Of a DNA stretch of 64,000 nucleotides, positions 1-64,000 are shown piece after piece. Within the stretch, counting starts at the first letter, position 1, and each line of letters starts with the position of its first letter. Made by a program: the position numbers and the translations under genes. This DNA comes from Halobacteriales archaeon QS_1_69_70. Its GTDB lineage: Archaea; Halobacteriota; Halobacteria; Halobacteriales; Haloarculaceae. The notes under the pieces were generated by a model that saw only the letters and a program-made list of their open reading frames with translations, did no database searches and was not told where the DNA came from. The DNA lies in contig PXRI01000013.1 of the NCBI GenBank assembly GCA_003021005.1, positions 62,001 to 126,000 on the forward strand, in the 5' to 3' direction.

Positions 1-42
1 CATCCCGGCCGGTGCCGTCGAAGGTGGGTAGTAGCCGACCGA

Positions 43-327
43 TTAGCCCCCAGAGGCGGCGGTCAACAACAGGTCAACGGTCGTGATGAAGGTGACCAGG
101 ACGTAATACACCGGCAGACCGAACAGGAAGCCGAGCCCCAGTCCCAACTGGGCGGCGTTCGTCGCCGACGAGAGGTCCGCCGAATAGCGGACCGATACCC
201 ACGCGAGACCACCACCGGCAGCGACGAACCCGAGGGCCACGAGCGAGATGGTCTGAACGAGCAACGTAACCGAAACCGAACCGACGAGAAAGCCCGCCTC
301 AAGGGGAATCCGGGCATTATCTGCCAT
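43..327 (-). CDS. Small membrane protein, unknown function
   Basis: About 94 residues from the ATG at 327. The ORF track starts 24 codons upstream, but an AT-rich TATA-like stretch near 385-400 would put the transcript start close to 365, which favours the internal start MADNARIPLEAG. Two long hydrophobic stretches (SVTLLVQTISLVALGFVAAG and a GFLFGLPVYYVLVTFI segment) predict two or three membrane spans. I recognise no family. It is the first gene in the window and is divergent from the HerA-like gene. Confidence 0.6.
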   Translation of the reverse strand: MADNARIPLEAGFLVGSVSVTLLVQTISLVALGFVAAGGGLAWVSVRYSADLSSATNAAQLGLGLGFLFGLPVYYVLVTFITTVDLLLTAASGG

Positions 328-482
328 CCGTAGGGCCTCCGTCGCTCGCCCGGCACATGTGTCTCCGGCATCCCGACACGCCGAGAAAAACGTTTTCACA
401 CGCGGTACCGGGAATCAATGGATACGGTCCAGGTTCAAATATCGGCCGCTCGAGACTGCCTGCGGACCGCCGGTGGGCGATA

Positions 483-522
483 GTGCATGCCGTCCGTCTG
501 ACTGACAACTATGTGCATGCCG
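483..522. repeat. Direct repeat GTGCATGCCG x2, 30-base spacing
   Basis: The ten-base word GTGCATGCCG occurs at 483-492 and again at 513-522, exactly 30 bases (about three helical turns) apart and just upstream of the start at 539. Each copy contains the palindrome GCATGC. This could be a paired operator for the HerA-like gene. The role is inferred. Confidence 0.35.
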
Positions 523-538
523 CACCTCCCGCCGGATA

Positions 539-2278
539 ATGGGCGAGTCCAGCGAAACGATCGAGATCGGAACGGTGCGTCGAGGCGACCAGGCCGGCCC
601 GACCGTCGAGCTGCCGGTCGCCGACGCGCTGTCCGGCCGCTCGCTGGTCGCCGGCGACGCCGGCAGCGGCACGTCGAACTCGGCGGGCGTCGTCTGTGAG
701 AAATTGCTCGACCGGGGCCACGGGATGCTCATCGTCGACGTCGACGGCGAGTACCACGGCCTGAAGGAGACCTACGAGGTCCTCCACGTCGGCGCCGACG
801 CGGCCTGCGACCGCCGCGTCCACGCCGCCCACGCCGAGACGATCGCCGAACTCGCCGTAGAGCGGCGCGTCCCGGTCATCCTCGACGTCTCGGGCTTCCT
901 CGCCGAGAACGAGGCCTGTGACCTGCTCGCCGGGGTGACGAAACACCTCTACGCAAAGGCAAAGACCCGCAGGCACCCCTTGCTCGTGGTCGTCGAAGCG
1001 GTCCACGAGTACCTCCCCGAGGAGGCTGGCCTCGACGAGTGCGGCCGGATGCTCTCGAGGATCGGCGACTCCGGGCGGAAGCACGGCCTCGGCATCCTCG
1101 GCGTCACCGACCGGCCCGCAGCGGTGCGGAGCGACTTCCGCAAGGGGTGTGACTGGCAGGCCTGGCACCGGCTGACCGGCGACGCCGACGTGGCGACGGT
1201 CGAACGCGTGCTCGGCAGCGACCAGGCCGACCACGTCGGGGAGATGGCCGACGGCGAGTGCTTCCTCCGGACTGACCCCGGGGCGCCGGTCCGGGTGGTG
1301 CAGTTCGAGCGCAAGCGCACCTTCGACGCCGCCGACCCGCCGGCTCCCGGTGACGTCGAGCCGCCCGCCTATACGGGCGTCAGCGGCGACTTCCTCGCCG
1401 AACTCGACGCCGTCACCGGGGGCGGTTCGCGGCAGGCGTCCCGGCTCGAGGAACTGGAACGGGACATAGAGCGGACCGATGACCGCCTCCGGGCCGTTGA
1501 GCGGCGATTGGCGGGCACATGGGAGGCCGAGCGGATGGCCGACCGCGAGACGTGGGCGATGCGGGACAGTGCGACCGACGAATCGGGCACCTCACTGAAT
1601 GCGGCGGCGGCCTGGGGCGGCGACCTGCTCGATGGGTTCGATGCGGCCGAGTCCCCGCCCGACGGCGCCGATGGATCCACCGGCGCCGGTGACCCGGCGG
1701 CGTCGGCCGACCCGGTGGTGGACGAGCCCGACGCCCGTCCGGCGACCGACCCGGTCGCGCCCGAGCCCGACGCCGGAGCCTCACTCGACCCGTCAGAGGG
1801 CCGGGCGGAAACCGAGCGATCCGGCCTGGCCGTCCCCGGCGGAGCGGCCGGGGACGCTGACGCGGACGTCGTCGAGGAACTACGGGACGCCATCGACTCG
1901 CTGTCGGTCGTCGAGCGGGAGATGCTGCGGCACTACCGGGCCGAGGGGCCGACGACGCCGATGGCCGCCCACGCCGCGATCGGGGGGTCCGGCGAGCGGA
2001 CCGAGGCCTACGCCGTCAACCGGGCGCTCCGGCGGCTCGGCGTCGTCGAGCACGCCGCCCGCGGGCGCCACCAATACGCGCTTTCGTCGCTGGTCGCCGA
2101 GCGGGTCGGCGAACTGCTCGCGACGGCCGGGCCGACCGACGACTACCTCGCACGGATGGTCCAGCGGGTCGAGGCGTCGTTCGTTCACGACGTGCTCCCG
2201 CCGGCCCAAGAGCCCGACGTGGACGCCGCCGAGACGCTCGCACTCGACGACGAGGTGGGCGCCTGGCCGGACGCCTGA
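539..2278 (+). CDS. HerA/VirB4-like P-loop protein with degenerate ATPase motifs
   Basis: 579 residues. The N-terminal half matches the haloarchaeal HerA/FtsK-type ATP-binding family: a P-loop region at 39-48, a LIVDVDGEY strand at 64-72, a VVVE..HEYLPE segment at 151-160 and a DECGRML..GRKHGLG segment. The P-loop reads GDAGSGTSNS, so the invariant Lys is Thr (codon ACG, residue 45), and the second acidic residue of the expected VVEE pair is Ala (residue 154). An Asp-, Ala- and Pro-rich linker (about 340-440) leads to a C-terminal winged-helix-like segment (about 445-530). The protein probably cannot hydrolyse ATP and may be a scaffold or DNA-binding paralogue. The fold assignment is firm; the function is not. 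Confidence 0.75.
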   Translation: MGESSETIEIGTVRRGDQAGPTVELPVADALSGRSLVAGDAGSGTSNSAGVVCEKLLDRGHGMLIVDVDGEYHGLKETYEVLHVGADAACDRRVHAAHAETIAELAVERRVPVILDVSGFLAENEACDLLAGVTKHLYAKAKTRRHPLLVVVEAVHEYLPEEAGLDECGRMLSRIGDSGRKHGLGILGVTDRPAAVRSDFRKGCDWQAWHRLTGDADVATVERVLGSDQADHVGEMADGECFLRTDPGAPVRVVQFERKRTFDAADPPAPGDVEPPAYTGVSGDFLAELDAVTGGGSRQASRLEELERDIERTDDRLRAVERRLAGTWEAERMADRETWAMRDSATDESGTSLNAAAAWGGDLLDGFDAAESPPDGADGSTGAGDPAASADPVVDEPDARPATDPVAPEPDAGASLDPSEGRAETERSGLAVPGGAAGDADADVVEELRDAIDSLSVVEREMLRHYRAEGPTTPMAAHAAIGGSGERTEAYAVNRALRRLGVVEHAARGRHQYALSSLVAERVGELLATAGPTDDYLARMVQRVEASFVHDVLPPAQEPDVDAAETLALDDEVGAWPDA

Positions 2279-2302
2279 TCGGGCCGCGTCGCGACTGACG
2301 GG

Positions 2303-2947
2303 TCAGGCGACGGGGTCGACGAGTGACGCCAGCGCCGCCCGCGGGTCGTCGGCTTTCGCCACCCCGGAGGCGAGCAGGACGCCGTCGGCGCCGAGGTCGC
2401 CGGCGGCCGCAAGGTCCTCGCCGGTCGAGATGCCGGCGCCGCAGAGGACGGGGACGTCGCCGACGGCCCCGGCCGCCTCGATGGAGTCCGTGACGAACGC
2501 CGGGTTGGCCTGCGAGACCGGCCGCGATGTGCCGATGAGCGCCGGCGGTTCGACGGCCACGGCGTCCGGCTCGAGTGCCGTCGCCGCGGCGACCTGTCGG
2601 GGGTTGTTCGCACAGACGACGGTTTCGAGGCCCGCGCGTTCGGCGGCGCGGAGGCTCCCGTCGACGTCGGCGAGTTTCCGGCGGCGCTCGGAGTGGTTAA
2701 TGAGCGTGCCGACGGCGCCGGCGTCGGCGACCGCCTCGGCGAGCGTCGAGCCGGTGTGGGAGCCGTGCTCGACCGGCGAGACGTCCTGGGCCCACGTCTC
2801 GACGCCGACGTCGGCGACCGCCGCGATGTGGGCGGCCTGGGGGGCGACCGCGATGCGGACGCCGGTGTCGGCGGCGACCGCGGCGGCCGCCTCGGCGACG
2901 GCCACCGGGTCACACGGGTACGCCTTGAGATTGACGAGGACGATCAT
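2303..2947 (-). CDS. tpiA: Triosephosphate isomerase (archaeal short form)
   Basis: 214 residues, the usual length for archaeal enzymes (bacterial ones are about 250). It interconverts glyceraldehyde-3-phosphate and dihydroxyacetone phosphate in the cytoplasm. Visible features are the N-terminal VNLKAY with the catalytic Lys, [10 protein letters not shown] with the catalytic His, the loop-6 region [10 protein letters not shown] with the catalytic Glu, and the phosphate-binding GAGIS and [16 protein letters not shown] box (2971-2979) sits about 25 bases upstream, so the mRNA is probably leaderless. Confidence 0.95.
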
Positions 2948-2970
2948 ACGGGCGGTGCGGCGGCCGCGGC

Positions 2971-2979
2971 ATTATAGCT
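2971..2979 (-). promoter_or_regulatory. TATA box of tpiA
   Basis: The minus strand reads GCTATAATG here, 24-32 bases before the tpiA ATG at 2947. This is the spacing of a haloarchaeal promoter driving a leaderless transcript. Confidence 0.6.
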
Positions 2980-3019
2980 ACCTCTTCGGCCCGGCCGAGA
3001 GCGTGGGCCGGCCGTGCGG

Positions 3020-3250
3020 TCAGCGGACGGTCTCGAGGTCGAGGAAGGCGTCGCGGTCGGCGGAGAGCCACGTCGACATCCGCGCCTCCCCGGCGAGGCC
3101 CGGCGGACAGACCGTCAGCCGATCCGGCCCGTCCTCGTATCGGACGAGCCGCGACTCCAGTGTGATCGGTCGCCGGGGCGGTGCCGTCGACCGTCGGCCC
3201 GCCGTGCCGGCCCGCTCGGCGTCGGGTGACATCGAATCGAGCCACGCCAC
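3020..3250 (-). CDS. Small conserved haloarchaeal protein (DUF7511-like)
   Basis: 76 residues. The conserved-looking part is C-terminal: a LVRYEDGPDRLTVCPPG strand pair followed by STWLSADRDAFLDLE. This resembles a small haloarchaeal family that I associate with DUF7511, with moderate certainty. No catalytic motif or membrane segment is visible. A TATA-like CTATATACC at 3288-3296 lies about 40 bases upstream of the ATG. Confidence 0.6.
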   Translation of the reverse strand: MAWLDSMSPDAERAGTAGRRSTAPPRRPITLESRLVRYEDGPDRLTVCPPGLAGEARMSTWLSADRDAFLDLETVR

Positions 3251-3373
3251 GGCACTGCAAAACGATTGCTATGGGCTCTCCGGACTCCTATATACCGGTA
3301 CGGAGCGTCGCCGGCGCGACGGACGGCGTCGAGGACCGACGCCTACTCGGGCCGGGCGTCCCAACGCCGGCGC

Positions 3374-3556
3374 ATGACTGGACGCCGGGTCTGGGTGTCG
3401 GTCGGCGGCGAGCCGCGCCAGGGGACGGTCGTCGAGCGGACCTACACGCCCAGGCGGGGCAACGAGCTGCTCGCCGTCGAACTCGACGAACCCGTGGGCG
3501 GGACGGAGACTGTCGTGGTGAACCCGGCCGTCGACGACGTGGTGTTCGACGACTAG
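3374..3556 (+). CDS. Small beta-rich protein, unknown function
   Basis: 60 residues from the ATG at 3374 (MTGRRVWVSVGGEPRQG). The track's longer start at 3266 would overlap the upstream promoter and adds an Arg-rich segment with no protein character. Alternating hydrophobic residues (TVVERTY, LLAVELDEP, TVVVNPAVDDVVF) suggest a small beta barrel. Its stop overlaps the stop of the convergent aMBF1 gene (CTAG shared). No family recognised. Confidence 0.6.
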   Translation: MTGRRVWVSVGGEPRQGTVVERTYTPRRGNELLAVELDEPVGGTETVVVNPAVDDVVFDD

Positions 3557-4104
3557 TCCTTGCGCTTGACGACATCGCCCAGCGTGGTCCCGCCAGTCGC
3601 GGCGCCGCCGGACCAGTCGGCGTCCCCGCCGCCCCCACCTTCCGAGAGTGAGACATCCAGCGCCCGCTCGAGTTTCCGCTGGACGGAGTCGCTCGGGAGG
3701 ACATCGGCCCGTTCGAGTTTGCGGATGAGACTCGCCTTCTCGTTGAGCTGGTCGGCCAGCTCCTCCTGGGTGAGCCCCTGGCGCTCGCGGCCCTGCCGGA
3801 TCCGGCCGTCGTAGTCCGGGACGACCTCGTCCATCTCGTCGAACATGTCGCTCCGGCCGCCGCCCCCGCCCCCAGTCGACGTTGCCGAGCCGCCGGCCGA
3901 CCGCGAACTCCCCGAGGAGTCCGAGTCGGACGACGACGACGAAGAGGAGGACGTTGAGTACTTCGTCGACGTGGAGGCGGTCTCCTGGGTCCGGACCTCG
4001 GTCCCGAAGTCGGCGCAGTCGCCGCAGACGTCGAGTTCCGCGCCCTCGACCTTGACCGTCTTCGGCGACCCCGTCTCGGTGCCGCACATCTCACACTGGA
4101 CCAT
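3553..4104 (-). CDS. Multiprotein bridging factor aMBF1 (zinc ribbon + HTH)
   Basis: 183 residues. The N-terminal zinc ribbon has two CxxC pairs (CEMCG and CGDC). A Ser/Gly-rich low-complexity linker of about 50 residues follows, then a Cro/C1-type HTH (RQGRERQGLTQEELADQLNEK). This is the archaeal homologue of eukaryotic MBF1, which is thought to bridge TBP to regulators or act at the ribosome. The linker is encoded by GAC/TCG-rich repeats and is typical of haloarchaeal homologues. Confidence 0.93.
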   Translation of the reverse strand: MVQCEMCGTETGSPKTVKVEGAELDVCGDCADFGTEVRTQETASTSTKYSTSSSSSSSSDSDSSGSSRSAGGSATSTGGGGGGRSDMFDEMDEVVPDYDGRIRQGRERQGLTQEELADQLNEKASLIRKLERADVLPSDSVQRKLERALDVSLSEGGGGGDADWSGGAATGGTTLGDVVKRKD

Positions 4105-4143
4105 GTCCGTCCCTTGCCGCTTGACCGCAAAAGGGTTTTCCCG

Positions 4144-4773
4144 CTACTCCAGGGCGGTCATCGAGTAGTAAAACCGCTGGACGGCGGTCAGGTGGCCGAC
4201 GACGGCCAGGAAGGCCAGGAGCCAGCCGACGGGCCCGAGGCCCGCGGCGGTCGGCCGCACCAGGGCCGCGACGGCGGTGACACTCCCGATAACGGCCAGG
4301 CGGTCGGCGCGGCCGACCACGCCGCCGTAGACGCGGTCCAGGTCGACGGCCTGGGCCTGCGTGCCGAGGTATGAGGTCATCAGCACGCCGGTGACGGCGA
4401 GGAAGCCGAGGAGGTACCGGCCGCTGCCGGCCGCGAGGCCGGCGATGAGGAGGATGTCGGCGTATCGGTCGGCGACGTGGTCCAGGAGGTCCCCGCCCCT
4501 GGAGTCCCGCCCCTGCCTGCGGGCCAGGGCGCCGTCCAGGAGGTCGAGCCAGCCGTTGCCGAACACCAGGACGGCGCCCGCCAGGTAGAGGCGGCGATCG
4601 GCGTCGAGGCCCGGGAGGGGTTGGCCGGCCAGCGTGTACGCCAGCCCGGCCGCGCCGGCGAACGCCAGCGCGAGCACGCTGACGCCGTCCGGCGTCAGCC
4701 CCGCGCGGTCGGCGGCGGTCACGAACGGGTCGAGCGCCCGGTCGGCCTGTGGGCGGAGTCTGTCCAGCGTCAT
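4144..4773 (-). CDS. CDP-alcohol phosphatidyltransferase family membrane protein
   Basis: 209 residues from the ATG at 4773. The start overlaps the AK6-type kinase stop by four bases (ATGA), so the track's upstream extension is rejected. The family signature DGxxAR...GxxxDxxxD is intact in LDLLDGALARRQGRD and GGDLLDHVADRYAD, followed by about five further hydrophobic segments. Such enzymes transfer a phospho-alcohol from a CDP-activated lipid, probably archaeol, to make archaetidyl lipids at the membrane. The polar head group cannot be told from sequence. Last gene of the hisC-kinase-PAT operon. Confidence 0.87.
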   Translation of the reverse strand: MTLDRLRPQADRALDPFVTAADRAGLTPDGVSVLALAFAGAAGLAYTLAGQPLPGLDADRRLYLAGAVLVFGNGWLDLLDGALARRQGRDSRGGDLLDHVADRYADILLIAGLAAGSGRYLLGFLAVTGVLMTSYLGTQAQAVDLDRVYGGVVGRADRLAVIGSVTAVAALVRPTAAGLGPVGWLLAFLAVVGHLTAVQRFYYSMTALE

Positions 4774-5276
4774 AGGTAGTCGGTGAAGTCCACGGTGCCG
4801 GCCGTCGGCTCGCGGTCGCCCGCGACGACCGCCTCGACGTCGGCGGCGACCGCCGCGGGCGGGCGATTCGTGGTGTCGATCTCGTAGACCGCCTCGCGGC
4901 CGTGTTCGGCGACCGCCTCCGAGAGGACGACGTCCAGCGCCTCCGCCTTGGCGTTCTCCTCGCACATCGCCCGTGCCTCGCCGCGGTCGAGCAGGCGGTC
5001 ACGGAGCGACTCGGGGTGACACCGGAGCACGACCACCCGGTCGGCGTCGAGGTGGTGAGCGAGGTGGGTCTCGATGATGACGTCCTCGCGGCCGGCGAGA
5101 CGGTCGGCGATGGCGTCGAGGTCGGCGACGAGGCTGCCGCGGTCGGGGTCCTCGCCGGTCGCCAGGTCCGCCTCGCGGACGAGATCGTTGAGGTGGACCA
5201 CATCGAGGCCGGTGTCCGCCGCCTCGACGGCGGTCGTCTTTCCGGTGCCGGGGGTGCCGGTGACGGCGACTCTCAT
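4770..5276 (-). CDS. Adenylate kinase AK6/Fap7-type NMP kinase
   Basis: 168 residues. It has the P-loop GTPGTGKTTA at 7-16, then HLNDLVRE, and IIETHLAHHL as the Walker B / NMP region. The family (eukaryotic AK6/Fap7, archaeal short adenylate kinases) combines NMP phosphorylation with a role in maturation of the small ribosomal subunit. Its start and stop overlap both neighbours by four bases, indicating translational coupling with hisC upstream and the phosphatidyltransferase downstream. Confidence 0.9.
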   Translation of the reverse strand: MRVAVTGTPGTGKTTAVEAADTGLDVVHLNDLVREADLATGEDPDRGSLVADLDAIADRLAGREDVIIETHLAHHLDADRVVVLRCHPESLRDRLLDRGEARAMCEENAKAEALDVVLSEAVAEHGREAVYEIDTTNRPPAAVAADVEAVVAGDREPTAGTVDFTDYL

Positions 5277-6340
5277 CGGACGGCGTTCAACACCTCCACG
5301 GCGCGGCGGGTCTCCTCGCGGGTGCCGCAGGTGACCCGGACGCAGGCCGGCAGGCCGAACGAGGAGGTGTCCCGGACGACGACGCCCTCCCGCCGTGCGG
5401 CCTCGGCGACCGCCGTCCCGTCGCCGACGTCACAGAGCAGGAAGTTGGCGGCGCTGTCGTAGGTGGGGCACTCCAGGGTCTCGGCCATGTACTCGCGGGC
5501 CCACCGGGCGGTCTCGACTGTCCGCTCGAGGTGGTCGTCGTCCTCGAGGGCGGCCAGCCCCGCGCGGCACGCGATCTCGGAGGTCGCAAACGGCGTGTTC
5601 ACGCGTGCGTAGGCGTCGGCCCAGGCGTCGGGGACGATGGCGTAGCCGAGTCGGACGCCGGCCAGCCCGTGGGCCTTCGAGAACGACCGGAGGACGGCGA
5701 CGTCCTCGCGCTCATCGAGGAGGCCGGTCGCCGAGGGCCGGTCGGAGAACTCCCCGTAGGCCTCGTCGACCAGGACGAGGGTGTCCTCGTCGGTTTCGGC
5801 GGCGATGGTCTCGACGTCGGTGACCGCACACTCGCTCCCGGTCGGGTTGTGGGGGCGCGTGAGGTAGACGATGCGCTCGCCGTCGTAGTGCGGCATGACC
5901 ACATCCGGGGCCAGTGGGAAGTCCTGCTCCCGGCGGAGGGGATACTCGGCGACCTCGCCGTGGTGGTACCGGGCGCTCATCGCGTAGTAGGCGAACCCTG
6001 GTCGCGGGACCAGGACGCCGTCGCCGGGCCTGAGGAGGGCGCGGGCGAGGTAGTCCAGGGCGCCGTCGCCGCCGTTGGCGAGCCAGATCCGGCCGGGCGT
6101 GACGGCCCACTCCTCGGCCACCCGCTCCCGGAGGTCCGTGACGGCGGCCTTCGGGTAGCTGCTTGCCGCCGGTGCCGCCTCGCGGATGGCCGCCTCCGCC
6201 GCGGGCGACGGCCCGAATGGGTTCTCGTTGGAGGACAGCGTCACAAGTTCCCCGGGCTCGACGTCGAGGTCGCGGGCGACCTCCTCGACGCCCCGGCCGG
6301 CCTCGTAGGCGATGTGGGCCGACAGGTCCCGTGGTTCCAT
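5273..6340 (-). CDS. hisC: Histidinol-phosphate aminotransferase
   Basis: 355 residues from the ATG at 6340 (MEPRDLSAHIAYEAGRGVEE). A PLP fold-type I enzyme that converts imidazole-acetol phosphate to histidinol phosphate. Visible motifs are LSSNENPFGPSP (substrate lid), LANGGDGALDYLARAL, RPHNPTGS (PLP ring), LVDEAYGEF with the PLP Asp, SFSKAHGLAGVRLGY with the Schiff-base Lys, and a C-terminal RVTCGT with the carboxylate-binding Arg. The ORF track fuses it to a spurious 229-residue upstream extension through the GC-rich repeat region. First gene of the three-gene operon. Confidence 0.95.
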   Translation of the reverse strand: MEPRDLSAHIAYEAGRGVEEVARDLDVEPGELVTLSSNENPFGPSPAAEAAIREAAPAASSYPKAAVTDLRERVAEEWAVTPGRIWLANGGDGALDYLARALLRPGDGVLVPRPGFAYYAMSARYHHGEVAEYPLRREQDFPLAPDVVMPHYDGERIVYLTRPHNPTGSECAVTDVETIAAETDEDTLVLVDEAYGEFSDRPSATGLLDEREDVAVLRSFSKAHGLAGVRLGYAIVPDAWADAYARVNTPFATSEIACRAGLAALEDDDHLERTVETARWAREYMAETLECPTYDSAANFLLCDVGDGTAVAEAARREGVVVRDTSSFGLPACVRVTCGTREETRRAVEVLNAVR

Positions 6341-6776
6341 ACGGAGGGCTCTGGTCGTGCCGGCATAAGTAGGCGTCCATCTCGGCAGGGCGGCGCGACC
6401 AGTGGGAGGGCCGCCGAACGAGCGAGCGGCGAAGCCGCGAGTCGCGAGGCCGAACGGAGTGAGGCCTCGGAACGAGCGAGCGGGGAGCGAAGCGACCCGC
6501 GAGCAGCGAGCGGAGCGACCGACGATACGCGAGCCGCGAGGCCGAATGGAGTGAGGCCTCGGAATGGGCGAGCGAAGCGACCCGCGAGGGGGGCGCCGGT
6601 ACCGTTTTCGGGGACAGGCCCGTCGGTCCGACGGATGAGACTGCCGCTGGAACACGCAGTATACTCCCCCGATCGCACGACTGTGCTTCCGGAAGGCGTC
6701 GGTACGCGCGACGCGCCCGCCCGATGGATTCCCGCAGAAGGTGGCGACGCGCGGGTCGCCGGCGTGGTGGTACCGG
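6341..6776. other. Gene-free stretch between hisC and mobA
   Basis: No credible gene in 436 bases. It holds the promoter region of hisC, a repetitive GAGCGAGCG/GCGAAGCG segment (about 6415-6590) and the mobA promoter region. Long ORFs across it are artefacts of the repeat, which is open in several frames. Confidence 0.6.
6444..6574. repeat. Two 39-base GC-rich repeats within GAGCGAGCG-type sequence
   Basis: 6444-6482 and 6536-6574 are near-identical, differing at two positions (AACGG/AATGG and AACG/ATGG). Each contains the palindrome GAGGCCTC and ends in GAGCGAGCG, followed by GCGAAGCGACCCGCGAG. Related words fill 6415-6590. Such segments are common between haloarchaeal genes. This could be a small dispersed element or a slippage product. 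Confidence 0.7.
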
Positions 6777-7385
6777 ATGACTGACCGCGCAGGCGTTGTC
6801 GTCGCCGGCGGACGGTCGACGCGGATGGGGGACCGCGAGAAGGCGGTCGTCGAGGTCGCCGGCCGGCCGCTCGTCGCCCGGGTCGCCGAGGCGCTGTCTG
6901 TCGTCGCCGACGAGCTTGTCGTCAACTGCCGGCCCGACCAGCGCGACGCCATCGCCACCGCCCTCCAGGGCCAGGACCCGACCTTCGCCACGGACGAGGA
7001 CCCGGACCGCGGCCCGGTCGGGGGCATCGCGACCGGGCTCGGTGCAACGACCGCGACCTACGCCGCCGTCGTCGCCTGCGATCTCCCGTTCCTCGATCCC
7101 GACCTGATCGAGTATCTATTCGAGCGTGCCGGGGGCCAGGACGCCGCCGTCCCGAAACCGGACGAGTGGTTCGAGCCCCTGCACGCCGTCTACCGGCCGG
7201 ACCCGATGGCCGCCGCCTGCGAGGACGCCCTGGCGACGGGCGACGTCCGGATCATCGAGCCGCTTTTCACACTCGAGTATGCCGTGGTCGAGCGCCGGGA
7301 CCTGGTGGCCCACGGATCGCTTTCGAGCTTCGAGAGCGTGGACACCCCGGCGGAGGTCCGCGAGGCCGCCGACCGCCTCCAGTAG
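6777..7385 (+). CDS. mobA: Molybdenum cofactor guanylyltransferase
   Basis: 202 residues from the ATG at 6777 (MTDRAGVVVAGGRSTRMGDREKA). The nucleotidyltransferase signature VVAGGRSTRMG...K is intact. NCRPDQRDAI, EDPDRGPVGGIATGL and ACDLPFLDPDLIEYL complete the MobA pattern. The enzyme adds GMP to molybdopterin to form the MGD cofactor. The nearby yqeC gene fits a molybdoenzyme-maturation neighbourhood. The track's start 12 codons upstream adds a Trp-rich non-family sequence. Confidence 0.92.
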   Translation: MTDRAGVVVAGGRSTRMGDREKAVVEVAGRPLVARVAEALSVVADELVVNCRPDQRDAIATALQGQDPTFATDEDPDRGPVGGIATGLGATTATYAAVVACDLPFLDPDLIEYLFERAGGQDAAVPKPDEWFEPLHAVYRPDPMAAACEDALATGDVRIIEPLFTLEYAVVERRDLVAHGSLSSFESVDTPAEVREAADRLQ

Positions 7386-7418
7386 ACCGGGCGACACACC
7401 GGGGCGAATCCGGCGAAC

Positions 7419-7427
7419 ACTCTTTAC
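7419..7427 (+). promoter_or_regulatory. TATA box of the SDR gene
   Basis: CTCTTTACA lies 22-30 bases before the ATG at 7449. The spacing predicts a leaderless transcript. Confidence 0.5.
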
Positions 7428-7448
7428 ACCGGGCCCACTCTCGCGGGT

Positions 7449-8153
7449 ATGACACGGACAGCGGTCGTGGCCGGCGTCGGGCCCGGCCTCGGCGCCGCCG
7501 TGGCGGAGCGGTTCGCCGCGGAGGGCTGTGAGGTGGCGCTTCTGGCACGCTCGGAGGGCTACCTGACGTCGCTCGCCGAGCGGCTACGGGCGGAGACGCC
7601 GGGCGAGGCGCTCGCGCTCCCGACGGACCTCGCCGACCCGGTGACCATCGACCACTCCTTCGACCGCGTCCACGAGACGTTCGGCGGCGTCGACGTGCTC
7701 GTCAACCACGCCAGCGCCGCGAGCTGGACCGGGCTCTTGGACCAAGATCCCGAGAGCTTCCGCCGGGCGCTGGCGGTCGGGCCGGAGGCGGCGCTGCACT
7801 GCTCGCAGGCGGCCGTCCCGGACATGGTCGACGGCGACGGGGGCACCGTCATCTTCACCGGCGCGACCACCTCGGTGCGGGGCCGGGAGGGCGCCGTCGG
7901 GTTCAGCGCAGCCAAGTTCGCCTGTCGCGGGCTGGCCGAATCGATGGCGCGGGAACTCGGGCCGGAGGGCGTCCACGTCGCCCACGTCGTCATCGACGGC
8001 ATGATCCGGCCGCCCGATGCCGACCCGGAGGCCGCCGGCGAGGAGTATCTCGATCCGGACGCCATCGCCGACAGCTACTGGACGCTCGTCCGGCAGGACC
8101 GCTCGGCCTGGACGCTCGACCTGGACCTCCGACCGCACGTCGAGGAGTTCTGA
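7449..8153 (+). CDS. SDR-fold protein with Phe in place of the catalytic Tyr
   Basis: 234 residues of Rossmann fold. It has a nucleotide-binding GVGPGLGAAVAERF (variant of TGxxxGxG), NHASA for the NNAG motif, and GREGAVGFSAAKFACRGLAESM where YxxxK is expected. The Tyr is Phe152, while the Lys (156) is kept; the usual Ser site reads FTGATTS. Proteins with this FxxxK arrangement form an atypical SDR branch, so this may be a family trait rather than a lesion, but classical dehydrogenase chemistry is doubtful. It lies between mobA and yqeC. Confidence 0.8.
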   Translation: MTRTAVVAGVGPGLGAAVAERFAAEGCEVALLARSEGYLTSLAERLRAETPGEALALPTDLADPVTIDHSFDRVHETFGGVDVLVNHASAASWTGLLDQDPESFRRALAVGPEAALHCSQAAVPDMVDGDGGTVIFTGATTSVRGREGAVGFSAAKFACRGLAESMARELGPEGVHVAHVVIDGMIRPPDADPEAAGEEYLDPDAIADSYWTLVRQDRSAWTLDLDLRPHVEEF

Positions 8154-8174
8154 GCCCCGCCGCGCGGCGAGCAG

Positions 8175-8897
8175 TCAGCTGACCACGTCTAGGACCTGCC
8201 GGAGGTCCATCCGACCGAGCACGACGGCGTCGATGCGGTCGTGGGCGACCACGTCGGCGGCGATCTCCCGGGCGGTCGCCTCGAGGTCGGGGTCGTCGAC
8301 CATGTTCACCAGCGGCCGGACCGTCGCCCCGTCCGGCACGCCCTTCAGGCCGCCCTCGGGATGGGTGAGGACCGTCGCGACGTGCCTGGGGCGGATCTCC
8401 TCGCCGGACTCCAGGGTCGTGATCGCGGCGACCCGCTCGGGCCGGTGGACGCGGTCGCCTTCGAGCGGTTCCCCGACGGCCCTGGCGCTCGCCACGGGGA
8501 CGGCCAGGCTCGTCGCGTCCGGAACTTGCGGCTCGTCGTCGGCCGGCGCCTTGAGCCAGCGGCCGCGTGCGCCGTCGGCCTTCACGAGGATGGGGGCGTC
8601 GGTCGCGTCGGCCATCGCGTCGACCGTCTCGATGTCGTAGCCGAGATACCGGTCGCGGTCGCCGTCCCGGCCGGGCACCAGCCCCAGCGGCCACGTCTCG
8701 TTCGCCCGGAGGACGGAACCCGGGTCCTCGGTGACGACGTGGCGCGCCACGTGGCCCTCGTACGGGGGAATCCGGACCGTCGCGGTCAGGACCGCGCGGT
8801 CGAGGCCGGCCGCCAGCGCGTACAGCGTCGACTTCTTCCCGCCGGCGCCGACGACGGCAACGACTCCATCGGGAGCGAACGCTTCGGCCGGTTCCAT
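8175..8897 (-). CDS. yqeC: YqeC-family selenium/molybdenum cofactor protein
   Basis: 240 residues from the ATG at 8897 (MEPAEAFAPDGVVAVVGAGGKKST). The P-loop-like VVGAGGKKSTLYALA at the N-terminus, ILVKADGARGRWLKAP and the C-terminal VVLGRMD match the YqeC family, which is linked genomically to selenium-dependent molybdenum hydroxylases. A biochemical role is not settled. Convergent with the SDR gene and close to mobA, so the three probably serve a molybdoenzyme encoded elsewhere. Confidence 0.85.
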   Translation of the reverse strand: MEPAEAFAPDGVVAVVGAGGKKSTLYALAAGLDRAVLTATVRIPPYEGHVARHVVTEDPGSVLRANETWPLGLVPGRDGDRDRYLGYDIETVDAMADATDAPILVKADGARGRWLKAPADDEPQVPDATSLAVPVASARAVGEPLEGDRVHRPERVAAITTLESGEEIRPRHVATVLTHPEGGLKGVPDGATVRPLVNMVDDPDLEATAREIAADVVAHDRIDAVVLGRMDLRQVLDVVS

Positions 8898-8978
8898 ACC
8901 GCGTCGGTCGGTGCGGGCGGACAAAACGGTGCTGGCAGATGACGTGCCTATTTGTGGCTGCCGGGCGCCGGAGGCGAC

Positions 8979-9437
8979 ATGGTCGTCGACACCGCCGTCT
9001 ACACCGTGCACACCGCGTTCGCGGCCCTGTGGGCCGGAAGCGTGCTGTTCGTCGTGGTCGCCGTCCAGCCGCTGGCGATGGCGGGTGACGTCGCGCCGGC
9101 CGCCTACGGCCGCATCGTCTCGACGCTCCGGCAGGTGACACGGGCCAGCGCTCTCCTCCTGTTCCTCAGCGGCGGGCACATGGCAGCCACCGGCTACACG
9201 GTCGAGTCGCTCACGGGTTCGTCAACGGGGCATCTCGTCCTGACGATGCTGGGTCTGTGGCTCGCCTTGGCTGCAACCGTCGAGGCGGGTAGCGCCAGGG
9301 CGCTCCGGGGTGTCGAGCAGCGGAAGATCCGGGAGCCGGCCCGGGAGGCCCGACCGTTCCTCCTTGCGGCCGCCGTCGTCGCCGTCGCGCTGTTTGTCGT
9401 CGCCGGCCTGCTCGGTCGACCACCGGCGGGGCTCTGA
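8979..9437 (+). CDS. Four-span membrane protein (CopD-like)
   Basis: 152 residues from the ATG at 8979. Four hydrophobic segments are visible (AVYTVHTAFAALWAGSVLFV, ASALLLFLSGGHMAATGY, HLVLTMLGLWLALAATVEAG, PFLLAAAVVAVALFVVAGLL). His residues in spans 1 and 2 (VHTAF, GGHMA) are reminiscent of CopD/DUF2269-type integral membrane proteins, but this is a weak resemblance. The track's start at 8952 precedes a TATA-like CCTATTTG and is rejected. Confidence 0.65.
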   Translation: MVVDTAVYTVHTAFAALWAGSVLFVVVAVQPLAMAGDVAPAAYGRIVSTLRQVTRASALLLFLSGGHMAATGYTVESLTGSSTGHLVLTMLGLWLALAATVEAGSARALRGVEQRKIREPAREARPFLLAAAVVAVALFVVAGLLGRPPAGL

Positions 9438-9508
9438 ATCACGACGGCCCGCCCGCTCGCCGGCTGGCACCGACCCTGGGGAGGCCGGGGGACACCACAG
9501 CGCGGCCG

Positions 9509-10279
9509 TCAGGGGATGACGACGTCGTTGCGGAGCGTGCCGACGCCCTCTACGGTGACCTCGACGGTATCGCCGTCCGACAGCGGGCCGACACCCGCTG
9601 GCGTTCCGGTCGAGATGACGTCACCGGCCTCCAGCGTCATGTAGCGCGTGGTCTCGGCGATCAGTTCGGGGACAGAGAAGATGAACTGGTCGCGGCCGGA
9701 GTCCTGCCGGAGTTCACCGTTGACGTGGCACCGGACCGCGGCGTCCTCGGGGACCGCCTCGGCGGCGGCGACGACCGGGCCGATCGGCGCGGCGGCGTCG
9801 AAGGCCTTCCCGCGGACCCAGTTGGTCTCGACGGCCTGGTCGTCGCGGTTCGAGAGGTCGTTGACGCAGGTGTAGCCCGTGACGAGTCCGGCGGCCTCGG
9901 CGGCGTCGATGTCCCGACAGCGCTCGCCGATCACGACGCCGAGTTCCGCCTCGAAGTCCAGCCGTTCCTTCCCCGCCGGTAGCTCCACGGTCTCGCGGTG
10001 GCTCGCGACGGTGTTCGGTGGCTTCAGGAACAACAGCGGCCGGTCGGGGACCGCCTTGCCCTGCTCGTCGGCGTGGTCGGCGTAGTTCAGTCCGACGCAG
10101 ACGATCTTCGAGGGTTCGCAGGGCGGCAGGATCTCGACGTCGGCCGCCGAGTGGAACTCCGGTGTGACGGACAATCGGCGGCCACCACCCGGGAAGGCTC
10201 GTATCTCGGCGTCGGATTCGCCTGTCCACTCGCCCCGGCGCACGTCGCCGGCCGGGTCCCGGAACCGTACAAGCTTCAT
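9509..10279 (-). CDS. Fumarylacetoacetate hydrolase family protein
   Basis: 256 residues from the ATG at 10279. The FAH fold is marked by KIVCVGLNYADHADE, PLLFLKPPNTVASH, the metal-binding LDFEAELGVVIG, CVNDLSNRDDQ and GDVISTGTPAGVGPL. The family hydrolyses or decarboxylates acyl-pyruvates with Mg2+. Without pathway neighbours the substrate is open; acylpyruvase or 2-hydroxyhepta-2,4-diene-1,7-dioate isomerase type activity is plausible. The TATA box at 10301-10308 fixes this start against the longer ORF. Confidence 0.9.
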   Translation of the reverse strand: MKLVRFRDPAGDVRRGEWTGESDAEIRAFPGGGRRLSVTPEFHSAADVEILPPCEPSKIVCVGLNYADHADEQGKAVPDRPLLFLKPPNTVASHRETVELPAGKERLDFEAELGVVIGERCRDIDAAEAAGLVTGYTCVNDLSNRDDQAVETNWVRGKAFDAAAPIGPVVAAAEAVPEDAAVRCHVNGELRQDSGRDQFIFSVPELIAETTRYMTLEAGDVISTGTPAGVGPLSDGDTVEVTVEGVGTLRNDVVIP

Positions 10280-10300
10280 ACCGGGCCGTCGTCCGGTCGG

Positions 10301-10308
10301 TTTATAAG
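10301..10308 (-). promoter_or_regulatory. TATA box of the FAH-family gene
   Basis: The minus strand reads CTTATAAA here, 22-29 bases before the ATG at 10279, giving a leaderless transcript. Confidence 0.65.
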
Positions 10309-10383
10309 GGTTCGTCGTCGGTGGACCCCGATCCCTCGTTCGGGTGGCCGTCGAACTGTTGGGGCCTGCCAGTCGGCGGGTCC

Positions 10384-10809
10384 TCACAGCGGCTTCCGCA
10401 TCTCCCGGTGGGGGATGCCGGCCTCGTCGAACGCCTCGCTCGTCACCTCGTAGCCCAATCCCTCGTAGAACGCCACGACCGGGACCTGGGCGTGGAGGAA
10501 CACCGCCTCGTACCCCTCCTCGGCGGCGTGGGTCTCGACGGCGGCCATCAACTCCCGCCCCAGCCCGCGGCCCCGTTCCGACGGGAGGACGGCGACGCGC
10601 TCGACCTTGGCCCGCGCCGGATCGTACTCCCGGAGCCGCACGGCGCCGACGGCCTGTCCGCCGTCGCAGGCGACGAAGTGGGTGGCCGCGTCGTCCCGGC
10701 CGTCGAGTTCGCGGTGGGCCGGCACGCCCTGCTCGTCGACGAAGACGGATCGGCGGACCGACAGCGCCGCCTCGACTGCCGCCTCATCGTCGGCCCGCCG
10801 GACCTCCAT
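10384..10809 (-). CDS. GNAT-family N-acetyltransferase
   Basis: 141 residues with the acetyl-CoA loop RGRGLGRELMAAVE (motif A), VERVAVLPSE before it and FYEGLGYEV (motif B). SVFVDEQGVPAHRELDG near the N-terminus is typical of the ElaA/YjcF-like GNAT branch. The acceptor cannot be predicted. Monocistronic by appearance. Confidence 0.88.
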   Translation of the reverse strand: MEVRRADDEAAVEAALSVRRSVFVDEQGVPAHRELDGRDDAATHFVACDGGQAVGAVRLREYDPARAKVERVAVLPSERGRGLGRELMAAVETHAAEEGYEAVFLHAQVPVVAFYEGLGYEVTSEAFDEAGIPHREMRKPL

Positions 10810-10917
10810 GCCCGCTCGTAGGTCGGGCGGGCCCCATAACTCGCGCGGTCACGGCGGCCCGCCACCGGACGGGCCGCCCCCGCCGTCCGACCGGCGCTGC
10901 CACCCACGCTTAATACG

Positions 10918-10936
10918 CCGACGCGAGTAGCGTCGG
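10918..10936. promoter_or_regulatory. Dyad CCGACGC-N5-GCGTCGG at the UPF0173 promoter
   Basis: A perfect 7-base inverted repeat sits between the TATA-like CTTAATAC (10909-10916) and the ATG at 10942, covering the expected transcription start. It could be an operator or the first hairpin of the mRNA. Confidence 0.4.
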
Positions 10937-10941
10937 GTGCT

Positions 10942-11661
10942 ATGGAGCTAACCTGGCACGGTCACTCGACGTGGCACGTCTCCGTCGACGGGACGGACCT
11001 GCTCGTCGACCCGTTCTTCGATAATCCGAAGACGGACCTCGACCCCGACGCACTGGACCCCGACTACGTGTGTCTGACGCACGGCCACGCCGACCACGTC
11101 GGCGACGCCCACCGGTACAGCGACGCGACGCTCGTGGCGGTGCCGGAACTGGTCGGCTACTGCACCGACAACTTCGGCTTCGCGGACGCCGTCGGCGGGA
11201 TGGGGATGAACGTCGGCGGCACCGTCGAGTGCGGCGACGCCTGGGTGACGATGACACAGGCGGCCCACACCAACGGCATCGAGACCGACTACGGCGCCTC
11301 CGCGGGCGTCCCGGCGGGCTTCGTCGTGACGGACGAAGCGCCCACACGGGAACCCGCCCCGGACTGTGGGTCGTTCTACCACGCCGGCGACACCAGCCTC
11401 ATGACCGAGATGCGGGACGTCATCGGGCCGTTCTTAGAGCCGGACGTCGCCGCGCTGCCGGCCGGCGACCACTTCACGATGGGACCGGCCCAGGCCCCCA
11501 TCGCGGCCGACTGGCTCGACGCCGACCGGGTCTGTCCGATGCACTACGACACGTTCCCGCCCATCGAGATGGACCCCGCCGAGTTCGAGCGCGAACTCGA
11601 GGCCGCCGGCGCCGACGCGGCGCCGGTCGTCCTCGAGGGCGACGAGACCATCCAGCTCTGA
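10942..11661 (+). CDS. Metallo-beta-lactamase fold hydrolase, UPF0173 family
   Basis: 239 residues. It has the start WHGHSTWHV, the metal motif [12 protein letters not shown] (HxHxDH), [13 protein letters not shown] and the C-terminal [10 protein letters not shown] with the last His ligand. UPF0173 proteins are widely conserved metal-dependent hydrolases related to UlaG lactonases, with the substrate unknown in archaea. A single gene behind its own promoter. Confidence 0.92.
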
Positions 11662-11700
11662 GGAGTCGGCCCCGACTCCGGTGACGCACGGGCAGGCTAC

Positions 11701-11708
11701 CTTTTTAC
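11701..11708 (+). promoter_or_regulatory. TATA box of the OsmC-family gene
   Basis: CTTTTTAC is 26-33 bases before the ATG at 11734, predicting a leaderless or near-leaderless mRNA. Confidence 0.5.
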
Positions 11709-11733
11709 GGCCGCCGCGAGAAGCGCGAGTGCA

Positions 11734-12132
11734 ATGGCCGACATCGAGACCACCACCGTCAACGAGGCGAAGTTCCACGCGCTGAGCCGTGCCGGCGACT
11801 TCGAGTTGAGCGTCGACGCGTCCGGCGAGGAAGGCCCGACGCCGAACCAGGTACTCGTCGCCGACTACGCCTCCTGCTTCACGTTCGCGTGCCGGGCCGG
11901 CGCCCAGCGGGAGATGGACGTCGAGCTGGGCGAGGTGGAAACGACCGCCGAGGCCGACCTGAACGACGACGACGACCTCACGTCGATCAGCTTCGAGATG
12001 CACGTCGAGGCCGACCTCGACGACGGGGAGGTCGACGAGTTGCTCGACCTCGGCGAGGACATCTGCCACGTTCGGGACTCCGTCAAGGAGTCGCTGCACG
12101 CGGACGTCGACGTGACGACGGACGCGTTCTGA
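11734..12132 (+). CDS. OsmC/Ohr-family protein
   Basis: 132 residues. The C-terminal VADYASCFTFACRAGAQRE matches the OsmC region carrying the first peroxidatic Cys. The second family Cys is in EDICHVRDSVKES near the C-terminus. These proteins reduce organic hydroperoxides using thiols. The high Asp/Glu content of the middle is a halophilic trait. Confidence 0.88.
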   Translation: MADIETTTVNEAKFHALSRAGDFELSVDASGEEGPTPNQVLVADYASCFTFACRAGAQREMDVELGEVETTAEADLNDDDDLTSISFEMHVEADLDDGEVDELLDLGEDICHVRDSVKESLHADVDVTTDAF

Positions 12133-12319
12133 GGCGGTCGTCACCGATAGCCGCCGACGGCGCTCCGACACCTCGTCGGATGCCGGGCCCCACGGCGAGT
12201 AGCCGTCATCGATGCCACGCGGTACGGGCCAACAGCAGGTCAAGCCGCCGGCCAAAGCGGGCGCCTGACCGGGCCGGCGGCCGCCACACCGGGAAGCGCC
12301 TTAGGGCCATCCCCGCCCC

Positions 12320-12327
12320 CTTTTATG
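12320..12327 (+). promoter_or_regulatory. TATA box of the DUF5799 gene
   Basis: CTTTTATG is 23-30 bases before the ATG at 12350. Confidence 0.5.
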
Positions 12328-12349
12328 CGGTCGAGCCCAACCGGGTTGC

Positions 12350-12808
12350 ATGAGCGAGTGGCAGGACATGATCGTCGGCGACCGGATGGCCGTCGACAGC
12401 GAGTTCTCGCGGCAGGTCGACAGCTCGCAGTTCTCCCGACAGGAGTGGGGCCTGATCATGACGGCGGCGACGTTCGAGATCGAACGGCCCGACGACGCCG
12501 ACGCTGCGGAACTCGTCGCCGATACCTCCCGGCTCCCGACCGTGATGCCCGAACTGGAGCGGATGTCCGAGATGGGCCCGATGGGCGGCCAGCCCGCCGG
12601 CGGTGGCGGGGGTGGACTGCTCTCGTCGATCGTGGAGTCGCTCGGCCTCGACGGCGGTAGTGGGGCCGAGGAGATCGACCAGGACCGGCTGGCGGCCGCC
12701 GAGTCGATGGTCGGGGCCTACGCGGAGGAGCTGCAGGGCCACCTCGAGGCCGAAGGCCGGTGGGCCGAGGTCCGCGCTGCTGCGGCCGCAGAGACCGATC
12801 CGGAATAG
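12350..12808 (+). CDS. DUF5799 family haloarchaeal protein
   Basis: 152 residues. The conserved N-terminus (MIVGDRMAVDSEF..QVDSSQFSRQEWGLIMTA) and a Gly-rich central linker match my memory of the haloarchaeal DUF5799 family. The C-terminal third is predicted helical. No known function. No membrane span or catalytic motif is visible. Confidence 0.75.
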   Translation: MSEWQDMIVGDRMAVDSEFSRQVDSSQFSRQEWGLIMTAATFEIERPDDADAAELVADTSRLPTVMPELERMSEMGPMGGQPAGGGGGGLLSSIVESLGLDGGSGAEEIDQDRLAAAESMVGAYAEELQGHLEAEGRWAEVRAAAAAETDPE

Positions 12809-12947
12809 CGACGGGCGCCCGGTCACGGCGCCAGCCTGGCGAGCCAATCCACGCTCGACGACCGCACGTCACGGTGAGCCCAACGACGCTCGATGACCAC
12901 ACGGCAACACGAATTATTGAGACTCATGACGGCGGCGGCACGGCGAG

Positions 12948-13925
12948 TTATAGACGCTCGATGACGGCGTCGCTGACGGCCTCGGTCGAGGCGTCGCCGC
13001 CGAGGTCCGGCGTCCGTGGCCCGTCTGCGAGGACGGCCTCGACGGCGGCCCGGACCTCGGTGGCCGACTCGTCGCGTCCCAGGTGTTCTAAGAGCATTGC
13101 GCCCGAGAGGATGGCCGCGGTCGGGTTCGCGACCCCTTCGCCCGCGATGTCAGGCGCCGACCCGTGGACCGGTTCGAACAGTCCGTTGTCGGGGCCGACG
13201 TTCGCGCTCGGCGTGAGGCCGAGGCCGCCGACCAGCCCCGCGGCGAGGTCCGAGAGTACGTCGCCGGCCAGGTTGGGGCAGATGACGACGCCGTACGCCG
13301 CCGGGCGGAGCAACAGGTGCGTCGCCAGGGCGTCCACGAGCGCCGTCTCGTAGTCGGCATCGCGCTCGGCGGCGACCGCCTCGACGGCCTCGAGGAACTG
13401 GCCGTCGGTGGTCCGCATCACGTTGGCCTTGTGCGCGACGGTGACCTGGTCGTAGCCCTGCTCGGCCGCGTACTCGAAGCCGTACTCGGCGACGCGGCGG
13501 GAGGCCTCGGCGGTGACGACCCGGGTGAGCGTCGTGACACCGTCGGCGACCTCGGCCTCGATGCCGCTGTAGACGCCCTCGGTGTTCTCCCGGACGACCA
13601 CCAGGTCCGTCTCGGGCCGCAGCGCGTCCACGCCGGGGTAGGCGCGGGCGGGCCGGACGTTGGCGACCGAGCCGACGGCCTCCCGAAGCGGGAGGACGAC
13701 GTCGGCAGCGGTCTCGCCGGCCGCGCCGAACAGCGTGGCGTCGGCGTCGATGGCGCGGCGGCGGGTTTCCTCGGGGAGCGGCTCGCCGGTCTCGCGCTCG
13801 ACGCGGTCGCCGGCCTCGGCGTGGTGGAACTCCAGGTCCGCGACGGCGTCGAGGACGTCGACGGCCGCCGGGACCACCTCCCGGCCGACGCCGTCGCCCG
13901 GCACGATGAGGACCGAGTCAGTCAT
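12948..13925 (-). CDS. leuB: 3-isopropylmalate dehydrogenase
   Basis: 325 residues. Oxidative decarboxylation of 3-isopropylmalate in leucine synthesis (NAD and Mg2+). Motifs: [35 protein letters not shown] (substrate), [13 protein letters not shown] with the catalytic Lys, [16 protein letters not shown] with metal-binding Asp residues, and [13 protein letters not shown]. The usual NxFGDI is NLAGDV here. Last gene of the ilv-leu operon; its start overlaps the leuD stop by 8 bases. Confidence 0.93.
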
Positions 13926-14580
13926 CGGCCCGGCCCGACCCCGCGTCCCGCTCGTCGACGTACGGCAGCGACCGTGCGGTCTCCGCGATGGCGTCCCGGT
14001 TCGACCGCATCAGCGCGGTCGTGTCCCAGATGCCCTCGACCAAGGCCTGCCGTCGGGCCTCCTCGACCGACACCTCGACCGTGGTATCGCCGTACGTCAC
14101 CGTTTCGCCGGCCACGTCGACCGCGATCTCGCCGTCCGGATGCGCGTCGACCCAGTCCTGGAGGGCAGCGATGGTGTCGGCGTCGGCCGTGACCGTCGGC
14201 ACACCCAGCGCGAGGCAGTTCCCCGCGAAGATCTCGGCGAAGGACTCGCCGACGATCGCGTCGATGCCCCAGCGGACCAGCGCCTGCGGGGCGTGCTCCC
14301 GGGAGGACCCACAGCCGAAGTTCGCGTTGACGACCATGACGGTCGCCTCCTGGAACCGCGCCTCGTTGAACGGATGGTCCTTCGGTTCGTCGTCGTCAGT
14401 AAACCGTCGGTCGAAGAACGCGAACTCCCCGAGGCCGTCGAACGTCACGACCTTCATGAACCGCGCCGGGATGATCTGGTCGGTGTCGACGTCGTTGCCC
14501 CGGACCGGCACGCCCGTCCCCGCGACGTACCCCACGCTCGGGATGTCGGCGGTCTCGCCCGTCGCCGTCGGCCCGCTCAT
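13918..14580 (-). CDS. leuD: 3-isopropylmalate dehydratase small subunit
   Basis: 220 residues from the ATG at 14580. It supplies the swivel domain of isopropylmalate isomerase and pairs with LeuC. The signature [15 protein letters not shown] near the N-terminus and [15 protein letters not shown] with its substrate-binding Arg are intact. The start overlaps the leuC stop by four bases. The ORF track extends it upstream into leuC, which is not credible. Confidence 0.94.
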
Positions 14581-16004
14581 CGCGCCTCGACCTCCACGGT
14601 CGGCAGCTCGCGCACGTCGGTGACCTCGCCGGTCACCGCGGCGGCGGCGACCATCTCCGGGCTCATCAGGACTGTGCGGCCGTCCTTCGAGCCCTGGCGG
14701 CCGACGAAGTTCCGGTTCGACGAGGAGGCACACGCCTCGTCGCCCTCGAGCTGGTCATCGTTCATGCCGAGACACATCGAACAGCCCGCGCCGCGCCACT
14801 GGAAGCCCGCCTCGCGGAACGTCCCGTCGAGGCCCTCGGCCTCGGCGGCCGCCTTCACGCGCTGGCTGCCCGGCACGACCAATGCGCGGACCGATTCGTC
14901 GACCTCGCGGTCCACTACGACAGCTGCGGCGGCCCGCAGGTCCGGCAGCCGGGCGTTCGTACAGGAGCCGAGGAAGGCGACGTCGACGTCGTAGCCGTGC
15001 ATCGTTTCGCCCGGCTCGACGCCCATGTGCGCCTGGGCGCGGCGGGCGACGTCCTGCTCGTCCGGCGGCAGGTCCTCCGGGGCCGGGATCGCCTCGGTGA
15101 TGCCGACGCCCTGGCCGGGCGTGGTGCCCCAGGTGACCATCGGCTCGATGGCCGAGCCGTCGATGGTGACGACGTCGTCGTACTCAGCGTCCGGGTCCGA
15201 CCGGATCGACTCCCAGTAGGGCTGCAGCTCGGCGAAGCGCTCGGGGTCGTCGGCGAAGGCGTCGGTCGCCCGCAGCCACTCGTAGGTGGTCTCGTCCGGG
15301 TTGACGTACCCGGCGCGGGCGCCACCCTCGATGGACATGTTGCAGATTGACATCCGGCCCGGCATGCCGAGGGCCTCGACCGCGTCGCCGGCGTACTCGT
15401 AGACGTAGCCGACGCCGCCGTCGGTGCCGAGCCGCCGGATGACCGTCAGGATGACGTCCTTGGCGGTGACGCCCTCGCCGAGGTCGCCGGTGACCTCAAT
15501 CCGCCGGACGGCTTTCTTCTCCATCGCGACGGTCTGGGTCGCCAGGACGTCCCGTATCTGGCTGGTCCCGATGCCGAACGCCAGCGCGCCGAACGCGCCG
15601 TGGGTGGAGGTGTGGCTGTCGCCGCAGACGACCGTCATCCCCGGCTGGGTCCGCCCCTGCTCGGGCCCGATGACGTGGACGATGCCCTGGTCGCCCGTGG
15701 TCGGGTCGTCCAGCTCGATGCCGGCCTCCCGGACGTTCGCCTCGAGTTCGGCCATCATCGCCTCGGCGGCCTCGCTGTTGTATGGCCGGGATCGGTCGTC
15801 GGTGGGGACGATGTGGTCGACCGTCGCGTGGGTCAGGTCGGGACGAGCGACCTCGATGTCCCGCTCCCGCAGCATCCCGAACGCCTGCGGGCTCGTGACC
15901 TCGTGGATGAGGTGGAGGCCGACGAACAGCTGGTCCTGGCCGTTCGGGAGCGTCCGCACCCGGTGGGCGTCCCAGACCTTGTCGTACAGCGTCCGCTCAC
16001 TCAT
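14577..16004 (-). CDS. leuC: 3-isopropylmalate dehydratase large subunit
   Basis: 475 residues of the aconitase family. It isomerises 2- to 3-isopropylmalate with LeuD. The three [4Fe-4S] ligands are the Cys in [15 protein letters not shown] / [13 protein letters not shown] and the GCSMCLGMN pair. HEVTSPQAF and [15 protein letters not shown] also fit. The start overlaps the end of the upstream small ORF by 8 bases, so translation is probably coupled. Confidence 0.95.
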
Positions 16005-16386
16005 CGTCGGGATCGTCGTCGGCCGCCTCCTCGCCGCGGTCGAAGGAACCCTGGGCGCCGTCCACGTCGTCGTCCGGCGTGTGGTCGACGTCCTCCAGCG
16101 TCTCGTCGTCGGGGCGCCGGTCGGCGTCGCGGTCCTCGCCCCCGTCCGGGGCGGTTCGGCTGCCGTCGGTCGTCGGTTGCGCCGCCTCGCCGCCGTCGGC
16201 CGCGACCGGGCGACCGCGTCCGTACGTCAGTGTGTCGCCGAACGCCCGGTTCGTGTACGGGTTCACGTGGCTGATGTCCCCGAGCGTCGGGTGCGGTACG
16301 GGTCCGGCGGTCGTCGTGCCGGTCGTCTCGGTGTGTCGGGCGGTCGTCGTGCCGGTCGTCTCGGTCTGTCGGGCGTCGTCGGTCAT
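15997..16386 (-). CDS. Small disordered acidic protein between ilvC and leuC
   Basis: 129 residues from the ATG at 16386 ([20 protein letters not shown]). It opens with a tandem TETTGTTTA repeat, has a short ordered-looking core ([26 protein letters not shown]) and ends in an Asp/Glu-rich tail. I recall other haloarchaea having a small ORF at the same place in this operon, which supports it as a real gene. It may be an operon-specific accessory or regulatory peptide. No known domain. Confidence 0.65.
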
Positions 16387-16472
16387 TGTTCTCGGATGGT
16401 GTGTTGTCGTGGTGTCTCGTGGCATGTCGGTTGCTGTCGGTGCTGTCGGGCGGTTCCCTGCGTCGGGCACGG

Positions 16473-17492
16473 CTACTCCTCCCCCCAGGCGAAGAGGCCG
16501 CGGAGGTACTCGCCGACGGCCTCGATGTCGTGGTCCGTCTCGGCCTGGCGGAGCTGCGTGAAGCTGGGGCGGCCGGCCTGGTTCTCGGCGATCCACTCGC
16601 GGGCGAAGGTGCCGTCCTGGACGGCCTCGAGCACCTGTTCCATATTCTGCCGGGCGTGGTCGTCGACGACCTCGTCGCCGCGGGTCAGCCCCCCGTACTC
16701 GGCGGTGTCGGAGACGGAGTCCCACATCTCGCCGAGTCCGCCCTCGTACATCAGGTCGACGATGAGTTTGAGTTCGTTCAGGCACTCGAAGTACGCCATC
16801 TCCCGGGAGTACCCCGCCTCGACCAGCGTCTCGTAGCCCTGCTTGACCAGCGACGTGACGCCGCCACAGAGGACGGCCTGTTCGCCGAACAGGTCGGTCT
16901 CGGTCTCCTCGCGGAACGTCGTCTCGACGACGCCGGCGCGGGTACAGCCGATCGCCTCGGCGTACGCCAGCGCGACGTGGTGGGCGTCGCCGGTCGCGTC
17001 CTGGTAGACGGCGAGCAGACCGGGGGTGCCCTGGTCGTTCTCGTAGTTGCGGCGGACGAGGTGGCCGGGCGACTTCGGCGCGACCATCGTCACGTTCACG
17101 GCCGGATCGGGCTCGATCTGGCCGTAGTGGATGTTGAACCCGTGGGCGAACTGGAGGGTGTCGCCGGGCGAAAGCGCCGACTCGATGCTGTCGTGGACGG
17201 CCGGCTGGACGGTGTCGGGCACGAGGACGCTCACGACGTCGGCGCGCTCGGCAGCCTCCGTCGGGGTTGCGACCTCGAGGCCGTCCTCGCGGGCGGCCGG
17301 CCGTGAATCGGAGTCCTCGCGGAGACCCACGAGGACGTCCACGCCGGAGTCAGCGAGGTTCCGGGCGTGGGCGTGGCCCTGGCTGCCGTAGCCGAGGACG
17401 GCGACGGTGCGGTCGTCGAGGACGGTGCGGTCGGCGTCGGCGTCGTAGTAGATCTCTGCGGTCGTGGCCTCGTCGTGGGTTCCGGCGGTCAT
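16473..17492 (-). CDS. ilvC: Ketol-acid reductoisomerase, class I
   Basis: 339 residues, the class I length. It converts acetolactate to dihydroxyisovalerate with NAD(P)H and Mg2+. [16 protein letters not shown] is the dinucleotide motif, VGLREDSDS the cofactor loop, and [12 protein letters not shown] holds the catalytic His. The knotted C-terminal domain has [19 protein letters not shown] and [18 protein letters not shown] with the metal acids. The start overlaps the ilvN stop by four bases. Confidence 0.96.
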
Positions 17493-18121
17493 GTGTGGCT
17501 CTCGTCGACGCGGGCGGTCTCGGCGGCGCCGCGGGCCAGGGCGGCCTGGCCGGTGCGGGCGATCTCGCGGATGCCGAACTGTCCGTAGGCGTCGATGGCG
17601 TCGTCGATCTTGCCCTCATCGCCGGTGATCCGGACGGTGATGGTCTCGGGGCCGGCGTCCAGCGTCTCGCCGTCGTACATCTCGGTGATCGCGTGGACCT
17701 CGTCCGGCGCCTCGCCGTTCACCTTCAGTATCACCAGTTCGCGGGCGACGGGGTCGGCGTCCAGTTCGCGGACGTGGACAACCGGCAGCAGCTTCCCGAG
17801 CTGCTTTTTCGCCTGGTCGATGCCGGGGTCGGGCTCCTCGACGACGAGCGTGATCCGGGAGTATCCCTCGTTCTGGGTGGGTCCGACGGTCAGCGACTCG
17901 ATGTTGAACTGCCGTCGGTGGAAGAGTCCGGAGACCCCCGCGAGCACGCCGGGTTCGTCCCGCACGTACGCGGAGATGATGGTCCGACGGGGGTCGTGTT
18001 CGACCTCCACGTCGGGGTCGACGCGGATGCCGTCGGCGTTCCGGCGGCCGACCGGCCGGTCGCGCTCGCCGGGCTCGGGGCCCGCCAGCCCGTCCCGGCG
18101 GCGGTCGAGGTTGCGGCTCAC
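17489..18121 (-). CDS. ilvN: Acetolactate synthase small (regulatory) subunit
   Basis: 210 residues from a GTG at 18121, which overlaps the ilvB TGA (GTGA). The track's 429-residue version runs into ilvB and is wrong. An ACT domain begins at [35 protein letters not shown], followed by the second ACT-like domain ([18 protein letters not shown]). The subunit binds IlvB and confers valine feedback control. A basic N-terminal stretch precedes the ACT domain. Confidence 0.93.
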
Positions 18122-20049
18122 AGCTGCTCCTCCGCCAGGGCGAACAGGCCGTTGTCGCCGCCGCTCGGCACCATCGGGTAGACGTTCTCGTCGGGGTCGA
18201 TGTGGGCGTCGACGACGCTCGGGCCGTCGTAGGAAAGCGCCTCGTCGAGAACCGCCTCGACCTCCTCGTAGCGCTCGATCCGGAACCCGCGGGCGCCGAA
18301 CGCCTCCGCCAGCGTGTCGAAGTCCGGCACCCAGGGATACTCCGAGGCCATGTGGCGTTCGCCGAAGAAGGCGTCCTGCCACTGGCGGACCATCCCGATG
18401 GCCGCGTTGTTCAGCACGACGACGGTGACGTCTACGTTCTCGCGGACGGCGACGGACAGCTCCTGGCACGTCATCAGGAAGGAGCCGTCGCCGTCGAAGC
18501 AGACGACGTCCTGGTCGTCCTCGGCGGCCAATCTGGCGCCGATGGCCGCCGGGACGCCGTAGCCCATCGTGCCGAGACCGTGGGAGGACACCCACGTGCG
18601 GGGCTCGGTGTAGGTCCAGTACTGGCAGGCCCACATCTGGTGCTGGCCGACCCCGGTCGTGACGATAGTGTCGTCGGCGGTCGCGTCGTCGACCGCCTCC
18701 ACGACGTACTGGGGCTTGACCGGCTCGTCGGCCGGCGCGGCGTACTCCAGGGGGTACTCCTGTTTCCACTGCCGGCACTGCTCGCGCCAGGCCGCCGCGT
18801 CCGGCGATGTCGCCATCGCCGCGGCGAGCTGGTCGAGGACCGCGCCGGCGTCGCCGACCAGCGGGTGGTCGGCCTCGACGTTCTTCGAGATCTCCGCCGG
18901 GTCGATGTCGACGTGGACGATCGCGGCGTCCGGCGCGAACGTCTCCACCCCGCCCGTCAGCCGGTCGTCGAACCGCGTGCCGACCGCGAGCAGGCAGTCC
19001 GTCATCGTGACCGCCATGTTGGCGTAGCCGGTGCCGTGCATGCCGGCCATCTCCAGGGCGAGGTCGTGGTCCTCCCGGAAGGCGCCGACGGCGGGCATCG
19101 TGGTGACGACGGGGATGCCGTGCTCGGTGGCGAACGCCCGCAACGTGGCGGTCGCGTCGGCCTTGACCACGCCCCCGCCGGCGAGGATGACCGGCCGGTC
19201 GGCGGCCGCCAGCACGGCCGCGGCGGCCGCGACGGCGTCGGGGGCTGCCGTCTCCGGCGGGTCGTGCGTCGAGGGCGTCCGGGGCTCGCCGGGGTCCTCG
19301 CTGGCGTCGCCGTTCGTGACGTCCTTCGGGAGGTCGACGAGCGTCGGGCCCTGCCGGCCGCCCGCCGCCAGCGCGAACGCGGTCCCGACGTCGGTCCCGA
19401 CGTCGTCGGCGTCGTCGGCGAAGAAGTTCGCCTTGGTGACCGGGCCGGTGACGCCGATGGTGTCGGTCTCCTGGAAGGCGTCGCTCCCGACGAAGTCGGT
19501 CGGCACCTGGCCGGTCAGCGCCACGACGGGGTCCGAATCCATGTTGGCGTCGGCGAGCCCCGTCACGAGGTTCGTCGCACCGGGGCCCGAAGTCGCCATG
19601 CAGACGCCCGGCGCGCCGCTGACGACGCCGTAGGCGTCCGCGGCGTGGGCCGCGCCCTGTTCGTGAGCCATCGTGACGTGGGCCATCTCGCTGTGGTACA
19701 GCGCGTCATAGACGGGCATGATGGCGCCGCCCTGGACGCCGAAGAGGTGCTCGACGCCGGCGTTCTCCAGGGCGCAGACCACCGCGTCGGCACCGGTCTC
19801 GATCTCACCGGTGCCATCGTCGGCCGGCTCGGTCGCGTCCGTCTCGTCGGCCGCCGGGGCGGCAGTCTCCGCCGTGTGGGCCGCCGCCGTGGCAGACTCG
19901 GCCGTCTCGGTCTCTCCGGTGTCGGCGTCCGGCGGAGCGACCTCTGTCGTGTCCGAGTCCGTCGTGTCTGTCGTTGCGGTGTCGGCGTCCGACGGAGCGG
20001 CCTCCGCCGGGTCGGTCCCGGGCGAGGCCGGTTTGGGTTCGCCGCTCAT
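18118..20049 (-). CDS. ilvB: Acetolactate synthase large subunit with long acidic N-terminal extension
   Basis: 643 residues versus the usual 560-590. The enzyme domain starts near residue 83 (ETGADAVVCALENAGVEHLFGVQGG). The TPP-activating Glu is in MAHEQGAAHAADAYG, and the TPP/Mg motif is CFDGDGSFLMTCQEL...NNAAIGMVRQWQ. It catalyses condensation of pyruvate to acetolactate. The first 80 residues are a Thr/Asp/Ala low-complexity string such as DADTATTDTTDSDTTE, predicted disordered. Head of the ilvBNC-leuCDB operon, behind a candidate attenuator leader. Confidence 0.95.
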   Translation of the reverse strand: MSGEPKPASPGTDPAEAAPSDADTATTDTTDSDTTEVAPPDADTGETETAESATAAAHTAETAAPAADETDATEPADDGTGEIETGADAVVCALENAGVEHLFGVQGGAIMPVYDALYHSEMAHVTMAHEQGAAHAADAYGVVSGAPGVCMATSGPGATNLVTGLADANMDSDPVVALTGQVPTDFVGSDAFQETDTIGVTGPVTKANFFADDADDVGTDVGTAFALAAGGRQGPTLVDLPKDVTNGDASEDPGEPRTPSTHDPPETAAPDAVAAAAAVLAAADRPVILAGGGVVKADATATLRAFATEHGIPVVTTMPAVGAFREDHDLALEMAGMHGTGYANMAVTMTDCLLAVGTRFDDRLTGGVETFAPDAAIVHVDIDPAEISKNVEADHPLVGDAGAVLDQLAAAMATSPDAAAWREQCRQWKQEYPLEYAAPADEPVKPQYVVEAVDDATADDTIVTTGVGQHQMWACQYWTYTEPRTWVSSHGLGTMGYGVPAAIGARLAAEDDQDVVCFDGDGSFLMTCQELSVAVRENVDVTVVVLNNAAIGMVRQWQDAFFGERHMASEYPWVPDFDTLAEAFGARGFRIERYEEVEAVLDEALSYDGPSVVDAHIDPDENVYPMVPSGGDNGLFALAEEQL

Positions 20050-20153
20050 CGCGGCACACCGGTCCTGCGATACCGTCGATTCGTGTCTCGTGTGTCCATG
20101 ATCCTGTTGGTGGAACTGTCCGAAAGCGATGCAGCCGGCGGCGAGAATGGGGG

Positions 20154-20177
20154 TGTAGGGGCTAGGCGGCCCCTACA
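20154..20177 (-). promoter_or_regulatory. Perfect 9-base-pair hairpin in the ilvB leader
   Basis: Arms TGTAGGGGC and GCCCCTACA are separated by six bases. On the minus strand the hairpin begins at the Ile/Val codons of the candidate leader peptide, and the loop carries its TAG stop. It lies about 105 bases before ilvB. No clear U-tract follows on the minus strand (CCCCCATTCTC), so it may act on translation or processing rather than as a simple terminator. Confidence 0.6.
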
Positions 20178-20239
20178 ATACGGAGCGGGACGCTGGCGGC
20201 GGGCTCGAACGCGCGGTCGCCAGCGGTCCTCCGCGGCAT
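20162..20239 (-). CDS. Candidate leader peptide of the ilv-leu operon
   Basis: 25 codons, ATG at 20239 to TAG at 20162, not in the ORF track because of its size. The predicted transcription start (TATA box 20266-20273) falls near 20243, so the ORF would be translated from a nearly leaderless end, the normal haloarchaeal mode. It ends SVPLRIVGAA. Val, Leu, Ile and Val fall close together, and the last two use ATT and GTA, which should be rare in this GC-rich genome. Ribosome position there would govern the overlapping hairpin. Inferred; no expression data. Confidence 0.5.
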   Translation of the reverse strand: MPRRTAGDRAFEPAASVPLRIVGAA

Positions 20240-20265
20240 CACGTCGAGTGTAGTGGGGTACTCCC

Positions 20266-20273
20266 TGATAAAC
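20266..20273 (-). promoter_or_regulatory. TATA box of the ilvB-leuB operon
   Basis: The minus strand reads GTTTATCAG here, in an AT-rich pocket. The start expected about 27 bases downstream is near 20243, leaving a leader of about 195 bases before ilvB, unusually long for a haloarchaeal mRNA. Confidence 0.5.
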
Positions 20274-20358
20274 GTTCCCCGCGGTGCAAGCATTGCCCGC
20301 GCGATGGCGGTGGCGGTGAGCTCCTGGCGGCGGGCGAGCGCGGTCGACGCCGTCCATC

Positions 20359-21588
20359 CTACACCCGGACCTCCTCGCGGCGGACGCCCACCTCACGGGC
20401 GAACTCCGCCAGCCGCTCTCCGGTGACCTGCTCGTCGCCAGCGCCGTGGTCTTTCACCCGGCGGGTCACCTCCCGGACCTCGGTGTCGGTCGGGTCGAAG
20501 CCGGCCTCGACCAGTCGGCGTCGGACGGAGTGGGTGCCGGTGTGCTTGCCGAGCACCAGTTCGCGGCTGGCGCCGACCATCTCCGGCGTCATCACGCCGG
20601 GCTCGAACGTGTCGGCGTTCTCGATGACGCCGGCGGCGTGGATGCCCGACTCGTGGGCGAAGGCGTTGTCGCCCACGACGGGTTTGTTCGCCGGCACCGT
20701 GACGTCGCTTTTGGCCTCGACGATGCGGGCCAATTCCGTAATGTGCCCGGTATCGATGCCGGTGTCGACGCCGTACAGCGACTCCAGCGCCATCACGACC
20801 TCCTCGTAGGCGGCGTTGCCGGCGCGTTCGCCGATGCCGTTGACCGAGACCTGCGACTGACCGGCGCCGGCCTCGTAGCCCGACAGCGCGTTGGCAGCGG
20901 CCAGCCCGAAGTCGTCGTGGGTGTGGACGTCCACGTCGGCCTCGGTGTGGGCCACGACGGTCTCGACCACGTCGTGGAACCGTCGCGGCGTCGCCACCCC
21001 GCAGGTGTCGGGGACGTTGATCCAGTCCGCCCCGGCGGCGGAGACGGCCTCGACGACGTCGATCAGGTACGGTTCGTCCGTACGCGTGGCGTCCATCGGC
21101 GAGAACATGCAGGTCGCACCCGCCTCGCGGACGCGCTCGACGGCCGCGACGGACCGCTCTACGGCCTCCTCGCGGCTGGCATGCATCGAATCCTGCAGCT
21201 GGACGTCGCTGGTCGAACAGAATACGTGCACCATCTCGACGCCTGCGTCGAGGGCGGCGTCGATGTCCTCGTCCACGACGCGGGCCAGCCCGCAGACCGT
21301 GGTCGCCGTCGCGTCGGCGATGTCCCTAACGGCCTCGAACTCCGCATCCAAGTTCACCGGGAACCCGGCCTCGATGACATGGGTGCCCATGTTGTCGAGC
21401 AAGGCGGCTATCTCGCGCTTGTCGTCGTACGAGAAGGAGGTCCTGGGTGACTGTTCGCCGTCGCGCAGCGTCGTGTCGAATATCCGGGCGTCGTCGATCT
21501 CCGAACTACCGGCTAACGTGCCCTGGAAGAACTCGATCCGCCGGCGCAGCCGACGTATCCTCGTGGTGAACCATTGCAGACTGCCCAA
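20359..21588 (-). CDS. leuA: 2-isopropylmalate synthase / citramalate synthase family (LeuA)
   Basis: 409 residues in the track. The DRE-TIM catalytic barrel has ARIFDTTLRDGEQSPR, FGLARV-like repeats, DVDVHTHDDFGLAAANAL with the metal His residues, and VNGIGERAGNAAYEE. A short accessory segment follows; the full C-terminal leucine-sensing domain is absent, as in some archaeal homologues. It condenses acetyl-CoA with 2-oxoisovalerate, or pyruvate if a citramalate synthase. The start is unresolved: the track uses a TTG at 21588, which lies above the transcription start predicted from the TATA box at 21601-21608. See findings. Confidence 0.85.
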   Translation of the reverse strand: MGSLQWFTTRIRRLRRRIEFFQGTLAGSSEIDDARIFDTTLRDGEQSPRTSFSYDDKREIAALLDNMGTHVIEAGFPVNLDAEFEAVRDIADATATTVCGLARVVDEDIDAALDAGVEMVHVFCSTSDVQLQDSMHASREEAVERSVAAVERVREAGATCMFSPMDATRTDEPYLIDVVEAVSAAGADWINVPDTCGVATPRRFHDVVETVVAHTEADVDVHTHDDFGLAAANALSGYEAGAGQSQVSVNGIGERAGNAAYEEVVMALESLYGVDTGIDTGHITELARIVEAKSDVTVPANKPVVGDNAFAHESGIHAAGVIENADTFEPGVMTPEMVGASRELVLGKHTGTHSVRRRLVEAGFDPTDTEVREVTRRVKDHGAGDEQVTGERLAEFAREVGVRREEVRV

Positions 21589-21600
21589 GGGATGGCGGGG

Positions 21601-21608
21601 TATTTAAA
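21601..21608 (-). promoter_or_regulatory. TATA box near leuA
   Basis: The minus strand reads TTTAAATA, the strongest TATA box in the region. A 7-base inverted repeat (CCCAAGG at 21584-21590, CCTTGGG at 21614-21620) flanks it and could be an operator. The expected transcript start is near 21578. Confidence 0.55.
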
Positions 21609-21909
21609 GCTGTCCTTGGGTCATATGTTGCATCCCGGGGGTACGGACGGTCGCTCCACGGACCGCCGGACACCGCCGTTTACGTCCTTCGTCGCCACAC
21701 ATCTGTAAGGTGTAATTCTGCGTTCGGGCGCGAGGGCTGTGGCCACACCGGGCTTAGACGGCGACTCGCAGGTTCTCGGTCGCTTCGCTGCGCGGGCGCG
21801 GGCCACCTACGACTGTCGTCGTTGTATCGCGGCGCTGACTCGTCGTACCCGGCCGATGTCACCCCCCGGAGCAGCCAGCGTTAACAGGGTCCCGTGCGAC
21901 CCCAAGCGC
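21609..21909. other. Intergenic region upstream of the carbonic anhydrase gene
   Basis: About 300 bases with no supported gene. The first half belongs to the leuA promoter region. The ORF entering the gamma-carbonic anhydrase from 21739 has an Arg/Thr-rich, non-family sequence and is regarded as read-through. Confidence 0.5.
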
Positions 21910-22410
21910 ATGCTGCGCAGCTTCGACGGGGTCGAGCCGGACGTCCACGACAGCGCCTACGTCGACCCCGCCGCGGTCGTCATCGGCGACGTCACCCTCG
22001 AGGCGGACGCGAGTGTGTGGCCCAACACGACCCTCCGGGGCGACCACGGCCCGATCGTCCTCCGGGAGGGCGCCAACGTCCAGGACAACGCCGTCCTCCA
22101 CGAGGGCGCCGAAATCGGGCCGTACGCGACCGTCGGCCACACCGCCATCGTCCACAACGCGGCGGTCCGCGAGCGGAGCCTGGTCGGGATGGGCGCGACG
22201 GTCCTGGACCGCTCCGTGGTCGGGGAGGCGGCGATGGTCGGCGCCAACAGTTTGGTCACGGAGGACAAGACCATCGAGCCGTCGACGCTGTACGCCGGCG
22301 TGCCGGCGGAGAAGGTCAAATCGGTCGACGAATCGCCGTGGGCGTACGCCGGCGACCGCTACGTTCAACTCGCCCGCGAGCACGCCGAGCGCTCCGAGCG
22401 GATCGAGTAG
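21910..22410 (+). CDS. Gamma-carbonic anhydrase-like hexapeptide-repeat protein
   Basis: 166 residues from the ATG at 21910 (MLRSFDGVEPDVHDSAYVDPAAVVIGDV). The left-handed beta helix is visible as hexapeptide repeats through WPNTTLRGDHGPIVLREGANVQDNAVLHEG. His ligands of the Cam/CamH type are seen in VLHEGAEIG and VGHTAIVHNA (HxxxxH). The C-terminal helix ends AREHAERSER. CO2 hydration is plausible; some relatives are ferripyochelin-binding-protein-like with no proven activity. Confidence 0.88.
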   Translation: MLRSFDGVEPDVHDSAYVDPAAVVIGDVTLEADASVWPNTTLRGDHGPIVLREGANVQDNAVLHEGAEIGPYATVGHTAIVHNAAVRERSLVGMGATVLDRSVVGEAAMVGANSLVTEDKTIEPSTLYAGVPAEKVKSVDESPWAYAGDRYVQLAREHAERSERIE

Positions 22411-22450
22411 CAGTCGTGTAGCACTCCACACGGATCGCGTGGCAGTCGGA

Positions 22451-23068
22451 TCAGGAAGGCGTGTACGTCCCCGTCACCTGGGCGCGGGCGAGGATACGGC
22501 CCGAGAGCGCTGTCCCGAGGTCCTCGACGGTACCGCCGGCCGCGAGATCGAGCATGCCGTCGACGGCAAAGCACTTGAACCGGTAGGTGTGGGGTTCGTC
22601 CGGCGGCGCGGGCCCCCCGTAGCCGACGTCGCCGAAGTCGTTCTCGCCCTCGACGGCCGCCGAGACGTCCCAGTCCTCGGGGATGGTCGTCGTGTCGGGC
22701 GGGACGTTCCAGACCAGCCAGTGGACGAATATCTCGCCGGCGACGGCGACGGCGTCGGGGTCGTCGACGACGAGGGCGAGCGACCCCGCGTCGTCGGGGA
22801 CGCCGTCGATCTCCAGTGGTGGATTGACGTTCGACTGGTTCTTCCCGAACTCCCGCGGGATCGTGCCGCCCGCTTCGAACGCGGAACTCCGGATGGACAG
22901 CGAGCCGCTGCCCTCGGCGGAGGCAAGTGCCGGGTTGTCCGGCCCGGCGGTGTCCCCGCCGCCGTACCCGTAGCCGCCGGTGTCGTCGCCGTTCCCGTCG
23001 TTGGACGAGCAGCCTGCCAGGCCCAGCGCGGCCGCGGCGAGCACGCTGCGTCGTGGCACGGGGCGCAT
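22451..23068 (-). CDS. YbhB/YbcL (PEBP) family lipoprotein
   Basis: 205 residues from the ATG at 23068. The N-terminus has RRSVLAAAALGLAGCSS, a twin-arginine-like signal with lipobox LAGC, then a Gly/Asp/Tyr-rich tether. The PEBP fold follows: SSAFEAGGTIPREFGKNQSNVNPP, LALVVDDPDA and FVHWLVWNVPPDTTTIPE. Such proteins are homologues of Raf kinase inhibitor, with unknown ligands in archaea. It is anchored outside the cell. Convergent with the carbonic anhydrase gene. Confidence 0.88.
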   Translation of the reverse strand: MRPVPRRSVLAAAALGLAGCSSNDGNGDDTGGYGYGGGDTAGPDNPALASAEGSGSLSIRSSAFEAGGTIPREFGKNQSNVNPPLEIDGVPDDAGSLALVVDDPDAVAVAGEIFVHWLVWNVPPDTTTIPEDWDVSAAVEGENDFGDVGYGGPAPPDEPHTYRFKCFAVDGMLDLAAGGTVEDLGTALSGRILARAQVTGTYTPS

Positions 23069-23153
23069 GAGCGTGGCTTTGGGTCGAGAGGTTGAAATAG
23101 CCCGGTTCAGAGCAGTCGCCGAAGTGTCGTAGACCGGCCCGGCAATCCGACAC

Positions 23154-24007
23154 TCATTCCGATCGCGTTCGGAAGTACGCCCGCGTCCGTCGCTTGCCGT
23201 CGACGACGAACCGGAGCCGATCCAGAAGCGTCTCGTTCCGCAATGTGGCACTGCTGGCGGGCTCGAACACTATGCGGTCGCCCGCGGGCCGGCAGCGCCC
23301 GCGGAAGAGCCGTTGCCGGAGCCGGTCCAGCCCCGGCGTGTGCCAGTGACAGAGGAGACAGGCCGGCTGGCCGGCCTCGACCGCCACCGGGACGTCGAGT
23401 CGTGCCGCGTCTTCGTCGACCTCGAGATCGGGGACGGTTCGGGTGGTCGGCCAGCCGTCGTCGTCGACGACGGTGAACGCGAGTCGGTCGTACCCGGCCG
23501 CTTCGTCGGCGTCGACCCCCTGTGACGGCCACGCGGGCATCGACCCCGCGTCCGCGCCGACCGGTTCGGCCGCCGACGGGTCGACCTCGACGACGATCCG
23601 GAGTGTGTACACCCCATCAGGAACCGGCCGAGGCGGGACTCCAGCATGTCGGCCGTCTTCGAGAAGCCCTCGGTCTTCGGGGAGTCAGGTTCGGCGCCGA
23701 GGAGGTCGCCGACGTACTCGGCGTTGGCCTCGAGGTAGTCGTCCCGGACGGTGGCGCGGCCGCGGAGCAGGAACGGGTCGTCGGCCCCGTAGAACAAAAG
23801 CGAGACCCTCGGGTGCTCGCGGACGGCCTCGACCGTCCCGGAGAAGGCGGGCGGCGACGTGACGACGACCGTGCCCCGGTCGGGGTCGTAGAACGGGCTG
23901 AGTGGGAAGGTCTGCGGGCGGTCGTCGGTCGCGGTGGCGACCTCGACGGCCGCCGAGTCGTGGACGGCCCGTCGACGCTGCTCCGGGTCGGGCGAGTCGT
24001 CGGACAC
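23154..24007 (-). pseudogene. PPOX-class (FMN split-barrel) protein, frameshifted
   Basis: Two overlapping frames make one protein. The N-terminal frame (from about 24007, a GTG) reads SAAVEVATATDDRPQTFPLSPFYDPDRG..VVVTSPPAFSGTVEAVREHPRVSLLFYG and ends ..LESRLGRFLMG. The second frame then continues VYTLRIVVEVDPSAAEP to a stop at 23154. The switch falls in a CCCC run at 23612-23615, as expected for loss of one base. The C-terminal part includes ACLLCHWHTPGLDRLRQRLFRG, shared by haloarchaeal pyridoxamine-oxidase-like proteins. Either a decayed gene or an assembly error. Confidence 0.75.
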
Positions 24008-24031
24008 CGGGTCAGGCCGCCTCCATGGCAC

Positions 24032-24867
24032 CCCTGGTGGCCCGGGGTGGTTTAACTCACCGGCGGGGTTTCAAACCCGCGTTGTCGCCCCGGCCCCGGC
24101 GACAAGAGCGGCTGCCCCGGTGCGGCTCGAGGGGTAGCGGCTCGCTGCGCGCCTCTCTACCGTCGGTGCTTCCGTCGCCGGGGCCCCGTCGACCCTCCGC
24201 GTCCCGTTCAGTCCACCGACCACCGCTGGCGTCGGCCGTGCGCTTTAGTCTTGCCGCCTTCGGCACCGAGGGACTCCCCCGGTAGCGGCGCGATAGGTTT
24301 TCTGCTCAGGATATCCATCAGTACAGTATCCATCGGTTTTCGGGTAGGCGAACAACGCTCACCGATACCTTTGCCCTACTGTTAGGCGACCACACCGACA
24401 CGGCAAGCGGTCGCGGTGCGCGCCGGCCGGGCGTTGCCGAGTGGGGCTCGCCGACGATGGCGCGCTGGGGCAGCGCGCGCCTCCCGCCGGGTGGGCGCAT
24501 TACTTGGATAATTCCTCTTCAGATTCACCAAAGACTAAGACTACAATCTGACCCGTCTCGATTTCTCTAATATAATATCAACCAGGCCGATATGACTCTG
24601 ATGTATATTCAGGGATCTATTGCAGAGAGTCCTCTACCCGATCCATATCTCATGCGCGAGTCTTTGTTTCCCTAATCCGGTAATCGTACTGCGTGGTGGC
24701 TCTCGCTCGTCTTTATCTGGGGAGCACGCTCTGGCGGCTTTCACTCGTTGCAGACGGAGAGCTGGATAATCTCGTGAACACTGCAGTTGGCATACCCCTC
24801 AGCCTGTACCTACTCAGCAAACATGTGTTCTATCAGCCCACATGGTTAGAGCCGGCCCTGTGGAGAG
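24032..24867. other. Long non-coding, AT-shifting region at the left edge of the accessory island
   Basis: More than 800 bases without a clear gene. The first half is GC-rich; from about 24500 the base composition turns markedly AT-rich (ATATAATATCAACC and similar). On the minus strand, 24505-24580 reads as a short protein-like tail (IETGQIVVLVFGESEEELSK) without a start. On the plus strand a two-frame membrane-protein remnant precedes the Bat gene. This looks like decayed sequence around an insertion boundary. Confidence 0.55.
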
Positions 24868-24887
24868 TCAGGCTTCTCCTGCGATAG
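24690..24887 (+). pseudogene. Remnant of a small membrane protein
   Basis: One frame reads WWLSLVFIWGARSGGFHSLQTESW, and the next frame, after a one-base step at about 24763 (CTGGAT), reads DNLVNTAVGIPLSLYLLSKHVFYQP and ends RLLLR at 24887. Joined, these look like a two-span membrane protein without a start codon. Its end overlaps the convergent Bat gene. No family recognised. Low confidence. Confidence 0.3.
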
Positions 24888-25599
24888 CGTGGTCGCGTTC
24901 CTTGCGGAGGCTCTCATCGGACTGGGATTCGCTCAGCAAGTGAATGAACTGTCCGACGTTCCTGAGGAGTTTATTCTCGGCTTTGCGAAGGTGCTCTTCG
25001 AACGTCGCCCGTGCAATCGTCGTCTCCTGGGCCAGATCGCTAATCGAACAGCCCCGAGGCTGCTCGTAGTAGTCGTTATCCAACGCGAGTTGGAGCGCTG
25101 CCAGCTGTCGGCCCGTCAGCTCCCCGAACAACTGATCGATCGGCGTGAGCATACTGTGTGGCAACCGGGTCTCTTCGAGCCCCGTCTTCGCCATGACATT
25201 GATCTCACGGTCTGCCTTGAGTTCTTCGTGGAGCGATCGGATATCGGCTTCATCGAATGCAATCAGGTTGTACTGCTCCCAGCCGTGCCGATGAACTGTC
25301 GGCGGTTGATAGAGACAGTTGTGCGCTTCGAACCGTTCGACGATCGAGTTTTCGACCGGGCAGAGACAAGCCTTCGTCACGACCTGCACGCCAGTTCCGT
25401 CGTGGGACTTGTGGAGAACCGTTCCGATCCGCTCGATTTCGTCGACGAACTCCGCTGTCGGTGCCGTCTCTGACGTGATTTCCAGCACTTGACAGTCACT
25501 CAAGTACCATTCCCGAATGGTGACGTCGGGGAACCGTTCCGAGAGCTCCCGGTACGGGCACTCGTGGCGGAGTCGAAATGATGCCTGGTGCAGGCTCAT
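24868..25599 (-). CDS. Bacterio-opsin-activator-type HTH regulator
   Basis: 243 residues. The C-terminal 55 residues are the HTH_10 domain (LTGRQLAALQLALDNDYYEQPRG..LAQETTIARATFEEHLRKAENKLL). The N-terminal sensor half carries a Cys cluster, KACLCPVENS and AHNC, that could sense thiols, persulfide or metal. It is divergent from the rhodanese-MBL gene, with a palindrome and shared TATA region between them, so it probably controls that gene and itself. Confidence 0.87.
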   Translation of the reverse strand: MSLHQASFRLRHECPYRELSERFPDVTIREWYLSDCQVLEITSETAPTAEFVDEIERIGTVLHKSHDGTGVQVVTKACLCPVENSIVERFEAHNCLYQPPTVHRHGWEQYNLIAFDEADIRSLHEELKADREINVMAKTGLEETRLPHSMLTPIDQLFGELTGRQLAALQLALDNDYYEQPRGCSISDLAQETTIARATFEEHLRKAENKLLRNVGQFIHLLSESQSDESLRKERDHAIAGEA

Positions 25600-25606
25600 A
25601 CGCCAT

Positions 25607-25616
25607 CAATCGATTG
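25607..25616. promoter_or_regulatory. Palindrome CAATCGATTG between Bat regulator and rhodanese gene
   Basis: A perfect ten-base palindrome 8 bases upstream of the Bat ATG (25599) and downstream of the shared TATA region. A candidate autoregulatory operator. Confidence 0.4.
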
Positions 25617-25635
25617 GCTGATTCGAAAAGGTGCC

Positions 25636-25644
25636 GGTTATAGC
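25636..25644 (+). promoter_or_regulatory. TATA element in the divergent Bat/rhodanese intergene
   Basis: GGTTATAGC (plus) equals GCTATAACC (minus), so it can serve either direction. It lies 44-52 bases before the rhodanese-MBL ATG and 37-45 bases before the Bat ATG. Confidence 0.4.
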
Positions 25645-25687
25645 TCGCACCACTGATAACATATGGTCTATCCAATCATCATTCGAC

Positions 25688-26800
25688 ATGACCGACATGG
25701 CCCCAGACGAACTAAACAGTCACCTACACGCGAAGACCGAGAAGCCACTCATCCTCGACATTCGACACGCCGACGATTTCGAGGACTGGCACATCCCGGG
25801 CAGCGAGAACGTCGACGTCTACGACGAACTGAAGAACGACCCCGGCGAGGCGGCAGCCCAACTCCGGACGCTCCCGCAGGATCGGGAGATCGTGACGGTC
25901 TGTGCCGTCGGTAAGATGTCGGCCGTCGCGACAGAGACGCTACGCAACGAGGGGTACGAGGCGAAGACTCTCCGCGATGGCATGAGCGGTTGGAGTCGCG
26001 TCCATCGGACGGCTCGGATTGACACCGATCTCGACGGAAAGCTCTTCCAGGTCGCTCGCCCCGGCACCGGCTGTCTCTCGTACGTTCTGATATCGGCTGG
26101 TGAAGCGGCTGTGTTTGATCCGTCCATCCACCTAGGAGAATACGAGGTCCTCATCGAGGACAACGACGCCGACCTGGTCGGCGTGTTCGATACGCACGCC
26201 CACGCAGATCACGTCTCCGGCGGTCAGCAGCTCGCGGATCGGTACGACGTACCGTACTACCTCCACCCGGCAGACGCGACCGACCTCGAGGTCGGTCCGC
26301 TGGCCGACGGCCAGCGACTCCGGGTCGGGGAAGTCGAGATTGAGGTGATCCACACCCCGGGCCACAGTCCGGGCAGCGTCAGCTTCGGCCTCCAAGACGA
26401 GGTACTGTTCACTGGAGACACTCTCTTGCACGAGAGCGTCGGCCGGGTCGAACTCGGCGTCGAAGCTGGCCTCGAGGACGTTGCTGTCGAAGAAAACGCG
26501 GCAGCGCTCTACGACGGCCTTCAGCGGCTCCAGGCGTACGGTGGCGACCCGCTCGTCTTGCCGACTCACGACCCTGGATCGCCCGATCCTCCAGTCAGTG
26601 CGCGACTGAGCGAGGTCGAGGAGCGAAACGCTGGCCTGGACCGAGCTCGCGAGACGTTCGTCGAATCGCTTGCATCCGATATCCCGGAGCATCCTCCGAA
26701 CTTTCAGCGGATCAAACGCGTGAATGTCGGCGTCGAGACCCCTCCCAAGGATGAGCTCGAGGACCTCGAACAGGGGCCGAACAACTGCGCGGCCGAATAA
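25688..26800 (+). CDS. Rhodanese-metallo-beta-lactamase fusion (persulfide dioxygenase-like)
   Basis: 370 residues from the ATG at 25688. An N-terminal rhodanese domain (LILDIRHADDFEDWHIPGS, active-site loop VCAVGKMSAVA with the sulfur-carrying Cys) is followed by an ETHE1/glyoxalase-II-type MBL domain (FDTHAHADHVSGGQQLA, IHTPGHSPGSVSF, LFTGDTLL, LPTHDPG). This pairing is known for persulfide dioxygenase/sulfurtransferase systems such as CstB, although there the rhodanese is C-terminal. A role in sulfane-sulfur detoxification is inferred. The MFS gene follows after 3 bases. Confidence 0.88.
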   Translation: MTDMAPDELNSHLHAKTEKPLILDIRHADDFEDWHIPGSENVDVYDELKNDPGEAAAQLRTLPQDREIVTVCAVGKMSAVATETLRNEGYEAKTLRDGMSGWSRVHRTARIDTDLDGKLFQVARPGTGCLSYVLISAGEAAVFDPSIHLGEYEVLIEDNDADLVGVFDTHAHADHVSGGQQLADRYDVPYYLHPADATDLEVGPLADGQRLRVGEVEIEVIHTPGHSPGSVSFGLQDEVLFTGDTLLHESVGRVELGVEAGLEDVAVEENAAALYDGLQRLQAYGGDPLVLPTHDPGSPDPPVSARLSEVEERNAGLDRARETFVESLASDIPEHPPNFQRIKRVNVGVETPPKDELEDLEQGPNNCAAE

Positions 26801-26803
26801 CCC

Positions 26804-28096
26804 GTGAACGGACCGACCGACGTGACGCATGGCATCCGCGAGCACCTCGGCCAGTTCTCGCTGCACGTCCTGCTGGTGTTTGCGACGGGTCTGACAATCG
26901 GCTCCGAGCGTGTCGTCGTCCCCCTCCTCGGCGAGGAGACGTTCGGGCTCACTTCGCTGTTCGTCATCGGCTCGTTCGTCGCCTCCTTCGGCTTCGTGAA
27001 GGCGCTGCTCAACCTCTACGCCGGCAAGTGGGGCGAGGCGTACGGACGCAGACCGGTGCTGATTCTCGGGTGGGCGACGGCGCTCCCGCTCCCAATCGTC
27101 CTCGTCTTCGCACCCTCCTGGGGGTGGATCGTCGCCGGGAACGTCCTGCTGGGGGTCAACCAGGCGCTCACCTGGAGTATGGCGATCAACGCAAAAATCG
27201 ACCTCGCTGGGCCCGAGCAGCGCGGTCTCGCCGTCGGCATCGACGAGTCCTTCGGGTACACTGGAGTCGCGGTCGGAACGTGGGTCACGGGTCTCATCGC
27301 CGGCTACACGGGGAGCCTCCGGCCCGAACCGTTCTACTTCCTGGCCGCCGTCGTCGTGCTGGCGTTCCTCGTGTCCCTCGTCCTGATCAAGGAGACCGTC
27401 CATTACGCTCGGGCCGAGGGCGACGACGCCCACCACGACGCCGACCTGCCGTTCGAGGCAGTACTGAAGCGCGCGACCTACGGCGACCGCACCCTGTTCG
27501 CGGCGGCTCAGGCCGGCCACGTCGAGAACTTCGTCGACACCCTATTCTGGATCGCGGTGCCGCTGTACCTCACGAGCCAGGGTCAGGAGGTCGAAGCCGC
27601 CGCGTTCGTCGTCGGGGTCCACAGCGCGATGTACTTCCTCCAGGTCGGCGCCGGTGGCCTCGCGGACCGGATCGGGCGTCGCCCGCCGGTTATTGTGGGA
27701 ATGTATCTCGCTGGCGCCGGGGTACTCGGGATGGTCCTCGTGGAGAGCTACGTCCCGTGGCTCGCGATGGCCGCGGCGTCAGGAATCGGTATGGCGTTGC
27801 TCTATCCCAATCTGATGACGGTGCCCGGCGATGCCTGTCATCCCTCGTGGCGTGCTGCCGGGATGGGCGTCTACCGGATGTGGCGTGACGCGGGTTACGG
27901 TGTCGGTGCATTCGTGATCGGCCTGACGATGGAGTTCGCGAGCCTTGAAGCCGCCTTCTATCTGACCGCGGCGTTGATGCTCCTCTCGGGGCTGGTCGTC
28001 CAGCTCTGGATGGAAGAGACTCACCCCGAGTTCGGCACGCACGAGCCGCCGCTCCCTGTAGGCGACGCGCCGGACGCAATACTCCCCGAGGACTAG
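26804..28096 (+). CDS. MFS transporter
   Basis: 430 residues from a GTG, only 3 bases after the rhodanese-MBL stop, so the two are co-transcribed. About twelve membrane spans. The loop motifs GKWGEAYGRRPVLI (between spans 2 and 3) and GLADRIGRRPPVIV (spans 8 and 9) are the MFS signature. GIDESFGYTGVAVGTWVTGLIAG resembles span 5 of drug/anion exporters. Context suggests export of a sulfur compound such as sulfite or thiosulfate. The substrate is inferred only. Confidence 0.88.
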   Translation: MNGPTDVTHGIREHLGQFSLHVLLVFATGLTIGSERVVVPLLGEETFGLTSLFVIGSFVASFGFVKALLNLYAGKWGEAYGRRPVLILGWATALPLPIVLVFAPSWGWIVAGNVLLGVNQALTWSMAINAKIDLAGPEQRGLAVGIDESFGYTGVAVGTWVTGLIAGYTGSLRPEPFYFLAAVVVLAFLVSLVLIKETVHYARAEGDDAHHDADLPFEAVLKRATYGDRTLFAAAQAGHVENFVDTLFWIAVPLYLTSQGQEVEAAAFVVGVHSAMYFLQVGAGGLADRIGRRPPVIVGMYLAGAGVLGMVLVESYVPWLAMAAASGIGMALLYPNLMTVPGDACHPSWRAAGMGVYRMWRDAGYGVGAFVIGLTMEFASLEAAFYLTAALMLLSGLVVQLWMEETHPEFGTHEPPLPVGDAPDAILPED

Positions 28097-28148
28097 GGAT
28101 CCGAGTAGGTATGCTACGTTCCGAGGTAGCGGTTCGGGTATTGCCCAG

Positions 28149-28778
28149 CTATCGAGTCCGTGTGGTAGCTAGCACGCGGGTGATGTAGATGTGCTTCCAG
28201 AGCACCCATCCCCCGAGGCTAATCGCAATCAGTCCGATGACGGTTAGTCCGACAGCCCCCCAATTCATCTTGTCGAGAGCGCAGGTCAACGTTTCACTCG
28301 CACAGGACCCGAACATTTCTTGTGCGAACGCGCCTCCGTACACTAGTGCCACGCCGACGACTACTGCAACGGTGCCGACCTGCTTCTTCCGCACGAGTTC
28401 CTGCTCGGTGGGTGGGTTGGCAACGATCGTCTCGCGAACGCCCTGACGCGGCCCGGCCAGTTGCGAGAAAATAGCTGCTCCAAGCAACAAGAGCGCCGCA
28501 GGGGCAAGGTAAATCCCGATCGACAGCATCCCTAGAATCGAAAGTCCTGACGACAGGAACGCGGCCACCCAGACGAGGGGTGTCCGATTCGTCCATACAC
28601 CGATCACACCGACGAGCGCGAAAAGCACGCTGAGCAGCACGATCCCGCCGAAGAACACGTCTGCGAGTGGATTCGGAAGCAAGAGGAATGCGGTTGCGAC
28701 CGTGGCCGAGATGACGGCAAGCGCGCTAAGCAGGCGACTGACCGTTTGGCTTTGGGGAGTCTGGAGTGTTGGGATCAT
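28149..28778 (-). CDS. Polytopic membrane protein, unknown family
   Basis: 209 residues with about six spans in two groups (LLSALAVISATVATAFLLL through IYLAPAALLLLGAAIF, then VGTVAVVVGVALVYGG and WGAVGLTVIGLIAISLGGW). A loop FGSCASETLTC carries two Cys that could form an extracellular disulfide. Its codon use is less GC-biased than that of the housekeeping flank. No family recognised. Convergent with the MFS gene. Confidence 0.75.
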   Translation of the reverse strand: MIPTLQTPQSQTVSRLLSALAVISATVATAFLLLPNPLADVFFGGIVLLSVLFALVGVIGVWTNRTPLVWVAAFLSSGLSILGMLSIGIYLAPAALLLLGAAIFSQLAGPRQGVRETIVANPPTEQELVRKKQVGTVAVVVGVALVYGGAFAQEMFGSCASETLTCALDKMNWGAVGLTVIGLIAISLGGWVLWKHIYITRVLATTRTR

Positions 28779-28835
28779 GGACGTATTACCAGTGGATTAG
28801 TTATCAGGTGTGCAAGGGTCTGCAATGCTCGTAGC

Positions 28836-29621
28836 TCAACGTTTGGGACTATTCGTTAAGGGCTCTGCGACCGCGACAAGCGGGCTCGATTCTCGACCCA
28901 GGGCAGCGCCGTCGAGTCCGCCATAGAGCGCGACGCTCGAGAACCCGGCGCGTTCGAGAAGCCGACGGAACTCTGCGGGACCGTAGAGTCGCGTATCCCA
29001 CGGCACTTCGCCGAGAAACTCGTAGCCGTCGCCGCGCTCCCGGAACTTCGTTATTACGACCTCAAGCCGGCCAGTCTCGGGGCTGTACTCCCGTCGCTCG
29101 ACCTTGATGACGTCTCGTTTGACACTCGCACCGGTTTCCTGGAAGTCGCCCAGCAGGCTGTGTCCGTTGTCCACCCCCATGACCAACGCGCCGTTCGGGG
29201 CGAGGCGCTTCCGGAATTTCTCGACGATTGCTTCGTTGGCGTCGTCCTCGAAGTACCCGAACGCGAACCAATTCAGGATGACGTCGTACTCGTCGTCGGT
29301 CGTATCCAGCTCACGCATGTCTGCGACACCGAACGATGTCTTGTCCGAGACGCCGGCCTCAACAGCCCGTTCGCGGGCCGTCTCGATGTACTCGGGAGAG
29401 ACGTCCACGCCGTCGACGGCGACCCCGGTCTCGGCGAGTTCGATCGAATGCCGGCCGATTCCGCAGGCGACGTCGAGCGCTCGCTTCGGTTCGACGCCGT
29501 GTTCGTCCAGTAGAGCCAGGAGGTTCGTCACGTCATCGTCAGCCCTGTCCACGCCCCGGTGTAGGCTCTCGCCGATCACGTCGGGCGACTCGATGTACGT
29601 CTTCTCGGTCCAGTGTGTCAT
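28836..29621 (-). CDS. Class I SAM-dependent methyltransferase
   Basis: 261 residues. The SAM motif I is ALDVACGIGRHSIELAE, motif II GVDVSPEYIETARERA, then DEYDVILNWFAFGYFEDD and a C-terminal beta domain (LYGPAEFRRLLERAGFSSVALYGG). Of the UbiE/Methyltransf_25 type with unknown substrate. It starts one base after the cupredoxin stop, so both belong to one transcript. Confidence 0.87.
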   Translation of the reverse strand: MTHWTEKTYIESPDVIGESLHRGVDRADDDVTNLLALLDEHGVEPKRALDVACGIGRHSIELAETGVAVDGVDVSPEYIETARERAVEAGVSDKTSFGVADMRELDTTDDEYDVILNWFAFGYFEDDANEAIVEKFRKRLAPNGALVMGVDNGHSLLGDFQETGASVKRDVIKVERREYSPETGRLEVVITKFRERGDGYEFLGEVPWDTRLYGPAEFRRLLERAGFSSVALYGGLDGAALGRESSPLVAVAEPLTNSPKR

Positions 29622-29622
29622 T

Positions 29623-30411
29623 TTACGTCTCCGTCTCCAGGTGATTTCGCCGCCGTTGGAACTCGTCTTCGTCTATGTCTCCCCGGGCATACTTTTCCCG
29701 GAGGGTCGACAGGGCAGCACCTTCACCCACCGCTCGTGGTGTCCCTCGTCGAGAAGCCCAATAGACGACCGCACAGACCGCTCCAACGAGGACAGAGACG
29801 AAGCCGAGCGGCATGAGTACCATCCACCCAGGCCCCCCACCGTTTATCATTCCGCTTTTCATCATCCTGTTGTCCCGGTTGGCACTCGATCCGTCGAATT
29901 CGTCGACTGTGATCGCCCCCTGTTCGATGATCGCCTCACTGTCGGGAACGGCACCTGCAGGGATGGAAGTATCTTCGGCGGGGCCGCCGGGCTCACCGAC
30001 GACGATCCGTCCGACCATTCCCATCGATTCGTGTGGAATACAGTAGTAGTCGTATGTCCCTGGAACCTCGAAGGTATGTTCGAATCTCCCCTGTGAGTGG
30101 ACGCCGCTATCGAACGGAGTGCCCGCAGCGGGGATGCGACCCTCGTAGGCGGTCGCGGAGTGCGATCCCGCTTCGATCTCGAACCGGACTGTCGTGCCCG
30201 GTTCGACGTGCAAGCCGATCGGATCGAAGTCCGTATTCCCCATCGAAACGACGGGGGTCTCCTGTTCTTGTGCATTAGCTGTCTTCGAGATCCCTGTACT
30301 CCCGATCGCACCTGCCCCGAGCAATCCCAAGACCTGTCGTCGACTATAGCTGGCCTGTGAATTCATCTCGGATGGGTCGGTGGAAGGTTCCGGACGATCT
30401 TGGGCGTTCAT
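29623..30411 (-). CDS. Tat-exported cupredoxin (halocyanin-like) with C-terminal SHOCT domain
   Basis: 262 residues from the ATG at 30411; a second ATG at 30366 is possible. A twin-arginine signal (YSRRQVLGLLGAGAIGSTGIS) is followed by a plastocyanin-like domain with copper ligands His (AGSHSATAYEG) and the Cys-His-Met set in YYCIPHESMGM. A linker leads to one C-terminal span (LMPLGFVSVLVGAVCAVVYW) and a SHOCT motif (LREKYARGDIDEDEFQRRR). The copper domain is outside, and the SHOCT tail would be cytoplasmic. A blue-copper electron carrier tethered to the membrane. Confidence 0.85.
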   Translation of the reverse strand: MNAQDRPEPSTDPSEMNSQASYSRRQVLGLLGAGAIGSTGISKTANAQEQETPVVSMGNTDFDPIGLHVEPGTTVRFEIEAGSHSATAYEGRIPAAGTPFDSGVHSQGRFEHTFEVPGTYDYYCIPHESMGMVGRIVVGEPGGPAEDTSIPAGAVPDSEAIIEQGAITVDEFDGSSANRDNRMMKSGMINGGGPGWMVLMPLGFVSVLVGAVCAVVYWASRRGTPRAVGEGAALSTLREKYARGDIDEDEFQRRRNHLETET

Positions 30412-30454
30412 TAGTGGGACTGGAAGGGACGTATCATCGTATCTATGCTGCGAG

Positions 30455-30461
30455 CTATAAC
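30455..30461 (-). promoter_or_regulatory. TATA box of the cupredoxin-methyltransferase pair
   Basis: The minus strand reads GTTATAG here, 44-50 bases before the ATG at 30411, so a transcript start near 30430 is expected. This supports 30411 over the track's 30495. Confidence 0.45.
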
Positions 30462-30508
30462 TGGCACCCCTGTGGGGCGGCTTCACTTTCTCCATGTTTA
30501 CTCCGTCT

Positions 30509-31225
30509 CTATGATGTGTATTCTGCAGAGGTGCGTTCGAGCGTGAGTGCCAGCAGGTTCCGCTCGGCCCGCCGGAGGTGTTCGAGCACCGTGGACTTGT
30601 CGAGGTCGAATTCCGCCGCGAGTTCAGTCGCCGTCACGCCCCGTGGGACGTCGAAGTAGTCTCGCTCGAATGCCGTCGTCAGAACCTCACGCTGGCGCTC
30701 CGTGAGCGCTTCGACGTGATTGGTTTGCCCGGTGTATTCGCCGATACGCAGTACATTCATCTGCGTGGCGAAGTCCCCGCTCTCGCCAAATGCTGTCTCC
30801 AGTTGAGCCAGCGCTTCTTGCGTGGCGACGGCCGTGAAGGTCAGCCCATCATCATCGAGGTGAAGCGGGCCGTCGACGTAGAACTCCCCCTCCTGCTCGT
30901 CGAGGGTCTCCTGACAGCGGGGGAGTTCCATGCGCAACAGGTACTCGAGGCGATCGGGGCCACGGCCGACAAGGTCGAACGAATGGACGTAGTCGAGGTC
31001 TTCGAATCGGTCTGTATCCACGGGGTCGTCAACCTCGACCATCGCCGTCCCCGAACACCCCCGGCACGAGAGCGAGCGGAGGCGAACGTACTCACACTCG
31101 TCCCGGAGTGAGAGCAGTTCCTCGACGCCGACTGCTGCCAACGCTGACTGCGACAGTCGGAGCCGTAGTTCCCGCAGGTGCGTCCCCGTGGTCCCTGCCG
31201 GGTGGCCGTTGCTGCTCTGTCTCAT
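30509..31225 (-). CDS. Bacterio-opsin-activator-type HTH regulator of the ABC exporter operon
   Basis: 238 residues from the ATG at 31225, which overlaps the permease stop by four bases. The C-terminal HTH_10 domain is LTERQREVLTTAFERDYFDVPRGVTATELAAEFDLDKSTVLEHLRRAERNLL. The N-terminal sensor has a CxxC (SLSCRGCSGTAMVEV), suggesting metal or redox sensing. Third gene of the ABC operon; probably autoregulates it through the dyad over the TATA box. Confidence 0.88.
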   Translation of the reverse strand: MRQSSNGHPAGTTGTHLRELRLRLSQSALAAVGVEELLSLRDECEYVRLRSLSCRGCSGTAMVEVDDPVDTDRFEDLDYVHSFDLVGRGPDRLEYLLRMELPRCQETLDEQEGEFYVDGPLHLDDDGLTFTAVATQEALAQLETAFGESGDFATQMNVLRIGEYTGQTNHVEALTERQREVLTTAFERDYFDVPRGVTATELAAEFDLDKSTVLEHLRRAERNLLALTLERTSAEYTS

Positions 31226-32058
31226 CGGCCGAGAGTCACCGCCGCGAGTAGATCGGCCTCGCTTTCGAGCGTTCGTGTGAACGTCCATGCGGTCACGGTT
31301 CCGAATCCCAGAGCGAGAGCGACGAGCAACCCGACAGCGGGCGCGACGTCAGCCCAAACCCAGCCGTCGAGTGCCAGGGCCCGCATGCCGGAGATGGCGA
31401 TGGAGACGGGGTTCCAGTCGGCAAGCGTCCCTAGCCACGCGGGCATCGCCGATATCGGGACGAACGCGTTGCTCACGAACAACACCGGCAATACAAGGAA
31501 CGATGTGACCATTGAGAACGCGAACTCGTACTTGAGGGCGTACGCCACGAACAGTGAGAACGCCGTCGCGGCGACAGCCATGAGCGCGGCCAGGCCAACG
31601 AAGGCGACGGCACCAGGCAGTCCGGTCGCCAGCCGCACGCCGTCCGCGTACGCGAGCCCCAGCAGGAGCGTCGTCTGGACTGCATTCAGCGTTGCCATCA
31701 CGACGATGCGGGCGCCGACCACCGAGGATCGGCTGACTGGTGCAGCCCAAAGCTTCCCGATGAACCCGGTGCTGATGTCGTCGACGACGCATTTTCCGCC
31801 GATGACGACGTACTCGATGGCCATCAAGGCCGCAACGCCTGGCAGGATGAACGCCTTGTAGTTCTCGGCGGGAAACCCCGGGAGCATCGTGATCTGTTGA
31901 AAGAGACTGCCGAACAGCAGATACCAGAGCACCGGCTTGATGGCCAGCATGACTGTTAACCCGACCGGCGAGATGGTGACCTCGCGGAACCACCGCAGAC
32001 TGAGTCCGCGAACAACCCGGAGTTCGGCGCGGAGATCAGCCACTCGTCGGGTGCTCAT
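31222..32058 (-). CDS. ABC-2 type transporter permease
   Basis: 278 residues with six spans (SPVGLTVMLAIKPVLWYLLFG, AFILPGVAALMAIEYVVIGG, VVMATLNAVQTTLLLGLA, LPGAVAFVGLAALMAVAATAF, SMVTSFLVLPVLFVSNAFVP, PAVGLLVALALGFGTVTAW). Of the DrrB/ABC2_membrane family, exporting drugs, lipids or polysaccharide. Its ends overlap the ATPase and regulator genes by four bases each. Confidence 0.9.
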   Translation of the reverse strand: MSTRRVADLRAELRVVRGLSLRWFREVTISPVGLTVMLAIKPVLWYLLFGSLFQQITMLPGFPAENYKAFILPGVAALMAIEYVVIGGKCVVDDISTGFIGKLWAAPVSRSSVVGARIVVMATLNAVQTTLLLGLAYADGVRLATGLPGAVAFVGLAALMAVAATAFSLFVAYALKYEFAFSMVTSFLVLPVLFVSNAFVPISAMPAWLGTLADWNPVSIAISGMRALALDGWVWADVAPAVGLLVALALGFGTVTAWTFTRTLESEADLLAAVTLGR

Positions 32059-32798
32059 GCGACCACCTCGCCGGCTGTGATTGTCTTGAACGCGTCGCCG
32101 AACGAGTCGTCGTGGCGTTCCTTCAGCGCGTCCGGACTGTCGACGGCCGCGATCTGGCCTTCTGACAGTACGGCCACGCGGTCACATAATTCCGCGGCCT
32201 CGTCCAGGTAGTGCGTCGAGAGCAAGACGGTCGCGCCCGCAGCCCGGAGTTCGCGGACGTACTCCCAGGTCTGGCGGCGCATTGCCGGGTCGAGACCCAG
32301 TGTCGGTTCGTCGAAGACGACGAGCTGTGGGTCGTGGAGGAGGCCGGCCGCGATCTCGATGCGGCGTTTCATCCCGCCAGAGTAGCCGGCGATGCGCTCG
32401 TCGGCACGATCCAAAAGATCTACCCGGTTCAGTACGCGCTCGATGCGGTGGTCGCGCTCGCTCACGGGCACCTTGTACATGTCGGCGAACAGCGAGAGTA
32501 CCTGTCGACCGGTCAGCCAGTGATCAAGTGCTGTCTCCTGGGGAATATAGCCGACGCGCGTGCGGACGTCGTCCGGGCAATCGGTAACGTCGATTCCGTC
32601 GACGGTCACCCTGCCGGCCGTCGACTCCGTTAGCGTCGCGACGACCTTCATCAGCGTGCTCTTGCCAGCGCCGTTCGGCCCGAGTAGCCCAAACGCCTCG
32701 CCCGCGTCGACGGACAGCGACACGTCATCGAGGGCGGTCGTCGTACCGTATCGTTTCGAGAGGTTTGCAACCTCCACGAGTTGATCTCGTTCAGTCAT
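32055..32798 (-). CDS. ABC transporter ATP-binding protein (DrrA-like)
   Basis: 247 residues from the ATG at 32798. Walker A GLLGPNGAGKSTLM, Q-loop YIPQETALDHWLTG, signature GYSGGMKRRIEIAAGL, Walker B LVVFDEPTLGLDP and switch His in LLSTHYLDEAAEL are all intact. It is the motor for the ABC-2 permease. The track extends upstream through the promoter to 33128, which is wrong. Confidence 0.93.
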   Translation of the reverse strand: MTERDQLVEVANLSKRYGTTTALDDVSLSVDAGEAFGLLGPNGAGKSTLMKVVATLTESTAGRVTVDGIDVTDCPDDVRTRVGYIPQETALDHWLTGRQVLSLFADMYKVPVSERDHRIERVLNRVDLLDRADERIAGYSGGMKRRIEIAAGLLHDPQLVVFDEPTLGLDPAMRRQTWEYVRELRAAGATVLLSTHYLDEAAELCDRVAVLSEGQIAAVDSPDALKERHDDSFGDAFKTITAGEVVA

Positions 32799-32834
32799 GC
32801 GTCGAGAAGATGTTTCGTGCGCGTCGCGTTGGTA

Positions 32835-32858
32835 CTTACTCCCAATATATGGGTAGTA
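32835..32858 (-). promoter_or_regulatory. TATA box within a dyad, ABC operon promoter
   Basis: The minus strand has ACCCATATATTGGG (32841-32854), about 43-56 bases above the ATG. It sits inside an imperfect dyad (TACTCCCA and TGGGTAGTA arms). A repressor there, plausibly the CxxC-containing Bat protein of the same operon, would block TBP. Confidence 0.5.
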
Positions 32859-32928
32859 TTCAAGTAGTGTCGAGGGTCGGCCACGTGTCGTTGCTTCGAT
32901 CAAGAAGTCCGGGACCGGCTTACTGGAC

Positions 32929-33326
32929 GTTGAGGACCGCGACGCGTTCCTGGGCGACGGTGGCACCGTCGTCCTCGCACTCTCCACATCGGACGCCGAC
33001 GCCCCGCACGCCGTACCGGTCTCTACGGCTACAACGAGACGGAGGTCGTGTTCTACCTCCGGCTGGCCGCCGGGCCGGACAACGTCAAGGGGGACCTCGA
33101 GGACAGTGCCGTGACCTTCGTCACCCACTAGCAGGGCGACGACCGGTGGCGGAGCGTCGTCGCGACCGGCCGCCTCCGGTCGACGACCGAAGACGCCGTC
33201 GCCATCGACGCCCTCGAGGGGTTCCGGGAGGTCCAGATCCCGCTCGTGGACGTCTTCGGCGCCCCGACCTCCGAGGTGCCCTTGGAGTTCGACCGGCTCG
33301 ACCCCGAATCGTTGACGACCTGCTAG
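32929..33326 (+). pseudogene. PPOX-class protein remnant, several lesions
   Basis: Reads EDRDAFLGDGGTVVLALSTS..HAVPV, then after a one-base step near 33019-33024 GYNETEVVFYLRLAAGPDN..AVTFVTH, an in-frame TAG at 33129-33131, and on through DDRWRSVVATGRL and VDVFGAPTSEVPLEFDRLDPE to a stop at 33324. This is a haloarchaeal pyridoxamine-5-phosphate-oxidase-like FMN-binding protein. No start codon or family N-terminus precedes it, so the 5' end seems cut off by the island junction. Two lesions plus truncation make real decay likely. Confidence 0.75.
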
Positions 33327-33473
33327 GAGTCACCGACCGGGACCTGACGGCGCCCGCCGGCACCGACTGACCCCGGGCCGGGCGACCGACGATCGGGCAG
33401 GACCAGAACTGTTCGGACCTCGCGGCGGTGCGGCGCCGCGAGCATCCGAGACCCGCTGCCACGCCGTTGTGCG

Positions 33474-34508
33474 CTACTCGTCGCGAAAGCCCTCGACGCC
33501 GTCGAGGTCGAGCACGAACTCGGGGGTGAGTGCCGACGCCGGAGTGTAGAACCCGGCGAAGTCGCCGTCGAGGACGCGCCGGGCGGCCGTGGTCGCCGCG
33601 TCGACGGTGAACGCATAGGTCTCGGGGGTCTCCAGGCGGGTCGTGACGGTCGTCTCGTCGTCCGTGGCCTCGCCCCAGACGTAGCAGGCGCCACGCTCGC
33701 GCCGCCGTGCCGACGGACCCGACACGGCCACGTCGGCGAGGGACTGCAGCGTCCGCTTGACCGGGCCGACGTCCAGGAGGGGCGCGGCCGGCCGCCCGAC
33801 CCGGAGCGCCCGTTCGACGGACTTCGGCATCGCGGCGTACACCTCGACGTTCCCGATCCCGGTCGTGTAGTACGCCGTCGAGACGTCGCCCCACGGGATG
33901 GCGACGGCGTTGCGCTCGCCGCGACCGAAGTCGATGCGGCGGCTCTCGTGGGCGGTTGGGACGTCGGAGATCTCGCCGTCGCGGCGGACCGTGCCCCCGT
34001 GGCCGGCGTGTTCGATGGCCGACCGGAGGGTGCCGGCGGAGAGCCCGCCGTCCGGGTCGAAGCCGAGGCGGAGTTCGGTTGCCTCGGGGAGGCGGTCGTG
34101 GAGGTGGCCGGCGACGCAGTCGGTCGGCACGACGTCGAACCCGACGCCGGGGAGTAGACACACGCCGGCCCTCTCGGCCTCGCGGTCGCGCTCGGCGATG
34201 GCCTCGAAGACCGCGAGTTCACCGGTGATGTCGAGGTAGTCCGTGCCGGTGTCGAGGCAGGCGTCGACGAGCGGCTCGTAGGTGTCGACGAACGGCCCGG
34301 CGCAGTTCAGACAGGCGTCGACGTCGTCGAGGTGGTTCGCGGCGGCATCGACGTCGAACGGTCGGCCCTCGCAGCCGAACCGTTCGGCGAGATGCTCGGT
34401 CTCGACGGCGTCGCGACCGGCGACGACGGTGTCGACGCCGCGGTCGACCGCCTCCTCGGCGATCAGTTCCCCGGTGTATCCGTAGGCCCCGTAGATCAGG
34501 AGCGTCAT
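33474..34508 (-). CDS. Saccharopine dehydrogenase-like (trans-acting enoyl reductase type) protein
   Basis: 344 residues. The N-terminal Rossmann motif LLIYGAYGYTGELIAEEAV, VVAGRDAVETEHLAERFG and CLNCAGPFVDTYEPLVDACLDTGTDYLDITGE fit the saccharopine dehydrogenase NADP-binding family. The C-terminal part is larger-substrate type (KTLQSLADVA-like, TRLETPETYAFT). Relatives act in lipid reduction or are of unknown function. Its substrate is open. It stands alone. Confidence 0.85.
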   Translation of the reverse strand: MTLLIYGAYGYTGELIAEEAVDRGVDTVVAGRDAVETEHLAERFGCEGRPFDVDAAANHLDDVDACLNCAGPFVDTYEPLVDACLDTGTDYLDITGELAVFEAIAERDREAERAGVCLLPGVGFDVVPTDCVAGHLHDRLPEATELRLGFDPDGGLSAGTLRSAIEHAGHGGTVRRDGEISDVPTAHESRRIDFGRGERNAVAIPWGDVSTAYYTTGIGNVEVYAAMPKSVERALRVGRPAAPLLDVGPVKRTLQSLADVAVSGPSARRRERGACYVWGEATDDETTVTTRLETPETYAFTVDAATTAARRVLDGDFAGFYTPASALTPEFVLDLDGVEGFRDE

Positions 34509-34627
34509 AGTCGGAGCCTCGGTGGCCGAGAGGAAAACCCCGTTGGCACCCGTCAGGTGGTGAACGACGGTCGCCGGGCCCGTCCGTCGTCACCGATCGG
34601 GATCCGTATGCCCATCACTGGGACGAA

Positions 34628-34634
34628 TGTTTAA
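34628..34634 (+). promoter_or_regulatory. TATA box of the first moxR gene
   Basis: TGTTTAA lies 27-33 bases before the ATG at 34661, consistent with a near-leaderless transcript. Confidence 0.45.
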
Positions 34635-34660
34635 CTGGGTTTCAGCCGACTGGAGCGACG

Positions 34661-35614
34661 ATGGACGTCGAACGCGCGAGCGACCGCTCCGAGGCGGTCC
34701 TCAGTGAGATCCTGGAGGCGGTGATAGTCGACCGGGGGTTCCTCGAGACGGTCCTCACGGGAATCCTCGCAGAGGGCCACGTGCTGCTGGAGGACGTGCC
34801 CGGAACGGGGAAGACGCTCACGGCGCGGAGCCTCGCGACCGCGCTGGGACTGGCGTTCAACCGGATACAGTTCACGCCGGACCTGTTGCCCGCCGACGTG
34901 ACGGGGTCGCACATCTACGACGAGGGGACCGGCGAGTTCAGGTTCCGGGAGGGACCGATCTTCTCGAACGTCGTGCTGGCCGACGAGATCAACCGCGCGC
35001 CGCCGAAGACCCAGGCCGCGCTCCTGGAGGCGATGGAGGAAAAACAGGTGTCGGTGGAGGGCGAAACCCGGTCGCTTCCCTCCCCGTTTGTCGTCATCGC
35101 GACGCAGAACCCCGTCGAACAGGAGGGAACCTTCGAGTTGCCGGAGGCCCAGCGGGACCGGTTCGTCGTCAAGACGAAGATGGGCTACCCCGACTGGGAC
35201 GGGGAGTTCGAGTTGCTGGAGCGCCGTGCCGGCCGCGCCGACCGGACGCCGACGGTCGACGGCGTCATCGACGGCGCGACCCTCGAGGAGATGCAGTCCG
35301 TCGTCGAGGACGTCACCGTCGCGGAGGAACTCATGGCCTACATGGTCGACGTCTGCCGGGCGACGCGGGCCCACGACGCCTCGGCGGTCGGCGTCTCCCC
35401 ACGAGGCCTCCAGCGTCTCTACGAGGCCGCACGGGCACGGGCCGCGATCGCCGGCTCCGGGTTCGTCGTCCCCGAACACGTCACCGCCGTGGCGGAACCG
35501 GTCCTCAACCACCGCATCGTGGTACGGACGGACGCCTCGGTTCGCGGCGTCTCGAAGCGGGACGTCGTCGAGGACGTCATCGAGGGCCACGAGATCCCGG
35601 GCGTCCTGAACTGA
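34661..35614 (+). CDS. MoxR-family AAA+ ATPase (module 1)
   Basis: 317 residues. Walker A EDVPGTGKTLTAR, Walker B NVVLADEINRAPPKTQAALLEAM, sensor 1 VIATQNPVEQEGTFELPEAQRDRF and the C-terminal lid are intact. MoxR proteins act as chaperones that insert cofactors or remodel complexes with DUF58/VWA partners. Here it converges on the DUF58-transglutaminase operon, ending 97 bases from the last gene of that operon. Confidence 0.93.
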   Translation: MDVERASDRSEAVLSEILEAVIVDRGFLETVLTGILAEGHVLLEDVPGTGKTLTARSLATALGLAFNRIQFTPDLLPADVTGSHIYDEGTGEFRFREGPIFSNVVLADEINRAPPKTQAALLEAMEEKQVSVEGETRSLPSPFVVIATQNPVEQEGTFELPEAQRDRFVVKTKMGYPDWDGEFELLERRAGRADRTPTVDGVIDGATLEEMQSVVEDVTVAEELMAYMVDVCRATRAHDASAVGVSPRGLQRLYEAARARAAIAGSGFVVPEHVTAVAEPVLNHRIVVRTDASVRGVSKRDVVEDVIEGHEIPGVLN

Positions 35615-35710
35615 TACTGCCGGCTGTACGCACGTGAACCAGCCCCGACCCCGATATCACCGATCGAGTCGTCGCGGAACGACGTACAGCCGACAGGAAT
35701 GACACGCCGG

Positions 35711-37240
35711 TTACCCCGGCGCCGCGGACGTCACGAGGAGGACGCCGACCAGCGCTGCGACGGCAGCGGCGGCGGTCCCGCCGGGGTCGAGCGTTGCGGT
35801 CACGAGCACCGCCCCGTACACCGACGCGACGCTACAACCGGCGACGAGCAGTGCCGTTCCGACGTGGAGGAACTCCAGCCGGCGGTTCCCGCGCCGGAGT
35901 TCGAGCCGGAGCCGCTGGCCGTAGGTGCCGACGTCCCAGAGGACGATCGCGGCCCCGACGACCCCGAACAGGAGCACGGACCGGCCGACGAGTTCGCCCG
36001 CGACTACCGATGCGCCGACGAGCCCACCGGCGGCGAGCACGACGCCGGCCGTCCGCGTCGGAAGCACGGCCAGATACCCCAGGAGACACGCGAGGAGCAC
36101 GAGGAACGTGACCGCGAGACAGGCGACCGTGAGGATGCCGACCGCCATCGGGAGCGCGCCGAACTCCGCCACGAGCGACTCGAGGACCTCCGTTTCGGTC
36201 TCGGCGTCGTAGCGCCCGTAGAGCGCATAGAGGACGCCGATGCTTCCGGTCGGCCCGCCGAAGAGCAAGAGCCCGACCGCCAGCGCGCCGCCGGTCCCGT
36301 GGGCGCCCAGTCGGAGGAGCCAGCGCACCGACCCGGTTCGGAGCCGTCTGAGGACCGACACGAGGCAGACGAGCCCCGTCGAGACCCCGATGGCGCCGAG
36401 CAACGTGATCCGCAGCGCCCCGGCTGTCGCGATAGCGCCGACCGCCAACGGGACGGCCCCCGGCATCGAACGAACCGCCGTCGCCCACACCGATGGGACG
36501 ACGAACGTCGCCACGGCACCGACGCCGGCGAGGGCCGCCCCGGCGTACAGCAGGCCCCGCTGGAGCCGTTCGAGCCGGTCGCGGACCTCGGCCCGCCGTT
36601 CCCGGTTCACGAGGGCCGGGATCGGCAATCGACCGACCACCACCCCGACCGCGAGGCAGGCGAGGCCGACCAAAAGGACCAGCGACGGGAGCGCGTCGAC
36701 ACCTGTCGAGGGGAAGAGTAGTCGTTCCGCCCAGGCCGAGGCGGCCGAGGCCGGGCCTAGGAAGAGCGACACCGCAGCCAGCCCCGCCATGAGTGCCCCG
36801 CCCGTCACCGCAGAGACCGCGCCCGCCGTGACCGAAAGCGACCGGCCCGCAGCCCCCGCGAGGTCCTGGCGCAACGCGAGAGTCGTCCCCGCGCCTGCGG
36901 TAGAGACACCGAGCAGGTAGGCGAACGGCCAGGCGTGACTCGGGTAGACCGTCACGTGAAACGGGTCCGCCGGGACCAGTGCGGCCAGTACCGCCGCCCC
37001 GGTCGAGAGGAGGACGCTCACGACGAAGAGGACGCTCGAGAGAGCTATCCAGGGCGTCGTATCGCGGCTACCGATGGCGCCGGCGGCGCCGAGCACGATG
37101 CCGCTCGCCAGTGCGACGCCGGTGAGCCGATACAGCCCCGTATACCACGCCAGGACGCCGAGAGCCCCGAAGCCGAGGAGCGCCACGGTGAGTTTGCTGA
37201 GGCGGGCGGGAGCCGACCGCCGGGTCACCGGCCCCGTCAT
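35711..37240 (-). CDS. Large polytopic membrane protein of the MoxR-DUF58 module
   Basis: 509 residues with roughly 13-14 hydrophobic spans and short charged loops. No catalytic motif seen. Its start overlaps the DUF58 stop by four bases, so it is the last gene of transglutaminase-DUF7269-like-DUF58-this gene. Proteins of this shape commonly accompany haloarchaeal MoxR/DUF58 clusters and may be the membrane platform. I do not recognise a numbered family. Confidence 0.75.
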   Translation of the reverse strand: MTGPVTRRSAPARLSKLTVALLGFGALGVLAWYTGLYRLTGVALASGIVLGAAGAIGSRDTTPWIALSSVLFVVSVLLSTGAAVLAALVPADPFHVTVYPSHAWPFAYLLGVSTAGAGTTLALRQDLAGAAGRSLSVTAGAVSAVTGGALMAGLAAVSLFLGPASAASAWAERLLFPSTGVDALPSLVLLVGLACLAVGVVVGRLPIPALVNRERRAEVRDRLERLQRGLLYAGAALAGVGAVATFVVPSVWATAVRSMPGAVPLAVGAIATAGALRITLLGAIGVSTGLVCLVSVLRRLRTGSVRWLLRLGAHGTGGALAVGLLLFGGPTGSIGVLYALYGRYDAETETEVLESLVAEFGALPMAVGILTVACLAVTFLVLLACLLGYLAVLPTRTAGVVLAAGGLVGASVVAGELVGRSVLLFGVVGAAIVLWDVGTYGQRLRLELRRGNRRLEFLHVGTALLVAGCSVASVYGAVLVTATLDPGGTAAAAVAALVGVLLVTSAAPG

Positions 37241-38517
37241 CGGGTCGTCCCCCCAGTGACGGCCGACAACGCTACCGGCAGCGGGTCCGACCGCGACCAG
37301 TCGACGACCGTCGCGCCCGCGTCCCGGAGGCGGGTGATACGCGTCTCCCGCTCGACGCCGGCGAGCCGCGACCCGGGCGAATCCCGTTCGCCGACGTCCG
37401 GCGAGACCACCGTGACCCGGTGGCCGTGGACCCGGAGATCCGTCGTGAGTTCCAGGGGTTCGTCGTCGGCCAGCGGCGTGGCGATGACCAGTTGCGTCTC
37501 GGGCTGGATCCTCGTCAGGAGCCGCTCGGCGATAGCGGTGCCGTCAGGTGGGGGTTCGACGCGGAGCCGTCCGCCGTCCCAGTCGCTCCGTCCGTCGGCC
37601 GCCCGGAGCGCCCGCCGCGTCCTGACCTGCAGATCGGAGGTGTCCGGCCGAATCCACGGGACGGCGTCGTCACTGATGGCCAGAAACCCGGTCTCGTGGC
37701 CCTCGTTCGCGAGCGACGTGACGATGGCGTCGGCGGCGTACAGACAGAGCGTCCGGCCGGACGCAGACTCCGGGCGCCGGACCGTCTCGACCTCCCGGCG
37801 ACAGTCCGCGATGACGACCACCGAGAAGCCGCCGCGTTCGCGGAAGTTGATCGTCGACAGCGTCCCGTCGCGGGCCATGCGCCGCCAGTCGATGCGGTTG
37901 ACCGGGTCGCCCGGGCGGTAGGTACGGACCGTGTGGAACTCGATGCCGCTGCCGCCGGAGTCGGAGGTGACGGCCCCCACGAGGGTCGAGGTCTCCCGGA
38001 CCGTCGGTGGCTCCTCGAGGAAGACCCGCGCCGCGAAGGAGGCGTCCCCCGCCACCTCCGGCCGCACGTCACGGTAGCTTCCGGCGGCCGTTCCGCGGAC
38101 CCGGACCCGAGGCGGTTCGAACCGGTGGGTCCCTCGCCGGGCGCGGACGGTGTAGGAAACCGTCGTCGAGCCGCCCGGGGGCAGCGGTGCCGCCCCCGAG
38201 GCGCTACCCCCGGTGACGACGAGGTCGTCCGGCAGGCCGTCGCTGAACCGTGCGTCCGGGACGGTCGTCGATCCCTCGTTTTGCACTGTCAGTTCGACCG
38301 TCACCGGGTCGTCGGGTATCGGTTCGGCGGGTGTGATCTCCCGCTCGACGGCGAGATCCGGGTTCGGAACGCCGCTGATGGCATCGAAGGCGACGAACAA
38401 CAGCGGAATCCCCGCGAGCAGTATCGTCCAGCGATCACCGATGAAGACACCGGCGACGATGACGAGGAGTGCACACGACAGCATCCCCCGGTACCGTTCG
38501 CGGGCGTGGATCGTCAC
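37237..38517 (-). CDS. DUF58 domain protein (module 1)
   Basis: 426 residues from a GTG at 38517 that overlaps the preceding stop (GTGA). Two N-terminal spans, an extracellular Ig-like segment (VTVELTVQNEGSTTVPDARF..) and the DUF58 core IEFHTVRTYRPGDPVNRIDWRRMARDG, followed by a VWA-like half (FSVVVIADCRRE). DUF58 proteins partner with MoxR ATPases; the role in archaeal envelope biology is unproven. The track's start at 38682 is read-through. Confidence 0.9.
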   Translation of the reverse strand: MTIHARERYRGMLSCALLVIVAGVFIGDRWTILLAGIPLLFVAFDAISGVPNPDLAVEREITPAEPIPDDPVTVELTVQNEGSTTVPDARFSDGLPDDLVVTGGSASGAAPLPPGGSTTVSYTVRARRGTHRFEPPRVRVRGTAAGSYRDVRPEVAGDASFAARVFLEEPPTVRETSTLVGAVTSDSGGSGIEFHTVRTYRPGDPVNRIDWRRMARDGTLSTINFRERGGFSVVVIADCRREVETVRRPESASGRTLCLYAADAIVTSLANEGHETGFLAISDDAVPWIRPDTSDLQVRTRRALRAADGRSDWDGGRLRVEPPPDGTAIAERLLTRIQPETQLVIATPLADDEPLELTTDLRVHGHRVTVVSPDVGERDSPGSRLAGVERETRITRLRDAGATVVDWSRSDPLPVALSAVTGGTTR

Positions 38518-39176
38518 GGCGCCTCCTCCGGTGCGTAGGACTCGATCGCGTCGAGGGTTCGCTCGACGGTCGTCCGGAAGGCCCGGTCGGGGTACAGCCA
38601 GGCGTACAGCCGCCACCGCAGCGTGGCGTCGGCCGCCCGTTCGTCGCCGAGGAACGCGCCGGCAACGGCGTCGTCGGTCCACCCGCCGGTCAGCACGGCC
38701 TCGCAGGCTACGGAGTCGTCACGTCTACTCCTGGTCGTTATCGTCTCTATCGCGGCCGAGCGGAGCCGCATCCGGACCGCCGCGCGTCGGTCCTCGTCGC
38801 CGGTCTCGATGACGGCCTCCAGATCGTCGTCGAACGTGCTGCCGGCGGTCGCGGCGTTCCCGCTAGGACGGATCGGCTCGGCGTCCACTCGCGTGGTCGC
38901 GGTCGCACCCTTCCAGACACTGATCGCGGTGGCCAGAAGGATGCCGCCGGCCACGACAGCGATTCCGGCGGTCCCGCGCAGTCGACGGTCGAGGGCCTCG
39001 GCGTCGACGAGTCGGCCGACCGTTGCGGGCCGGGCAAGCAACGCCGCCGCCACGAGCAGGACCGCCAGTCCGGTAAGGAGCACCGATAGGTACGCCCACC
39101 GTCGCACCCGGGGCGGTATTCGGCTGACAGCGCCACCCAGGGCGTCCCGTACACGGGGCAGACCGGTCCGTATCAT
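38514..39176 (-). CDS. Two-span membrane protein of the MoxR-DUF58 module (DUF7269-like)
   Basis: 220 residues. Two N-terminal spans (AYLSVLLTGLAVLLVAAALL, GTAGIAVVAGGILLATAISVW) and a soluble helical tail ending in a DLEAVIETGDEDRRAAVRMRLR..LDAIESY pattern. Overlaps both neighbours by four bases. It sits where haloarchaeal clusters have a DUF7269-type gene; the family name is from memory. Function unknown. Confidence 0.7.
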   Translation of the reverse strand: MIRTGLPRVRDALGGAVSRIPPRVRRWAYLSVLLTGLAVLLVAAALLARPATVGRLVDAEALDRRLRGTAGIAVVAGGILLATAISVWKGATATTRVDAEPIRPSGNAATAGSTFDDDLEAVIETGDEDRRAAVRMRLRSAAIETITTRSRRDDSVACEAVLTGGWTDDAVAGAFLGDERAADATLRWRLYAWLYPDRAFRTTVERTLDAIESYAPEEAP

Positions 39177-41866
39177 TCACCGTCGGAGCGCACGAGTTCT
39201 GCGGCGTCACGGACCGCCGCGAGCCGGGATCCGTCCGGGTCGCGGTCGCCGTACTCGACCGTCCGGAACGTCTCGAGGATGGTCTCGACCGCGTCGGCCG
39301 GCAGTCCGGCCGCGATGGCCCGGTTCGCTATCTCCCGCGGCGTTTCGGTTACGGGCCGCGTGACCGCCGCGGCGCCGAGCAGCAGCCCCCACGCGTTCCG
39401 GACGGGCCCGTCGTCGCCGTGTCCCGCTGGCTCGCGAGCGGCGGTCCGGGATGTGTCCGCCGACGAGCCGAACACGCCGGCGACGGTAGCGGCCAGCCCC
39501 CCGAGACGGTCCCGCACCGCCGTCAGCCCGGTGTAGAGCGCGGGCAGGGTGACCGCGCGGACGACCGTCGACCACGCCAGGTCTACCAGGCGACTCAGCA
39601 GGATCAGGCCGACGAGCGCCTTCGCCGCGACCGCGTGGGACGCGGACCGGAGGACCCCGAGCGGCGCACGGCCCAGCGCCTTCGCCACCGCGCCGGCGAG
39701 CAGTGCCAGAGCCAGGAGGGCGCCGCCGCCCGCCAGGAGGTTACGGAGCGGGGTGATCGTGGTCGCCACTCGCCAGTCGCCGCGGGTCGCCGCAACGGTG
39801 CTTTCGTATGCCGTCCCCGGTGAGACGGTCGCCATCCCACGGTCGTCGGTCGAGGCGACGCGCTCCCCGCCGAGGAGCACGGTCGCGTCGGACACCGGCG
39901 TGCCATCGTCGTGCTCGACGGTGACCGTCGTGGGTCGTCCCGGCAGCGGCGCCGGGCGAGCGGCCGTGGTGATGGTGATGGCTGGGAGTTCGACCGTCCG
40001 CTCGCCCGAGGCGGCGCCGCGCTCGACGGTGAGCGTCACGTTCCCGGTCTGCTCCGGGAGCCCGACGGTCGCCAGTCCCGATCGGTTCGTCCGCGCGGCC
40101 AACCGGTCGGCGACGGACACGTTACCGTCCGACACCGGATAGCCCTCGATGGTTGCGTTGAGTGTGACGTCGGTACCGGCATAGGCGTCGTTCTCCACGG
40201 CGACGTCGATGGTCGTCGGCACCGGGACGGACCGTGCCGCTATCCGCTCCGGGGCGTCCTGGCCCGCCGGCCGCTCGCCCCCGGCGTGGGCGGTCACGTT
40301 CAGCGACGCCCGGAACGGCACCGTCCCGGCGACGATGCCGGACTCGTTCGTCTCCCCGACCGGTTCGCCGTCGAACCGGATTCCGGCGCCCGGAACGGGC
40401 TCGTCGTTCGAGACGACCCTGACGCGGAGCGGCTGTCCGGGCACCGGGTCGTCGAGTAGTTCGAGCTGGACCTCGCGGTCCACTGGTCCGGGGTTCCAGC
40501 CGCCCCTGGCGTCCTGACTCGACGACGAACGCCCGGCGCTGGAACCGCCGCCACCGTCCCCCTCGCTCTCCGCATTCCCCACGCCACTGGAGGACTCGGA
40601 GCTGCCGTCCGATTCCCCTCGTGGCTCGTCGCTGTCCGCCCCGTCGCTTCCTGCCGACGCCCCCTCCTCGTCGCGGGCGGCCCTCGACGCCCTCGACTGA
40701 TTGCCATCGACGTCGGACGATCGATTGCCGTAGTCGAGGTATTGTAGCCCGGATTCGGTGTCGGTCCGCTGGCCGACGAGTGCCCGCCGGTCGCCGCCGG
40801 GCGTCGGGTCGAACGGAACCCACCCGGCCTCGGGGAAATACACCTCGACCCACGCGTGCTGGTGGACGGTTCGGACGACGAACGTCTTGTTGGTCTCGTT
40901 CGGCACGCCTGGCGTGTACCCCTTCACGTAGCGGGCCGGAACCCCCTCCGCACGGAGCATCACGGTCATCGTCGTCGCGAGAAGGGAACTGTGTGCAGCC
41001 TCCCGCTCGAAGAGCACCTCCGCGGCGGTGTCGTGCTCGACGGCCGACCGGTTCATCCGGAACTCGTAGTTCGAGCGGAACCACTGCTCGACGGCGACGG
41101 CCGTCTCGTAGGGAGAATCCGCGTCGGCGGTAACGCTCTCGGTGCGGGAAACGACCCGGTCGGGAACCGACGCTGGCAGGGCCGTGTAGCGTTCTTCGAG
41201 TTCCTCCGGGTAGTCCTCGCCGGCACCGACGGCGGGGTCGGTCTCCGGCCGGATGCTCGTGACGACGAAGGTCTCGTTCGGCGAGGCCGTCCCGTCCAGC
41301 ACGACGCCCGACGCTGGGCCGACGGCGGCGTCGGTCTCCGAAGCGCTCGAGATGCCGACGGGCCGCCACGCGGCCGGCAAGACCACCGCCGGGATCCGCA
41401 GCGTGACCTCATGTGAGAGCAGCGCCCGCGACGTGTTCGGCGGGTCGTGGCTCCAGGCGGGGGGCCGGTCGGAGCGGCGCCACCCGTCCTGGAGGTAGGT
41501 ATCGTATGCCGTGAGCCGCCAGTACGCCGGGGCCTCGGCCCGGACGGTGAAGTGGACGGCCTCCGTGCTCGTACGGTTCGGCGGCGGGTCCGCGAACCGT
41601 TCCTCGAGGTGGGTGCCCCCGGACCCGTCGGGGTCGCCGCCAATGCGTGGCTGACCGGATCCGTTGCCGGACGCGTCGGTGGCTGGGTCCCCCTCGTTTG
41701 GGCCGCTTCCGATCGTCGCGTTGGTGTCGTTGAAGTTCAAGTAGTCGACCGGGACTGATAACGCGGGAATGGCGCTCGCGAGGAGGACGACCGCGACGAG
41801 CGAGCAGATGACGATACCGACAACGCCGAATCGCCGTCCCCCGACGTCGTTCTTCTCCCCGCCCAT
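39173..41866 (-). CDS. Transglutaminase-like protein with Ser in place of catalytic Cys
   Basis: 897 residues. One N-terminal span, an extracellular beta region, then a transglutaminase core at about 270-360: VLFEREAAHSSLLATTMTVMLRAEGVPARYVKGYTPG and HQHAWVEVYFPEAGWVPFDPT. The Cys expected before the helix is Ser293 (AGT), while His336 and Asp352 remain. A Ser/Gly/Asp linker (about 390-450), several Ig-like segments (450-680), two or three spans and a DUF4129-like C-terminus follow. Probably a non-catalytic peptide- or polymer-binding protein on the cell surface. First gene of its operon. Confidence 0.88.
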   Translation of the reverse strand: MGGEKNDVGGRRFGVVGIVICSLVAVVLLASAIPALSVPVDYLNFNDTNATIGSGPNEGDPATDASGNGSGQPRIGGDPDGSGGTHLEERFADPPPNRTSTEAVHFTVRAEAPAYWRLTAYDTYLQDGWRRSDRPPAWSHDPPNTSRALLSHEVTLRIPAVVLPAAWRPVGISSASETDAAVGPASGVVLDGTASPNETFVVTSIRPETDPAVGAGEDYPEELEERYTALPASVPDRVVSRTESVTADADSPYETAVAVEQWFRSNYEFRMNRSAVEHDTAAEVLFEREAAHSSLLATTMTVMLRAEGVPARYVKGYTPGVPNETNKTFVVRTVHQHAWVEVYFPEAGWVPFDPTPGGDRRALVGQRTDTESGLQYLDYGNRSSDVDGNQSRASRAARDEEGASAGSDGADSDEPRGESDGSSESSSGVGNAESEGDGGGGSSAGRSSSSQDARGGWNPGPVDREVQLELLDDPVPGQPLRVRVVSNDEPVPGAGIRFDGEPVGETNESGIVAGTVPFRASLNVTAHAGGERPAGQDAPERIAARSVPVPTTIDVAVENDAYAGTDVTLNATIEGYPVSDGNVSVADRLAARTNRSGLATVGLPEQTGNVTLTVERGAASGERTVELPAITITTAARPAPLPGRPTTVTVEHDDGTPVSDATVLLGGERVASTDDRGMATVSPGTAYESTVAATRGDWRVATTITPLRNLLAGGGALLALALLAGAVAKALGRAPLGVLRSASHAVAAKALVGLILLSRLVDLAWSTVVRAVTLPALYTGLTAVRDRLGGLAATVAGVFGSSADTSRTAAREPAGHGDDGPVRNAWGLLLGAAAVTRPVTETPREIANRAIAAGLPADAVETILETFRTVEYGDRDPDGSRLAAVRDAAELVRSDGE

Positions 41867-42033
41867 CGGATATACTATCTTTCGTGGCCGGTACTGTCAT
41901 AAATATTCTGCTCCGGGTACTACCATCCGTCCGTTCCCATAGCGGTATGACCGGTGGAGGCAGTCGACGCACCCTCGGACGCCCGGAACTCGGTGCGCCG
42001 TGCACTTATCGGGGTCGCCCACGCATGGGATCC

Positions 42034-43026
42034 ATGACCCGACGGGACGTCGTGGCGCCGGGCGGGATGCCGTCGTTCGACGCGGTCGGCGAGATGGCCG
42101 AGCGGGCGGAGGCGCTAGGCTACGACCGGATCTCCGTCCCCGAGGTGACCGGCCGGGACGCGGTGACGGTGCTTGCGACGCTCGCCGAGCGCACCTACGC
42201 CATCGGGCTCTCGAACGACGTATTCTCCCCGTGGGGCCGATCGTCCGCGATGCTCGGCCAGACCGGGGTGACGCTGCAGGAGGCAAGCGGCGGCCGGTAC
42301 CGGATGGGCCTGGGCACCTCATCGCCGGCGCTCACCGAGCAGTGGCACCTCGGCGACTACGACCGGCCGCTCCGCCGCCTCCGGGAGACGATCGAGATCG
42401 TAAAGCAGGTCGCGAGCGGCGGCCGCCTCGAGTACGACGGCGAGGTGTTCGACGGCGGCGGCCTGGCGCTGCGTGGCGTCGAGCCCGCGACCGTACCGGT
42501 CGACGTCGCGGCGCTCGGCCCCAAGACGACCGAACTGGCGGGCCGGTTCGCCGACGGCTGGGTGCCCCAGCTGTTCACCACAGCTGCCCTCGAGGATCGG
42601 CTAGCGGATCTCAGACGAGGCGCCGACCTCGGCGGCCGGGACCCGGCGGACCTCCGCGTCGCGGTCACCGTCCGCTCCTGTGCGCTCGAGGACGCGGCGC
42701 GGGCCCGGGAGGTCGCTCGCCGCCAGATCGCGTTCATGGTCGCCGCCTACGGCCCGTACTACCGGCAGTCGATCGCCCGGCAGGGGTTCGACGCCGAGAC
42801 CGACGCGATCCACGGCGCCTGGACGGACGGCGACCGGGCCGATGCGGTGGCGGCGGTCACCGACGAGATGGTCGACGGCCTCGTCGCCGCCGGCACCCCC
42901 GAGACGGTCCGGGAGACGGTCGCGGGTTACGAGACCGTCGACGGCGTCGACGCCGTCCGGGTCGGGTTCTTCGGGGAGATGACCGCCAAGGAGCGGCGTC
43001 GGACGATGAACGAACTGGAACCGTGA
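42034..43026 (+). CDS. LLM-class F420-dependent oxidoreductase (TIGR04024-like)
   Basis: 330 residues from the ATG at 42034; an ATG 9 bases upstream is also possible, and the track's 41884 start is read-through. A luciferase-like TIM barrel with YDRISVPEVTGRDAVTVLATLAERT, GLSNDVFSPWGRSSAMLGQT, LQEASGGRYRMGLGTSSPAL and DVAALGPKTTELAGRFADGW. It resembles the haloarchaeal branch related to methylenetetrahydromethanopterin reductase and probably uses F420. The substrate is not known. Confidence 0.88.
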   Translation: MTRRDVVAPGGMPSFDAVGEMAERAEALGYDRISVPEVTGRDAVTVLATLAERTYAIGLSNDVFSPWGRSSAMLGQTGVTLQEASGGRYRMGLGTSSPALTEQWHLGDYDRPLRRLRETIEIVKQVASGGRLEYDGEVFDGGGLALRGVEPATVPVDVAALGPKTTELAGRFADGWVPQLFTTAALEDRLADLRRGADLGGRDPADLRVAVTVRSCALEDAARAREVARRQIAFMVAAYGPYYRQSIARQGFDAETDAIHGAWTDGDRADAVAAVTDEMVDGLVAAGTPETVRETVAGYETVDGVDAVRVGFFGEMTAKERRRTMNELEP

Positions 43027-43062
43027 TCAGTCGCCACATGGTGGGGGCCGCCAGGGAATTGT

Positions 43063-43120
43063 AGGCGGACGCAAGGGAGCCAGGGGGCGGACGGCAGGGG
43101 CCCGCGGGCGGACGCAAGGC
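43063..43120. repeat. Three imperfect GGCGGACGCAAGG repeats
   Basis: Copies begin near 43064, 43086 and 43107, with a period of about 21-22 bases. They lie in the gene-poor spacer between the LLM gene and the epimerase. Too few and too divergent to be a CRISPR. Confidence 0.45.
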
Positions 43121-43313
43121 CGGCGGACATCCATCGCCGTCGCTCGCCGCCGGCCCCAGGCCGTGCTGTACGGACACGTCGCCGACGCCGCGATCAATCC
43201 GTCGGTCGATGAACGGCTCGCGGCCGTCTCGGGTGGGTCCTAAGCCGGTCGATCGTGTCGGCAGTCCCGAGCGACACCACCGATCGGCTCTGGCGGGCAA
43301 CGAGTCCCGGGTC

Positions 43314-44231
43314 TCAGTCATACTGCGCACAGACCCGCCGGATACCCTCGCGGAACCCGATCTCGGGCTCCCACCCGGTTTTCGCCCGCATCTTCGAGGG
43401 GTCGGCACAGGTGTCGTGGACGTACACGGACTCGGGAATCGGATTCTCGACGTACGCCGGCTCGACAGCCGTGCCCAGCTCCTCGTTGATGAGCTCGACG
43501 ACGGTATTGAACGAGTACGAATCCCCGGTGCCGAGGTTGTAGATGCCGTCGAGTTCGTGGTCGGCGGCGAGCAGGAGGCCGCGGACGATGTCGTCGACGT
43601 GGGTGAAGTCGCGGGTCTGCTCCCCGTCGCCGTACAGCTCCGGGTTGCGGCCGTTCGCGACGTCGTCGGCGAACTGCGCGATGACGTTGGCGTACTCGCC
43701 CTTGTGTGCCTCTGCACCGCCGTAGCCCTGGTAGACGGAGAAAAAGCGCAGCCCGGCCATCGACATCCCGTGGTGGTTCGAGAAGTACTCCCCGTACCGC
43801 TCCCGGGCGAGTTTCGAGGCCTCGTAGCCGGTGTCGACCGCGACGGGCATGTCCTCGGGGGATGGTTCCGTGCGGCTCCCGTAGATGGAGGACGTGGAGG
43901 CGTAGACGACGGTCTCACAGCCGTCCTGGCGGGCCTGCTCGACGGCGTTGACGAACCCCTCGACGTTGACGCGGGCGCCGGTCGTCGGATCCGCTTCGTG
44001 CATCGCGTAGGAGGAAAGCGCCGCCAGGTGGTAGACCACGTCGACGTCCGTCGGGAGGTCCTCGTCGAGGACGCTCGCCCGCCGGTATTCGACGGCCTCG
44101 TCGAGGTTCGCGGGCGTCCCGAGGTGCTCGTCGTCGACGACCACGACGTCGTTGTCGGCGGCGAGCGCGTTCGCGAGGTTCGAGCCGATGAAGCCCGCCC
44201 CGCCCGTCACCAGGATGCGGTTGCCCTGCAT
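43314..44231 (-). CDS. NAD-dependent epimerase/dehydratase (UDP-glucose 4-epimerase type)
   Basis: 305 residues, extended SDR. NAD motif ILVTGGAGFIGSNLANAL, VYHLAALSSYAM, VYASTSSIYG with the Ser/Thr, and YEASKLARERYGEYF with catalytic YxxxK. It interconverts nucleotide sugars such as UDP-glucose and UDP-galactose for glycoprotein or polysaccharide synthesis. The sugar nucleotidyltransferase at 46.4 kb fits the same use. Confidence 0.92.
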   Translation of the reverse strand: MQGNRILVTGGAGFIGSNLANALAADNDVVVVDDEHLGTPANLDEAVEYRRASVLDEDLPTDVDVVYHLAALSSYAMHEADPTTGARVNVEGFVNAVEQARQDGCETVVYASTSSIYGSRTEPSPEDMPVAVDTGYEASKLARERYGEYFSNHHGMSMAGLRFFSVYQGYGGAEAHKGEYANVIAQFADDVANGRNPELYGDGEQTRDFTHVDDIVRGLLLAADHELDGIYNLGTGDSYSFNTVVELINEELGTAVEPAYVENPIPESVYVHDTCADPSKMRAKTGWEPEIGFREGIRRVCAQYD

Positions 44232-44383
44232 GGATCCGTGTGCTCGGACGGTCGCGGGAGACGTATTAACGCCCCGGTAATCGTCGGTCGGAGGCCGGAC
44301 GGATAGTCAGCCACCCGTCGGACGTTAGCCAAAAGGTTGATTGAAGGCCAGCGGTTCCGTTCACGCCCCGGCAGGCCAATCAC

Positions 44384-44629
44384 ATGTCCGAAACACCCTC
44401 ACCTTCCTCCGAGACGGACCCCGGATTGCTCGATCTCTGGCCGGCGATCGAAGAGAACGTCACCAGCAGGTTCGGGGAGGACGTCGAGGTGACGGTGACC
44501 GAGTACGACGACCACCTCGACGTCCGCATCATGCCGAACGGCGCGGTCGAGGAGATCGAGGCCGAACACGAGGACCTCACCGTCGTGCCGTACAACGCAT
44601 GCCAGATGACCATCCGGACCGAGGAATGA
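44384..44629 (+). CDS. Small acidic protein, unknown function
   Basis: 81 residues (MSETPSPSSETDPGLLDLWP). A helix (LWPAIEENVTSRFGEDV) is followed by beta strands (EVTVTEYDDHLDVRIMP, LTVVPYNACQMTIRT), which suggests a small alpha/beta fold. Alternation of surface acids is typical of a halophilic cytosolic protein. No family recognised. Confidence 0.65.
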   Translation: MSETPSPSSETDPGLLDLWPAIEENVTSRFGEDVEVTVTEYDDHLDVRIMPNGAVEEIEAEHEDLTVVPYNACQMTIRTEE

Positions 44630-44723
44630 ACCACAGTGGTACGTCTCCTGGCCTGCTCACGTGACGCTGGGCGCTCTCATCGACGCCCGCTGGACCAGGA
44701 AAACTGAGGGGACCGTCGAGGCC

Positions 44724-45846
44724 TCATGACCCCGACCCGTCGGTCACCTCGACCCAAAAGTGGAGCTGGTGGTCGGCCTCGGCGGCGGTCGGGTCGGCCG
44801 GCGGGTCACCCCGGTACAGGAGGAACTTGACGCGCCGGTCCTCGCCGGCGAACTCGCGGGCGGTCCCCGCGTCGAGTTCGAGCGGTCGCTCCCGGATGTC
44901 GGTTTCGTTGTGTGCGATGGTGACCGAGTAACGGTCCAGTCGCGCCCGGTCGGTTACCGTCGACCGGTTGTCCTCGATGTCGACCGCTTGGAGCTGGACC
45001 ACCACCGTGTACTCGACCGGCTCGTACTCGTTGTTCTCCACGCCGACGTGGATAGATTTCGATTCGTTCGGCGACAGCGTCTCCGGGTAGCCGAACGTGA
45101 CCAGGTCGCCGTCCTCCTCTTCCGTCAGGACGTAGAACTGCGTGAACTGCTCGCCCTGCTGGGGGACGGCGACGGCGTAGACGACGCTCGTGGTCGCCAG
45201 GAGGATCGCGACCGCGAGTGCCACGTTCAGCGCAGCGTCGAGCGTCGAATCCGGGTCGGTAACCTCGGACCGCCCGTCGGCGTACCACTCCCGGTACGGC
45301 ACGCGGAACCGCTCGGATGCCGGCAGCTCCCAGCGGCGCAGCGCTGCCAGGACCGACGCCAGGACGGTGAACAGACTGATGGTGACGAGGATCGGCACGA
45401 GACGGATGCCGCGCGGTCCGTTCGATGCCGTCGATGCCACGGTCCCCGAGCCCGCCGCCGTTCCCGTCCGCGTTCGTGTCGACCGGTCCGGCCTCGGCGT
45501 CCATGGCCGACTCCTCGTCGGCTGCGGCCGATGCCGACTCCCCGGCCGACTCCTCGTCATCTCCGGCCGTCGCCGACTCCGCGGCGTCCGGACCGCCGGC
45601 CTCCGCCACCGGTCCCGCGGTCGTGGGCGGCTCGCCCGCCTCGGGGAACAGGGCCGCGATGAAGGCGTAGCCCGGCACGAACAGGACGAAGACGAGGCCG
45701 ACGACGACCCGGACCGGCGAGTCGTTTACGACCGGGAGGAAGACGGCGAGGTTGGTGAGCGCGACGACGGCGAGCACCGCGGCCAGGTCCGCCGGCAGGT
45801 TCCGGACCGGCGACGGCAACAGCAGCCACACCCGCTCGCGGTCCAT
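44724..45846 (-). pseudogene. DUF1616 membrane protein disrupted by deletion and frameshift
   Basis: The N-terminal frame from the ATG at 45846 (MDRERVWLLLPSPVRNLPADL) has two spans, an acidic Ala/Glu/Ser linker and ends at DRGIDGIER. A different frame continues with RGIRLVPILVTISLFTVLASVLAALRRWELP, a further span and the extracellular VTFGYPETLSPNESKSIHVGVENNEYEPVEY domain to 44724. In intact DUF1616 proteins a hydrophobic pair lies between GIER and GIRLVP; it is missing here (junction 45411-45427). DUF1616 genes go with archaeal surface polysaccharide loci. Confidence 0.75.
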
Positions 45847-46127
45847 ACCGTCGGGTGCCACCCGACGGTGAAAAATGGGTCGGTCACGACCGCCGGACGG
45901 GCGTCATGTCCGGGCACCGCCGGGGATCGGCCGTCCTGGTCCGATCGGTGCGGTGGCGGTCTTGGCGGGACACTCGACACCGACAGCCCCAATGGACAGT
46001 GACAGGGGCATGGACGACCACGACACGGCGCAGGCCGGCTGCACCACCGGAGACCCCCGGGGTCCGGCAGGGAGATATCCCGAGTCGCGGATCGGCCTCT
46101 GGGTCGCTGGAGGCGTCGCGACGGGGG

Positions 46128-46406
46128 CTATCCGGGCTCCCGCCGTGCCAGGTCCTCGGCGAGTGCGCGAGCCCGGGCCAGGTGCGCGTTGGCACGCCCG
46201 TTTCCGGTCGCCTCGACCTCCGCCAGGAGGTCCCTGACGACCGCCGCGCGCTCGACGACCACCCTGTCCTCACAGGAGCGCATGTCCCCGGCGACGGCTT
46301 CGGCCTCGCCGAGAAGGCGGCGCGCGCGCCGTTCGACGGGCAGCTGGGCCGTGGCCGCGAGGTGGTCGTGGAGGCGCTCGGCGGCCGACCGTATGTCGTC
46401 GGTCAC
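46128..46406 (-). CDS. Small helical protein coupled to the nucleotidyltransferase
   Basis: 92 residues from a GTG at 46406, overlapping the upstream stop by four bases. Almost entirely charged amphipathic helix (AAERLHDHLAATAQLPVERRARRLLGEAEAVAGDM..VVRDLLAEVEATGN). Similar short helical bundles occur across haloarchaea. No family assigned. Confidence 0.6.
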   Translation of the reverse strand: MTDDIRSAAERLHDHLAATAQLPVERRARRLLGEAEAVAGDMRSCEDRVVVERAAVVRDLLAEVEATGNGRANAHLARARALAEDLARREPG

Positions 46407-47101
46407 AGCCGGGCCTCCGCGCGGTCGCGGTCGGCCGCCTCGTTGACGTTCACCCGCCAGCCCGACAGCCGAACCGTCTCGACGGTGCCGCCGTTGTCGA
46501 GCAGCCACCCGATAGCGTCGGTGAGTTCGTACTCGCCGCGCGCGGAGGGCTCGATGGCGCGGCAGGCCTCGAAGATCCGCTGCGAGAAGGCGAAACAGCC
46601 CGTGGTGGCCAGCCTCGACGGCGGATCGTCGGGTTTCTCGACGATCCCGACGACCTCGCCGCCCGCCACCTCCAGGACCCCCCCGCGCGTGGCGCGGTCC
46701 CGGCTCACCCGCTCGACGAGCAGGGTGGCGTCCGCCGACCGGTCGCGATGCCGGCGCCGGACGTCGCCCACGTTGGCCCGGAGGACGTTGTCGCCGTTGA
46801 CCTGGAGGAACGACCCGGCGAGGAACGGCTCCGCCCGGTGGACGGCGTCGGCCAGTCCCCGCCGGGCCGGTTGCTCGACGTACATGACAGGCCGGCCCCG
46901 GTGGGTCGAGCCGAACCGGTCCCGGATTCGGCCGCCCAGGTAGCCGATGACGACCACGAACTCCTCGACGTGGGGCGCCAGGGCGTCGAAGGCATGCGAA
47001 AGGAGGGGCCGGCCGGCCACCTCGAGGAGGCCCTTCGGCCGGTCGTCGGTCAGTGGCCCGAGCCGGGAGCCCCGGCCGGCGGCGGGGACCAGGCCCTGCA
47101 T
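46403..47101 (-). CDS. Sugar-1-phosphate nucleotidyltransferase
   Basis: 232 residues from the ATG at 47101 (MQGLVPAAGRGSRLGPLTDD). The signature LVPAAGRGSRLGPLT..RPKGLLEVAGRPLL, VNGDNVL and the product-binding IVEKPDDPPSRLATTGCFAF are intact. Of the glucose-1-phosphate thymidylyl-/uridylyltransferase type (AglF-like), making NDP-sugars for glycosylation. Shorter than enzymes with a beta-helix domain. Confidence 0.9.
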   Translation of the reverse strand: MQGLVPAAGRGSRLGPLTDDRPKGLLEVAGRPLLSHAFDALAPHVEEFVVVIGYLGGRIRDRFGSTHRGRPVMYVEQPARRGLADAVHRAEPFLAGSFLQVNGDNVLRANVGDVRRRHRDRSADATLLVERVSRDRATRGGVLEVAGGEVVGIVEKPDDPPSRLATTGCFAFSQRIFEACRAIEPSARGEYELTDAIGWLLDNGGTVETVRLSGWRVNVNEAADRDRAEARL

Positions 47102-47216
47102 GCCCGGTACTGTGGGTGTGGGTGGCAAAAGCGCTCGGGCGCCCGGGCCGTCCGGCCGTGCGTGGCGATCGCGGACGGCGTGAACCCGGGAACGGAGCCG
47201 GTTCGTCGGCCTCGAC

Positions 47217-47381
47217 TTACGGCTCGTCGGTGACGAGGAACGTCCGGCCGGCCCGCCGCTCGAGGTAGGCGGCGTCGGCCTCCCGGGCGTACCGGCGGAC
47301 CCGGGTCGTCGGGAGGTCGCTGACCTCGAGGACGCCGTTGTGGGTCGGTTCTGCGCTCACCGGCGGGGCTTCGATCGACAT
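47217..47381 (-). CDS. Very small protein, unknown
   Basis: 54 residues from the ATG at 47381 (MSIEAPPVSAEPTHNGVLEVSDLPTTRVRRYAREA). Helical C-terminal half with AAYLERRAGRTFLV. It may be a small conserved haloarchaeal protein, since the ORF ends cleanly and has normal composition. The longer track ORF from 47612 is read-through. Confidence 0.45.
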   Translation of the reverse strand: MSIEAPPVSAEPTHNGVLEVSDLPTTRVRRYAREADAAYLERRAGRTFLVTDEP

Positions 47382-47672
47382 GTCCCGACCGAGGGGACAC
47401 ACGGATAAAGGCCCGCGCCTAGTCCGCGGTGAAAGTGAAAGTGTTCGCCAGGAGCGCGCCTGACGGGACGACACTGGATCGGCGGTGTTCGAACGGGGCG
47501 ACGGCGGGGGGTCGGCCGACGGGGCATGAACGGACGGACCGCTTCGACTGCCGGACGGCCCGCTCCGACTGCCGAACGCACCCACGTTGATCGCAGTCCG
47601 GTCGCCCGTCACGGTCGCCCGGAAACGTGGATCGATGCGATCCGGACGTTCGGGAAATCACGTCCGACAGTA

Positions 47673-49187
47673 TCAGTAGACCGCGTCCTGGACGGCCTCG
47701 TCGAGGTCCTCGTACGCGGCGAGGTGCGAACGCCGCTCGGCGCGCAGTTCCCGGAGCCTCCGCTCGTGATCCGGGAGGTTGTCGGCGACGTCGAAGGCGT
47801 CGACGTCGAGGCCCGGCACCTCCCCGGGGACGGTCAGCCCGGTGGCGTCGTCGACGGTCCAGGCCACCCGGTCGCGGGCGAGTTCGCGCAGGATGGTGAC
47901 CGTGTCCTCCACGCCGACGTCCGTCCCGGGGTCGCCGACGTGACCGGTGTTGAGGACGTAGCAGTCGACGTCGAGGTCCGCGATGAGGTCACGGAACCGG
48001 TTGCCCTCCTCGCCCGCCGGGCCGACGATGAACGGGTTCGTGCCCACGACGCGGACGGATTCGCCGGCCCGCGAGGGGTCGCCCGCGCTGGTCCGGATGG
48101 ACTCGCCGAGCATGAACGCCGCGGCGGCCTCCTCGGTCGTCAGCCGGGCCACCGGCGGCATCGCCGGGTTCCGCGTGATGAAAAACACCTGGTCGAGGCG
48201 GTCGAGGTCGATGGCGTCGTCGGCGGACGCCAGATGCTCCCGCCGGACGACCGCGCGGCCGTTCGCGGTGTGTTCGTCGCTGTCGAACTCGACCGCGCCG
48301 TCCGGCCCGACGGCGACGTTCTCCAGGACGGCCGACTCGTGGGTCGCCGCGTCGTACACCGCCGGCTGTTCCGCGCGCTCCAGCCCGATGGTCTTGACGT
48401 AGAGCCCGTTGCCCTCGCTGCCGGCGACGGTCCCGTCCGGTAGCAGTGCACAGACGTCGTCCTGCAGCAGTACTGCGTCCTCGGGGGGATCGAGCCCCAT
48501 GCCGTGGGCGGTCAGCGTCGACTTGCCGGTCGCCGACAGCCCGAGGAACAGCTGGCCGACGGTCTCGGTGGTGCCGTCGTCGGCCGCCAGCCGGACGCGT
48601 TTCGAGCCGGCATGCAGCCCGAGGCCGCCTCGCTGTTTCGCCCGGAACATGAACAGCCGGAGGAACGACTTCTTCGCCTCCCCGGTGTAGTCGCTGCCGA
48701 GCACGGCCGTCACCCCCGCCTCGGGCAGCACGCGGATGGCGACGTCGTCGAGGTCGGGAACCTGAACCGTCACGAAGTCCGGCTCGTCGTCCGGCGCGGC
48801 CGGCTCGAACAGCTCCGCCACCGCGAGCGCGATGCGGCCGTGCTCGCGGGGCACGTAGTACCGACAGGTGAACGAGAGCGCCTCGTGGCGCCCGACCTGG
48901 CGGTCGAGACACACCATCTCGTGGGTCCGTGCGTACTCGACCGCGGTCTCGACGTGGCCGTAGTCGGTCGCGTCGAAATCGTCGTCGAGGGCGTTCTTCG
49001 TCCGGTCGGCACACCGGGAGCGGTGCACGGTCACGTAGGCGGGCGACCCGTACTCCGTCGTGGTCTCGAGAGTGCTCGAGAACGCCCTGAGTCGCGCCCT
49101 CGAGGGGTCGTACGTCACGTTCTCGGCGGCGGCCGGATCGGGAAGCGCCGTCCGGAAATCGGGCACTCGTAGCCCGGTGTCGGACAT
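47673..49187 (-). CDS. pckA: Phosphoenolpyruvate carboxykinase (ATP)
   Basis: 504 residues from the ATG at 49187. It converts oxaloacetate to PEP with ATP for gluconeogenesis. The PEPCK P-loop is LFLGLSATGKSTLTAHG, the metal site LLQDDVCALLPDG, plus NGLYVKTIGLE, FFITRNPAMPPVARLT and FMLGE.IRTSAG. RSRCADRTKNAL near the N-terminus is part of substrate binding. The track fuses a spurious N-terminus of 21 residues. Not linked to neighbours by overlap. Confidence 0.94.
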   Translation of the reverse strand: MSDTGLRVPDFRTALPDPAAAENVTYDPSRARLRAFSSTLETTTEYGSPAYVTVHRSRCADRTKNALDDDFDATDYGHVETAVEYARTHEMVCLDRQVGRHEALSFTCRYYVPREHGRIALAVAELFEPAAPDDEPDFVTVQVPDLDDVAIRVLPEAGVTAVLGSDYTGEAKKSFLRLFMFRAKQRGGLGLHAGSKRVRLAADDGTTETVGQLFLGLSATGKSTLTAHGMGLDPPEDAVLLQDDVCALLPDGTVAGSEGNGLYVKTIGLERAEQPAVYDAATHESAVLENVAVGPDGAVEFDSDEHTANGRAVVRREHLASADDAIDLDRLDQVFFITRNPAMPPVARLTTEEAAAAFMLGESIRTSAGDPSRAGESVRVVGTNPFIVGPAGEEGNRFRDLIADLDVDCYVLNTGHVGDPGTDVGVEDTVTILRELARDRVAWTVDDATGLTVPGEVPGLDVDAFDVADNLPDHERRLRELRAERRSHLAAYEDLDEAVQDAVY

Positions 49188-49313
49188 CGTGGCGGGGTAT
49201 GCGAGCGAGGACTGATAAGTCCCGGCGTTCCGGCCTGGGTGACGAACCACACACGCCGGGTAGTCGGGGCCGCGCCGATCCGGGTTCGATGCGTCCGGTC
49301 GGCCCGCCCCGGG

Positions 49314-51482
49314 TCAGGCGACGTTCGCCGGCCGTCCGTCCGGCGACGGGGCGAGACAGCTCTCGGCGGCGTTCAGCGCGGCCCGCGCCGTCCCCGGCCC
49401 GACGCCCTCGGGGGCGAACTCGGCGCGCTGGTAGGCGACGGTGAGCCGTTCGAGCGCCGCCGCCCGCTCGTCGGACAGTTCGGCGTCGGCGTCGCGGTAG
49501 AACTCCCAGTGGGTCCGCGGGTCGCCCTCGACGGTCGCCTCGGTGGACAGCTGGCGGCGGACGGCCCCGTAGCCGATGCGGACCGCCTCGTCCGGCGCAC
49601 CACCCCCGAGTCGGGCACGGGCGACGTCCAGGGCCTGCGGGCCGTCGAGGGTCGCGGAGGGACCGTCTCCGGCCGCGTCGGGGGTCGTCCCGTCGCCCGA
49701 CGGCCCCGGCGACGCCTCGCCGTCCGGGGCGTCGCTGACGGCCGGCGCTCCGTCCTCCTGGGACGGGACCGGGGCCTCGCTCGCGCCGCGACGACGGAGG
49801 AGCAACGCCGCCCCGGCCACCCCGCCAAGCAAGAGCGCCAGGGCGGACGCGGCGAGCCCGAGGAGCGCCTGGTCGGAGAGGGTCCGGAGGAACGCGCTGC
49901 CGGCGGCGAGCTGCCGGAGTTCGCCGAGAAGCGTCGTGTCCGTGTCGGTGCCGTCCGTGGCCGCGACGTCGTCCGCCCGGAGGTGTCGCGTCGTGGTGGT
50001 CGGTCCGAGGTTGGTCTCCGGCTCCTCGTAGTCGGCCGTGACCGACCAGGCGCCGCGGCCGCCGGTGTCCCGCGGGACGCGGACCCGGTAGTGGCCGTCC
50101 CCGTCGGTCGTGGCTGTCTCGCGGGTTTTGCCGTCGACGTTCACGCCGACGCGCTGGTCCGGGACGGGCCGGTCGTTCGCGGTCAGTTGCCCCGAGATGA
50201 CCAGCTCCTCGCCGTCGAGGGTCCCCTCGAGGGTGAGGTTGGTCCCGGTAGAGTCGACGGTCACCGGCACGGTCCCCTCCGTCGGTTCGAGCGCCGTACC
50301 GTTCCGCGACACCCGGACGGTGACGGTGCGCTCGCCGTCGTCGACCGTCGCCGGCACCGACCCGCCGAGGCTGACCGCCCCGTCCTCGCCGGTGCGTCCG
50401 GTCGCAACCTGCTCCGCCCCGACGAACACCCGGGCGGGCGCCCCCGGAACGGCCCGACCGAGGACCGACACTCGGACCCGGACCGGCACCGTGTCGCCGA
50501 ACGCGACGCTGTCGTCGTCCACGTCGACGTCCACGGCGACGGGCGACGCCGCAACGACCACGGAGGTGGTCGCGTTCGACGCGAGGAAGGGGTCCAGGCC
50601 GGTCGGCTCGTACCACGCCCGGACCGTCGTCGGGCCCGTCGTCGTGGTCACGGGTCGGTAGGTCGCCTCGTACCGGCCGTCCGCGTCGGTCTCGGCCGTC
50701 GCGACCGTCCGGTCGTCCACCGTCACGGCGACGGTTCGACCGGCCAGCGCGGTCCCGTTCTCGGCGGTCAGCCGGCCCGCGACGACGACCGGCTGCCGGA
50801 AGGACGCGGTGGTGTCCGTCGTCGAGGCCGACAACCGCGTGGGCGTGAACTCCGTCTCCTGGACCTCGAGTGTGGCTCTGCGGACGTCCATGACCGTCTC
50901 GTTCGTCGCCCGGCGCGCGTCGCCGTAGTCGCGGCCCGTCCGGTTCTCGAGGCGGGCGAACCGCTCGTCCAGCGACCCGCCGAGCGCCCGGATCCGGTCG
51001 CTCCGTTCGGTCAGTTCCCGCGCCAGCCGGCGGCTCCGCTCCCGGTCGCCCGTCGCACGCGCCGCCTGGTACTCCTCGTAGGTGTCCCAGTAGGCGTCGG
51101 TCTCGTTCGCGAGCGCCCGCTGCTCGTCCCGGGTTTTCTCGAACGTTCGGGCCGTGGCGTTGTCGCCGGTGCGGTCCCGCTCGACGGAGACGTACCGGTC
51201 GAGGTGGTCGGGATAGTCGTCGTCGAGGCGGTCGCAGGCGACGGCCTCGCCGGCCGAGATGGCCTCCGCGCAGTCGAGGTGTATCTCCGTCATCCGGCCG
51301 GCCAGCCAGGCCTGGACCGCCGCCAGGTCGCCCTCCTCGCCGACCTCCGCCGGTCGCTCGTGGTGGGTCCCGTTGTCGCCGCCGTGGCCGGAGGCGTCGG
51401 CGACCGACACCGCGCCGACGCCCGGGCCGACACAGAGCCCGACGACCACCAGGAGGACCCCGAACGCGTGGGACCGTCTCAC
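49314..51482 (-). CDS. Secreted Ig-like/DUF4129 protein of MoxR module 2
   Basis: 722 residues from a GTG with a TATA box 27-33 bases above. A signal peptide (FGVLLVVVGLCVGPGVGAVSVADA) and a charged helical coiled region (about 50-190) are followed by four or more Ig-like/carboxypeptidase-regulatory-like repeats (each with RYEATYRPV or HYRVRVPRD type strands). One span (LLGLAASALALLLGGVAGAALLL) leads to a cytoplasmic DUF4129-like C-terminus (ALDVARARLGGGAPDEAVRIGYGAVRRQL). Same layout as the DUF4129 end of the transglutaminase protein in module 1, without a transglutaminase core. Confidence 0.8.
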   Translation of the reverse strand: MRRSHAFGVLLVVVGLCVGPGVGAVSVADASGHGGDNGTHHERPAEVGEEGDLAAVQAWLAGRMTEIHLDCAEAISAGEAVACDRLDDDYPDHLDRYVSVERDRTGDNATARTFEKTRDEQRALANETDAYWDTYEEYQAARATGDRERSRRLARELTERSDRIRALGGSLDERFARLENRTGRDYGDARRATNETVMDVRRATLEVQETEFTPTRLSASTTDTTASFRQPVVVAGRLTAENGTALAGRTVAVTVDDRTVATAETDADGRYEATYRPVTTTTGPTTVRAWYEPTGLDPFLASNATTSVVVAASPVAVDVDVDDDSVAFGDTVPVRVRVSVLGRAVPGAPARVFVGAEQVATGRTGEDGAVSLGGSVPATVDDGERTVTVRVSRNGTALEPTEGTVPVTVDSTGTNLTLEGTLDGEELVISGQLTANDRPVPDQRVGVNVDGKTRETATTDGDGHYRVRVPRDTGGRGAWSVTADYEEPETNLGPTTTTRHLRADDVAATDGTDTDTTLLGELRQLAAGSAFLRTLSDQALLGLAASALALLLGGVAGAALLLRRRGASEAPVPSQEDGAPAVSDAPDGEASPGPSGDGTTPDAAGDGPSATLDGPQALDVARARLGGGAPDEAVRIGYGAVRRQLSTEATVEGDPRTHWEFYRDADAELSDERAAALERLTVAYQRAEFAPEGVGPGTARAALNAAESCLAPSPDGRPANVA

Positions 51483-51508
51483 CGTACAGGAGGCCGCGCT
51501 TCCACTCG

Positions 51509-51525
51509 TATAAAACCTCTTTATG
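51509..51525. promoter_or_regulatory. Divergent TATA boxes for MoxR module 2
   Basis: TATAAAA (51509-51515; TTTTATA on the minus strand) serves the DUF4129 gene starting at 51482. CTTTATG (51519-51525) serves the DUF58 gene starting at 51575. The two are only a few bases apart, so the operons may be co-regulated. Confidence 0.6.
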
Positions 51526-51574
51526 CCGCCGGGCGACCGATGCGTTCAACTGTCGAGTCCGCGATAGGGGAGCC

Positions 51575-52860
51575 ATGCAGCCGACGCGCCGGACCTGGGC
51601 CGTCGTCTTGCTCGCGGTCGCCGCTGCGGTCGCCGCCTGGCTGTTCGACAGGCCGGCGCTTCTGGCCGCGACCGCCGGTCTCGGCGCGTGGCTCGTCGCG
51701 GCGGCCTACGGGTTCCTCCGGTCAGTCGCCGCGGTCGACGACGCGCTCTCGGTGGGGGTCTCCGTGGCGCCGGAGCGGGCCATCGTCGGGGAGCCCGTGG
51801 CGGTCACCCTCCGGACGGCGCCCGTCTCGACGGACGCGACCGCCACCGTCCGCCTCCGGTTCCCCCCGTCGTTGTCGACCGACGCCTCGCCCGCCGACGC
51901 CACCGTCCGGTTGCTCGGGGACGTCGGCGCCGAGACGACCGTGCCGGTCACCGCGCCCGTGGCCGGGGAGTTCACCATCCCCAGCCCGGTCCTCGACGTC
52001 ACGGGGCCGGGCGGCTTCTTCGAGCAGACCGTCACGCGGGGGCCCACCGCGACGCTGTCGGCCATCCCCCGTCACCCCGACGACCTCAACCTCGGCGGGT
52101 CCGACCGCGAGGCCGCCACCCTGGAGGGCGCCTACCGGGAGGACCGCCGGAGCCGCGGCACCGAACCCGCCGAGATCAGGGAGTACGTCCCCGGCGAGAC
52201 GGCCGACCGGATCGACTGGAACGCGACCGCGCGACTGGCCGACACCTACGTCAGGGAGTTCGAGGTCGAATCGGCCATCGAGGCCCGGTTCGTCCTGGAC
52301 GCCCGGACCGCCTCCCGGACCGGCCGCGCCGGCGAGACGCCGCTGGATTACCTCCGGGAGGTCGCACTCGGCCTGCTGGAGCTGTCGCGGGACCGACAGG
52401 ACCCGGTCGGCCTCGCGGTCGTCGACGACGACGGCGTGTGCGACCTGGAGGCCCCCCAGACCCGGCGGGCCGGCTACGAGCGCATCCGGCGTCGGCTCCG
52501 CTCGCTCGAGGCCGACCCCCAGCCGGACCGGCGGCCGGCCCGGAGGCGGCCCTCCGGACCATCGCCCGCTCTGAGTCGGGCCGGACGGTGCTCTTCACGG
52601 ACGACGGAGACCGGCGAGCGGTCCGGAACGCCGTCGACGAGGCCCGCCGCGAGGGCGGGACGGTCCTCCTGTTTCTCGCCCCGACGGTCCTCTTCGAGAC
52701 GGACGCACTGGCGGACCTGCCCGCCGCCTACGAGCGTTACCGCGAGTTCGAGCGGTTCCGGGACGACCTGGACGCCGTCGACGGCGTCACCGTCGTCGAG
52801 GTCAACCCCGGCGAGACCCGTCGGGCCCTGGAGGTCGACGCCGCCGAACTCGCCGCCTGA
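51575..52860 (+). pseudogene. DUF58 protein (module 2), frameshifted near its end
   Basis: The first frame gives two N-terminal spans, the Ig-like region and the DUF58 core (PAEIREYVPGETADRIDWNATARLADTYVREFE) up to IRRRLRSLEADPQPDR. The sequence then steps one base at about 52529-52545 and the other frame continues PEAALRTIARSESGRTVLFTDDGD..LDAVDGVTVVEVNPGETRRALEVDAAEL to 52860. The lesion is one base in a GGCCC run. If it is real, the last 110 residues of the VWA-like half are lost; if it is an assembly error, the gene is intact. Confidence 0.8.
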
Positions 52861-52997
52861 CCGGTCGACCCCCACGTGAGAAGCCGGCGAGACGGCCCCG
52901 GAACGCGGTCCTTCCGGGCCGTCACGCGGGCACCCGAACGGCCGCGGTCGCTGCCGGACCAACACGGCTTTGAGACCCCTGGCCGTTACCCGACCCG

Positions 52998-53522
52998 ATG
53001 GCACTGGACGCGGCGGTCGCCGACCGGTTGCGCCCGGACCGACCACGGCTCCTGCCCGCGGTGGCGGTCGTGATCGCAGCCGCACTGCTCGCCGTCGGCG
53101 GCGACGTGGTCGGGTTGCTCGCCCGGGAGAGCGGGGCGGCCCCCGCCGGGGACACGGCCGGGCCGCTCGTCGCCGTCCTGGTCCTCGGCGCGTGGCTCCT
53201 CGCCGACGCGCCCTACGCGTTCGTCGTCGGACAGGTCGGGCTGGTCGTCGGCCTCGACGGCGGGCCCTCGAGCACCCCAATCGCCCAGGCGGCGCTGGTC
53301 GGCATCCTCGTCGCCGACGTCGCCGCGGCCCACCGGGGCGGCGACCGCGTCCGCACCGCCCTGGTCGCCGCCGCGACCGCCCTGCTCCTCTTCGCGATCG
53401 TCGAATACGGGGCCAGCACGCCCGTTGCCGCCGCCGCGGTCCTGGTCGTCACGGCGCTCGTCGGCTACACGATCCACCGCTACGAACGGCTGCGGCTGGG
53501 CCTCGTGGGTGAGGCGGGATGA
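52998..53522 (+). CDS. Polytopic membrane protein of MoxR module 2 (DUF7519-like)
   Basis: 174 residues with five hydrophobic segments (LLPAVAVVIAAALLAVGGDVV, LVAVLVLGAWLLAD, YAFVVGQVGLVVG, ALVAAATALLLFAIVEYGAS, AAAVLVVTALVGYTIH). Its stop overlaps the next ATG. The family name is from memory of haloarchaeal MoxR/DUF58 clusters, where a gene of this kind follows DUF58. Function unknown. Confidence 0.7.
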   Translation: MALDAAVADRLRPDRPRLLPAVAVVIAAALLAVGGDVVGLLARESGAAPAGDTAGPLVAVLVLGAWLLADAPYAFVVGQVGLVVGLDGGPSSTPIAQAALVGILVADVAAAHRGGDRVRTALVAAATALLLFAIVEYGASTPVAAAAVLVVTALVGYTIHRYERLRLGLVGEAG

Positions 53523-54355
53523 GCGCCGAGGGCGAGGCCGGCCATAGCGTGCCCGATCGCGAGGCGCTGCTCGCCAGGATCGAGACCCTGGAGGGCGACG
53601 TCGAGCGGCTCGAGACCGACCTCGCCGCGGCCCGACGGACCTCCTACCGCCGCACCGCGGCCGGGATGGCCGCCCTGGGCGGGGTGGCGCTCGCCGGCGC
53701 CGCCGCGTTCCCCGGCGTCCGGACCGTGCTCGTCGCGCTCGCCGGCACCGGGCTCTTCGGCGCCCTCCTGACGTACTACCTCACGCCGGAGCGTTTCGTC
53801 GGCGCCAGCGTCGCCGGCGGCGTCTACGGCGCCCTCGCCGCGAACCTCGAGGCCATCGCGGCCGAACTGGAACTGACCGACGCGGCGGTCTACGTGCCCG
53901 TCGACGGCGAGCCACCGGCGCGGGTGTACGTCCCGGAACGGCCGCTGGCCGTCGCCGGCGTCCCGGACGCCGAGGCGCTCCGGGACACCTTCGTGGTCAC
54001 GCCCGACCACCGCGGGCTCTCGATGCGACCGACCGGCGGCCCGCTCCGGGGCGACTTCGTGGCGGCGACCGCGCCGGTGCCCGACGCGCCCGGCGGGCTG
54101 GCGCGGGCCGCCAGCGAGGCCCTCGTCGAGCAGTTCGAACTCGTCGACGCCGCCGCCCCGGACGTCGGCGACCGCCGGGTGACCGTCCGGGTCGCGGGCA
54201 GCGCCTACGGGCCGGTCGACCGGCTCGACCACCCGGTCGCGTCGTTCCTCGCGACCACGTTCGCGACCGCGCTGGACCGCCCGGTGGAACTCGAGGTCAC
54301 CCCTGACTCGGAGGGCAGCTACCTCGTCACCTGTCGCTGGGACACCTTCGAGTAG
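53519..54355 (+). CDS. Coiled-coil membrane protein of MoxR module 2 (DUF7982-like)
   Basis: 278 residues. An N-terminal coiled coil (REALLARIETLEGDVERLETDLAAARRT) precedes two close spans (AAGMAALGGVALAGAAAF, VRTVLVALAGTGLFGALLTYYL). A beta-rich soluble domain follows (AVYVPVDGEPPARVYVPE, TVRVAGSAYGPVDRLDHPVASFLAT). The spans predict a hairpin with both ends inside the cell. Start overlaps the preceding stop by four bases. Confidence 0.7.
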   Translation: MSAEGEAGHSVPDREALLARIETLEGDVERLETDLAAARRTSYRRTAAGMAALGGVALAGAAAFPGVRTVLVALAGTGLFGALLTYYLTPERFVGASVAGGVYGALAANLEAIAAELELTDAAVYVPVDGEPPARVYVPERPLAVAGVPDAEALRDTFVVTPDHRGLSMRPTGGPLRGDFVAATAPVPDAPGGLARAASEALVEQFELVDAAAPDVGDRRVTVRVAGSAYGPVDRLDHPVASFLATTFATALDRPVELEVTPDSEGSYLVTCRWDTFE

Positions 54356-54425
54356 CGCGCCGCAGCGGTCGAGCCCCGACACCGATGACGGGGAGCCGGC
54401 AGGGTCCCGTCAGACGACGTCCGGG

Positions 54426-55475
54426 TCAGGCGTCGTCCGTCCGGGCGTGGCCCACGCTCCGCTCGGCCGGCGCCCCGTCGGCCGCGACCCCCTCCTCGAC
54501 CGGCTCGGCGTCGGGGTCCTCCGGGAGGAAGCCGTTGGTGGGCGGTTCGGCCGCCTCGACGGCCTCGTCGACGACGGCCGCGGGATCGGTGCCGCGCAGG
54601 CCGGCGTCGGTCTCGAGGACGAGCCGGTGGGTGAGCACCCGGCCGGCGATGGCCTTCAGGTCGTCAGGGATAACGTAGCCACGGCTGCGGATGGCCGCGT
54701 GGGCCTTGGCCGCGTCGAGGAAGTTGATGGAGGCCCGCGGCGACGCGCCGTGTTTGACCGCCGGGTGCTCGCGCGTCTCGTCGATGACGTCGATTACGTA
54801 CTCCTTGATCGGCGGTGCGACGTGGACGCCGGCGACGGTCTCCTTGCGGGCGGCGATCTCCGAGGGCGTCGTGACGGGCCGGATCGCGGTCGCGTCGAGG
54901 TCCGGCTCGTCGTCGAACCGGTCTAGGAGCTGTCGCTCGTCGTCCCGCGCGGGGATGTCGACGACGAGCTTCTGCTGGAACCGGTCCCGTTGGGCCTCCG
55001 GGAGTGCGAACACGCCCTCCATCTCGATGGGGTTCTGTGTCGCGATGACCAAAAACGGCGACGGGAGCTGCTTCGTCTCGCCGTCGATTGTCACCTGTGT
55101 CTCCTGCATCGACTCCAGGAGGGCGCTTTGTGTCTTCGGCGTCGCCCGGTTTATCTCGTCGGCGACGACGACGTTGGAGAACACCGGGCCCTCCTTGAGT
55201 TGGAAGGTCCCGGTCTCCTCCCGGTACACCCTGGTGCCGGTGATGTCGGCCGGCAGCAGGTCCGGCGTCATCTGAACGCGGGCGTACTCCAGTCCGGTGG
55301 CCCTGGCGAACAGGTTGGCGGCCGTCGTCTTCGCGATGCCCGGGACGCCCTCCAGCAGCACGTGACCCCCGGTGAGCGCCGCCAGCGTCAACCCCTCGAT
55401 CAGTTCCTCCTGGCCGACCAGTACCGTCGCCATCTCGTCGCGTAGCGACTCGTACAGCGCCGCAGGGTCACTCAT
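54426..55475 (-). CDS. MoxR-family AAA+ ATPase (module 2)
   Basis: 349 residues from the ATG at 55475. Walker A LLEGVPGIAKTTAANLF, Walker B VVVADEINRATPKTQSALLESMQETQ, and sensor 1 VIATQNPIEMEGVFALPEAQRDRF are intact. A C-terminal acidic tail (LPEDPDAEPVEEGVAADG) follows the lid domain. It starts within the last codons of the DUF4350 gene (8-base overlap), so the two are coupled. Convergent with the DUF58-containing operon. Confidence 0.93.
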   Translation of the reverse strand: MSDPAALYESLRDEMATVLVGQEELIEGLTLAALTGGHVLLEGVPGIAKTTAANLFARATGLEYARVQMTPDLLPADITGTRVYREETGTFQLKEGPVFSNVVVADEINRATPKTQSALLESMQETQVTIDGETKQLPSPFLVIATQNPIEMEGVFALPEAQRDRFQQKLVVDIPARDDERQLLDRFDDEPDLDATAIRPVTTPSEIAARKETVAGVHVAPPIKEYVIDVIDETREHPAVKHGASPRASINFLDAAKAHAAIRSRGYVIPDDLKAIAGRVLTHRLVLETDAGLRGTDPAAVVDEAVEAAEPPTNGFLPEDPDAEPVEEGVAADGAPAERSVGHARTDDA

Positions 55476-56514
55476 CGTCGTCGGATTGGGAATTGAGTGA
55501 TTTAACTCCTTGCATGAGCCGACCGACGCGACCGCGCTCCATCCGGGGGTAGCGGCCGACCGCGGAGGCGGCAACCGCGTCGGGGTCCGAGGCCCCTTCG
55601 ACCGCCGGGGCGGCTGGCCGTGGGTACAGCCGGCGATGCCACGCGAAGACGACGACGAGCACAAGTCCGACGAGGACGCCCTGCAGCGGTGGGGAGTTCC
55701 GGACGGTCAGAAGCGCCGAGATGACCGGCGGGGGGTCCCCGCCGTGGGACGTGTCGATCAGCACGGTGTCGCTGCCGTTGAACACGTTCGTGGCGAAGGC
55801 GCGGTTGCCCGGCCGGTCGGCCATCACGTTGATGAACGCGCTCCCGTCGCTCACCACGACCACGCGTCCCGCCCCGACCGTCTCGGTCGTCGCGACCGGG
55901 TGCGACGCCAGGGACTCGTCGTCGTCGACCTCCCCGTTCCGGTCGTCGTCCAGGTACGCAAAGTCCGACGTGGCGACGAGCACCGTCGATTCGCCCGCCA
56001 CCACCGCCGTCCCGTGGTTGAGCGTCAGCGCGTCGACGCCCGTCGTCAGGGGGTGCTCGGAGACGTTCGTCGCCACCGGCAGCGCCGGGCCGCGGTAGTG
56101 GGTGCGGTCGTCACGGAGTGCCGCGCCGTCGAGGCGGGCCGTCGCGCCCACCCCCTCTAAGAGGTCGTCGGCGGTGCCGTTCCGGTCGGCGACCAGGAGC
56201 GTCCCGCCGCGCTCGAGGAACGCCGCGATGTGCCGGATCTCGGCGGCCTCGTAGGGCTCGTCGGGCGCGACGATGACCGCGACCGTCCCGTTGCCGTACC
56301 CGTCGTAGGCGGTCGTATTCGTCGCCACCTCGGTGTCGGCGCCGGTCTCACCGGCGAGGGTCCGGAGATCGGCGGTCCCCTCCCAGGAGGGGTTGAACGC
56401 GCCGAACGCCGCCACGGAGGTCGCGCCACCGTAGACGAGCGTCACCCCCACGACGAGGGCGACGCCCACCAGCACGGCCCGCGGCACGTCGACGTCGTGG
56501 CCGCCGACACACAC
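55468..56514 (-). CDS. DUF4350 domain membrane protein
   Basis: 348 residues from a GTG at 56514, overlapping the upstream TAG by one base (TAGTG). One N-terminal span (AVLVGVALVVGVTLVYGGATSV), a DUF4350-type extracellular domain (TVAVIVAPDEPYEAAEIRHIAAFLERGGTLLVADRNGTAD, VVVVSDGSAFINVM), then a second span (LQGVLVGLVLVVVFAWHRRL). DUF4350 proteins are frequent in MoxR operons and resemble ABC-associated gliding-motility proteins. Partner of the MoxR that follows. Confidence 0.85.
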   Translation of the reverse strand: MCVGGHDVDVPRAVLVGVALVVGVTLVYGGATSVAAFGAFNPSWEGTADLRTLAGETGADTEVATNTTAYDGYGNGTVAVIVAPDEPYEAAEIRHIAAFLERGGTLLVADRNGTADDLLEGVGATARLDGAALRDDRTHYRGPALPVATNVSEHPLTTGVDALTLNHGTAVVAGESTVLVATSDFAYLDDDRNGEVDDDESLASHPVATTETVGAGRVVVVSDGSAFINVMADRPGNRAFATNVFNGSDTVLIDTSHGGDPPPVISALLTVRNSPPLQGVLVGLVLVVVFAWHRRLYPRPAAPAVEGASDPDAVAASAVGRYPRMERGRVGRLMQGVKSLNSQSDDDE

Positions 56515-56792
56515 TACGGGAGCACCTCCGGGGGGAGGATCTCGAGGATGCGTCGGACGACGATGTAGCCGAACACCGCGAGCCCGGCGGCGATGAGCCA
56601 CGGGATCCGGCGGCGCCACCGCGGCGAGACCGCGACCGGCGCCGTGAGTTCCACCACGACCAGGAAGCCGATGAGCGACAGGACGAAGAACAGCTCCGGC
56701 GTCAGCGACTCCAGCGCCGCGAGCACGACGATCGCGGCGAGCATCCACGCAAGCTGGGCGTGGAGGAACCGTCGGCGGCGCCGCGTCTCCAT
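56514..56792 (-). CDS. Small three-span membrane protein upstream of DUF4350
   Basis: 92 residues. Three hydrophobic spans (LAWMLAAIVVLAALESL, LFFVLSLIGFLVVVELT, IPWLIAAGLAVFGYIVVR) with a basic N-terminus (METRRRRRFLH) as a positive-inside signal. First gene of the small-DUF4350-MoxR operon. No family assigned. Confidence 0.75.
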   Translation of the reverse strand: METRRRRRFLHAQLAWMLAAIVVLAALESLTPELFFVLSLIGFLVVVELTAPVAVSPRWRRRIPWLIAAGLAVFGYIVVRRILEILPPEVLP

Positions 56793-57071
56793 GTCCCGAC
56801 GCTGGTGGCGCCGCGCTTACCAACCTGTCGGCTCGGTTCAGGGGGCACGCATCCCGACCAGACGGCCCAACACGGGTGGGCCTCACGTGGACGACGCCGC
56901 CAGCCACCTGACCGGGCGACCCGGCGCGGCGAGCCCACCCGCGTCGATGAAACCAGAACCGTTCTGAAGACCGGCGGTCCCACCGGCCGACCCGGCCCGG
57001 CGGGCCCACACTGCCCCGGTGGGCGCCTGACTCCGAAGGAACTACACCGCCGCCACCGGGAGGGGCCACCG

Positions 57072-57602
57072 ATGGCTGTCGACCCCGCGTCCGCCGGTCC
57101 GTCGCGTCCCCGGGCGAGAGCCCTGGCGATCGCCGTTCTCCTCGCCGTCCTCGTCGGGCTGTTCGTCGCCGCCGGCACCCAGACGCCGGACCCCGGATCG
57201 AACGACTACCCCGGCGAGGACGAGGTCGGTCCAGATCCGGGCGCGTACGTCGGCCAGCAGGTCTCCCTCGACGGGCGGGTCCTCGGCACGGACCCCATCC
57301 GCATCGAGGTCGAGTACGGCACCGGCGAGACGTTCGCGGTGACGGTGACCGGCGTCGACCGGCCGGTCTCGGCGGGCGACCACCTGAACGCCTTCGGGAC
57401 CCTGGAGGCCGAGGGGAGGCTGTCGGCCGACCGCGTGGTCGTCAGGGAGCCGTGGGAGCTGTGGTACATGTACGCCGTGTCGTTCGTCGGCGGGCTCTGG
57501 GTGGTGGCGCGGACGGTCCGCCGGTGGCGGGTCGACGCCGACCGGCTGGCGGTCGTGCCGCGCGAGGAGCCGCTCTCTGTCCGGGGTGACGGCGATGCCT
57601 GA
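57072..57602 (+). CDS. Membrane-anchored OB-fold-like protein
   Basis: 176 residues from the ATG at 57072. An N-terminal span (LAIAVLLAVLVGLFVAAGT), an OB-fold-like beta region (YVGQQVSLDGRVLGTDPIRIEVEYGTGETFAVTV..LNAFGTLEAEGRLSADRVVVR) and a second span (WYMYAVSFVGGLWVVARTV). The domain would lie outside the membrane. Its end overlaps the start of the next gene. Not assigned to a family. Confidence 0.7.
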   Translation: MAVDPASAGPSRPRARALAIAVLLAVLVGLFVAAGTQTPDPGSNDYPGEDEVGPDPGAYVGQQVSLDGRVLGTDPIRIEVEYGTGETFAVTVTGVDRPVSAGDHLNAFGTLEAEGRLSADRVVVREPWELWYMYAVSFVGGLWVVARTVRRWRVDADRLAVVPREEPLSVRGDGDA

Positions 57603-58098
57603 CGTGCTCACTCACGTGCTCGTCGGCTACGTGGTCGGTACGCTGCTGGCTGTCCGGGTCGAGGATCTGGGTCCCGAGGCGGTCACCGTCACGATGGCCG
57701 GCGCGCTGGCGCCGGATTTCGTGAAGATCAAGCTCCTCGTGCCGGACGCTGTCGTCGAGTCGGCACTCGGCGTTCCATTCTCCTGGGCGCCGCTGCACGC
57801 CCTGGGGGGCGTCGCCATCGTGGCGCTCGTGACCGGGCTCGCAGTCGGCCGCGAGCACCGCCGAGCGACGACGGCACTCGTGGCAGTCGGCGCGGGGACG
57901 CACCTCCTCCTGGACGGCCTGCTGGTCAAGCCCAGCGGGTACGGCGCCGAGCTGTTCGTCCCCTTCACGGTGTACCGGTTCCCCGCCGGGATGGTCTACG
58001 TGAGTAGCGACCGGTGGCCGGCCGCCCTCGCCGGGGCGGCCGCGGCTGGCGCGTGGGCCTGGCGCCGGTACGTCGACCGGCGGCCGGCCGAGCCATGA
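57595..58098 (+). CDS. Membrane-bound metal-dependent hydrolase, YdjM-like
   Basis: 167 residues from the ATG at 57595; a GTG at 57586 is an alternative. It has MPDVLTHVLVGYVVGTLL, AGALAPDFVKIKLLVPD, LHALGGVAIVALV and GTHLLLDGLL, with the conserved His and Asp residues of the YdjM/LexA-binding family. Four spans. It overlaps the OB-fold gene by 8 bases, so both are expressed together. The substrate is unknown. Confidence 0.78.
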   Translation: MPDVLTHVLVGYVVGTLLAVRVEDLGPEAVTVTMAGALAPDFVKIKLLVPDAVVESALGVPFSWAPLHALGGVAIVALVTGLAVGREHRRATTALVAVGAGTHLLLDGLLVKPSGYGAELFVPFTVYRFPAGMVYVSSDRWPAALAGAAAAGAWAWRRYVDRRPAEP

Positions 58099-58165
58099 CC
58101 CCGCACGGCGTCCCAAGCGGGCTCTCTTGAGCGCGGCGGGACGCGTCCCGTCTGCAATCCGGCGC

Positions 58166-58834
58166 CTACTCCCTCTCCAGGCCGCCGTCGACGAGGCGGT
58201 ACCGGCGTTCGAACCGGTCGGCAAGCCGCCGGTCGTGGCTCACGACCACCAGGGCCGCGTCCGTCGCGGCCTGGAGCTCGAACAGCACCTCGAGGACTGC
58301 CTCGGCCGTCTCGGCGTCCAGCTGCCCGGTCGGCTCGTCGGCCAGGACGACCGCGGGCCGGTTCACCAGCGCCCGGGCGATGGCGACCCGCTGCTTCTCG
58401 CCGCCGCTCAGCGTCGCGGGGTACCGGTCCCGGCGGTCGGCTACGTCGAGCCGGTCGAACAGCGTTTCCAGCCACGCCCGGTCGACGGTGCCGTCGTGTT
58501 CGCCGGGGAGCGCGGCGTTCTCCCACGCCGTGAGGTCCTCGACGAGCCGGAACTCCTGGAAGACGATGCCGACTGTCTCCCGCCGCAGCCGGGCCCGCTC
58601 GCGCTCGGACAGCGCCGCGGCGTCGACGTCGCGGACGGATAGCGACCCGTCGGTCGGGGGCAGGAGGAGGCCGAGGACCTCGAACAGCGTGGTCTTGCCG
58701 GCGCCGCTGTCGCCGCGGACCAGGGCGCGTTCGCCCGGTGGTATCGACACCGAGAGGTCCGAAAGCACCGTCCGGCCGCCGCGCTCGACGGTGAGCCCGT
58801 CGGCCCGCAGGACGGGATCCGTCCCTGGGGGCAT
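58166..58834 (-). CDS. ABC transporter ATP-binding protein (LolD/MacB-like)
   Basis: 222 residues from the ATG at 58834. Walker A LVRGDSGAGKTTLFEVL, Q-loop VFQEFRLVEDLTAWENA, signature LSGGEKQRVAIARALV, Walker B VVLADEPTGQLDAET and switch VVVSHDRRLADRF. It matches the LolD/MacB family, which drives FtsX-type permeases; here the permease gene is 60536-63445 in the same operon. Confidence 0.93.
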   Translation of the reverse strand: MPPGTDPVLRADGLTVERGGRTVLSDLSVSIPPGERALVRGDSGAGKTTLFEVLGLLLPPTDGSLSVRDVDAAALSERERARLRRETVGIVFQEFRLVEDLTAWENAALPGEHDGTVDRAWLETLFDRLDVADRRDRYPATLSGGEKQRVAIARALVNRPAVVLADEPTGQLDAETAEAVLEVLFELQAATDAALVVVSHDRRLADRFERRYRLVDGGLERE

Positions 58835-58880
58835 CACCTCGACGGGCGCGCGCGGCCCGCCTAAGCCTGACGGTGCCGGC

Positions 58881-60539
58881 TCAGCAGCCGGCGGTCCGGG
58901 CCCCCGCCGGCAGCGAGAGCGCGCCCGGTTCACGGCCGCTCGACCGGTAGACGAGGTGCCGCCGGGCGAGGGTCGCCGCGTACCGCCGTCGCGTGACCGT
59001 CTCCGGCGAGGCGGGCCAGAAGGTGGCGCCGTCCGTCACCCAGCGGTCGAACGACAGGGTGGGACAGGCCGGCGGCGGGCCGCCGCGGAGCCACGTCCGC
59101 GTCGCCGCCATGCCGGCGTCGGCGGCGAACGTCGGGCGCCCGACCCGCATCGGGCCGTGGTCCGTCGTCCACCGGGCGTCGGTCGTGGTCGCGGCGTGCT
59201 CGACGGCCGCGAACTCGGAGTCGTGTGTCGTCCCCGGGTAGGTCAGGGTGTCCAGGGCGACGAACGCGAGGGGGACCGTGAGGAGGGTGCTCGTCGCCAA
59301 CACCGAAAGGAGGCCGGCCCGCACGCCACGTCGGCCGGTCCAGCCGCGGTCCCGCCAGGCGACCCGGGCGGCCGCCAGGCCGACCAGGACGAAGACGGGG
59401 ACGTGGAGGAACGCCTGTGCCCGGATGGCCGTCGCGAAGAAGTCGGGCGTCAGCGAGGCCGTGAGCGCGAAGGCCGCGAGGACGACCGGGCCCCCGAGGA
59501 GCGCCGTGAGGAGGGTCGCCGTCTCGTGGCGGTCCTCGAGGGCGTCGGTGGCGTAGCCGGCGAACGCGACCGGTACGGTTAGCAGGCCGACGCCGGCGAT
59601 CACTGCGGGGTCCGACCGGATGGTGCCCGGAAACACGGGGCGGACCGCGTTCAGCGCGACCAGCACGAACATGCCGCCGAGCGGCGCGTACAGGAGCCCG
59701 CGGCGGGCACGGGTCGAGGTGGCACCGTACCACGCCACGCCGACGAGGAGGACGACGACCCACGCGAGGAACAGGCCCGGGTTCGTCCGTACCTGGCCGA
59801 CGTAGCTGACGCCGAGGACGCCGAAGCGCTCGACGAGTTCGTAGTACGCGACGAACAGCGTCCAGAAACCGGCGACGACGCCGGCGCCGAGGACGGCGGT
59901 GCGGCGGGTCGGACGGCGGGCGAATTCCGCCCCGGCCAGGGCGGTGACACCGAGGGCCGCGTTGAACGTGCTGAACGTGTGGAGGATGGGGAACGCGAGG
60001 AGAAACGTCGCGAGCGGGACGGCCCACCGGACGGGCGTGGGGCGGCCGCGGAGGAGGCGGTGTAACGACAGGACCGCGAGGAACGCGAACAGCTGGCCGA
60101 GCGGCTCGGGGTCGGGGATCGAGGTGTGCCGGAGGAACAGCCCCTGGACCGCCAACAGTAGGCCCGTAGCCAGGGCGGCAGCGCGCACCCGTCGCGACGG
60201 CCACCCGAGGTCGGTGCCCAGGCGCCGCGTAAACGCCATGCCGACCAGCGGCACCGCGGCACCGGCCAGCGAGAAGAGCGGCTGGATGACGGACAGCGGA
60301 GCCTCGTCGGTCACGAGCGAGGCCGTGGCCGTAAAGACGGTGACGACGAGGAGGTCCGCGCGGAGGTCCGGGCCGATCGGTAGCTGCCCGGCCGCACGCG
60401 TCTCACGGGCGAGGGCGGCATGTGCGAAGCCATCGAGGATGTGCGGGAGCGGACTCCAGTACAGCGGAATGGTCCGCATGGCCGCGGCGACGGCGAAGAC
60501 CGCGAGGCCGGCCAGGAGGTAGGAGCGGCGGTCCGTCAT
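58881..60539 (-). CDS. Polytopic membrane protein, possibly GT-C-like
   Basis: 552 residues with about 11-12 spans. The N-terminal part, FAVAAAMRTIPLYWSPLPHILDGFAHAALARET, has an acidic residue after the first span, as in GT-C-fold glycosyltransferases; this is a weak resemblance. A Cys-containing extracellular tail (ADAGMAATRTWLRGGPPPACPTLSFDR) follows the last span. Its start overlaps the permease stop by four bases and it precedes the ATPase gene by 46 bases, so it may be an integral part of the exporter. Confidence 0.7.
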   Translation of the reverse strand: MTDRRSYLLAGLAVFAVAAAMRTIPLYWSPLPHILDGFAHAALARETRAAGQLPIGPDLRADLLVVTVFTATASLVTDEAPLSVIQPLFSLAGAAVPLVGMAFTRRLGTDLGWPSRRVRAAALATGLLLAVQGLFLRHTSIPDPEPLGQLFAFLAVLSLHRLLRGRPTPVRWAVPLATFLLAFPILHTFSTFNAALGVTALAGAEFARRPTRRTAVLGAGVVAGFWTLFVAYYELVERFGVLGVSYVGQVRTNPGLFLAWVVVLLVGVAWYGATSTRARRGLLYAPLGGMFVLVALNAVRPVFPGTIRSDPAVIAGVGLLTVPVAFAGYATDALEDRHETATLLTALLGGPVVLAAFALTASLTPDFFATAIRAQAFLHVPVFVLVGLAAARVAWRDRGWTGRRGVRAGLLSVLATSTLLTVPLAFVALDTLTYPGTTHDSEFAAVEHAATTTDARWTTDHGPMRVGRPTFAADAGMAATRTWLRGGPPPACPTLSFDRWVTDGATFWPASPETVTRRRYAATLARRHLVYRSSGREPGALSLPAGARTAGC

Positions 60540-63445
60540 CCGGGCCCTCCGCGCCGGTCCCGGACGAGGTCGGCGGGCGTCGCCCGGACGAGGGCGACGG
60601 TCGCCAGCCCCGCGCTGACCGCCACGACCACCAGGGCGGCGAGGGCGACGCCCGCGGCGACGACGGGGTCAAGTGCCGGGAGGAGCCGCACGCCGTAGAC
60701 GGTCAGCCGGCCGGCCCGGTCGAGCGCCAGGAGGCCGAGGCCGGCGACGACGGCGGCGACGGCCGTCGCGACGACGCCGACGCGGAGCGCGTCGCCGACC
60801 ACGAGGCGGGCGATCCGCCGCGGCGGGGCGCCGGTGGCCCGGTTGATGCCGAGCGCACGACGGCGGGCGCGGACCGCCGCCGCGAACGTGGCCGTCGTCG
60901 CGCCGACGGTCATCAGCGCCGCGAGCCCGACCAGGGCGGCGGCCATCAGCCGCAGGTCCCCGAAGGCGACCCGGACGGCGTCGCCGACCGGCGAGGCGCT
61001 CGTCCGGCCCCCGGCCGCGACGGCGGCCGGGATCCGCTCGTCGCCCGTGACGGTGTAGTTGCGCTCGGCGATCGGCCGGCCGTCCACCCTGGCGGTGACG
61101 GTGTACTCGCCGGGCGGTCGTCGGGCGAGCCGCCGGGTGACGGTCCGGCGCTCGCCGGGCGGTACCCGGAGCGTGCGCGTGGTGTCGCCGGTCGGGCCGC
61201 CGATGGCCGCCTCGGCGGCCAGCGTCCCGTTCCAGGGATTGCGAACCGATAGCGTCGCCGTGGGCCGGACGAGGACGTCGGGGTCGTCGGGGCGGACGGC
61301 CAGGGCCGCGGTCGGCCGACGGGTCGCGTTCGCGCGGACGTCGACGGTCGTCCTGGCGGCCGTCGGGCCGTCGCCGGCGACGACCTCGCGGGTGCCGGTG
61401 GTGGAAAGCGGGACGCGGACCGTGCCGTTGCGGTCGGTCCGGCGGACGGCGTGCTCGACCCGGACCGCGACGTCGTGGCCTGGCGCGCCGGTGGCGTCGA
61501 CGACGGTGACGAGCGGGCGCGATCCGGGCGGCGCCGTCGCGGGGGCGCCCTGTATCGAGAGCTGGTCCCGGCGCTGTACCGATACGCGCCGGGACACGCC
61601 GGCGGTCTCGAGGTCGTAGGTGCCCGCGCTGACCGGTCGGAACTCGACGGTCCGCCGGGTGGTCTCGCCGGGCGACAGCCCCACGTCGAGGTCGCGGCGC
61701 TGGTCGCCGAACGCGACGCCCAACGTCCCGTTCGTCTCGGTCGGGTCGGCGTTCGACAGCGCCACCTCGACGTCGACGGGCTCGCCGGCGACGGGGTCAT
61801 CAGCGGGCCGGATCGACGTGACGACCAGGCCGTCGCCGCTCGGTGCCGGGAGGCGGTCGGCGCGGACGACGTTGACCCGGCCGTCGCGGACGCTCGAGAG
61901 GTGTCTGGCGGTCGGCAGCGAGACAAGGAGCGCGCCGCCCTCGGCGCCCGGGGCGTCGTACCGGCCGACGACCCGGACGCGGGCGAGGGCGGCCCTGGTG
62001 CTGCCGCCGATGGTGACGGTGTCGCCGACATCGAGGTCGGCATCGAGGTTCGCGCCGGCGACGGCCTCGTCCGGGCCGCGCGGGCGGCGGCCCTCGACGA
62101 TGGTCGCGCCGGTCACGGCCGCGTAGTCGCCGTAGTCGACGCCCCGCATCGGGAGCGGGTTGCCGTCCCGGACGCCGAACAGCAGGATCTCGCCGCTGGC
62201 GTCGACGCCCCGGGCCCGGAGCGCGTCGGCGTAGCCGGCCGGGACCTGGCTCGCGACCGGATGGCCGGCGCCCGGTTCGGAGATAGTCGCCCGGTCGGTC
62301 GCGGTCACGGGCGCGAGGGCGGCGCCGCCGGCGACGACCACCGAGGACACGAGGAGGAACGCCGAAAGCGTCGCGGCGGTCGGGACGAGCGCCCGGGCGT
62401 CGAGCACAGCCAGCGACAGGGGGCCGTCGGCGGCGTCGGCGCCGTCGATCCGGGCCGGCGGCACCGTCGCGGCCCGCCGGGCCGCCAGGACGCCGCCGAC
62501 CGTGGCGACGGCGACCATCGTAACCAGCATCCCGATAACGATCCCCGCCGTCCGCGCGGTGAGGTCGACCGACAGCGAGGTGGGCACCCCGAGGGCGGTG
62601 GCGGCGTTCACGGCAGCGTTGGCGGCTATGACTCCGACGGCGTAGCCGAGCGCGACCCCCACGCCGCCGAGGAGCGCGGCCCGGCATCCGAACAGGCCCA
62701 GCACCGTCCGCGGGGTCGCGCCGGTCGCCCGCAGGACCCGGATGGCGTCCCGTCGGTCGGCGACCGCGATCCGGGTCGTGCTGAACGCCGTGATGCCGAC
62801 CAGCAGGCCGCCGCCGGCGGCGACGAGGCCCACGACGCCGAGGAGCTGGCCGGTGCCGGCCGCGAAGAACCGGACGACGCCCCGGAGCGGCACCTCGCCG
62901 CCACCCTCCTCGACGACGATGGCGCCGGAGGGGCCGAGGGCGGTCATCGTCTCGGGGGTGACCGCGTACCAGGACGGCGGGAGGATGGAATCCCGGCGCG
63001 GCTCGACGTCCAGGGTGACCGCGGTCTCGCCCGTGACGCGGTGGGTCCCCGGGCCGTCGATCGCCCCCAGGGTCGGGCCGCCGGCGGCGAGTCGCCGCTG
63101 GCCGTACGTACGGTCGGTGCCCCGCGGCACCGCCACGGCGCGGGTGGCGGCGCCGTCAGGGCCGGTCACCTCGGTCACGGCCACCACGACGGCGCCGGGG
63201 CCGGCGGCGGCCTCGGCGGCCGCCGTCGATCCGTAGTAGGTCGCGCTGCCCGGCGACTCCAGGCCCGCCGCGATGGCGGCGGTCTGATCGCCGGCCGCGA
63301 CCACGAAAAGCACCGTCCCGACCAGGAAGGCGACGGTCACCGCGATCACGACGACGGCCAGGCGGTCCTCGCGCGACCACCGGAACAGGAGCGCCCGGCG
63401 GTAGCTCGCCCCACGGGAGCGGCCGGCCGGACGATCGGGGTTCAT
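60536..63445 (-). CDS. FtsX/MacB-type ABC permease with extracellular Ig-like insertion
   Basis: 969 residues from the ATG at 63445 (MNPDRPAGRSRGASYRRALLF). N-terminal span at 28-50, a periplasmic-type domain, three spans (GQLLGVVGLVAAGGGLLVGITAF, CRAALLGGVGVALGYAVGVIAAN, IVIGMLVTMVAVATVGGVLA), a second unit with a span near 350, a MacB-core-like region and two or three Ig-like/CARDB segments (VDVEVALSNADPTETNGTL, VTVVDATGAPGHDVAVRVEHA). Three C-terminal spans close with the FtsX domain. Works with the ATPase at 58166. Confidence 0.85.
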   Translation of the reverse strand: MNPDRPAGRSRGASYRRALLFRWSREDRLAVVVIAVTVAFLVGTVLFVVAAGDQTAAIAAGLESPGSATYYGSTAAAEAAAGPGAVVVAVTEVTGPDGAATRAVAVPRGTDRTYGQRRLAAGGPTLGAIDGPGTHRVTGETAVTLDVEPRRDSILPPSWYAVTPETMTALGPSGAIVVEEGGGEVPLRGVVRFFAAGTGQLLGVVGLVAAGGGLLVGITAFSTTRIAVADRRDAIRVLRATGATPRTVLGLFGCRAALLGGVGVALGYAVGVIAANAAVNAATALGVPTSLSVDLTARTAGIVIGMLVTMVAVATVGGVLAARRAATVPPARIDGADAADGPLSLAVLDARALVPTAATLSAFLLVSSVVVAGGAALAPVTATDRATISEPGAGHPVASQVPAGYADALRARGVDASGEILLFGVRDGNPLPMRGVDYGDYAAVTGATIVEGRRPRGPDEAVAGANLDADLDVGDTVTIGGSTRAALARVRVVGRYDAPGAEGGALLVSLPTARHLSSVRDGRVNVVRADRLPAPSGDGLVVTSIRPADDPVAGEPVDVEVALSNADPTETNGTLGVAFGDQRRDLDVGLSPGETTRRTVEFRPVSAGTYDLETAGVSRRVSVQRRDQLSIQGAPATAPPGSRPLVTVVDATGAPGHDVAVRVEHAVRRTDRNGTVRVPLSTTGTREVVAGDGPTAARTTVDVRANATRRPTAALAVRPDDPDVLVRPTATLSVRNPWNGTLAAEAAIGGPTGDTTRTLRVPPGERRTVTRRLARRPPGEYTVTARVDGRPIAERNYTVTGDERIPAAVAAGGRTSASPVGDAVRVAFGDLRLMAAALVGLAALMTVGATTATFAAAVRARRRALGINRATGAPPRRIARLVVGDALRVGVVATAVAAVVAGLGLLALDRAGRLTVYGVRLLPALDPVVAAGVALAALVVVAVSAGLATVALVRATPADLVRDRRGGPG

Positions 63446-63475
63446 CGCTGACACGCGGAGTGGACGGGAGTGACC

Positions 63476-63483
63476 GTAAAACC
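63476..63483 (-). promoter_or_regulatory. TATA box of the permease operon
   Basis: The minus strand reads GGTTTTAC, 31-38 bases before the ATG at 63445. Confidence 0.4.
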
Positions 63484-63560
63484 GCTTCGCATCGACGGCG
63501 CACCGGTCCTCTGCGGGACTCACAGTGGAGGTGTTCTCACAGCCGGATAACGCCGACACC

Positions 63561-63570
63561 CCCTTAAGGG
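63561..63570. promoter_or_regulatory. Palindrome CCCTTAAGGG at the padR promoter
   Basis: A perfect ten-base palindrome containing the TATA-like CTTAAG, 39-48 bases upstream of the padR ATG. A good candidate operator for autorepression by PadR and for control of the divergent permease operon. Confidence 0.5.
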
Positions 63571-63608
63571 ACAGGGCTGCGTAACCGCGGTAGAGTGAGG
63601 ACCCAGCC

Positions 63609-64000
63609 ATGACCACGAACTCCCAGGGGACCTCCGTCGAGGAACTCTGCCGCAAACTGGATGGCATCGAGTCGCCGGACGCGACCGACGAGACCGGCGC
63701 GGGCCGGTCCGAGGCCTTCGTCGCCGAGGCCACCGCCGGCATAGATACCGGGGAGAGCTTCAGCTTCCTCGAGCGGCTCGTCAAGGAGTCACTCGACGAG
63801 TTGCTCGTCGTCCTCGTCGCGGTTCGGGACGGCGGGGCCCACGGCGAGGGCCTGATGGGCGACATGGCCGACGTCTTCGACGTCCGTCTCAGCCCCGGCA
63901 CGGTCTACCCGAGGCTCCACGAACTCGAGGAGGAGGGCATCCTGGAGGTGCACGAACTCGTCCGCACCAAGGAGTACCGGATCGCCGACCCCGAGGCGGC
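63609..64000 (+). CDS. PadR-family transcriptional regulator (runs off the window)
   Basis: About 130 residues visible from the ATG at 63609 (MTTNSQGTSVEELCRKLDG); not in the ORF track because it has no stop inside the window. An N-terminal extension of about 55 residues precedes the PadR winged helix: VKESLDELLVVLVAVRDGGAHGEGLMGDMADVF, the recognition region LSPGTVYPRLHELEEEGILE, and the wing VRTKEYRIADPEAA. The C-terminus is missing only because of the window boundary. Divergent from the FtsX-type permease, its probable target. Confidence 0.85.
   Translation, partial: MTTNSQGTSVEELCRKLDGIESPDATDETGAGRSEAFVAEATAGIDTGESFSFLERLVKESLDELLVVLVAVRDGGAHGEGLMGDMADVFDVRLSPGTVYPRLHELEEEGILEVHELVRTKEYRIADPEA

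Follow-up and report, generated by a model that had tools for sequence, protein, structure and literature searches.

MoxR-DUF58 operons are widespread, their function is poorly understood, and transglutaminase (TG) activity is the natural first guess at what they do. In bacteria, MoxR (MRP), DUF58 and transglutaminase neighbourhoods such as the PFNA cluster of bifidobacteria are described in the passage of PMC6803598 that cites Wong and Houry 2012. TgpA, a membrane transglutaminase reported to be active, has its Cys-His-Asp triad intact (PMC3507681). The fold also occurs in inactive proteins, erythrocyte band 4.2 (EPB42) and FBXO21 among them, and several papain-fold families (menin, DUF2145, DUF2272, DUF3750 and APC5867) have Ser for Cys; bleomycin hydrolase and congopain remain partly active when their Cys is mutated to Ser (PMC10318531).

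We compared these systems with an operon in the window, that is, the whole stretch of 64,000 nucleotides that was analysed. Its features are as follows.

39173..41866, minus strand: head protein, ORF of 897 aa (ORF translation, Pfam)
40805..41143, minus strand: Transglut_core (PF01841), residues 242-354 of the head protein (Pfam, E 6.6e-25)
40967..40996, minus strand: active-site motif AHSSLLATTM, residues 291-300 (GYCxYFATxM in relatives)
40988..40990, minus strand: codon AGT of Ser293, at the catalytic Cys position
40856..40858, minus strand: His337, at the catalytic His position
40808..40810, minus strand: Asp353, at the catalytic Asp position
39200..39382, minus strand: DUF4129 (PF13559), residues 829-889, the part common to heads without a TG domain
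38514..39176, minus strand: DUF7269 (PF23933) protein, 220 aa (Pfam, 1.8e-24)
37237..38517, minus strand: DUF58 (PF01882) protein (Pfam); the ORF is open from 38682, and the likely start is a GTG near 38517, overlapping the end of the DUF7269 gene
35711..37240, minus strand: membrane protein, 509 aa, with no Pfam match; relatives occupy the same place in other operons
34661..35614, plus strand: MoxR-type AAA+ ATPase (AAA_3, 1.9e-64), convergent with the operon

The order of head (TG, DUF4129), DUF7269, DUF58 and 509-aa membrane protein, with a convergent MoxR, is the same in about twenty other haloarchaeal copies, so the window operon belongs to this type; in these copies MoxR is nearly always convergent and every TG head carries Cys. 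The earlier note had reported a transglutaminase-like protein with Ser at the catalytic Cys position, heading an operon with DUF58 and near MoxR, and the ORF translation and Pfam matches bear this out on both counts. It had also described the catalytic His and Asp as retained, which they are, although its numbering (336 and 352) is one residue short: residue 336 is Gln, at a position that is mostly Ala or Ser in relatives. The window encodes a real and well-supported case of a probable pseudo-transglutaminase, in an operon of a kind already known, the TG head without Cys being the new part. Full-text searches of the open-access literature (subscription papers being outside reach) returned no description of a haloarchaeal DUF58 and transglutaminase operon.

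As in the PFNA-type neighbourhood, a MoxR ATPase, a DUF58 protein and a transglutaminase-like membrane protein are found together; the haloarchaeal version differs in also having DUF7269 and one more membrane protein, in its convergent MoxR, and in its TG domain, which is optional and, in the window, without Cys. The head protein runs from an N-terminal membrane anchor through an outer transglutaminase-like domain, an acidic and Ser-containing linker, Ig-like repeats and TM segments to the C-terminal DUF4129. TgpA of Pseudomonas aeruginosa (PDB 6g49, 6g4h) is its closest solved relative in the sequence search (E 5.1e-11), and both are membrane proteins with a TG domain on the outer side. However, the Cys of TgpA lies in GFCAHYAGAM where the window has AHSSLLATTM, and TgpA_N (PF11992) scores 28.7 bits in the head protein, short of the Pfam cut-off of 30. 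This score and the single N-terminal hydrophobic segment place the head outside the TgpA family, in which TgpA_N is polytopic. A search of NCBIfam gave nothing useful.

The profile of PF01841 scores 87.9 bits in the head protein against a curated cut-off of 23, which makes the domain a member of this family. Catalytic His and Asp are present (His337, Asp353), but the catalytic Cys at the N-terminal end of the core helix is replaced by Ser293, and because of this we assign the domain to the transglutaminase fold family and not to its active enzymes. A shallow AlphaFold model of residues 222-366 (mean pLDDT 66, pTM 0.69) gives the expected helix followed by strands, whereas a longer piece reached no more than pLDDT 43. 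When the shorter model was compared with the PDB by Foldseek, TgpA came first with a weak E value of 0.03, and a TG-like protease was also among the top matches. By sequence, then, the domain is a probable pseudoenzyme with a catalytic residue missing and the fold kept, the shorter model lending weak support to the fold. EPB42 and FBXO21 likewise keep the TG/papain fold, and their loss of catalysis and non-enzymatic role would be shared by the window domain; they differ in being eukaryotic and of unrelated architecture.

How exceptional the replacement is can be seen from an alignment of homologous domains, a check of the kind that the earlier note had proposed, in which Ser stands alone. The comparison covered 135 unique domains, one of them from a Shewanella protein and the others from haloarchaeal genomes. 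Their nucleophile column contains 133 Cys, 1 Ser (the window) and 1 Gly, the His column is His in 135 of 135, and the Asp column has 128 Asp and 7 Glu. Two codon-pattern scans over 394 genomes of the order, with loosely defined flanks and jointly allowing any codon but TGN at the nucleophile position, returned the window as the only non-Cys case and five chance sequences, bearing in mind that a strongly remodelled site might escape scans that presuppose the flanking consensus and that G014, the genome with the Gly case, lies outside the 394. No second Ser-bearing sequence was found in these 394 genomes. The closest relatives found share about 55% identity at most within the domain, and the Ser form is known from one sequence. 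Nearer relatives were also sought in the family of G047, a distant genome whose copy is discussed below, where two genomes only were available and the matches were no nearer than 47%; a scan of genome contigs for relatives returned only a Shewanella TgpA-like locus, and a scan of viral contigs found none. Two variants elsewhere in the family may be mentioned. In L082, L083, L125 (same gene as L006), AYC replaces GYC and FEPTP gives Glu at the catalytic Asp position, and G138:C1:763325 and 764501 (L052) form one 1350-aa open frame with two tandem Cys-bearing transglutaminase domains.

A Ser found once in a Cys family could reflect a sequencing or assembly error, given that nearly all relatives carry Cys, which is half of what the earlier note had named as the sign of an error, and that the genome is a metagenome-assembled draft, 82% complete and in 44 contigs. 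We regard this as extremely unlikely. Measured against the consensus GYCxYFATxM, the window motif AHSSLLATTM has G, Y, C, Y and F all replaced, five residues spread over several codons, and neither of the two other reading frames yields GYCxYFA at the proper spacing from ATTM. The ORF is intact across its 897 aa, without stop or frameshift, and its third-codon GC is high throughout. The copy in G047, possibly a sister lineage, has three of the substitutions in the flanks in common with it, F to V, M to R and G to A, and yet keeps Cys in the motif AYCTYF, which suggests a stepwise history for the window motif. G047 is the nearest row to the window in the tree, with an SH-aLRT of 95, although the pairing is tentative because it joins two long branches.

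Two simpler accounts of the missing Cys were considered and ruled out. A single miscalled base, which was the error that the earlier note had in mind, does not explain a motif that is changed at five residues together and is found in no frame. A displaced Cys nearby is ruled out as well, since the only Cys of the protein, C21, is in the membrane anchor and the TG domain contains none.

We think it fairly probable that the head protein is a membrane-anchored subunit of a haloarchaeal MoxR-DUF58 operon whose outer TG-fold domain, very probably dead as a catalyst, now has a non-catalytic use, as a binding module or a spacer. The argument begins with a Transglut_core match that retains His and Asp and has Ser where all but one of 134 relatives have Cys (133 Cys and 1 Gly), which probably marks a dead enzyme kept for another job. 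The loss extends from the Cys to the conserved residues surrounding it, while His, Asp and the residues that form the fold have been kept, and so have the operon partners. The lack of any other Cys in the domain, noted above, supports this reading. The excess of changes in the TG domain and their clustering at the active site, the Cys in the syntenic copies, the heads that have no TG domain, the minority of related loci with a TG gene and a second transglutaminase of the genome that retains Cys, all described below, support the same interpretation. Judged from its sequence, the domain would have no transglutaminase activity. The suggestion in the earlier note that the operon with DUF58 and MoxR is headed by an inactive domain is well supported by this pattern of loss and retention, and its further suggestion, that the domain may be used for binding, is plausible.

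Retention of His and Asp also allows Ser293-His337-Asp353 to be read as a working serine hydrolase or acyltransferase triad, and the earlier note had mentioned weak hydrolysis by serine. Precedents exist in menin, DUF2145, DUF2272 and DUF3750 and in the active Cys-to-Ser mutants (PMC10318531), and those families resemble the window in having Ser at the nucleophile position with the other two triad residues kept. They differ in that their Ser is conserved throughout the family, whereas that of the window is one sequence in a Cys family, with no second Ser sequence among the 394 genomes scanned. Moreover, serine catalysis would be expected to retain the surroundings of the nucleophile, and here the residues packing round it (G-2, Y-1, Y+2 and F+3) have changed together with the Cys, so we consider such a triad improbable. 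We give slightly less credence still to its fullest form, in which a functioning cell-surface serine acyltransferase or hydrolase would have arisen by a natural switch from Cys to Ser the adjoining motif residues having been reshaped to suit, possibly in adaptation to an oxidising, hypersaline outside. If true, it would be a natural transglutaminase-fold enzyme changed from Cys to Ser.

The distribution of changes along the operon has a bearing on whether the pseudoenzyme is maintained or on its way out. In a leave-one-out count over the columns on which 90% of the other copies agree, the window TG domain is changed at 14 of 58 (24%), the highest value, the other 23 copies ranging from 0 to 13% with 13% and 11% next in order. 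The window DUF58 (3 of 43 columns) and DUF7269 (0 of 12) show nothing unusual, and MoxR, with 14 of 145, stands somewhat high and ranks second of 21. The TG domain has therefore changed more than its operon partners, and the raised value for MoxR suggests that the whole operon, not the TG domain alone, is a long branch. This excess of change could mean that the domain is decaying toward loss under relaxed constraint and has no binding role of its own. Such decay fits the data nearly as well as a retained module, since most related DUF58 loci have no TG gene nearby and many heads of the same operon lack the domain. In G014:C20 (L195), a close relative, another TG copy (ORF 8785-12198, GFGQYFATAM) has its catalytic Cys changed to Gly; this is the 11% copy of the count, and a search of its neighbourhood found neither DUF58 nor MoxR. 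In the tree of the other paralogue (paralogue A), the window genome (G000) has G014 as its nearest relative. The Ser and Gly losses are most likely independent because they fall in different clades of the TG tree. Against decay, the 897-aa ORF is intact with high third-codon GC, Transglut_core still scores 88 bits, and His, Asp and most core positions are retained. The changes also cluster at the active site and are not evenly spread: the window deviates at 10 of the 38 columns on which at least 93% of relatives agree, four of the ten falling at -2 to +2 of the nucleophile, and changed columns make up 4 of the 5 at -2 to +4 compared with 6 of the other 33 (Fisher p 0.012). On balance we hold decay to be unlikely, though a serious contender, and prefer a domain retained for a non-catalytic purpose.

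Heads of the same operon show that the TG domain can be dispensed with. In several genomes the operon begins with a head whose similarity to the window head (P0001) is confined to the latter's tail of Ig-like repeats, TM segments and DUF4129, and Transglut_core was absent from the five such heads examined by Pfam. The window genome itself has a second DUF4129-DUF7269-DUF58-MoxR operon on another contig (G000:C43, 8887-13535; L232), with a head of 323 aa and no TG domain. Among 109 loci encoding relatives of the window DUF58 (E up to 1e-15; related genomes and G000, the window operon left out), a TG gene lies within 7 kb at 22, a lower bound because of contig ends in draft genomes and a count in which some loci may belong to other operon types. 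From these heads and loci we conclude that the DUF4129 head protein can carry the TG domain as an outer module or do without it. The other transglutaminase of the window genome (G000:C36) carries GYCTYF, lies directly after its own MoxR and reaches the TgpA_N cut-off with 46.1 bits.

A head without the catalytic Cys and the many heads without a TG domain indicate that the core function of the operon probably lies elsewhere than in TG catalysis. Its indispensable core is probably the DUF4129 tail, the DUF58 protein and the MoxR ATPase, which would form a membrane-linked assembly, probably chaperone-like in its action. The TG domain would be an outward-facing add-on that acts, if at all, as a binding or spacer module, and cross-linking, if needed, might fall to the other transglutaminase of the genome, the paralogue that has Cys. 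The window head may be regarded as a natural variant for telling enzymatic from structural roles.

In the TG, MoxR and DUF58 trees the window operon is on long branches, apart from its genus-mates, and its base composition resembles that of its surroundings; it may derive from a lineage not yet sampled or may have evolved fast. No tRNA was found in the window. Elsewhere in it, between positions 24000 and 33000, GC drops from about 72% to 61-63%, and this segment, which may have been acquired, encodes by eye a rhodanese/metallo-beta-lactamase-type protein, a major-facilitator transporter, a methyltransferase, a cupredoxin-like protein, an HTH regulator and an ABC transporter.
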